Assembly (NCBI GenBank): GCA_944336335.1
Contig: CALVLC010000033.1
Location: 1-32,575, forward strand
Length of the DNA stretch: 32,575 nucleotides
Origin: an uncultured Bacilli bacterium
GTDB taxonomy: Bacteria; Bacillota_I; Bacilli_A; RFN20; CAG-826
Direction: 5' to 3'
Shown: one piece after another, positions 1 to 32,575 of the stretch
Numbering within the stretch: the stretch's first letter is position 1
Layout: each line of letters starts with the position of its first letter
Notes under the pieces: generated by a model
What the model saw: only the letters and a program-made list of their open reading frames with translations
The model's database searches: none
Told to the model about the DNA's origin: nothing
Position numbers and translations under genes: made by a program

Positions 1-1
1 T

Positions 2-586
2 AGCAAAGATATAGGTAAAGAAATTGAACCTGAAATTATGATTCCATTAACTCTCGATCTTAAAGAATTCAAGTTCGTTAAGAAGATTATTGTTGATGAA
101 GTCGAAAAAGTCTTAAAAGAAAACAACGTTTCAATGAAATACCATGTTGGTACAATGATCGAAATCCCAAGAGCTGCTTTACTCTCTGGTGAAATCGCTT
201 CAGAAGCTGAATTCTATTCATTTGGTACAAACGATTTAACACAAATGACATTTGGTTTCTCAAGAGATGACGCTTCCAAGTTCTTAGGTTCATACTATGA
301 AAATAAGATTCTTGAAGAAGATCCATTCCAACACGTTGACCAAAAAGGTGTTGGCAAATTAATCAAGATGGCAGTTGCTGATGGAAAAGCTACAAGACCA
401 GAATTACTTTGTGGTGTTTGTGGTGAACACGGCGGTGATCCAGAATCAATCCAATTCTTCAATAAAGTTGGTTTAGATTATGTTTCCTGCTCACCATTCA
501 GAGTCCCAATTGCAAGACTTGCTGCTGCTCAAGCTGAAATCTTATTAAAAAGAGAAGAAGCAAAAGCAGGCAAAAAATCTAAATAA
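2..586 (+). CDS. ppdK: Pyruvate, phosphate dikinase, C-terminal part (5' end outside window)
   Basis: Partial gene: the reading frame is open from base 2, so the true start lies upstream and only the last 194 residues are present. PPDK interconverts ATP + Pi + pyruvate and AMP + PPi + PEP in the cytosol, usually as a PPi-linked glycolytic enzyme in fermenters. The visible part is the C-terminal PEP/pyruvate-binding barrel: [28 protein letters not shown], and the [10 protein letters not shown] loop whose Cys (codon 419-421) is the catalytic acid/base of the family. It ends in a Lys-rich tail and is followed by a hairpin terminator. It is transcribed towards the origin, convergent with the minus-strand operon on its right. 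PEP synthase or PTS enzyme I share the barrel, but this loop sequence fits PPDK best. Confidence 0.95.
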
Positions 587-606
587 TAGAAAGCCATTTA
601 AAAATA

Positions 607-633
607 AAGAGGAGTAAAAACTCCTCTTTTTTA
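607..633. terminator. Bidirectional intrinsic terminator between ppdK and the minus-strand operon
   Basis: A 10-bp perfect stem (AAAGAGGAGT / ACTCCTCTTT, 607-616 and 621-630) closes an AAAA loop. It is followed by a T-run on the plus strand and by TTTATTTTT on the minus strand, so it can stop ppdK from the left and the long minus-strand operon from the right. Confidence 0.85.
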
Positions 634-678
634 ATACTCAATTTTGTGAAAATAATTATAGATTTGCGGGCTTTTTTA

Positions 679-930
679 TTATTTTAAATACTTTGGTGAA
701 AAATATAAATCGTTATTTTCGGTTATGTGACCAACTTTTTTATTATTTAAATATATGTCTCCGTTATCATCTAAATAACCAGCTTTATATTTTTCAATAT
801 AAATTTCGCCTTCTTCTGTTAAAACAGCAAATCTTCTGCTATTAATGTAAATAACGCCCTGGTGGTTAATGTATCCAACAAGTTCATCGCCTATATACAC
901 GTTTTTATTATAACAATCTAAAAATAACAT
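679..930 (-). CDS. Small protein of exact 16-residue tandem beta repeats, function unknown
   Basis: 83 residues, last gene of the minus-strand operon; its ATG starts one base after the ispE stop. From residue 10 the protein is four and a half repeats of 16 residues with pattern (D/E)-I-Y-I/L-x4-(K/V)-x-G-Y-I/L-x-x-x-G. Tyrosines fall at residues 12, 28, 44, 60 and 76, exactly 16 apart, and Gly/Asn ends each unit at 25, 41, 57 and 73. Alternating hydrophobic residues and turn-forming Gly/Asn/Asp predict short beta hairpins arranged in a ring or meander. The pattern recalls small proteins annotated as '4-fold beta flower'; that link is an inference from the pattern. There is no signal peptide, membrane segment or catalytic motif. 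Position suggests co-transcription with ispE; the role is unknown. Confidence 0.75.
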   Translation of the reverse strand: MLFLDCYNKNVYIGDELVGYINHQGVIYINSRRFAVLTEEGEIYIEKYKAGYLDDNGDIYLNNKKVGHITENNDLYFSPKYLK

Positions 931-931
931 T

Positions 932-1789
932 TTATTTACCTAAAAATTTCGTAGCACAGACTTGATAGTGGTCAAGAGTATATTTCTTCTCGGCTTTTCT
1001 CCAAAGCTTTTTGTTATTCGTTAGAGCAAACACACAACTACCTGAGCCACTCATCATAACGCATTCAAATCCATCATCTTTTAGGCTCTCGATAATATTA
1101 GAGATTTCTGGTAAAAGTTCTATAGCTGGATTTTCTAATGAGTTAAAAACGTTCTTTCCTAAGCTTTCTAAATCGTCTTTTATATAGAGATCTTTAATCA
1201 AATTAATATCACCATGTTCAATATCTTCGCAACGATCGGCAGTTTCAAAAACTTCTTTTGTAGAAAGACCATCAAATGGCTTAACTAGCAAGACATAAAA
1301 TGGTGCAACATGGTCAAAAAATTCCAAAATTTCGCCTTTTCTCTTAAGAAGAGTAGGAGAATTAAAAATCGCCCATGGTACATCGCTCCCAATAGCTATT
1401 CCAATATCAATCAATTCTTCTTTTTTTGGCTTTAAATGAAGAAGTTTAATAATAGCTCTTAAAGCAGCTCCAGCATCAGCACTTCCGCCTCCAAGGCCGG
1501 CTTGTAAGAAGATGTTTTTGTGAATATTAATCAAAAAATGTTCTTTAAAACCCCGTTTCTCTCTAGCTTCGTCGATTATCCTATGAACTAAATTATATTT
1601 AGTGATTTTTAAAGAATAATCATCACAAGTAACGAAGTCATCAGTTGCTGTAGGCGGCAAAATTTGAACGTCTAAAGAATCGTGCATTTCTAAAGGCAAC
1701 ATTATTGTTTCTAAATTATGATACCCATCATCTCTTAAATTTTTAATATCTAGTGATAAATTTATTTTTGCGTAAGCTTTTTCAATCAT
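932..1789 (-). CDS. ispE: 4-diphosphocytidyl-2-C-methyl-D-erythritol kinase
   Basis: 285 residues, a full-length GHMP kinase. It phosphorylates the 2-hydroxyl of CDP-ME with ATP in the cytosolic MEP route to isoprenoids. The AKINLSL start carries the family's catalytic Lys (K8). The ATP loop GLGGGSADAGAA is at about 98-109, GSDVPWA supplies the catalytic Asp (D136), and MMSGSGSCVFAL near the C-terminus is the third GHMP motif. It starts at an ATG 18 bases after the ksgA stop, with no clear ribosome site, so translation may be coupled. Presence of ispE implies the organism makes IPP by the MEP pathway; the other pathway genes are not in the window. Confidence 0.95.
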   Translation of the reverse strand: MIEKAYAKINLSLDIKNLRDDGYHNLETIMLPLEMHDSLDVQILPPTATDDFVTCDDYSLKITKYNLVHRIIDEAREKRGFKEHFLINIHKNIFLQAGLGGGSADAGAALRAIIKLLHLKPKKEELIDIGIAIGSDVPWAIFNSPTLLKRKGEILEFFDHVAPFYVLLVKPFDGLSTKEVFETADRCEDIEHGDINLIKDLYIKDDLESLGKNVFNSLENPAIELLPEISNIIESLKDDGFECVMMSGSGSCVFALTNNKKLWRKAEKKYTLDHYQVCATKFLGK

Positions 1790-1807
1790 ATAAAAATTAT
1801 ATATTGT

Positions 1808-2623
1808 TTATTTATTTAATTCATTAAGCGTTTGAGATAATTTTACAAACTGTTCAGTATTAAGTTCTTCGGCTCTTTGTGTTGGCTTGATGTTTGTTTT
1901 TTCAAAAGCATTCATTAAAATGTCTCTATCTTTTACACAAGGCAAAAGATTATTTTGAAGGGTTTTTCTTCTATTTTGAAAGGATAACTTCGCTATTTTA
2001 TATAAAAACCCTGCAAAATCCATGTTTTTTTCAGGTTTTTTTGTTAAACTAAACACCAATGAGTCGACATTAGGTTCTGGAAAAAAGTTGGTTCTTCCGA
2101 CTAAAAGTTCTTGCTTTATATTGAATAAATAATCTAGTAAAACATTCAAAGCATTGTAATCTTTGCCTTGCTTGGCAACGATTCTTTTATAACATTCTTT
2201 TTGAACCATGAAGACGGCTTTTTCAAGATGTTTATTCTCTAGTGATATTTTCAAAATAATTTCACTGATTATATAGTATGGTAAATTCCCTATTACTTTG
2301 TTGGCTTGAAACTCTTTGACTTTTAAAATGTTGTTTTTTGTAATTTTGATTTTTCTTCCTTCGAAACTTTTATTAAGAAATTCAACAAATTTTTGGTCGT
2401 ATTCCACTACTTCATAATTGCTATATTCTTCATCTAATATGAAACCTGTAAGAGCTCCCAAACCAGGGCCAATTTCTAACACCTTATCGTTTTTATTAAT
2501 TGATAATAAGTTTACGATTTCAGTAGCTGTTTTTTGATTAATTAAAAAGTTTTGCCCCAATTCTTTTTTTGCATGGGAATTTACTAACTTAAAATAATCA
2601 ATAATTTCATCTCTATTCAGCAT
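1808..2623 (-). CDS. rsmA: 16S rRNA adenine-N6,N6-dimethyltransferase (A1518/A1519)
   Basis: 271 residues, KsgA/RsmA. It dimethylates two adjacent adenines in the 3'-terminal hairpin of 16S rRNA using SAM, a late check on 30S assembly; loss gives kasugamycin resistance in other bacteria. Motifs: LGQNFLI (22-28), SAM-binding VLEIGPGLGALTG (48-60), catalytic NLPYYI (113-118), and a C-terminal region with QNRRKTLQNNL. The start overlaps the end of rnmV by 7 bases, a pairing conserved in Bacillota (yabF-ksgA in B. subtilis), so RNase M5 and KsgA are probably translated together. Confidence 0.96.
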   Translation of the reverse strand: MLNRDEIIDYFKLVNSHAKKELGQNFLINQKTATEIVNLLSINKNDKVLEIGPGLGALTGFILDEEYSNYEVVEYDQKFVEFLNKSFEGRKIKITKNNILKVKEFQANKVIGNLPYYIISEIILKISLENKHLEKAVFMVQKECYKRIVAKQGKDYNALNVLLDYLFNIKQELLVGRTNFFPEPNVDSLVFSLTKKPEKNMDFAGFLYKIAKLSFQNRRKTLQNNLLPCVKDRDILMNAFEKTNIKPTQRAEELNTEQFVKLSQTLNELNK

Positions 2624-3150
2624 TTTTTTAAAACCTCAATAATTTGATCTTTAGTAATTTCTAACATATTTAGTTTCTTTAATAAAGATTTACCATTTGT
2701 AAATCCTAAATGAAAATTTTCAGAAACTATTTTTCTTAATTTAAAGGAATTGTCACTGCCTACCAAACCTAACTCGATTAAATCGCTCATTGTGATTATA
2801 GATTCATTACTGTTTTTATCGATAAAAACCTTTGCGTTTTTTAGAGCTCTTAAAACTTCTTCTTTAGTTGATTCAGCAACGCCCACTTTGCGTCCTTTAA
2901 TAGAAACCTCTTTTCTTACATAGGCATTTTTAAGTGCCGGTATTCTTTCATTCAAGTAAGTTCTTATTTTGTGGCCTGGAAAATCAGGATCTGTTAAAAC
3001 AATTGCTTCACCCTTTTCTAGATATGATTTTATGAATTCAACATCATTGTCTGAAACCGCTGAACCGTTAACACTATAAAAATCAGCATCTATAAAACTT
3101 GATAAAAAATCTACATCAGTTTTACCTTCAACAACTATTAATTTTTTCAC
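2617..3150 (-). CDS. rnmV: Ribonuclease M5
   Basis: 177 residues with an N-terminal Toprim domain: VVEGKTD with the catalytic Glu (E8) and VLTDPDFPGHKIR with the metal-binding DPD (54-56). RNase M5 trims both ends of 5S rRNA precursor bound by L18. The C-terminal third (TMSDLIELGL, LGFTNGKSLLKKLN) matches the region unique to M5 and separates it from other small Toprim proteins. The start is a GTG, 10 bases after the tatD stop. The gene overlaps ksgA. The order tatD-rnmV-ksgA is conserved in Bacilli. Confidence 0.93.
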   Translation of the reverse strand: MKKLIVVEGKTDVDFLSSFIDADFYSVNGSAVSDNDVEFIKSYLEKGEAIVLTDPDFPGHKIRTYLNERIPALKNAYVRKEVSIKGRKVGVAESTKEEVLRALKNAKVFIDKNSNESIITMSDLIELGLVGSDNSFKLRKIVSENFHLGFTNGKSLLKKLNMLEITKDQIIEVLKKC

Positions 3151-3160
3151 GATTTTTGTC

Positions 3161-3952
3161 TCATTCTTTCACGTGTAAAATTTTGCACGAATTGTGGAAA
3201 CTAATTTTTTGAAACTCTCCAAAGTTTAAATTTAACGATTCTGATGCATATTTTACGGTTTCATAGATATATTCAGGCAAATTGATGTTTCCACGAAACG
3301 GAACCGGAGCAAGATAAGGTGCGTCAGTTTCAAAAACTATAAATTCTTGTGGAATTGAATGAATTACATCTTTTATTTCAACAGCGTTTTTAAAAGTCAA
3401 GACTCCACCAAAAGCTATCATGTATCCAAGTTTAATAAATTCTTTGGCCATTTCCACACTTCCAGAAAAGCAATGCATTATTCCGGTTTGATTAACAGCA
3501 TGTGCTTTTAAAATGTCATATGTATTTTGAATAGCGTTTCTACAATGTATAGATATTGGTAAGTTATACTTGTTAGCTAGTTCAATTTGTTCTATGAACA
3601 TTTCTTTTTGTTTTGCTTTTATGTTGTCTTCTTTTTCCCAGTAATAATCTAATCCGATTTCGCCTATTGCTTTTATCTTTTTCGATGTGCTTATTAAATC
3701 TTCGAGTTCTTTTATTGTTGGATTGCTTTCGTTTTTTAATCTGTATTGTTTATGTTCTGTAGGAATAACTCCAATAGCACAATAAACATTCTCGTATTTT
3801 TCTGCAATTTTTATAGCTAACTTTGAACTTTCTAGATCCCAACCAACGCAAAGAAAATGAGTAACCCCTTTTTCTTTAGCGGATTGAAGTAGTGAATCTA
3901 AATTATCAAAAAGCTTTTTATCATTTAAATGAATGTGAGTATCAAAAATCAT
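3161..3952 (-). CDS. tatD: TatD family metal-dependent deoxyribonuclease
   Basis: 263 residues, TIM-barrel amidohydrolase fold. Metal and catalytic residues visible: H6 and H8 in DTHIHLN, E98 in GEIGLDYYW, H136 in SIHCRNA, H160 in MHCFSGS, D210 in ETDAPYLAP. TatD proteins are 3'-5' DNA exonucleases linked to repair; the Bacillus orthologue (yabD/tatD) sits beside rnmV-ksgA, as here. It starts one base after the mnmE stop and ends in TGA. Length and motifs are typical and nothing is missing. Confidence 0.94.
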   Translation of the reverse strand: MIFDTHIHLNDKKLFDNLDSLLQSAKEKGVTHFLCVGWDLESSKLAIKIAEKYENVYCAIGVIPTEHKQYRLKNESNPTIKELEDLISTSKKIKAIGEIGLDYYWEKEDNIKAKQKEMFIEQIELANKYNLPISIHCRNAIQNTYDILKAHAVNQTGIMHCFSGSVEMAKEFIKLGYMIAFGGVLTFKNAVEIKDVIHSIPQEFIVFETDAPYLAPVPFRGNINLPEYIYETVKYASESLNLNFGEFQKISFHNSCKILHVKE

Positions 3953-3953
3953 T

Positions 3954-5282
3954 TTATTTACCTACACAAAAACGAGAGAAAATTTCCTTTGCTATATCAA
4001 AATCATTATCTTCTCCAGTTATGGAGAGTGTTTTTAAATAAGCGTTTTTAAGTTGACTATTAATAAGATCTATTGGTAAGCCTGTTTCAACGTCAATTAA
4101 GACGTGTTCAAGAATTTCTTTAATATTTTCTAATAGTCCGATCTCACGAGTGTTTGCAATGGAAGGATTATCATAATTTTCTTTACTTAAATTGAGTTTA
4201 TCAATAATTGCTTGTTTTAAAGGCTCAACATCTTTATTTAAAGCAGAAATATAAAGTTTATCTTTATGTTCTTTTTGAGATAGTAAATCTTTTTTATTGT
4301 ATACAAAAATTCTGTTTTTACCTTTAACCAATTTAACGATTTCTTCATCCTCTTCATCAAGGTTTTCACTATCGAAAACACATAAAACAATATCGCTATC
4401 TTTAAGTTTTGATATGCTTTTTTCGATTCCGATTGATTCAACTTGATCAGAAGATTCTCTTATTCCGGCCGTATCAAACAAATTTATAATAACGCCATTA
4501 AGATTGATTTTGCCTTCAACAATGTCACGAGTAGTGCCTTTTACATCAGTAACAATTGCTTTATTTTCATTAAGTAAAGCATTTAAAATTGATGATTTTC
4601 CTACATTAGGTTTTCCTACAATTGCAACATTAATACCATCTTTTATGATGTTTCCCTTGAGTCCGTCTTTAATTAATTTGCTAATATATTTGATATTTTC
4701 CTTGCAAATCTCAACTATTTTTTCATTATTTGCTTCTTCAATGTCTAAATACTCAGGATAATCAATATTAACTTCAATCAAAGATAGAATATCTCCTAAA
4801 CTCTTTTTAATTGGCTCAATAAGCTTAGAAGTTTTCCCTTCAAGAGCCATCAGAGAAAGCTTTTTACTCTCTTCAGTTTCAGCATTTATAAGGTCATTAA
4901 TTGACTCAGCCTGCATTAAATTTAATTTACCATGTAAATAAGCTCGTGAAGAGTATTCGCCATTTGTAGCCATTCTGGCTCCGTTTTTTAAAGCGACTTC
5001 GATGATGCGATTAAAAATAAGTGGTGAACCATGTGACATAATCTCAACACTATCTTCTCCAGTAAAAGATCTTGGACGTTTATAAGCTAACAAAACGACT
5101 TCATCAATTGTTACTTCCCCGTCTTTGATATATCCATGAAATATAGTATTTTTTTCAACTTTAGTTATGTCCTTTGAAAAGAATTTCGAAACAATAAAAA
5201 AACAATCGTCACCACTAAGTCTGACGATTGCTAAGGCACTTTTCAAAGGCGGAGTGGCTAAAGCGACGATTGTTTCAAACAT
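3954..5282 (-). CDS. mnmE: tRNA modification GTPase MnmE
   Basis: 442 residues, slightly short for the family (about 450-460). With MnmG it makes the 5-carboxymethylaminomethyl group at U34 of several tRNAs. The N-terminal folate-binding domain begins VALATPPLKSALAIVRLSG. A helical domain is interrupted by the G domain: P-loop GKPNVGKS (223-230), GTTRD, DTAG (270-273), NKKD (329-332). The C-terminal FCVGK, with the conserved Cys four residues from the end, is intact. It lies 3 bases after jag. The usual partner mnmG, which follows mnmE in B. subtilis, is not next to it. Confidence 0.96.
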   Translation of the reverse strand: MFETIVALATPPLKSALAIVRLSGDDCFFIVSKFFSKDITKVEKNTIFHGYIKDGEVTIDEVVLLAYKRPRSFTGEDSVEIMSHGSPLIFNRIIEVALKNGARMATNGEYSSRAYLHGKLNLMQAESINDLINAETEESKKLSLMALEGKTSKLIEPIKKSLGDILSLIEVNIDYPEYLDIEEANNEKIVEICKENIKYISKLIKDGLKGNIIKDGINVAIVGKPNVGKSSILNALLNENKAIVTDVKGTTRDIVEGKINLNGVIINLFDTAGIRESSDQVESIGIEKSISKLKDSDIVLCVFDSENLDEEDEEIVKLVKGKNRIFVYNKKDLLSQKEHKDKLYISALNKDVEPLKQAIIDKLNLSKENYDNPSIANTREIGLLENIKEILEHVLIDVETGLPIDLINSQLKNAYLKTLSITGEDNDFDIAKEIFSRFCVGK

Positions 5283-5285
5283 TAA

Positions 5286-5939
5286 TTATTCAGCCTTTTC
5301 TTCTGTTTCTGGTTCAGTAGAAGTAGTTGTTTCTTTTCCAAAAGGAACGTATTTGATAACAACAGCTCTATTTTTGCCATCACCAACAGATTCAGTTTTA
5401 ATGTTTTTCCAATTTGTTAATGCATTATGAACTTTCTTTCTTTCATCTGGTGTCATTGGTTCAAGTTTTGCATCAATGTGTGTGGATAAAACTTCTTTAG
5501 CAACCTTTTTAGCTTCGTGAATTACTCTAGAATATTTTTTATCTTTGTAATTTCCAATATCTAATAAGATTCTGAATTTTCTCTTAAATTTTTGAGAAAC
5601 AGCAAGCTTAACAAGTTCGTTTAATGATTCAAGAGATTTACCATTGTTCCCAATTAAAATTGAATTGTGATTTGTTTCAATTAAAACCTTGATTAAGTTA
5701 TCTCTATAGAATGTTTTTAAACTTGCATCAAGATTTAAAGCATGGCATATATCTTTTATATATTCTTCAACAAAGAGAATAACATCGCTAGTTTCTTCGA
5801 CAGAAATAGTGGTCTTTTTAGAAAATAAACCTTTCTTTTCTTCGATAATTTTATAAATTAATTCTTCTTCTGCGACATTCAATTCTTCGCTTGCTTGTTT
5901 TAAACATTCAGCAAGTGTTTTAGCTGAAAATATTTTCAT
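5286..5939 (-). CDS. jag: Jag/KhpB RNA-binding protein (Jag-N, KH, R3H)
   Basis: 217 residues. The N-terminal Jag-N domain (1-50) starts MKIFSAKTLAECLKQA and includes the KKGLFSKK loop. The KH domain has its GxxG loop as IGNNGK (96-101). The R3H domain (about 135-200) has the R-x3-H signature in DERKKVH (R167, H171). An acidic Thr/Glu-rich tail closes it. Jag/KhpB binds RNA at mid-cell and affects division and cell-wall synthesis in streptococci and lactobacilli. It overlaps the yidC stop by 4 bases (ATGA), the usual yidC-jag coupling. Confidence 0.93.
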   Translation of the reverse strand: MKIFSAKTLAECLKQASEELNVAEEELIYKIIEEKKGLFSKKTTISVEETSDVILFVEEYIKDICHALNLDASLKTFYRDNLIKVLIETNHNSILIGNNGKSLESLNELVKLAVSQKFKRKFRILLDIGNYKDKKYSRVIHEAKKVAKEVLSTHIDAKLEPMTPDERKKVHNALTNWKNIKTESVGDGKNRAVVIKYVPFGKETTTSTEPETEEKAE

Positions 5940-7831
5940 TGTTGGACGCTCCCTTCTTTTTTCTTTGTAAACAGTCTTTTAACTTTATCGTTAATTTTTT
6001 CTTTATTATTATCTTTATAATCACCATTACGTTTATTTGATCTTGCTATAAATATATAATGAATAATTAAAGATTGAATAATTGAAATAATAGCACCAGC
6101 AAACCAGTAAACGCCCATAGCACTTGGAAGTGTGAAGCCCATGATAATAATCATTGCTGTCATAATCCATTGTGTATACTTAAGTGTTTTGTTTTGTTGA
6201 TTCAAAGATGCACTGTTATTTAATTTAGTAACTGATTTCATCTTCTTTTTATTTAACCAGTTTGGTAAAAGCATTGAGACAATTTGAGCAGCACTCATTA
6301 ACAAAACAAGAACAAGAGCTGTCCGCCATCCTGGGTTGCTTGGCCATCCACTAAAGTTAGTCAAAACAGACCAAATTGTGTCGGAAAGTCTTAATCCAAG
6401 TACGGCGTCTCTACTTAAAGAAGCACTGCCTTGTAAAGCGTTCCAAACACAAATAAAGACTGGGAATTGAACAAAAATAATTAATAAAGATGCAAATGGA
6501 TGGACTTTATATTTTTTATAAAGAGCCATTTGAGCAGCAGCTAATTTTTGTTTTTCATAGTCGTTTGAATTGGAATTTGGATATTTTTGTTGAAGTTTTG
6601 CAAGTTCTGGTTGTAAGAATGTCATCTTTTGTTGTGATAAAGTTGATGGCAAGGTTACAAGCATGAATAAAACTCTAATAATAAGAGTTGCTAATAAAAC
6701 AGCAAAAATTTGTCCATAACCATTCATTCCAAAGGCGTGAGCAAAGTTTTCAACCATTGTTCCGATTGGATAAACTAATAAGCCTTCTAAGAAACCGTGC
6801 TCGGAGAAAGCTCTTCCCCATCCTTCGTAGAAGTCTTCGCCTTTTCCTTCAATTAAAACTGTATCATTTAACGGATCGTTATTAACGTGTCCATAATATC
6901 CATCATTAACGGTGATACAAGTTCTTAAATTTGCAACTTGTGTATTAAGATTGGTGGACATTAAGTTTAAGAAATTGGTGCTTAAGCCATCATCAAATTT
7001 AAATCCGTCAGATGTAACAATTTCTTCATTCCATTTTCTTAAATTAACAAATTTATCGCTTGGATTTTCTTCGTTATAGTATTTAACAAAACCAGTGCGA
7101 GCTAAAAGAGCATTGTTTCTACCGATGTTATTTTCCCCACCTTCTAGCATTTCGTTAAGGAGTTCTTCGTTTGTTGTATCTTTTTTATATTCTTCTAATT
7201 GCTCAGGGGTATAGCCATATACTTGTTCATAAGTTAAAGTTTCAAGAGATAATCCGCTCAAACTTTCTAAAGAAGATTCGTTAGCTTCGTTAACCATTGC
7301 GCCTAAAACTTTAAGATCAAGTGCTTCCCAGTAAGAAGAAGTAGGAGCGATGATGTTATAAGAAGCAGCGTTATTAATAAGATTTTTAGTGAAATCGTTC
7401 AAACCAAATGTATAACTAACTCCTGTTGAACTTCCGCTTTCTGTGTTTTCTGCAGTTGAAATTCCGTCTGCATAAATAGTTACATTTTTTAATGCATAAA
7501 GATTTTCGTTAATTTGATAAAAGAAGTATTCGTGATGCTTTGTTTCTCCATCAACGTATGGTTTATCAACATCGCCAGTTGCCGCTTTTAATCCGATTCG
7601 ATCTAAAGTAACTTTTGATGCATCTACGTTAGCTTGAGCTTTGAAAGTATCTAAAATATATTGTTCGCCTTGCTCATAACTTTCAAAAAATGTTGTGTTC
7701 ATGCCGTTATAGCCGAACATATAGTTTGAAGTATCAAGATTAGAACAAAATGAATTACAACTTGTAAGAATAAAGACTGTTCCTAGAACAGCCATACCCC
7801 CAAAAACTTTTTTAAGACTTTTTTTATTCAT
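5936..7831 (-). CDS. yidC: YidC/Oxa1 membrane protein insertase, lipoprotein type with large extracellular domain
   Basis: 631 residues, about twice the size of usual Bacillota YidC (250-300). A lipobox LTSC (C25) ends the signal peptide. About 320 residues follow outside the membrane with no match I recognise, rich in Asn/Glu/Ser. The conserved insertase core runs from about 360 to 600: PIGTMVENFAHAFG, then LLATLIIRVLFM with the groove Arg (R386), the cytoplasmic hairpin QPELAKLQQKYPN...QKLAAAQMALYKKYKVHP, and three further membrane segments. The C-terminus is basic (KRLFTKKKEG), as expected for ribosome contact. AAGGAG at 7838-7843 lies 6 bases before the start, and the gene abuts the rnpA stop. 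Confidence 0.94.
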   Translation of the reverse strand: MNKKSLKKVFGGMAVLGTVFILTSCNSFCSNLDTSNYMFGYNGMNTTFFESYEQGEQYILDTFKAQANVDASKVTLDRIGLKAATGDVDKPYVDGETKHHEYFFYQINENLYALKNVTIYADGISTAENTESGSSTGVSYTFGLNDFTKNLINNAASYNIIAPTSSYWEALDLKVLGAMVNEANESSLESLSGLSLETLTYEQVYGYTPEQLEEYKKDTTNEELLNEMLEGGENNIGRNNALLARTGFVKYYNEENPSDKFVNLRKWNEEIVTSDGFKFDDGLSTNFLNLMSTNLNTQVANLRTCITVNDGYYGHVNNDPLNDTVLIEGKGEDFYEGWGRAFSEHGFLEGLLVYPIGTMVENFAHAFGMNGYGQIFAVLLATLIIRVLFMLVTLPSTLSQQKMTFLQPELAKLQQKYPNSNSNDYEKQKLAAAQMALYKKYKVHPFASLLIIFVQFPVFICVWNALQGSASLSRDAVLGLRLSDTIWSVLTNFSGWPSNPGWRTALVLVLLMSAAQIVSMLLPNWLNKKKMKSVTKLNNSASLNQQNKTLKYTQWIMTAMIIIMGFTLPSAMGVYWFAGAIISIIQSLIIHYIFIARSNKRNGDYKDNNKEKINDKVKRLFTKKKEGSVQQ

Positions 7832-8173
7832 TTATTTCTCCTTGATGGAAGTGATTTGTTTAAGCAAATCGTATAAAAGTTTTTCGTTTTTTTGAAATTC
7901 ATCGGTGTTGTATTTTGGTGAAATAACAACAATCAAATTCAATTGATGTTTTTGATATTCGAGATATTTATCTAAAATTGCTCTTACTTGGCGTTTAATC
8001 TTAACTCTTTTGACAGCAATTCCGTTTTTCTTTGAAACATGAATTCCAACCCTAGTGAAGCCGACATCGTTTTTTTGATAATAAATCGTATAGATTTCGT
8101 TTCGTTTAAATTTCTTATGGTTGAAAATTTCTTTAAACTCTCGATATTTTTTTACTCGATTAATTTCTTTCAT
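7832..8173 (-). CDS. rnpA: Ribonuclease P protein component
   Basis: 113 residues from ATG 8173; a TTG one codon upstream (8176) directly follows the rpmH stop and is the alternative start. RnpA is the basic protein that helps the RNase P RNA bind pre-tRNA leaders. The fold signature is present (VGFTRVGIHVSKK) followed by the RNR region. That region reads GIAVKRVKIKRQVR, whereas the family consensus is close to GNAVxRNxIKRxxR, so two usually conserved Asn are Ile and Val here. No ribosome site is visible, so translation is probably coupled to rpmH. Confidence 0.93.
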   Translation of the reverse strand: MKEINRVKKYREFKEIFNHKKFKRNEIYTIYYQKNDVGFTRVGIHVSKKNGIAVKRVKIKRQVRAILDKYLEYQKHQLNLIVVISPKYNTDEFQKNEKLLYDLLKQITSIKEK

Positions 8174-8176
8174 CAA

Positions 8177-8323
8177 TTAGTGTTTTGTGTTAACGACTAA
8201 AACTTTTCTACCTTTCTTTCTTCTTAAAGCTAAAACTTTTCTACCATGGCCAGTTGCCATTCTTGCTCTGAATCCGTGTACTCTTGCTTTGTGTAATTTG
8301 CTTGGTTGGTAAGTTCTTTTCAT
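8177..8323 (-). CDS. rpmH: 50S ribosomal protein L34
   Basis: 48 residues, first gene of the minus-strand operon. The sequence [20 protein letters not shown] followed by [20 protein letters not shown] is unmistakable L34. It carries a few extra C-terminal residues (VLVVNTKH) compared with the usual 44. AGGAGG at 8335-8340 lies 11 bases from the ATG and sets the start. rpmH next to dnaA with a box-rich gap between them is the classic bacterial origin arrangement. Confidence 0.97.
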
Positions 8324-8356
8324 AAAATAATATTCCTCCTAAAATATGCAAAAGAA

Positions 8357-8386
8357 ATTATATATGTATATATACATATAAGTCAA
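8357..8386 (-). promoter_or_regulatory. Sigma-A promoter of the rpmH operon with palindromic spacer
   Basis: Read on the minus strand: TTGACT (8386-8381), an 18-base spacer, TATAAT (8362-8357). It is the best promoter match in the window and lies about 17 bases upstream of the rpmH ribosome site. The spacer contains most of a perfect 20-bp alternating TA-rich palindrome (8361-8380). Confidence 0.75.
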
Positions 8387-8407
8387 TAAAATTAGGACTA
8401 TCACAAT

Positions 8408-8677
8408 TGTGGCACACTCAAAACAAAATAACCACATTTAATTTTATCAACATGGTGTGTTTTTCTGAGTTTTTATACTGTGTAAAAGTTAAAAAAGTAT
8501 CGAATGCATCGAGTCTTTTTGCGTGTGGATTAAATTTAATAATGTGGAAGGCGCTCCACACAATCAACATTTTCAACGTGGACAAAAGTTATCCACATAG
8601 TTTTCCACATTAAAATTGTGTATTTCTTTTATTCTTTCGGTAATCTTCGATTTATTGTTATTTTTTAATGTGGAAAA
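8408..8677. other. oriC: Replication origin, upstream DnaA-box cluster (oriC part 1)
   Basis: The 418-base gap between rpmH and dnaA contains no gene and a cluster of DnaA boxes. Perfect TTATCCACA is at 8589-8597. One-mismatch boxes are TTTTCCACA 8601-8609, TGTGGATTA 8524-8532 (reverse) and TGTGGAAAA 8669-8677 (reverse). Weaker boxes are at 8428-8436, 8577-8585 and 8408-8416. An inverted pair TGTGGA-N6-TCCACA lies at 8543-8560. Both flanking genes are transcribed away from it. This matches the incAB-like region upstream of dnaA in Bacillus. Confidence 0.88.
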
Positions 8678-8741
8678 GTCAAAAACTCTAATTTTCAAGA
8701 CTATATATTTATGTGTTTTTAATATAAAATAATCAAGCATT

Positions 8742-10103
8742 ATGAATACTAGTACACTTACTCAAAACACGGAACTTTGGAAAAATATATTATCGGTCGT
8801 TTCAAAAGAAACTGAGGGGACAGTTTTTGATGCTTTTTTCAGAAACACTAAAATTTTCGACGTGAACGGAAATAAAGTTTTTGTACTTTGTGAAAGCAAA
8901 TTAACAAAAGAAGTCCTTAGAGATCGTTTTTCTGACTATTTATCACAAAAGCTTTATCAATGCACATCTTCAAATTACATTCCAGTTTTTGTTACCGAAG
9001 ATGACGTTAAAGGAAATAAGAAATTTATTGAATCAAACGAAGTTGAACTTTCATACTTTAAAAATTCAGTTTTAGATCCACATTACACGTTTGAAACCTT
9101 CGTTGTCGGACCATGTAACTCTGAAGCTCAAAAAGCTTCATTATATACAGCAACAGCTCCTGGTGGAATTTATCAAACTTTGTTTATTTATGGTGGAAGC
9201 GGACTTGGAAAAACACATCTTTTAAACGCAATTGGTAACTACATAAAAACCAACATGCCAGAGAAAAAAGTTCTTTATTTTTCTAGTCAAGATTTTTTAA
9301 ATGAATATATCGATTTTGTAAATGGAGACACCAGAAAAGAACAACTTTATAAGTTTCTTAAAAGATTTGATGTTTTACTTATCGATGACATCCAAATGCT
9401 TAAAGACAAACGCAAAACTCAAGAATTTTTCTTTAACATTTACGAGGATTTTCGTCAAAATCACAAGCAAATTTGCTTTACAAGCGATAGACTTCCTGGC
9501 GAATTAGAAGGTATCGATCAAAGAATTTTAACTCGTTTTACAAGTGGTTTAAGTGTCTCTGTTTCAAAGCCGGATACCGAAACTTGTTTCAATATTTTAA
9601 AGTCGAAAATCGTCGCTTCTGGAAGCGATTTATCAAATTATGATGAAGATGTTTTGCTCTTCATGGCAGATAAATTCAAAGATTCAATCAGAAGCTTAGA
9701 AGGTGCTTTAATTAGGCTTAATTTTTACGCATCAATCAATAAAGCAACGCACATTGACATAAATCTTTGTGCCGAAGCTTTGCAATCTATGGTTGATGTA
9801 AGTGATGCTAAAAACAAAGTTACAGAACAAAAGATTTTGAGTGTCGTTAGTTCATATTATTCCTTAAGTATTTCTCAGATTACAGGAAAAATCAAAACCG
9901 GAAACATTGTAAACGCTCGTCACATTGCTATTTACTTAATGAGAGACTTGCTTGATCTTCCATTAAAGAAAATTGGAACAATTTTTAGCGGTAGAGATCA
10001 CACAACTATCATGCATTCCATCGAAAAAGTGGACAAATTGTTAAAGACAAATGAGCAAACTCAAACTGCTGTTCGCGAACTAAAAAAGCGATTATCATCG
10101 TAA
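8742..10103 (+). CDS. dnaA: Chromosomal replication initiator protein DnaA
   Basis: 453 residues, all four domains. Domain I (1-90) begins ELWKNILSVVSKE. Domain II is very short. Domain III AAA+ has Walker A GGSGLGKTH (151-159), Walker B VLLIDDIQ (D215, D216), and sensor segments RLPGELEGIDQRILTRFTSG. Domain IV carries the DnaA box reader GRDHTTIMHSIEKV from G417. DnaA-ATP binds the boxes on either side of its own gene and opens the origin. There is no ribosome site before the ATG (AATCAAGCATT). A TATAAA at 8723-8728 would place the transcript start only a few bases before the ATG, so translation may be nearly leaderless. Confidence 0.98.
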   Translation: MNTSTLTQNTELWKNILSVVSKETEGTVFDAFFRNTKIFDVNGNKVFVLCESKLTKEVLRDRFSDYLSQKLYQCTSSNYIPVFVTEDDVKGNKKFIESNEVELSYFKNSVLDPHYTFETFVVGPCNSEAQKASLYTATAPGGIYQTLFIYGGSGLGKTHLLNAIGNYIKTNMPEKKVLYFSSQDFLNEYIDFVNGDTRKEQLYKFLKRFDVLLIDDIQMLKDKRKTQEFFFNIYEDFRQNHKQICFTSDRLPGELEGIDQRILTRFTSGLSVSVSKPDTETCFNILKSKIVASGSDLSNYDEDVLLFMADKFKDSIRSLEGALIRLNFYASINKATHIDINLCAEALQSMVDVSDAKNKVTEQKILSVVSSYYSLSISQITGKIKTGNIVNARHIAIYLMRDLLDLPLKKIGTIFSGRDHTTIMHSIEKVDKLLKTNEQTQTAVRELKKRLSS

Positions 10104-10145
10104 AAATCTGACTTGGTGGATTCACTAAAGTTCAACGAAATATAC

Positions 10146-10185
10146 TTATCCACAGTTTCCACACAGCTTATTATTATTAAATAAA
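10146..10185 (+). other. oriC: Replication origin, basal unwinding region (oriC part 2)
   Basis: Between dnaA and dnaN: perfect DnaA box TTATCCACA (10146-10154), an abutting weaker box GTTTCCACA (10155-10163), a GC-richer CAGC spacer, then four TTA triplets (10168-10179) and AT-rich DNA. This is the layout of the Bacillus basal unwinding system, in which DnaA spreads from two boxes onto DnaA-trios (TTA reads as the trio 3'-AAT on the opposite strand). It is the likely site of initial strand opening. Confidence 0.75.
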
Positions 10186-10203
10186 ATTTAAGAGGTATAT
10201 AAA

Positions 10204-11328
10204 ATGAAATTTAACATTAAACGAAACGATTTTCTCAAAGCCGTTACAACAGCATCAAAATTTATTCCAACAAGTTCTCCTAATCCAATACTTTTAGATG
10301 TCGCTCTTGTTTTAAATGATCAAGGATTAATTCTTTATGGAGGTAATGGAGACGTCTTTTTAGAAGTCACCATTCCTTTTGTAATCAACGATAAAGAAAT
10401 TATTCGTGATTATAAACAAGGTTCAATTTTAATAAATGCAAAAATTTTAAACGAAATTGTTAAAGCTATTGATGGAGAAGAAATTTCTTTTGAAATCGTA
10501 GAGGAGGGTTTAGCGAAACTTGAAAATGACAGTAATACTAAATATTCCTTAACTGTTACAAGATTTGAAGAATATCCAGATTGTAATTTTGAGGAAAATG
10601 GAACAAAAATTGTTTTAGGCTCTAAAGAATTCCAAGAAGCTGTTAACCAAGTATCTTTTGCTGCATCACAAAAGAACACACGTCAACAATTAAAAGCTGT
10701 TAATTTTGAAAATAACGGAACAAGCCTTATTTTTACTGCAACAGATGGTTCAAGACTTGCTAAAAAAGAGCTCCCAAGCAGTTGCTCTAATTTATTTTCA
10801 ATCAACATTGACGCAAAAACACTCATGGAAGCGGCTAGAACGATTGAAAACGAGAAAGAGGTTGAAATATATGCAACCGATAAAAAAGTACTCTTTAAAT
10901 ACGCTAATACTAAAATTATTAGCAATTTAATTGGTGGCGATTATCCAAACGTTAAAAATATTGTTCCAAAAACTTATTACTATTTCTTAGAAGTTAACGC
11001 TAATGATTTCTTAAACGCTATCAATAGTGTTGCCATGCTTACACTCGATAGAGAAAACATCGTTAAAGTTACAATGGTTGAAGGAAACGTTATCGTTTCA
11101 TCTAAATCTCAACTTTCAGGAAGCGGCGAAAAGATTTTAAGTCTTTTCAGATATTCTGGTGAAAGATTAGAAATCAGTTTCAACTATCACTTTGTAGTAG
11201 ACGCAATTAAAGCTCTTGGATCACAAGATGTTCTGTTATCTTTTGTTGGTGAAATGAAGCCATTTACAATCACTGATAAAAACGATCCAAGTAATATTCA
11301 CTTAATAACGCCTGTAAGAACGTACTAG
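10204..11328 (+). CDS. dnaN: DNA polymerase III beta subunit (sliding clamp)
   Basis: 374 residues, the usual length for a three-domain beta clamp. The N-terminus MKFNIKRNDFLKAVTTASKFIP and the C-terminal MKPFTITD...HLITPVRTY are characteristic. The dimeric ring tethers DNA polymerase III to DNA. The ribosome site is a modest AGAGG (10191-10195), 8 bases before the ATG. It lies 100 bases after dnaA across the unwinding region, so it may be read from the dnaA promoter or from one hidden in that gap. It ends at a hairpin terminator. Confidence 0.97.
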   Translation: MKFNIKRNDFLKAVTTASKFIPTSSPNPILLDVALVLNDQGLILYGGNGDVFLEVTIPFVINDKEIIRDYKQGSILINAKILNEIVKAIDGEEISFEIVEEGLAKLENDSNTKYSLTVTRFEEYPDCNFEENGTKIVLGSKEFQEAVNQVSFAASQKNTRQQLKAVNFENNGTSLIFTATDGSRLAKKELPSSCSNLFSINIDAKTLMEAARTIENEKEVEIYATDKKVLFKYANTKIISNLIGGDYPNVKNIVPKTYYYFLEVNANDFLNAINSVAMLTLDRENIVKVTMVEGNVIVSSKSQLSGSGEKILSLFRYSGERLEISFNYHFVVDAIKALGSQDVLLSFVGEMKPFTITDKNDPSNIHLITPVRTY

Positions 11329-11349
11329 AGCACTAAAATTTTAAACATC

Positions 11350-11377
11350 GACTACCTATACCAAGGTAGTCTTTTTT
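11350..11377 (+). terminator. Intrinsic terminator after dnaN
   Basis: An 8-bp stem GACTACCT / AGGTAGTC (11350-11357, 11364-11371) with a 6-base loop is followed by TTTTTTCTTT. It separates dnaAN from the yaaA-recF-gyrBA unit, although read-through is possible. Confidence 0.82.
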
Positions 11378-11387
11378 CTTTAAAATA

Positions 11388-11419
11388 GACTTCCTTTAAT
11401 ATATAATATTAAAGGAGTC
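11388..11419 (+). promoter_or_regulatory. Hairpin burying the yaaA ribosome-binding site
   Basis: Arms CCTTTAATAT and ATATTAAAGG (11393-11402, 11406-11415) close an ATA loop. T-A at 11392/11416 and, across one bulged T, GAC/GTC (11388-11390, 11417-11419) extend the stem. The ribosome site AAAGGAG (11411-11417) lies entirely in the 3' arm, 6 bases before the yaaA ATG. As RNA it should limit translation unless melted or bound. As DNA it could also be an operator, and a TATAAT (11402-11407) sits inside it. Confidence 0.6.
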
Positions 11420-11423
11420 GGAA

Positions 11424-11648
11424 ATGAATAAATTTAAAGAAGTAAAGATAACTAGCGAGTACATAACTCTTGGACAATTTCTCAAATTTGCAGATGTAAT
11501 CTCGAATGGTGGAGAAGCAAAAGAATTTATTAACGAACACAATATTTTCGTTAACGGAACTATTTGTAAAATGAGAGGTAAAAAACTCTATCCTGCTGAT
11601 CAAGTTATCATTGAAGATTCTTTGTTCTTTGAAATTGGTAAATGTTAG
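11424..11648 (+). CDS. yaaA: S4-domain RNA-binding protein YaaA
   Basis: 74 residues, a lone S4 RNA-binding domain: ITLGQFLKFADVISNGGEAKEFI, then NIFVNGTICKMRGKKLYPADQVII. The gene sits between dnaN and recF as in most Bacilli. The substrate RNA is not established for the family; related YlxM/RlbA-type S4 proteins act at ribosomes. It overlaps recF by 7 bases, so recF translation is probably coupled to it. Its own ribosome site is inside a strong hairpin. Confidence 0.9.
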   Translation: MNKFKEVKITSEYITLGQFLKFADVISNGGEAKEFINEHNIFVNGTICKMRGKKLYPADQVIIEDSLFFEIGKC

Positions 11649-12706
11649 TTAGAGAACTCGAATTACATAATTTTCGTAATTACGAATCGCTAAAAGCTAA
11701 CTTTAAAGAAGGCCTGAATTATATCTATGGAGAGAATGCATGTGGTAAAACAAACATTCTTGAGGCGATATATTTTTTGTCTTTAACGAGGTCGTTTAGG
11801 ACCAACGATTTAGTTGAGTTGATTAAAAAAGACGCGGATTTTGCAAGGATTTTGGCAAAAATTAGTGATGAAAACTCAATAAAAATACTTGAAATTACTT
11901 TTAGTGAAAAAGGTAAAAAAATACTTTTAAATAATAAAAAAGTTTCTAAAATCAGCGAATTAAATTCTTTGATTAACGTTATTAGTTTTATTCCTAGAAA
12001 CACAAATTTATTAAAAGATTCACCTAAAGAAAGACGAAAATTTTTAAATATTTATTTGTCAAAATTATCTAATAAGTATTTAAAAACTTTATCGATTTAC
12101 GAAAAGATTTTAAAAGAGAGAAACGATGCTTTTAAAGCTTATAAAATCAACTATACATTAATCGATATCTTAACTAATCAACTTGTTGAACTAAATAAAG
12201 AAATTTTTCTTTATCGTAAAAAGTTTATAGCTCATATTAATGATTTTTTATCCGATGTTTATAAAAACGTCTCAATAAAAGAAGAAAAACTAATAATGAA
12301 ATATGAAAGCTTTATAAATGTCGAAGGCACTATTGAAAAATTTATTAAAGAAGAATTTCAAAAAGTAAGAGAAGAAGAACTTAAGAAAAAGCAAACTCTT
12401 ATCGGAGTTCATAAAGATGATTTTAAATTATTTCTTGATGATAGAGATGTCGGATTATACGGCTCACAAGGTGAAAATAGAATCTCTGTAATTTCTCTAA
12501 TATTATCACTTTATTTTTTAAATAAAGATCAACAACCAATTATCGTGCTTGATGATGTCTTAAGTGAATTAGATGAAAAGCACGAAGAAAATTTGCTGAA
12601 ATATCTTGAAAATTTTTCCCAAATTTTCATAACAAACACTGCAAAAAGCCAGTTTTTTAATAAAAACTACTATCGTTTAGAAGATAAAAAACTAAAGGAG
12701 GAATAA
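11642..12706 (+). CDS. recF: DNA replication and repair protein RecF
   Basis: 354 residues, SMC/ABC-type ATPase that helps load RecA at gaps with RecO and RecR. Walker A GENACGKTN (30-38), N-terminal signature VRELELHNFRNYESL, the ABC signature region YGSQGENRI, and Walker B with D-loop IIVLDDVLSELDEKH are all present. It overlaps yaaA. The last codons (KLKEE) encode the gyrB ribosome site AAGGAGG, so recF and gyrB are in one transcript. Length is slightly below the usual 360-370. Confidence 0.96.
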   Translation: MLVRELELHNFRNYESLKANFKEGLNYIYGENACGKTNILEAIYFLSLTRSFRTNDLVELIKKDADFARILAKISDENSIKILEITFSEKGKKILLNNKKVSKISELNSLINVISFIPRNTNLLKDSPKERRKFLNIYLSKLSNKYLKTLSIYEKILKERNDAFKAYKINYTLIDILTNQLVELNKEIFLYRKKFIAHINDFLSDVYKNVSIKEEKLIMKYESFINVEGTIEKFIKEEFQKVREEELKKKQTLIGVHKDDFKLFLDDRDVGLYGSQGENRISVISLILSLYFLNKDQQPIIVLDDVLSELDEKHEENLLKYLENFSQIFITNTAKSQFFNKNYYRLEDKKLKEE

Positions 12707-12708
12707 GA

Positions 12709-14826
12709 ATGGAAGAAAAGAAAGAACAAGAAAAAGAGATTGTTGAAACCGAAAATTCAGAAGAAACAACGAATGAAAAAATCGATGTAAACGAAGGTTT
12801 TGATGATCAAGAAGAAAGTATTGATTCAAAAATTTCTAGTGAAATTATTGATATCAACGATGAGAGAGCGCTTGAAAAAGGGGACGAAAAATATAACAGT
12901 GATTCCATTCAAGTTTTAGAAGGTCTTGAAGCAGTTAGAAAAAGACCAGGTATGTACATCGGCTCAACTTCTTCAACAGGTCTTCATCATTTAGTTTGGG
13001 AGATTGTTGATAATGGTATCGATGAAGCCTTGGCTGGTTATTGTGATACTATTAGTGTTGATATTAACCCTGATAACACAATTACAGTCACAGATAATGG
13101 AAGAGGTATTCCAGTTGATGTAGTTGGAAAAACAAAATTAAGCGGTGTCGAAACTGTTTATACTGTTTTACATGCTGGTGGTAAATTCGGACAAGGAAGC
13201 GTTTATAAAGTTAGTGGTGGTCTCCATGGTGTTGGTGCATCCGTTGTTAACGCACTTTCTTCATGGCTTGAAGTTACAGTTAAAAAAGATGGCGGAGTTT
13301 ATTATATTCGCTTTGAAAATGGTGGACACACCGTTGAACCATTAAAAAGAATTGGAGACTGTTCTTTAGAAGAACACGGAACAAAAGTTACTTTTAAACC
13401 TGATCCAACAATTTTTAAAGAAACAACTATTTATAGCTACGAAACAATTAAAAATAGATTAAGACAAATGGCTTTCTTAAACAAAGGAGTAACAATTGTA
13501 CTTCGTGATTTAAGAATGGATCCTATTTTAGAAGATAAATTTCATTTTGAAGGCGGAATTAAGGAATATGTTTCTTATGTAAACCGTAATGGCGAAGCAT
13601 TATTCCCTAATGTTTTTTATTCAGAAGGTGCTCAAATTTTTGATGATAACGGTACAAAAGAGACTATTTATTGTGAAATTGCTCTTCAATATACAAAAAG
13701 TTATACCCACAACGTTTATTCTTTCTGTAACAACGTTTCTACTGGAAACGGTGGTATGCACGTTGATGGTTTTAATTTAGCTTTAGTAAGAGTCATCAAC
13801 AATTACGCCAGAGACAACAAAATTTTAAAAGATAGTGATAAAGAAAGAATCACTTTAGAAGATTGTCTTGAAGGTTTGACAGCTATTATTTCTGTTAAGC
13901 ACCCTAACCCACAATATGAAGGTCAAACAAAAGGAAAACTCGGAAACCTCGAAGTCAAAAAGATTGTAAATACTGTTTTTGGCGACCAACTTCAAAGATA
14001 TTTATTAGAAAATAAAGATGTCGCAATGACAATCGCTAAAAAAGTAAAGAGTGCTTATGATGGCCGTTTAGCAGCCCGTGCGGCTAAAGAAAACATGAGA
14101 AGAAAAGATGTTCTTGAACCAACAACTCTTCCTGGAAAATTAGCCGATTGTAGCTCAAATAATCCTGAAGAATGTGAATTATTTATCGTTGAGGGTAATT
14201 CTGCAGGTGGTAGTGCAAAACAAGGTAGAGATCCAAAAACTCAAGCTATTATGCCTTTAAGAGGTAAGATTTTAAATGTTCAAAAAGCCCAAGCTCATCG
14301 TATTTTTGAAAACGCTGAAATCGGAAATATGATAAATGCGATTGGTGCAGGATATGGCGAAGAATTCGATATTACAAAAATTAGATATCATAAAATTGTA
14401 ATCATGACCGATGCTGATGTTGATGGTTCTCATATTAGAATTTTGCTTTTAACATTCTTCCATAGATTTATGAAGCCTTTGATTGAACATGGCTGTGTTT
14501 ATATTGCGCAACCTCCTTTATATAAAGTTGAATATAAAGGAAAAGCATATTATGCATATAACGATGAACAACTTAATGTTATTCGTAAAGAATTAGCTTT
14601 AAAACCTGGTTATCCATACCAAAGATATAAAGGTCTTGGCGAAATGGATCCATCTCAACTCGAAGAAACGACTATGGATCCAAAAGTTAGAAAAATGCTA
14701 CGAGTAACAGTCGACGATGCTGTTGCTGCAGACCAAGTATTTAACGATTTGATGGGTGAAGATGTTGAACCACGTTCAACCTTCATTGAAGAAAACGCTA
14801 AATTCGTTAAGAATCTTGATATTTAA
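12709..14826 (+). CDS. gyrB: DNA gyrase subunit B with acidic N-terminal extension
   Basis: 705 residues against about 640 for typical GyrB. The extra length is at the N-terminus: residues 1-60 contain 24 Asp/Glu and only 7 Lys/Arg, before the normal start-like sequence YNSDSIQVLEGLEAVRKRPGMYIG. The GHKL ATPase follows (EIVDNGIDEALAGY, TDNGRGIPV, GGLHGVG), then the transducer and Toprim (EGNSAGGSAKQGR, PLRGKILNVQKA, MTDADVDGSHI). AAGGAGG at 12695-12701, 7 bases before the ATG, supports the long form. In the Toprim motif N497 replaces the usual Asp (E. coli D426), a position in the quinolone pocket. Confidence 0.97.
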   Translation: MEEKKEQEKEIVETENSEETTNEKIDVNEGFDDQEESIDSKISSEIIDINDERALEKGDEKYNSDSIQVLEGLEAVRKRPGMYIGSTSSTGLHHLVWEIVDNGIDEALAGYCDTISVDINPDNTITVTDNGRGIPVDVVGKTKLSGVETVYTVLHAGGKFGQGSVYKVSGGLHGVGASVVNALSSWLEVTVKKDGGVYYIRFENGGHTVEPLKRIGDCSLEEHGTKVTFKPDPTIFKETTIYSYETIKNRLRQMAFLNKGVTIVLRDLRMDPILEDKFHFEGGIKEYVSYVNRNGEALFPNVFYSEGAQIFDDNGTKETIYCEIALQYTKSYTHNVYSFCNNVSTGNGGMHVDGFNLALVRVINNYARDNKILKDSDKERITLEDCLEGLTAIISVKHPNPQYEGQTKGKLGNLEVKKIVNTVFGDQLQRYLLENKDVAMTIAKKVKSAYDGRLAARAAKENMRRKDVLEPTTLPGKLADCSSNNPEECELFIVEGNSAGGSAKQGRDPKTQAIMPLRGKILNVQKAQAHRIFENAEIGNMINAIGAGYGEEFDITKIRYHKIVIMTDADVDGSHIRILLLTFFHRFMKPLIEHGCVYIAQPPLYKVEYKGKAYYAYNDEQLNVIRKELALKPGYPYQRYKGLGEMDPSQLEETTMDPKVRKMLRVTVDDAVAADQVFNDLMGEDVEPRSTFIEENAKFVKNLDI

Positions 14827-14844
14827 AAAATATGAGGTATTTGC

Positions 14845-17451
14845 ATGGAAAACGAAGAAAAGAAGACAGAAATTTCTGAAAATACAAACGAAAAAGAAGA
14901 AGAAATTAGAGAAGAAAACGCTCAACTTGAAGCTGGAATTGTACCTTCTTTAACAAACACCGAAATCGTTACTCAAGTTCAAGATTCTTTCTTGGATTAT
15001 GCAATGAGCGTTATTGTATCAAGAGCTCTTCCTGATGTTCGTGATGGTTTAAAGCCAGTTCATAGAAGAGTAATTTATGCAATGTATGATGCTGGTTATA
15101 CACCAAGTAAACCATTCGTTAAATCAGCAAAAATCGTTGGTGAAGTTATGGGTAAATATCACCCACACGGCGATAGTGCGATTTATCAAACTTTAGTCCG
15201 TCTTGCTCAACCATTCTCAATGAGATATTGCCTTGCAACAGGTCATGGTAACTTCGGTTCAATGGATGGCGATGAAGCTGCTGCTCCACGTTATACTGAA
15301 GCAAGAATGTCTAAAATCTCTTTAGAACTTGTTAAAGATATTAATTACAACACAGTTGATTTCGCTCCTAACTATGATGGTAGTTTAGAAGAGCCAACTG
15401 TTTTACCTGCTAGATTCCCAAATTTACTCGTAAACGGAAGTGATGGAATTGCTGTTGGTATGGCTACAAAAATGCCACCACACAACTTAAACGAAATCTG
15501 CGAAGGTATTAAATTTGTAGCACATAATCCAGAATGCACTATTGAAGAATTAATGAAAATTGTTAAAGCACCAGACTTTCCAACTGGTGGCATTATTTAT
15601 GGATTAGGCGGTGTTAGAGATGCATATTTAACTGGTAGAGGAACTTTTAGGTTAAGAGGCAAAACCGAAATTATTGAAAATCCTAACGGAAAATCAAAAA
15701 TTATCATTACTGAAATTCCTTACCAAGTTAATAAATCTACTTTAGTCGCTAAAATTGGCGAACTTGCTAGAGAAAAAGTTATTGATGGTATTACCTCAGT
15801 TAAAGATTTTTCAAAAACCGACGTTAGAATTGAAATCGAAACTAGAAGAGATGTTGTACCACAAGTTATTCTTAATCAATTATTTAAAAATACACAACTT
15901 GAAATTAGCTATGGAATCATCAACCTTTGTATTTTAAATGGTGTCCCTAGAGTTTTAGGTTTAAAAGAGTTAATTAATCAATACATCAATTTCCAAATTG
16001 AAATTGTTGAAAGAAGAACAAAATTCTTAAAAGCAAAAGATGAAGCTAGACAACATATTATTGAAGCTTTAATTAGAGTCCATGATTTATTAGATGTTAG
16101 TAAATTAGGCGGTAAAGAAAGTAGAGATGAATTTATCGATCTTGCAACTTCTTCACCAAACCAAGCAGTCTTAACTCAAAGACTCATGGAAAGATATGGA
16201 TTCTCTCAAGTTCAAGCTGAAGCTGTTGTTGCAATGACAATTGGTAGATTAACAGGTCTTGAAACACAAAAACTTCATGATGAATATGATGAATTAGCTA
16301 AAAATATTGAAAGATATATTTATATTCTTGAATCAAGAGAACATATGCTTGAAGTTGTTTTAAGCGAACTTGATGAAATTAAAGATAAATTCGGCGACGA
16401 AAGAAAGACACAAGTTTCAACCGCAATTTCTTCAATCGATGATGAAGATTTGATTCCAGAAGAAGACATCGTTATCACTTTAACAAATAAAGGATACATA
16501 AAACGTATGTCGACATCAGAATTTAAACTTCAAAATAGAGGCGGAACAGGTGTAAAAGGAATGAGTGTTTATAACGACGATGAAGTTATGATTGTTTTAT
16601 CATCAAAAACTCATACAGACATCTTATTCTTCACTAACCTTGGTCGAGTTTACAGAAAAAGAGGACATGAAATTCCTGAATTTAGTAGAACAGGCAAAGG
16701 TATCCCAGTCCTTAACTTATTAAATCTTGATAAAGAAGAAAAAGTTGTTGCTTTGATTAGTGCTGATGAATACGAAAATCACTATTTATTCTTTGCAACC
16801 GAACAAGGTATTGTTAAGAGAACAGATTTAAGTGAATTTAAACGTATTAATTGTAATGGTAAAAACGCTATTTCCTTTAAAGAAGGCGATAACTTATTAG
16901 ATGTTAGAGTCACAAATGGCTCAGCAAAAATCCTTCTTGCAAGCAACGATGGAAAACTTTGCATGTTTAATGAAGAAGACGTTAGAGCAATGGGAAGAAA
17001 TGCTGCTGGCGTTAGAGGCATGAAATTAAATAATGAAGATCGACTTATTGGTCTTTCTACTGATCAAACTGGTCACTTAGTATTTGCGCTTAGTGAAAAT
17101 GGTCTTGGTAAGCTTTCCGAAATTGACGATTATAGATTAACCAATAGAGGCGCAGGTGGCGTTATCACAATCAAGATTACTGAAAAAACCGGTAAACTCA
17201 TTGGCATGAAAGTTATTGAAGGAAACGAAGATTATCTTGTTATGACTAATAACGGTCAAGTTATTAGATCTCCAATTTCTCAAGTTAGACTCTGCGGTAG
17301 AAATTCTTCTGGTGTTAAAATTATCAATCTTAAAGAAGGTGAAAAAGTTTCAAGCTTTACGATTTTGCCTCATGAAGAACGTGTAGAAGAAAACACTGAA
17401 GCAAGCGAAGTAAAACCAGAAAGTGCAGAAATTGTACCACAAGCAGAATAA
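14845..17451 (+). CDS. gyrA: DNA gyrase subunit A
   Basis: 868 residues. About 30 extra, mostly acidic residues precede the standard QVQDSFLDYAMSVIVSRALPDVRDGLKPVHRR. The breakage-reunion domain has the catalytic Tyr in AAAPRYTEARM. The helix-4 region reads HPHGDSAIYQTLVRLAQPF: Ser is present at the E. coli S83 position (S111), but Q115 stands where most bacteria have Asp or Glu (E. coli D87). The C-terminal beta-pinwheel carries the GyrA box as QNRGGTGVKGM, which favours gyrase over topoisomerase IV ParC. An acidic tail closes the protein. GAGG (14834-14837) precedes the ATG by 7 bases. It follows gyrB by 18 bases. Confidence 0.97.
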   Translation: MENEEKKTEISENTNEKEEEIREENAQLEAGIVPSLTNTEIVTQVQDSFLDYAMSVIVSRALPDVRDGLKPVHRRVIYAMYDAGYTPSKPFVKSAKIVGEVMGKYHPHGDSAIYQTLVRLAQPFSMRYCLATGHGNFGSMDGDEAAAPRYTEARMSKISLELVKDINYNTVDFAPNYDGSLEEPTVLPARFPNLLVNGSDGIAVGMATKMPPHNLNEICEGIKFVAHNPECTIEELMKIVKAPDFPTGGIIYGLGGVRDAYLTGRGTFRLRGKTEIIENPNGKSKIIITEIPYQVNKSTLVAKIGELAREKVIDGITSVKDFSKTDVRIEIETRRDVVPQVILNQLFKNTQLEISYGIINLCILNGVPRVLGLKELINQYINFQIEIVERRTKFLKAKDEARQHIIEALIRVHDLLDVSKLGGKESRDEFIDLATSSPNQAVLTQRLMERYGFSQVQAEAVVAMTIGRLTGLETQKLHDEYDELAKNIERYIYILESREHMLEVVLSELDEIKDKFGDERKTQVSTAISSIDDEDLIPEEDIVITLTNKGYIKRMSTSEFKLQNRGGTGVKGMSVYNDDEVMIVLSSKTHTDILFFTNLGRVYRKRGHEIPEFSRTGKGIPVLNLLNLDKEEKVVALISADEYENHYLFFATEQGIVKRTDLSEFKRINCNGKNAISFKEGDNLLDVRVTNGSAKILLASNDGKLCMFNEEDVRAMGRNAAGVRGMKLNNEDRLIGLSTDQTGHLVFALSENGLGKLSEIDDYRLTNRGAGGVITIKITEKTGKLIGMKVIEGNEDYLVMTNNGQVIRSPISQVRLCGRNSSGVKIINLKEGEKVSSFTILPHEERVEENTEASEVKPESAEIVPQAE

Positions 17452-17480
17452 ACAAAAAGTAATTATTTTCTTAAAAAACC

Positions 17481-18509
17481 ATGCAAAAACCCAATATTTT
17501 AAATATTTATTTCTATGATAACATAAAAAATGATACCAATAATTTTGAGTCAAGCCAGCTTAGAAAGAATCTAAAAGCTTCGCTTGAACTCAACAATTAT
17601 AGATATCTTACAAACGCAATCGATGAAAGAATTGAAACAGTTTTTTATGTTAACTTTTCAGATTTAAATAAATTTAATTATTTTAGAGGTAAAGATTTTA
17701 AGAAAGTAACTTTTGCATTTTATGGTGAATTTGAAAATGATTTAAAAATACTTTCTTTTGACAAAACTTTAAAAGATCAATGCAATATTAAAGAAAGTTT
17801 TACAAAAACTTTATCAAATTATGATCTTGTTTTCGCTCCTTCTTTAGAGGCAAAACAACTTTTAATTGATAATGGAGTTACAACGAACATCGAAGTACTG
17901 CTTCCACCAATTAAAAGAACAAAATTTGAGCTTAAAGATAGTGAGTTATCAAAACTTGTTTATATCTATTTTCATATAGAAGAAAACAGCAAATACGCTT
18001 ATACAGTTTTAGATTCAAAAGACGAAAATGCTGCAAAAAGAGTTATTGAACTTGCTAGGATATTTTCTAACATGAAATTTATCGTGATAATTCCTGGTTA
18101 TCAGAAAAAAGAATCTCGAATTGTTAGCAAGTATTTTAAAAGATGTGCTCAAAATGTCTTCGTTTGTGATATCTTGAGTGAAGATATTTATGATTCATTA
18201 GTTTATAATGCAAGCGCATTTATCTTACTTAATTCTTTATATACAGCAAGCACTGAACTTTTAGAAGCTTATACTTGTGGAGTGCCTGTCCATTCTCTCT
18301 CAACAAGCGCATTTAAAGATATATTAATTGATAAAGAAAATTCATGTGTCTATAATGATTTCGATTCTTTTATAAATGGGTTTAATTTGTTTTTATCAGG
18401 CAAAACTCCTGATATGAAAGAAAAGCAGAAACTTTTCATGAAAGAAAATGATATTAAAGAAATTGGTAAAAGATTTGTCGAAATTTATCAAAAATATTTT
18501 GGAGAATAA
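17481..18509 (+). CDS. GT-B fold glycosyltransferase (family 4-like)
   Basis: 342 residues. The C-terminal half carries the donor-binding pattern of GT4 enzymes: SAFILLNSLYTASTELLEAYTCGVPVHSLSTSAFKDIL, with the E...E spacing around the sugar-nucleotide site. The middle contains DLVFAPSLEAKQLLIDNGV...VLLPPIKR, typical of the domain linker. The N-terminal half is divergent and lacks an obvious Gly-rich loop. No signal peptide or membrane segment is seen, so a cytosolic or membrane-surface enzyme is likely; lipid glycosylation is possible but the substrate cannot be read. It has no ribosome site, starts 29 bases after gyrA and ends 2 bases before serS. Confidence 0.75.
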   Translation: MQKPNILNIYFYDNIKNDTNNFESSQLRKNLKASLELNNYRYLTNAIDERIETVFYVNFSDLNKFNYFRGKDFKKVTFAFYGEFENDLKILSFDKTLKDQCNIKESFTKTLSNYDLVFAPSLEAKQLLIDNGVTTNIEVLLPPIKRTKFELKDSELSKLVYIYFHIEENSKYAYTVLDSKDENAAKRVIELARIFSNMKFIVIIPGYQKKESRIVSKYFKRCAQNVFVCDILSEDIYDSLVYNASAFILLNSLYTASTELLEAYTCGVPVHSLSTSAFKDILIDKENSCVYNDFDSFINGFNLFLSGKTPDMKEKQKLFMKENDIKEIGKRFVEIYQKYFGE

Positions 18510-18511
18510 AT

Positions 18512-19792
18512 ATGTTAGATATTAATTACATTATTGAAAACAAAGAACACGTTAAAGAACTTTTAAAAAGAAAGATGTACGAAGCTGATATTGATGGCCT
18601 CGTGAAAAACGTTGAAGAAAAAAGAAAGTTACAAAAAATAACCGAAGACAATAAAGCCGAACAAAATAAATTATCAAAATCCGTTCCACAAGCTAAAAAG
18701 GAAGGCGGAGACGTTAATGCTATTTTTGCTAAAGTTAAAGCTTTATCAGCAGAAAACAAAGAAAACGAAGAAAAACTTAAAGTTTTAGAAAGTCAAATTA
18801 ACGAAATTTTATATGCTTTACCAAATTTACCTGATGAAGATTTATTAGAAGGCGGTAAAGAAAATAATAAACCTATTTATTATTATAAAGATAAACCAGA
18901 ATTCAGCTTTAAAATCAAAAACCACGTTGAACTTGCTGAATCATTAGGTTTAATTGACTATGATAGAGCAGCAAAAGTTAGCGGTCATGGAACTTGGTTC
19001 TATACAAATTTAGGTGCAAGACTCGAATGGGCTCTTTTAAACTTCTTTATTAATGAACACATTAATGATGGTTTCGAATTTATGATGCCACCACACATTT
19101 TAAATTACGAAAGTGGCTTTACAGCTGGACAATTCCCTAAATTTGAAGGCGATGTTTTCGAACTTAAAGGCATGGATCCTGCTAAATTCTTACTTCCAAC
19201 TGCTGAAACAGCTCTTGTTAATTACTATAGAAATGAAATTTTAGATGGAAGTGAACTTCCTAAGAAATTCTTTGCTTATTCTCCTTGCTATAGAAAAGAA
19301 GCTGGATCATATCGTACAGAAGAAAGAGGTATGATTAGAGGATATCAATTCAATAAAGTTGAAATGTTTGAATATACTAAAGAAGATGAAAGCGATGCAG
19401 CATTTGAAGAATTATTAAGAAAAGCTAAATCGCTAGTTGAAAAACTTGGTTTACATTACAGAGTTTCAAAATTAGCTGCTGCTGATTGTTCACACTCAAT
19501 GGCAAGAACTTACGACATTGAAGTTTATTTACCATCAATTGGAATTTATAAAGAAGTTTCATCTGTATCTAACGCAAGAAGTTATCAAGCAAGAAGAGGC
19601 ATGATGAGATATAGAGGCGCAGACGGAAAACTTCATTATATGCATACACTTAATGGAAGTGGGCTTGCAACATCTAGAGTGTTCCCAGCAATTCTTGAAC
19701 AATTCCAACAAGAAGACGGTTCAGTTATCGTTCCAGAAGTATTAAGACCATATATGGGTGGAATTTCCGTAATTAAACCTATCAAAAAATAA
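18512..19792 (+). CDS. serS: Seryl-tRNA synthetase
   Basis: 426 residues, full-length class II synthetase. The N-terminal coiled-coil arm that holds the tRNA-Ser variable arm spans about 28-100 (Lys/Glu-rich, KRKLQKITEDNKAEQNKLSK). Serine and ATP site motifs: LLPTAETALVNYYRNEIL, motif 2 FSPC-type YSPCYRKEAGSYRTEERG, motif 3 NGSGLATSRVFPAILEQFQ. GGAG (18501-18504) lies 7 bases before the ATG. It is 2 bases from the glycosyltransferase stop and is the last gene before the SRP RNA. Confidence 0.97.
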   Translation: MLDINYIIENKEHVKELLKRKMYEADIDGLVKNVEEKRKLQKITEDNKAEQNKLSKSVPQAKKEGGDVNAIFAKVKALSAENKENEEKLKVLESQINEILYALPNLPDEDLLEGGKENNKPIYYYKDKPEFSFKIKNHVELAESLGLIDYDRAAKVSGHGTWFYTNLGARLEWALLNFFINEHINDGFEFMMPPHILNYESGFTAGQFPKFEGDVFELKGMDPAKFLLPTAETALVNYYRNEILDGSELPKKFFAYSPCYRKEAGSYRTEERGMIRGYQFNKVEMFEYTKEDESDAAFEELLRKAKSLVEKLGLHYRVSKLAAADCSHSMARTYDIEVYLPSIGIYKEVSSVSNARSYQARRGMMRYRGADGKLHYMHTLNGSGLATSRVFPAILEQFQQEDGSVIVPEVLRPYMGGISVIKPIKK

Positions 19793-19802
19793 ATAAATCA
19801 AT

Positions 19803-19808
19803 TATAAT
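19803..19808 (+). promoter_or_regulatory. -10 element of the SRP RNA gene
   Basis: A perfect TATAAT ends 4 bases before the first base pair of the SRP RNA, a distance consistent with start at about 19813-19815. The -35 element is poor (TATCAA at 17-base spacing, inside the 3' end of serS). Confidence 0.5.
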
Positions 19809-19812
19809 TATT

Positions 19813-19895
19813 AAGCCGTTACGAGCAATCTTTTCGAACCAGGTCAGGATAGAAATATAGCAGCCTTAAGACTACGATTGTCTGTGTAACGGTTT
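19813..19895 (+). ncRNA. ffs: Signal recognition particle RNA, small 4.5S type
   Basis: About 83 bases. The apical domain contains the universally conserved ACCAGGUCAGG (19838-19848) and AGCAGCC (19859-19865) strands that bind Ffh, closed by AUA/UAU pairs and a GAAA tetraloop (19852-19855). The terminal stem pairs AAGCCGUUAC (19813-19822) with GUAACGGUUU (19886-19895). The following T-rich stretch (TTTTATTTTGCTTTT) lets this stem double as a terminator. It lacks the Alu domain of the long Bacillus form. Position between serS and tadA agrees with the scr-tadA neighbourhood of Bacilli. Confidence 0.95.
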
Positions 19896-19932
19896 TATTT
19901 TGCTTTTAAATATTTTGTTATAAAATTTTTAT

Positions 19933-20397
19933 ATGATTAAAACGTCCGATGAATATTATTTAAAGTTAGCTGTTAATGAAGCTAAAAAAGCTTATTTAAA
20001 TCAAGAGATACCTGTAGGAGCGGTCCTTGTTGATAATTTTACACATAAAGTTATCGCTAAAAGTTATAACAAAAAAGAAAAGAACCATGATGCTACAAGT
20101 CATGCTGAAATAAACGTTATTCGTAAAGCTTCCAAAACACTAAAAAATTGGCGTCTAGACAACTACACTCTTTATGTCACATTAGAACCTTGTTCAATGT
20201 GTACGAGCGCTATTTTACAATCTAGAATTTCTCGAGTTGTTTATATTTTAAATGAAGAAAATACTGGAGCTTGTGTTAGTAAGATTGACTTAACAAAAGT
20301 TTATCCAAGTAAAACAACGATTTTTAAAATGGATGACAAATATAACTATAAAGATTTATTAGAAGAATTTTTTAAAAATAAGCGTAGCGAAAATTAA
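19933..20397 (+). CDS. tadA: tRNA-specific adenosine deaminase (A34 to inosine)
   Basis: 154 residues. Zinc-dependent deaminase: HAE (H57, E59) and PCSMC (C87, C90) form the active site, preceded by IPVGAVLVD. It converts A34 of tRNA-Arg(ACG) to inosine. No ribosome site is seen before the ATG, and TATAAA at 19919-19924 is very close, as with dnaA. In Bacillus the next genes would be dnaX-yaaK-recR; here an AT-rich gap and an ABC transporter follow instead. Free cytosine deaminases share the fold but not this length and motif spacing. Confidence 0.94.
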   Translation: MIKTSDEYYLKLAVNEAKKAYLNQEIPVGAVLVDNFTHKVIAKSYNKKEKNHDATSHAEINVIRKASKTLKNWRLDNYTLYVTLEPCSMCTSAILQSRISRVVYILNEENTGACVSKIDLTKVYPSKTTIFKMDDKYNYKDLLEEFFKNKRSEN

Positions 20398-20494
20398 GAA
20401 TAAGTAGACTTTAAAAAACACGATAATTATCAAATAAATTTGCAAAACATGATTATTTTAATTAAAAATCAGTAAAATCAATTTCAAAAAAATC

Positions 20495-20524
20495 GTAATT
20501 TTTCCAACAAAAATTACTCTTTTT
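20495..20524 (+). terminator. Probable AT-rich terminator downstream of tadA
   Basis: A 9-bp perfect stem GTAATTTTT / AAAAATTAC (20495-20503, 20509-20517) around CCAAC is followed by TCTTTTTGAG. It is weak in GC, so moderate confidence. The remainder of the 313-base gap between tadA and the ABC gene (20398-20710) is very AT-rich and holds no gene I can support. Confidence 0.45.
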
Positions 20525-20639
20525 GAGTATTTAATAGTGAAAACATATTGTGTATTTGCTTTGAAAACTTTATTGCTTTTTCTGAGTTTGCTTTTATTTA
20601 AAAAAGAGGGAAGAAAGTAGACAGAGAAATGAAAAAAAC

Positions 20640-20683
20640 GTGAATCGAATTCACTTTAAAAAGAATGTCGTTTGCTCTAAAAT
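20640..20683 (+). promoter_or_regulatory. Candidate operator and promoter of the ABC/P-type ATPase unit
   Basis: A 15-base palindrome GTGAAT-CGA-ATTCAC (20640-20654) lies just upstream of a possible -10 TAAAAT (20678-20683); no good -35 is present at the right spacing. A TetR-family gene closes the same transcription unit, and such regulators bind palindromes of this size near their own promoters. The link is an inference. Confidence 0.3.
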
Positions 20684-20710
20684 TTTTATTGTTTGGATGG
20701 GTTGTTTGTT

Positions 20711-23518
20711 GTGCTGGAATTAAAAGATATTGTTAAAGATTATTTTGTTGATAAAGAAGCTTTTCGAGCTTTAAAAGGTATCAATTTATATTTTCCAAAA
20801 CAACAATTTTGCTCAATTTTAGGTCCTTCTGGATGTGGCAAAACAACAACGTTAAACATTATCGGAGGACTTGATCATTACACAAGTGGTGATCTTGTTA
20901 TCGAAGGCCAATCCACTAAAGAATATGGCGATAAAGATTGGGATAATTATCGTAATAAAAGAATTGGTTTTGTTTTTCAATCCTATAATTTGATTCCGCA
21001 ATTAAATATTGTCGAAAACGTTGCAATGTCTTTGACATTAAATGGTGTTTCAAGAAAAGAAAAGATCGAAAAAGCCAAAAAAGCTTTAACTATAGTTGGT
21101 TTAGAAAAAGCTTTTAACAAAAGACCTAATCAATTAAGTGGCGGACAAATGCAAAGAGTTGCAATTGCTCGTGCAATTATCAATGATCCTGAAATTATTT
21201 TGGCTGATGAGCCAACTGGCGCACTTGATTCTACAACTTCAATCCAAGTAATGGATATTTTAAAAGAGATATCTAAAGACCGCTTGGTCATCATGGTTAC
21301 ACATAATCAAGATTTAGCTTATCAATATTCTGACCGTATTATTAGATTTAAAGATGGTGAAGTTGAATCTGATACACGGACCAACGAAAAGATCAAAGAA
21401 GTCAAAAGTGCAGAAGATAAAATAATTCAAGCAAAGAGAGATGAAGAAGTTAAAGAACTCAAAATTATAGACGAATCAAAGAAAGTTAAGAAGGAGAAAA
21501 AACACAAAGAAAAGCTTAGTTCTATGGGTTTTTTCACAGCATTAAACCTTTCTTTTAAGAATTTGCTTACTAAAAAAGGTCGTACTATTATGACTAGTGT
21601 TGCTGGTTCTTTTGGGATTATTGGTGTCGCTCTCGTCCTTGCGGTTAATAATGGTTTTTCGCTTTGGATTAATCAAATGGAAGAAGAAACCGCTTCTCAA
21701 ATGCCACTTACAATATCTTCTTATAGTATTTCTTATGAAATAAACGAAGACTATGACCAAAACCCAGAATATAGTGATGAAGAATTTGTTTATCCATATA
21801 TGAGTAATATTGGTAAGCAAACCATTACTTATAATAACATCACTCAAAAATACATTAGCTATATCGATTATTTGAAAGAATCTACTGATTTAATTAATGA
21901 CTACGTTGTTAATTATGGTGATGAATATGCATTTAATTTAACAACTACGGATCCAAAAACTGGCGAAGCGTATTTAGTTCAAAATGGAACGTTTACATCA
22001 ATGACGAATGTCCTTTATTCAATCACCGGTTTACCTACAAATTATTTCCATGTTCTTTTTGGGCAAGAGGAATATATCACAGAATCATACGATATTATTG
22101 CTGGAGAATATCCAGATCCAAACGATATGACTGAAATGGTATTAATCGTTGATTCTAGAAATCAAATTCCACTTGAGGCACTTAAAGAATTAGGTTTTTA
22201 TCAAAATACCGATCAAGTTACAGAAGAAGTTGCTGAAGAAAACCCAATAACTTTTGATGAAATTTTAAATAAGAAGTATAAAGTCTTTACTAACTCTGAT
22301 TTTTACAACGAAAACTCAACCACCAATGCAAATGGAGACACGATTTATCACTACACAAACGATAATTTGCAAGGAACTTATGAGAATTCAGAGAAAGGCA
22401 TTGAACTTACTATTTCTGGTATTTTAAGGCCTAAAAAAGATAGTCCAATGACTTCAATGTCCGCTGGACTTGCTTACCAAAATTCCTTACAAGAATATTT
22501 GGTCCAAGAAAATCAAAAATCTCAAATTTATGACAACTTCATAAACAATATTTCCTGGAAAGAAGGAGCAAATAATTTAGAGTTTTTAAGCGATTTAAAT
22601 AATCTCTCAAGCGGTGAAAGTAATAGTGAAAATTTGATTAATTCATTAAATAATTTGTTCAATAAATATTTTGATTTTTATTCAGTTTTTACGGGGTTGT
22701 CAACTAATTCTGATGGAGAATCTTACACAATTGAAGATTATTTAGAATGGGCAAATACAATAGGTGCAGATCTTGTAACTACAGAAATGAAAGCTAATGG
22801 GATGGAATTGATTTTGCCTACCATTGAAGAAATTGCTGGCTACGTTTTAATGTCTAATTATAGGGATGCCTATCCTTTGGTTGCTTCATTATTGGCTTAT
22901 ATTAATTCTTATTCTAATATTCAAAGCTTAATTATTTTCCCAACAAGCTTATCTAATAAAACTCTTTTGATGGAGAGATTAGATGAATTTAACGTAATCG
23001 ACGCTTCAGGAGAAGATCCTCACCGCGCAAGTAGTGCTGGTGAACAAGTTCATTACACTGATATGGTCGGAACTTTAACTAGTTCACTTAATCAACTTAT
23101 TGACATTTTATCTATTGTTTTAATCGTATTTGCTTCTATTTCTTTAGTTGTTAGCTGTGTTATGACAGGTATTATAACTTATGTTAGCGTTATCGAAAGA
23201 ACTAAAGAAATTGGTATTTTAAGAGCTTTAGGCGCTAGAAAGAAAGACGTTGGTAGACTCTTTGAAGCCGAATGCGTTGTTATTGGATTTATAAGTGGCG
23301 GATTTGGCTGTTTGATTGCTTATATTGTTTGTTTCCCAATCAACGCTATATTAAACGCAATTTACCCAGATTATGGCATTGGAAATATCGCTGCTTTATC
23401 TTGGTCATCAGTTATTATTTTAATTGCTATCTCAATTTTGTTAACATTTATTAGTAGTCTTTTACCAGCAAGAGCTGCTGCAAAGAAAGATCCAGTTACA
23501 GCATTAAGGAGTGAATAA
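20711..23518 (+). CDS. MacB-type ABC transporter, ATPase fused to FtsX-like permease
   Basis: 935 residues from GTG 20711, chosen because (M)LELKDIVKDYF is the normal start of this family; the frame stays open to a TTG at 20693. The ATPase domain (1-225) has Walker A GPSGCGKTT (38-46), signature LSGGQMQR (142-149) and Walker B ILADEPTGALD (D166, E167). A charged Lys/Glu linker (about 225-275) joins one membrane helix (about 292-315), an extracellular domain of roughly 480 residues, then the FtsX block with three helices (about 799-918), the ERTKEIGILRALGA coupling segment, and the terminal LLPARAAAKKDPVTALRSE. Such type VII exporters move peptides, antibiotics or lipoproteins, or signal across the membrane; the substrate is unknown. 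The ATG at 20697 is out of frame. Confidence 0.9.
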   Translation: MLELKDIVKDYFVDKEAFRALKGINLYFPKQQFCSILGPSGCGKTTTLNIIGGLDHYTSGDLVIEGQSTKEYGDKDWDNYRNKRIGFVFQSYNLIPQLNIVENVAMSLTLNGVSRKEKIEKAKKALTIVGLEKAFNKRPNQLSGGQMQRVAIARAIINDPEIILADEPTGALDSTTSIQVMDILKEISKDRLVIMVTHNQDLAYQYSDRIIRFKDGEVESDTRTNEKIKEVKSAEDKIIQAKRDEEVKELKIIDESKKVKKEKKHKEKLSSMGFFTALNLSFKNLLTKKGRTIMTSVAGSFGIIGVALVLAVNNGFSLWINQMEEETASQMPLTISSYSISYEINEDYDQNPEYSDEEFVYPYMSNIGKQTITYNNITQKYISYIDYLKESTDLINDYVVNYGDEYAFNLTTTDPKTGEAYLVQNGTFTSMTNVLYSITGLPTNYFHVLFGQEEYITESYDIIAGEYPDPNDMTEMVLIVDSRNQIPLEALKELGFYQNTDQVTEEVAEENPITFDEILNKKYKVFTNSDFYNENSTTNANGDTIYHYTNDNLQGTYENSEKGIELTISGILRPKKDSPMTSMSAGLAYQNSLQEYLVQENQKSQIYDNFINNISWKEGANNLEFLSDLNNLSSGESNSENLINSLNNLFNKYFDFYSVFTGLSTNSDGESYTIEDYLEWANTIGADLVTTEMKANGMELILPTIEEIAGYVLMSNYRDAYPLVASLLAYINSYSNIQSLIIFPTSLSNKTLLMERLDEFNVIDASGEDPHRASSAGEQVHYTDMVGTLTSSLNQLIDILSIVLIVFASISLVVSCVMTGIITYVSVIERTKEIGILRALGARKKDVGRLFEAECVVIGFISGGFGCLIAYIVCFPINAILNAIYPDYGIGNIAALSWSSVIILIAISILLTFISSLLPARAAAKKDPVTALRSE

Positions 23519-25987
23519 ATGGAAAGCAGAGGGGAGTATAACTTTTTACCAAGTTATTTTAAAACAGGGCTTAGTAGTGGAGAGATTTCAAAATTAACTC
23601 TTGAAGGGAGAGTTAACAAAATCAAAAAGTCTAAAAGTAGCAGTTATTTAAAGATAATAGCTAAAAATTTATTTACGTTTTTCAATTTTCTTTTATTTTC
23701 AATTGCAATAATTTTAGCCATCTTTAATCAATGGTCTAACATGGTGTTTATGGTCGTTGTTTCGGCTAATTTAGTACTCGGCTTGATTCAAGATTTTAGA
23801 GCAAAAAGGATCGTTGATAAATTATCTCTTAAAAATAAATCACAATATTCTGTAATTCGTAATAGCAAAGAAGAAAAACTTTATGATGAAGAGTTGGTCC
23901 TAGGCGACATTGTTATTCTTAGATCAAGTGATATGGTCCCTTGTGATTCCAGAGTTTTAACTGGTTCGTGCTATGTTAATGAATCAATCTTAACAGGCGA
24001 AAGTGACAAGTCCAAAAAAGTTGCTAATGATGAATTATTAAGTGGAACTTACTTAACAAGCGGCGAGGTTTATGTTGTTATCGAAAAAGTTGGCGAAGAT
24101 AATTATATAAACACATTAAGCGCAAAGAGTAAGGAATTTAAAGCACCAAAATCAAAATTATTCTTGCAAATCAACAACATTTTTAAGTTTTTAGGAATTA
24201 TTGTTGCTGTCTTAGGAATACTCCAAATATTAGTTATTTCCTTTACTAACTCAAATATTATAAATTCCGATCAAGTTACTTATGAATTAATCGGAACCAT
24301 TATCATCGCTCCAATTTGTGGCGCTTTGATTTCAATGATTCCTTCCGGAATGTATCTTTTGTTTTCAACAACTTTAGTTGCTGGAGTCCTTGTTTTATCA
24401 AGGAAAAATGTTTTAGTTCATGACATGTATTCTTTAGACATGTTAGCTAGAGCAGATGTTTTGTGTATTGATAAAACAGGCACGATCACGACTGGAAATA
24501 TGTTTGTAAATAATGTTATTAAACTTGATGGTTCACCATTTAATGAAAATGAACTTCAAGTTATTTTAAGTAATATTAACAGAGCTGTTAATGACTTTAA
24601 CACCACAGCAGTTGCTCTTAAAAATTATTTCGGAACAAAAGATAATTTTAAAGTTAAACAAATTGTTCACTTTGATTCATCTTATAAATATAGTGGTGCA
24701 ACTTTTGAGGAAGTAGGAACTGTTATTATTGGCGCTTATGGTTTCATTAAATGTGTAAATGATAACGATGAAATAAAAAGTAAAATTGAAGAACTTTCTA
24801 ATAAAGGCGAGCGTGTATTAATGATTGCTCATTCTAAAAATGATATTAATGATGAAAAAGTTCCTGAAGATTTAAAATTTATTGGAATTATTGTCATTGA
24901 AGATGAAATCAAAAAAGACGCTCAAGAAGTTTTAAATTGGTTCAAGCGTAACGATGTAAAAATTAAAATTTTAAGTGGCGACAACGAACTTACTGTTAAA
25001 AATATCGCTTTAAAAGTAAATCTTGAAGGCGCTGATAAAAGTATTAGTTTAACCGGAAAAGAAGACGAGTTTATTGAAAACAACGTTGAAAATTACGATG
25101 TTTACGGAAGAGTTTCTCCTGAACAAAAAAGAGTTATTGTTGAAGCGTTAAGAAAAAACGGTCATACAGTAGCTATGTTTGGCGATGGTGTAAACGATAT
25201 TCTTGCTTTCAAATCAGCCGATGTTTCTATTTCAGTTGCTAACGGAGCAAACGCAGCAAAAGATTTAGCCAATTTAATTTTAACTGATAATAACTTTAAT
25301 GGTTTACCAAGCATTGTCGCTCAAGGAAGACGCGTTATCAACAATCTTCAAAGAACCTGCTCTCTATTCTTAGTTAAAACAGCATTTTCAATGCTTCTTA
25401 ATACGTTCTTCTTAATATTTGGATTATGTACAGGTTTAACTTGGCCATTCTCACCAGGTTCATTCTACGCTTGGGAATTATGTTCAATCGGAATTGCAAG
25501 TTTCTTGTTAGCACTAGAACCAAACAGCGAAAGAATAAAAGGCAACTTTATAAAGAATATTATGGTGAATGCTTTACCTCCAGGAATTTTACTCTCTGTA
25601 ACAATTGCTATTTTTTATAGTGTTGCTCACTTTAGTGGGATTTCTCAAACATACGGATTTACAGAAGACACCTTAAGATCTATCGCTACTTGGTACATAT
25701 CTATAGCTGCTTTATTTGTTCTAATTGAAGTTTGCTTACCAGTAAATAAATATAGATTTTTCGTTTTAGCAGTAGCATCTGTCTTGATTTTTGTCATCTT
25801 TATTTGGACAATATTTGGTACAAACTGGCTAGTATTAGAGGGCGACGCACCAAGAATTTTATCTCTCCCAGCTTTAAGTGTATTGTTAGTTATGGTTTCT
25901 GTAACGCTTTCAATACTGATTATTATTTGGGTGATTAAACATTTTATAAAAGTGAAAAATATTAAAAAAGAAATGAACGTAAGATGA
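23519..25987 (+). CDS. P-type ATPase, cation-transporting type
   Basis: 822 residues. The actuator-domain loop is LTGESDK (TGES 159-162), the phosphorylated Asp is D318 in DKTGTITTGNM, and the hinge is GDGVNDILAFKSADVS (555 onward). Helices M1-M2 (about 46-92), M3-M4 (about 217-292) and six C-terminal helices (about 620-815) give P2/CtpE-like topology. The M4 ion-site motif is PSGM (275-278) where Ca2+ pumps have PEGL, so the carboxylate ligand is missing. No N-terminal metal-binding CxxC is seen, which argues against heavy-metal P1B pumps. The start directly follows the ABC stop, and AAGGAG (23506-23511) is inside the ABC coding end. The ion is not predictable. Confidence 0.9.
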   Translation: MESRGEYNFLPSYFKTGLSSGEISKLTLEGRVNKIKKSKSSSYLKIIAKNLFTFFNFLLFSIAIILAIFNQWSNMVFMVVVSANLVLGLIQDFRAKRIVDKLSLKNKSQYSVIRNSKEEKLYDEELVLGDIVILRSSDMVPCDSRVLTGSCYVNESILTGESDKSKKVANDELLSGTYLTSGEVYVVIEKVGEDNYINTLSAKSKEFKAPKSKLFLQINNIFKFLGIIVAVLGILQILVISFTNSNIINSDQVTYELIGTIIIAPICGALISMIPSGMYLLFSTTLVAGVLVLSRKNVLVHDMYSLDMLARADVLCIDKTGTITTGNMFVNNVIKLDGSPFNENELQVILSNINRAVNDFNTTAVALKNYFGTKDNFKVKQIVHFDSSYKYSGATFEEVGTVIIGAYGFIKCVNDNDEIKSKIEELSNKGERVLMIAHSKNDINDEKVPEDLKFIGIIVIEDEIKKDAQEVLNWFKRNDVKIKILSGDNELTVKNIALKVNLEGADKSISLTGKEDEFIENNVENYDVYGRVSPEQKRVIVEALRKNGHTVAMFGDGVNDILAFKSADVSISVANGANAAKDLANLILTDNNFNGLPSIVAQGRRVINNLQRTCSLFLVKTAFSMLLNTFFLIFGLCTGLTWPFSPGSFYAWELCSIGIASFLLALEPNSERIKGNFIKNIMVNALPPGILLSVTIAIFYSVAHFSGISQTYGFTEDTLRSIATWYISIAALFVLIEVCLPVNKYRFFVLAVASVLIFVIFIWTIFGTNWLVLEGDAPRILSLPALSVLLVMVSVTLSILIIIWVIKHFIKVKNIKKEMNVR

Positions 25988-26520
25988 AAAACGTTGAAAA
26001 AGAAATCAAAAATAAGTTCTTATCATTACTTAACACAAGAAGAATCGATGAGATAGATGTTCAATTAATCGCAAGTGAACTTAAAATAACAAGGCAAACA
26101 TTTTATTATCATTATAAAAATATATATGATCTTGTTTATTCTATTATCATCGATGAACAGTTAGAACCTTTTACTGGTGAAACTTTAGAAGAAGTTGGAT
26201 CTAATCTATTGAATTTATTTTTTAGCAAAGAAGAATTTTATAAAGAGATTCTGGATTCATCGGCCAGAGAAATTTTAGAAGATATGACTTATTCATATTT
26301 CTATAAATCTTTAAATTTATATTTAAAAAGTGATCAAAGATTAAGTATTGATGCTAGGAAAGACGTATCTTCTTTTATTAGTTACGGCCTAAGTAATTAT
26401 TTTCTAACTTATTTTAATTATGATAATTATGCAAAAGAAGATATAAAAGAAAAGTTAAAATGCTTTTTAAATGAAGAAAGTATTAAATCTATAGTTGAAG
26501 GATATTTAAATAACATTTAA
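25984..26520 (+). CDS. TetR/AcrR-like transcriptional regulator
   Basis: 178 residues. The N-terminal HTH reads VQLIASELKITRQTFYYHYKNIYDLVYSI, the hallmark of TetR proteins. The C-terminal two thirds is helical and unlike any ligand domain I recognise. The ATG overlaps the P-type ATPase stop (ATGA), so it is translated with the pump and probably regulates the unit, as local TetR repressors usually do. The palindrome at 20640-20654 is the nearest candidate binding site. DhaS-type activators share this HTH form and cannot be excluded. Confidence 0.85.
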   Translation: MKNVEKEIKNKFLSLLNTRRIDEIDVQLIASELKITRQTFYYHYKNIYDLVYSIIIDEQLEPFTGETLEEVGSNLLNLFFSKEEFYKEILDSSAREILEDMTYSYFYKSLNLYLKSDQRLSIDARKDVSSFISYGLSNYFLTYFNYDNYAKEDIKEKLKCFLNEESIKSIVEGYLNNI

Positions 26521-26594
26521 AATTATGAAAGTAATTAAAGTTTTTCATTGCCTTCAATTATCACACGTTAGCTGGATAAGCTAGGAGGAAACAA

Positions 26595-27845
26595 ATGAGA
26601 AAAGAAGACTTAATTAGTGATTTAATATATTTACTAATGGCAGGCATCGTATTGCTTGTTGGGTTTTTAGTCGTTCAACCAGCAATTAATGATGGTTTAT
26701 TAGGAAGTAATACCGGCGAAAACGTTTTATTTATTTTAGTAGCTTTAATTGTTGGTATTGTAATAAACGTTATCTTGATGGAGCTTGGACATTTATTAGG
26801 TGCTTTAATAGGTGGCTATAAAATTTTATCTTTCAACGTTTTAGGTTTAAATTTTTATAAGGATTTTAGTGAAAACTCTGCAAAAGGCAAATTAAAATTC
26901 AGATTTAAAGGATTTAATGGATTAACAGGTGAAACAATAATTGAACCAAAAAGAGAAAAAGCTAATCCAATGTTCTATGTATTTTTCCCACTTATTTTAT
27001 TCTTATTGGAATTTGTCGTAATGTATTTTGTTATCACTTTGGTTCCGGGCGATAGCAACACACATTTCGATCCAGAACAAATTGTAAAATTTGGTTTAAT
27101 TATCTCAACAACAATTGCTGGATGTATTGTTTTATATGATTATTTCCCTGCTAAGTTAGATACATTAAACGACGGTTATCGTTTAATTTCTTTAAAAAAC
27201 AAAATTAACATTGAAGCTTATAATGAAAAATTAAAATTAGAAGCTAACGAATATAAAGGAATTAAAAATACTGAATTCAAAGTTTTCGAAGAGATTACAG
27301 ATTTTACAGCAAAAGTTAATCTTGAAACAGCTTTAAAGAAATTTAACGATGGTAACTTTGATGAAGCTATTCAAATTATTGATTCTTGTTTAGCAAAACC
27401 AGAAAAAGTTTCTACTTCAACAAAAAGATCTCTTTTGTTAAATAAAGTCTTTATTACTTACATTTCTAAAGGTAAAGAAGAAGGCTCCAAACTTTATAAA
27501 GAGCTCGATGAAGAAACTAGAGAAATTGTTAAAAGATGTAAAACTTTAGATTCAATCAAAGTTTATTCTCTTTTTATCGCTTATGATCAAAAAAGTAAGA
27601 GTGAAGTTAAATACGCAATTAATAGAGCAAGAAAATTATATGACCATTTAACGGTTGGAGAAGTTGAAAAAGAAGTTGCATTATTCTCAACAATAATCAA
27701 AAACATATTAGATTTTGATAGCGAGTTGATAGATAGCGAAATTATAAAAGACGCATGTAACAGTAAAACAGATTCTAAAGCTTATAAAGACTTGATTGAT
27801 TATCAATTAAATCTAAGTAAAAAAGAAGAAGTTAAAGAAGAATAA
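26595..27845 (+). CDS. Membrane protein with degenerate M50 (site-2 protease-like) core and helical C-terminal domain
   Basis: 416 residues. Predicted helices are at about 9-31, 43-62, 128-152 and 163-184, followed by a soluble C-terminal half of about 220 residues. LMELGHLLGALIGGYKILSF (61-80) matches the helix that carries HExxH in M50 proteases, but the first His is Met (M62 E63 L G H66). The second half-site appears as LDTLNDGYRLISL, with N192-D193-G194 like the N..DG motif. The C-terminal part (FNDGNFDEAIQIIDSCLA and similar) looks like TPR helical hairpins. AGGAGG (26583-26588) sits 6 bases before the ATG. It is a single gene with its own terminator. The role is unknown; it is probably not an active zinc protease. 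Confidence 0.7.
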   Translation: MRKEDLISDLIYLLMAGIVLLVGFLVVQPAINDGLLGSNTGENVLFILVALIVGIVINVILMELGHLLGALIGGYKILSFNVLGLNFYKDFSENSAKGKLKFRFKGFNGLTGETIIEPKREKANPMFYVFFPLILFLLEFVVMYFVITLVPGDSNTHFDPEQIVKFGLIISTTIAGCIVLYDYFPAKLDTLNDGYRLISLKNKINIEAYNEKLKLEANEYKGIKNTEFKVFEEITDFTAKVNLETALKKFNDGNFDEAIQIIDSCLAKPEKVSTSTKRSLLLNKVFITYISKGKEEGSKLYKELDEETREIVKRCKTLDSIKVYSLFIAYDQKSKSEVKYAINRARKLYDHLTVGEVEKEVALFSTIIKNILDFDSELIDSEIIKDACNSKTDSKAYKDLIDYQLNLSKKEEVKEE

Positions 27846-27848
27846 AAG

Positions 27849-27881
27849 AAAAAAGCTGAGGATAGTTACTCAGCTTTTTTA
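27849..27881. terminator. Bidirectional terminator between the M50-like gene and mscL
   Basis: Stem AAAAAGCTGAG / CTCAGCTTTTTT (27850-27860, 27869-27880) with an 8-base loop and A/T runs on both sides. The mscL stop codon lies in the loop and its last three sense codons form one arm on the minus strand. Confidence 0.88.
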
Positions 27882-28552
27882 GTGTCATCTTTCTTTTCTT
27901 TGTCTTTTAATAAATCTTTAATTTCAAGTAAGACATCAAGTTCAGTTGGTTTTGGAAGTGGAACTTCTTCAACAACAAGTTTAGGTCTAGCTTCAGGATT
28001 TCTTTTGTAATATTCTTCAAGTAATTTTTCTTGAGCATCTTTTCTCTTTTGTTGGAGTGTGTTGTAAACTTTTAAGATAATGAATAATGTTAAAGCAACA
28101 ATTAAGAAACTGATGATAGCATTAATAAATGTGCCCCAGTCAATTGTAGAAGCTCCGTTGTAAACATAATCTGATCCAAAAAGTGTGTATTTGGATAAAA
28201 TTTCATTTTTCATTTGTTGAACAAGAGCGTCTTCAACACCAGTTCCGTAAACTGATTCAGCATAACTTTGAGCTAAGTCTTGTAATTTTGAAGCACTAAA
28301 AACTTGTCCTAATCCAATTTCTGTGTTCATACCAGCTTGAGCAGCGCTTGTTGCAGGCAAAACTGTTACTAATCCTTTTAAGCCTCCAGGTACAGCCCAA
28401 GTACATACACTTAAGAATATTTTTACCAAAGCATTAACGATTGCGCTGAATGCACCGCCGATAACGACACCAACAGCCATATCGACAACGTTTCCTCTGG
28501 AAACAAAAGCTTTAAATTCGTTCCAGAGCTTAAATTCTCTTTTTTTCTTCAT
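27866..28552 (-). CDS. mscL: Large-conductance mechanosensitive channel MscL with enlarged loop
   Basis: 228 residues from ATG 28552. A frame extension to TTG 28570 is rejected because GGAAGG, the likely ribosome site, lies inside it, 6-8 bases before this ATG. MscL opens under membrane tension to release solutes on hypo-osmotic shock. EFKAFVSRGNVVDMAVGVVIGGAFSAIVNAL is the classic N-terminal helix and pore-lining TM1. TM2 is INAIISFLIVALTLFIILKVYNTL. The C-terminal helix PKPTELDVLLEIKDLLKDK also matches. The family is usually 120-150 residues; the extra length is mainly a loop of about 90 residues between TM1 and TM2, plus a longer linker to the C-terminal helix. Confidence 0.94.
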   Translation of the reverse strand: MKKKREFKLWNEFKAFVSRGNVVDMAVGVVIGGAFSAIVNALVKIFLSVCTWAVPGGLKGLVTVLPATSAAQAGMNTEIGLGQVFSASKLQDLAQSYAESVYGTGVEDALVQQMKNEILSKYTLFGSDYVYNGASTIDWGTFINAIISFLIVALTLFIILKVYNTLQQKRKDAQEKLLEEYYKRNPEARPKLVVEEVPLPKPTELDVLLEIKDLLKDKEKKDDTKKAE

Positions 28553-28576
28553 ATTTTTCCTTCCATTCAAACTTTT

Positions 28577-28604
28577 ATAATAATAATAAAAATTAATATG
28601 ACAA
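28577..28604 (-). promoter_or_regulatory. Probable mscL promoter
   Basis: Minus strand: TTGTCA (28604-28599), 16-base spacer, TATTAT (28582-28577), placed a few bases upstream of the GGAAGG ribosome site, so the leader would be very short. Confidence 0.4.
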
Positions 28605-28631
28605 TAAAGAAAAAAACATTTTTAAATTTTA

Positions 28632-28660
28632 TTAACTATAAAGTTTAGTCTTGATAAAAT
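28632..28660 (+). promoter_or_regulatory. Probable degV promoter
   Basis: TTAACT (28632-28637), 17-base spacer, TAAAAT (28655-28660). Start would be near 28667, just before the GAAAGGA ribosome site (about 28675-28681). It diverges from the mscL promoter across about 30 bases. Confidence 0.4.
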
Positions 28661-28689
28661 ATTAGTATCGATGTGAAAGGATTGCAAAT

Positions 28690-29562
28690 ATGGCAAACAA
28701 AGTAATAATTGTAGCTGACTCAACAGTAGACTTAAATAAAGACTACATTGAGCAAAACGATATTAGAATTATTCCACTTCATGTTTCTTTTAAAGGTGAT
28801 GATAAAGATTATTTAGATGGCGTTAATTTAGATGCAGAAAGCGTTTATAAGAAAGTTGAAGAAACTGGTAACACTCCAACAACAGGAGCAGCAAATGTAA
28901 ATCAATATATTGATTTCTTTAAACCTTTAATTGATGAAGGATACGACCTTATTGTTACTGGTATTGGAAGCACATTATCTTCAAGTCATCAAAACGCAGT
29001 TTTAGCTTCTCAAGAATTTCCAGAAGGCAGAATTGAAGTTGTTGATTCTCAAAACTTATCAACCGGAACTGGTTTATTGGTTTGTAAGATGGTTGACTTT
29101 AGAAACGAAGGCGATGACGTTCATGAAATTGCAAGAAAAGTTAGAGAACTTGTCCCATTAATAAGTGCTAAATTCTGTATTGATCGTTTAGATTATTTAC
29201 ACAAAGGTGGAAGATGTAGCGGAATGACAAAACTATTGGCTCATTTCTTAAATTTACATCCAATTGCAAAAGTCATTGATGGGAAATTAACAGTTTATAA
29301 AACACCAAGAGGTAAATACAGAAAAGCAGTTGATGCTCAAATTCAAGAATTTGTCGATGATTTACCTAACATGGATTTAGCAAGAGTCTTTGTTACAGAC
29401 AGTGGTCATATGGATGGGGAAAGTGATTATATTATCGAAGAACTTTCTAAACATATCGATAGAAAATTAATAATTCATACAACAGCAGGATGTGTTATTT
29501 CTTCTCACTGTGGTCCAAAAACTGTAGGAATTTTATACATTTTAAAAGAAAAGAAAAACTAA
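28690..29562 (+). CDS. DegV family fatty-acid-binding protein (FakB-like)
   Basis: 290 residues. DegV/FakB proteins hold one fatty acid and present it to the kinase FakA for phosphorylation, feeding host or medium fatty acids into phospholipids. The family start VIIVADSTVDL, the PTTGAANVNQY segment, the GIGSTLSSSHQNA loop (about 91-103) and DRLDYLHKGGRCS are conserved, and the protein ends with the usual HCGPKTVGILY. The ribosome site is GAAAGGA about 8 bases before the ATG. It is monocistronic, with its own promoter and a terminator behind it. The FakA partner is not in the window. Confidence 0.92.
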   Translation: MANKVIIVADSTVDLNKDYIEQNDIRIIPLHVSFKGDDKDYLDGVNLDAESVYKKVEETGNTPTTGAANVNQYIDFFKPLIDEGYDLIVTGIGSTLSSSHQNAVLASQEFPEGRIEVVDSQNLSTGTGLLVCKMVDFRNEGDDVHEIARKVRELVPLISAKFCIDRLDYLHKGGRCSGMTKLLAHFLNLHPIAKVIDGKLTVYKTPRGKYRKAVDAQIQEFVDDLPNMDLARVFVTDSGHMDGESDYIIEELSKHIDRKLIIHTTAGCVISSHCGPKTVGILYILKEKKN

Positions 29563-29577
29563 TTAAAACTATTTAAA

Positions 29578-29615
29578 CAATCAAAAAAAGCGCAGTTTTG
29601 CGCCTTTTTTGATTG
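29578..29615. terminator. Bidirectional terminator between degV and tldE
   Basis: A long stem CAATCAAAAAA...TTTTTTGATTG with an inner GCGC/GCGC pair (29590-29593, 29600-29603), one mismatch and an AGTTTT loop. It is near-symmetrical, so it can serve both convergent genes. Confidence 0.85.
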
Positions 29616-29628
29616 AAATTTTTGTTTA

Positions 29629-30948
29629 TTATTCAGCAGAAACTTTAAGATTTTTAAATGCAATCGAAGGAACCGTAAATGAAGAAAGAAGTAGCTCACT
29701 ATCATTTCCAACAGCAATAATATTGTTAAATAAATCGAATAAGTTACCGCTTAATGTAAATAAAGTAATTGGACTACCTTTCTTACCATCAACAACGTGG
29801 AATCCTTCAGCTTGTAAAGAGAAATCGCCACTTGTTGGATTTAATCCAGCATGTAAACCGTTGATTTCAGTAACATAAATTCCATTACCAATCTTTTTAA
29901 ATAATTCTTCTTTTGAGAGTCTTCCTGGTTTAATGACTATATTGCTAAATGAAATAGACATTTTGCTTCCACTTCTTGATGCGTTTCCGGTTGATTCAAC
30001 ACCATCTTTTTTAGCTGTAACTAAGTTATAGAAATAAGTTTTTAAAACACCTTTATCAAAAATGACTTTGTCTTGTGTTGGAACGCCTTCATCATCAAAG
30101 TAAGAGAAGAAAAGATTTTTTAAATGTGGTTTTTCGTAAACAGTAAGTTTATCGCTTAAAACTTTTTGATTTAATTTACCTTCAAGTTTTGATGAATGTT
30201 TTTGAACTTCTTCACTAGAAACGTGAGAAAGAAGTGCAGAGAGTAAAGAGGAAACACATTCTTTATCAATTACAGCTTTATATTTACCAACTTTAATTGA
30301 TTCAGCGTGTAATTTTTCTAAACCTTTTTCAACAATATCATTACAGAACGCATCAATATCAATTTTGTCTTGATCAGTATTAAAGAAAATTTTTCCATTA
30401 GTTTTAATTTCTTCACCATCTTTAACAACAATCGAAGCGTAAATTAAGAAATAATTTGATTTATCTTTAAGTTTTAAACCATAAGAGTTTGTGAAAATTC
30501 TTTCTGAATCTGTATCTTGATATTCAACTTCAACATCAGTGATTCTTTGGTCTGCAGCTTTTAATTTATCTTCAATTTTATGACATATTGCTAATTTGTC
30601 TTCGACAGACCATTCAGTTAATTTTTTAGAGTAAAGATTTCTTTTTTGATATTTTTCAGCACCTTTAAAAATAATTGGTTCATCTTCTGATTCGCTTAAA
30701 GTTGCGGTTTCTTTAATAGCATCAACCAAAAACGGGAAATTTGAATTATCGTCTTTTTCTGTAGAGCCAAAACCAATTTTATCTTTATAAATTCCTCTAG
30801 CGCTAATTCTTGTTGAAGAATCAACCGAATAAGAAACTAACTCATTTTTAAATAAAGAAAAAGAAAATGAGGTTGATTTTGTAGAACTCAATTCACTTGC
30901 TGAAATTTCATTTTTTGATGTAGTTTCGAAAAATTTACTAGAATTCAT
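29629..30948 (-). CDS. tldE: TldE/PmbA, metalloprotease-complex subunit
   Basis: 439 residues from ATG 30948. The open frame reaches back to 31056 inside tldD, but AGGAGG (about 30957-30962) points to this ATG (MNSSKFFE). TldE pairs with TldD to form a protease that clips unfolded peptides; in E. coli it matures microcin B17 and degrades CcdA. The C-terminal half has the conserved GVPTQDKVIFDKGVLKTYFYNLVTAKK, GNASR and NGLHAGLNPTSGDFSLQAEGF. TldE has no HExxxH itself, as normal. It overlaps the tldD stop by 11 bases, indicating coupled synthesis of the heterodimer. Confidence 0.93.
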   Translation of the reverse strand: MNSSKFFETTSKNEISASELSSTKSTSFSFSLFKNELVSYSVDSSTRISARGIYKDKIGFGSTEKDDNSNFPFLVDAIKETATLSESEDEPIIFKGAEKYQKRNLYSKKLTEWSVEDKLAICHKIEDKLKAADQRITDVEVEYQDTDSERIFTNSYGLKLKDKSNYFLIYASIVVKDGEEIKTNGKIFFNTDQDKIDIDAFCNDIVEKGLEKLHAESIKVGKYKAVIDKECVSSLLSALLSHVSSEEVQKHSSKLEGKLNQKVLSDKLTVYEKPHLKNLFFSYFDDEGVPTQDKVIFDKGVLKTYFYNLVTAKKDGVESTGNASRSGSKMSISFSNIVIKPGRLSKEELFKKIGNGIYVTEINGLHAGLNPTSGDFSLQAEGFHVVDGKKGSPITLFTLSGNLFDLFNNIIAVGNDSELLLSSFTVPSIAFKNLKVSAE

Positions 30949-32344
30949 TGATTGATCCTCCTCTTCCGCCAACAACAATTTCGTCGACTCTGATAGTTGG
31001 TTGGCCGACATTAACTGGAACGTTTCCACTAACGGAACCACACATACCTTGTCCAAAAGCTAAATTATTACCAACCATGTCAATGTGCTTGAGAATATCT
31101 CTAGCATTGCCAATTAAAGTAGCACCACGGACTGGTTCAGTAATTTTTCCATCTTTAACAATATATGCTTCTGAACAACCAAAGTTGAATTCTCCAGTAG
31201 CAGGGTTAACTGAACCACCACTAAATGAAACAGCAAAAATTCCTAGTTTTGTAGCTTTAATAATTTCTTCTTCGGTATATTTTCCTGGAGCAATATATGT
31301 GTTGCTCATTCTGGATGTTGGTTCAAATTTATAAGATTGTCTACGAGAAGCACCATTTCCTGGTTCGTTCATTTTTCTTCCATTAAACGAATCAACTAAA
31401 TAGCCAGTTAGGATTCCATCTTTGATGAGTTCGTTTTTTTGAGGAATGTTTCCTTCATCATCAAGATTATTTGAGCCCCATTCATTTGGAATGGAACCAT
31501 CATCATATGCACTAACACAAGTGTTAGCAATTTGTTGACCTTTCATATTTGAAAAAACAGATAAGCCTTTTGCAACAGAAGTGGCTTCGAGCTGGTGTCC
31601 ACAAGCTTCATGGAAAATAACTCCGCCCCATCCATTTCCAATAATGACAGGGAATTTACCACTTGGACATTCTTTAGCTTGTAACATTAAGATTACTTTT
31701 TCAGCATTATTTTTTGCGATAGCTTCAATGTCGATATCTGTTGTAAAGAATTCCCGACCGCCTTGAGCGCCTGGCCCATCAAATCTCGTTTCGATTTTTC
31801 CGTTTTCACTGGCAACAGATTGAATAGCCATACGACCATATTCTTTACGATCTACCCAGTGCTTACCAGTTGAGTTAAAAATTTCAATTTCAGATTTTGT
31901 GAGTGCAAACGAAGTGATTGCACGAACAATTCTTTTATCATAATTTAAGACGATAGAATCAGCTTTTTTTAATAAAGAAATGATTTCTGCAGGGTTTATT
32001 GTAGAAATAGGTGTACTTTTCTTGTGAATTGATTTGATTTTGATATCTTTGAAATTTTCAAGTTCAGGCAATTCTCTATTCCCATCAAAGGATTTAGATA
32101 ATGTTGTTGCTAAAGCAATCAACCCTTTTTTAGATTTATCACTAGTTGATCCATAGACGCTTCTTGTACCTTTTAAAAGTCTTAATCCGATACCGCTTGT
32201 TGCAGAAACTGTGGTCGCGTCAACTTTCATGTTTTCTACTACATAGCTTTTACGAATAGTATCTTCGTTAAAAATTTCAACAAAGTCAGCGCCAGTAGAA
32301 GCAGCTATATTTATAACTTCGCGTGCTAAGCTTTTATTAAGCAT
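30938..32344 (-). CDS. tldD: TldD, catalytic zinc metalloprotease subunit
   Basis: 468 residues. The zinc motif HExxxH appears as HEACGH (H245, E246, H250) in GWGGVIFHEACGHQLEATS. Other family blocks are DDEGNIPQKNELIKDGILTGYLVDSFNGRKM, RRQSYKFEPTSRMSNTYI, and the C-terminal GNNLAFGQGMCGSVSGNVPVNVGQPTIRV. GGAGG (32354-32358) lies 9 bases before the ATG. A possible promoter is TTGCTA-16-TAAAAT on the minus strand (32396-32369). It forms an operon with tldE; no peptide precursor gene is seen between or beside them, so housekeeping peptide turnover is the simplest role. Confidence 0.95.
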   Translation of the reverse strand: MLNKSLAREVINIAASTGADFVEIFNEDTIRKSYVVENMKVDATTVSATSGIGLRLLKGTRSVYGSTSDKSKKGLIALATTLSKSFDGNRELPELENFKDIKIKSIHKKSTPISTINPAEIISLLKKADSIVLNYDKRIVRAITSFALTKSEIEIFNSTGKHWVDRKEYGRMAIQSVASENGKIETRFDGPGAQGGREFFTTDIDIEAIAKNNAEKVILMLQAKECPSGKFPVIIGNGWGGVIFHEACGHQLEATSVAKGLSVFSNMKGQQIANTCVSAYDDGSIPNEWGSNNLDDEGNIPQKNELIKDGILTGYLVDSFNGRKMNEPGNGASRRQSYKFEPTSRMSNTYIAPGKYTEEEIIKATKLGIFAVSFSGGSVNPATGEFNFGCSEAYIVKDGKITEPVRGATLIGNARDILKHIDMVGNNLAFGQGMCGSVSGNVPVNVGQPTIRVDEIVVGGRGGSINEF

Positions 32345-32368
32345 AAAATTTAACCTCCAATGTTTATT

Positions 32369-32396
32369 ATTTTAATATAGTAAGAAAAAATAGCAA
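32369..32396 (-). promoter_or_regulatory. Possible tldD promoter
   Basis: Minus strand: TTGCTA (32396-32391), 16-base spacer, TAAAAT (32374-32369), upstream of the GGAGG ribosome site. An alternative -10 TATATT overlaps (32379-32374). Confidence 0.35.
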
Positions 32397-32462
32397 TAAA
32401 CATGAGAAATTAAGAAAAACAAGTGGATTAAATATAAAATCACCATTAGTTAGACAATATGA

Positions 32463-32561
32463 AGTGACCTCCATCAGCGATTGCAAATATCGTGAATTCA
32501 TGTAAATTGTGATATGTGTAAATTAACTTACATTTAGCACATTGCAAAGGAGGAAGTCACT
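32463..32561 (+). promoter_or_regulatory. Structured leader or short inverted-repeat element before the last gene
   Basis: AGTGA-CCTCC (32463-32472) is complementary to GGAGG-AAG-TCACT (32549-32561), which contains the ribosome site. TTGCAA at 32481-32486 can pair with TTGCAA at 32542-32547 inside. The loop holds a direct repeat TGTAAATT (32501-32508, 32517-32524), the second copy being part of a 16-base palindrome with one mismatched pair (32517-32532). A promoter-like TTGTGA-16-TACATT (32507-32534) is also inside. It could be a regulatory leader or the end of a small mobile element. Confidence 0.45.
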
Positions 32562-32575
32562 ATGTCTAGTTTAAT
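32562..32575 (+). CDS. Start of an unidentified gene (cut by window edge)
   Basis: Only MSSL and two bases of the next codon are present. The ATG is preceded by a strong AAAGGAGG (32546-32553), 8 bases away, so a real start is likely. The product cannot be named from four residues. Confidence 0.5.

Follow-up and report, generated by a model that had tools for sequence, protein, structure and literature searches.

A probable non-cutting M50 (site-2 protease) homologue with an altered, conserved membrane pocket in an uncultured Bacilli bacterium

The window (the whole stretch of DNA analysed, 32,575 nucleotides) contains at positions 26595-27845 of the plus strand an open reading frame that begins with ATG and encodes a protein of 416 aa. 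This M50-like gene starts 74 bases behind the gene of a TetR-type regulator, which overlaps a P-type ATPase gene, and ends shortly before a hairpin. Coordinates of these genes and of the elements of the encoded protein are as follows.

23519..25987, plus strand: P-type ATPase gene, with a 4-base overlap with the TetR gene
25984..26520, plus strand: gene of a DhaS-like TetR-type regulator
26583..26589, plus strand: ribosome-binding-site-like AGGAGGA, with the ATG 5 bases on (from sequence)
26595..27845, plus strand: coding sequence of a protein with a predicted M50 (site-2 protease) fold membrane half and a TPR-like cytosolic half
26601..26690, plus strand: helix 3-32, first membrane helix, before the M50 core (model)
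26712..26810, plus strand: helix 40-72 bearing M62-E-L-G-H66, counterpart of the HExxH helix (model)
26778..26792, plus strand: M62 E63 L64 G65 H66 motif (from sequence)
26817..26948, plus strand: beta strands 75-118, corresponding to the membrane-reentrant beta loop (model)
26931-26933, plus strand: E113, in beta strands 75-118
27159..27161, plus strand: D189
27168..27176, plus strand: N192-D193-G194, with D193 as counterpart of the third zinc ligand (from sequence)
27201..27839, plus strand: helices 203-415, TPR-like superhelix, predicted to be cytosolic (model)
27849..27880, no strand given: terminator-like hairpin between the M50-like gene and the convergent mscL

The sequence-only reading had described a functional gene with its own ribosome site and terminator. 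AGGAGGA and the hairpin are indeed present and the results below support a gene under selection, but a transcription unit of its own is doubtful with the TetR gene only 74 bases upstream. The terminator scan assigned the hairpin to the minus strand; since T6 trails the GC core on the plus strand as well, it probably serves both the M50-like gene and mscL. Promoter-like sites were not found above chance (13 found, 14.3 expected). The gene is single copy, as the window protein matched only itself in its own genome, which also disposed of an intact HExxH copy elsewhere in that genome; a search of the same genome with PF02163 yielded two other M50 genes with frames of 534 aa and 240 aa.

Of 70 loci from f1, the family to which the window belongs, 67 carry a TetR gene from the same cluster as the window's regulator, mostly directly upstream or one Fe-ADH gene away. 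P-type ATPase genes occurred in at least 59/70 f1 loci and at least 12/20 loci of f3 and f5, two families of the same order as f1, with 29 loci having flanks of about 1.5 kb. The P-type ATPase cluster mixes two kinds, one upstream, as in the window, and one downstream that is close to Ca or Mg pumps. A PF04227 (Indigoidine_A) family gene, which we take to encode a pseudouridine-5'-phosphate glycosidase, lies upstream in 30/70 f1 loci (L068:1340-2254 and similar), often between the P-type ATPase and TetR genes, and two overlapping PmbA/TldD metallopeptidase genes on the minus strand of the window (29629-32344) belong to a cluster found in 21/70 f1 loci. dnaA, dnaN, gyrB, and gyrA follow one another in one direction at 8742-17451, and the window thus likely adjoins the replication origin. 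Given the proximity of these genes, conserved order is weak evidence of shared function and may be mere synteny. Intact relatives of the M50-like protein (see below) have different gene neighbours.

The M62-E63-L64-G65-H66 motif sits on a membrane helix, with N192-D193-G194 downstream. A whole-protein AlphaFold2 model based on a 90-sequence alignment (mean pLDDT 94.6, pTM 0.88) has four membrane-length helices (residues 3-32, 40-72, 125-149, and 160-182) and an all-helical C-terminal half (203-415), which we take as the TPR-like cytosolic half proposed by the sequence-only reading. The loop charge count gave 10 Lys and Arg residues in the beta loop versus none in the two outer loops, which should place the TPR-like half and the end of the protein with the pocket on the cytosolic side. 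The membrane half was also modelled apart from 108 sequences, including 18 intact relatives (pLDDT 95.0), and structure comparison of this model with VIA-align returned M50 chains in all of rows 1-7 (Z 9.2-6.7, rmsd 3.5-4.4 over 126-143 residues). These were 7w6z (Z 9.2, rmsd 3.6 over 138), 9j82 (8.3), 7w6x (8.2), 9a6w (8.0), 8vjm, which is SpoIVFB (7.4), 9j83 (7.2), and 3b4r (6.7, rmsd 3.7 over 129), followed by an unrelated row at 5.7. VIA-align Z values under 8 can reflect a common arrangement, from which seven M50 chains in the first seven rows would be hard to obtain. The M50 chains align with the window protein only from residue 39-46 onward. As modelled, the membrane half thus has the S2P core fold, and the M50 assignment made from the letters alone withstood structure prediction. 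Foldseek alone gave no significant match for the membrane half, its first row being an RseP (E 1.5), and no M50 protein was among the matches when solved structures were searched by sequence. Top rows of the whole-protein structure search were TPR and other helical-repeat proteins. For the C-terminal half, the best VIA-align rows were Rap and LapB at Z of about 10, which is within the chance range for helical repeats; a Rap or quorum-sensing reading of this half was not taken up on that ground. Weak TPR Pfam matches occurred in up to 7/90 group members.

Relatives at E up to 1e-3 were present in 141/193 related genomes, namely in 107/116 genomes of f1, which is more than chance, and in 34 from f3 and f5; none was listed at this threshold for families f2, f4, f6, f7, and f8. 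Profile searches, which added relatives outside the order, gave matches in 76/395 genomes of the class and in 111/392 genomes of the phylum, many of the latter short and weak. HExxH was kept in 34/34 relatives from outside the group (loci L154-L173 and L260-L279), which come from other families of the class, as the sequence-only reading had allowed for other members of the fold. They form a nearer branch, in which both His, the Glu, and the later Asp are invariant in 19 sequences and GGxxxN is present in 18/19, and a farther branch with HExxH in 15/15 sequences passing the profile cut-off. Five loci of the farther branch (L267, L271, L275, L276, and L278) had no ORF at E 1e-3, hence 15/20 entered. 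Left out before counting were L031 and L032 (duplicates of L007 and L003), L173, L166 (a 570-aa frame that takes in a second protein), and L172 (a disrupted frame). The long frame of the intact relative at L166:2897-4609 may be a genuine fusion or result from a frame error, and at L160:3797-6039 one genome has two adjoining intact HECGH copies of the family.

All 19 of the nearer intact relatives match PF02163 (best E 1.3e-11, with hits counted at E up to 1). A profile built from them finds canonical M50 proteins from relatives of the window at E 1.5e-9. A profile of 90 lost-His sequences matches the 19 intact relatives at E 5e-34 over 358 columns and both halves, and matches canonical M50 at E 8e-6 with M62 aligned on the zinc His. 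This full-length match indicates that the window protein and the HExxH proteases sharing its layout go back to a common ancestor. PF02163 itself detects 9/90 group members at E up to 1, the best with 24.0 bits versus a cut-off of 27.2, and no Pfam or NCBIfam model scored over its cut-off for the window protein. This last result is what would be expected of an unrelated four-helix membrane protein with ExGH and NDG by chance, a reading that the full-length profile match to HExxH relatives and the M50 fold matches make extremely improbable. Chance resemblance to M50 was ruled out by that profile match together with the seven M50 structure rows. The intact profile gave second or short weak matches in some genomes of the order, and a candidate intact orthologue was rejected for those compared by place (G002, G116), which fall in canonical M50 genes. 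Searching plasmids with an intact relative gave two partial, unannotated Enterococcus matches.

Loss of the HExxH motif, read at the outset from a single sequence, extends to the entire group. Of 114 f1 sequences, 112 reach the motif (L202 and L226 are without the motif region), and none of them has His at position 62; the same is true of 40 further f1 sequences from the order-wide search, which had not been used to find the pattern. A recent point change, with HELGH kept in close homologues, is thereby excluded. Residues at position 62 in f1 (n = 112) are Phe (38), Leu (27), Tyr (15), Val (10), Ile (10), Met (7), Ala (2), and Asn, Thr, and Glu (1 each). Met is thus neither a conserved replacement nor, at 7/112, a selected residue. 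HExxH is likewise found in 0/34 f3/f5 sequences, which have Tyr (32), His (1), or Asn (1) at position 62; the sole sequence with His62 has Asn63 and Lys66. A tree was calculated from 80 of the 182 aligned sequences after eight pocket columns had been taken out. One of its branches (SH-aLRT 93, not starred) separates off the lost-His sequences, and no more than one change is needed, so that a single ancient His loss at the base of the group would explain the tree. Close pairs have dN/dS of 0.02-0.12 (25/41 pairs computed). From the single change on the tree and the low dN/dS we conclude that the gene is old, inherited, and under selection.

Profile alignment to HExxH makes position 62 the counterpart of H22 in RseP. 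According to an excerpt of PMC10024687, RseP holds its zinc through H22, H26, and D402, and the H22F variant neither binds zinc nor is active. The same His to Phe substitution is present in 38/112 f1 relatives and is the commonest state at position 62, which makes canonical zinc catalysis by the window protein very unlikely, as judged by analogy. An LDG-like motif with the Asp that serves as third zinc ligand is present (D193 in 109/113 f1, with Asn in the other 4, 33/34 f3/f5, and 34/34 intact sequences), and the G-x-x-x-N (GPxxN-like) motif is absent: the window protein has F136, and Asn at this position occurs in 4/113 f1 versus 18/19 nearer intact sequences, the farther intact branch having Thr or Ser (15/15). 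Because it has neither the defining HExxH nor GxxxN, we do not file the protein as an M50 peptidase; we read it as a non-canonical M50 homologue that is probably not a protease. By sequence comparison the group shares its descent with the intact proteases and has lost the motif throughout the clade, the marks of an M50-derived pseudoprotease.

A simply dead site, as the missing His might suggest, does not fit the conservation around it, as E63, H66, and D189 are near-fixed while position 62 is free. When the 369 f1 columns are ranked by entropy, all three fall within the lowest 8 and position 62 comes at about 237th. Conserved f1 residues are E63 (111/112), H66 (111/112), E113 (105/112), Y181 and P185 (113/113 each), and D189 (112/113, once Glu), and the 40 further sequences have H66 in 40, E63 in 37, E113 in 39, an acid at 189 in 40, and D193 in 39. 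The three of these without E63 have Glu at position 62, the place of the lost His, and Gly at 63. All three, and the D193N cases, fall by genome label in genus g23 of f1 (L303, L314, L319, L086, L207, L210, L211, and L298), where the pocket is changed further: either Glu has shifted by one position to 62, or D193N is accompanied by a return of Asn at 136. In f3/f5 (n = 34), H66 is present in 1, Lys/Arg66 in 33, and D189 in 29. Position 189 is acidic in 113/113 and 40/40 f1 sequences and Asp in 4/19 nearer intact relatives, and position 113 is Gln in 16/19 of the latter. The G-E-T strand of E113 matches, in an alignment by eye, GGQC of the intact relatives and GGYV of RseP, which we take to be the motif of the substrate-binding edge strand. 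Fixation of E113 and D189 in f1, neither conserved in intact relatives, points to a pocket that was rebuilt rather than decayed. This strong constraint on the pocket despite the loss of His is the main new point.

E63 and H66 in 111/112 sequences exceed what a mere scaffold would need, and a metal-dependent or even catalytic role is therefore possible. The f1 protein might hold a divalent metal by H66 and D193 with D189, E63/E62, or E113 and act as an intramembrane metal sensor or hydrolase, with lysine 66 replacing the metal in f3/f5. Four acids (E63, E113, D189, and D193) and one His would be an awkward charge in a membrane pocket of f1 without a cation; where H66 is lost it becomes Lys or Arg (33/34 f3/f5, 1/112 f1), E113 is absent in 32/34 of these Lys/Arg66 sequences, and Glu takes the zinc His place with Gly63 in 3/40 further sequences. 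However, D193N occurs in four f1 sequences of one genus and in 1/40 further ones, E113 is replaced by Gln, Ser, Asp, or Ala in 7/112, and the contrast of f1 with f3/f5 is one phylogenetic split, not many events; such a re-wired metal site, conceived from sequence patterns, seems rather unlikely to us. E63, H66, D189, and D193 might also only brace helices by hydrogen bonds and salt bridges, with function residing in the TPR-like half. The f3/f5 proteins, kept with Y62, K/R66, and D193, show a metal-free salt-bridge pattern of this kind, and the profile comparison shows the TPR-like half conserved along with the membrane half. We hold this to be distinctly improbable, as conservation in f1 is strongest in the membrane half and not in the TPR-like half: of 369 columns, the 15 that vary least are all within residues 1-210.

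We lean towards an ancient, single-copy M50 homologue that acts as a non-cutting membrane binding or sensing protein with a changed pocket and a TPR-like half. An HExxH protease that already bore a TPR-like cytosolic half would have come down to the group ancestor, in which both the first zinc His and the GGxxxN Asn were lost, once; acids would have become fixed, D189 in most members of f1, f3, and f5 and E113 in f1. The canonical zinc site of His, His, and Asp could not form in the absence of His62, and the usual substrate cleavage would not take place. The pocket and edge strand may serve as the binding site of a ligand, perhaps a cation or a transmembrane helix, and the TPR-like half may relay its binding to a partner in the cytosol. 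The TetR regulator and P-type ATPase encoded nearby are candidate partners only.

The window protein resembles M50/site-2 proteases (RseP, RasP, SpoIVFB, MjS2P; PF02163) in the predicted core of HExxH-type helix, beta loop, and two further helices, in the third-ligand Asp in an (L/N)DG setting, and in the NxxP turn (D182-P185). Unlike them, it is without the first zinc His and the GGxxxN Asn, has D189 and E113 added, and has no visible PDZ domain and a TPR-like C-terminal half. Rhomboid-fold pseudoproteases are well studied; site-2-fold pseudoproteases are hardly studied, with one plant case, EGY3, and no bacterial M50 pseudoprotease found in the open-licence PMC papers searched. EGY3 is not known to have a TPR half. 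An excerpt of PMC10978774 describes it as a chloroplast S2P without HExxH that has a role without proteolysis, and it is like the window protein in being an S2P homologue without this motif yet with a biological role and unlike it in being a plant chloroplast protein. iRhoms are, according to an excerpt of PMC3149277, rhomboid pseudoproteases in which an intramembrane protease fold was kept after loss of catalysis and used in regulation; they differ from the window protein in being eukaryotic and of a serine protease fold of another family. Closest in layout are the intact HExxH relatives, with about 340-460 aa, the same element order, and, in the nearer branch, a match over the full length; they differ in keeping HExxH (34/34) and, in the nearer branch, Gln113 (16/19) and Asn136 (18/19). 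One bacterial class holds the full series of an intact protease, a protein that has given up one zinc His and acquired acids, and one with lysine for the other His. This series opens to testing how a zinc enzyme of the membrane is converted and whether carboxylates can rebuild a zinc site.
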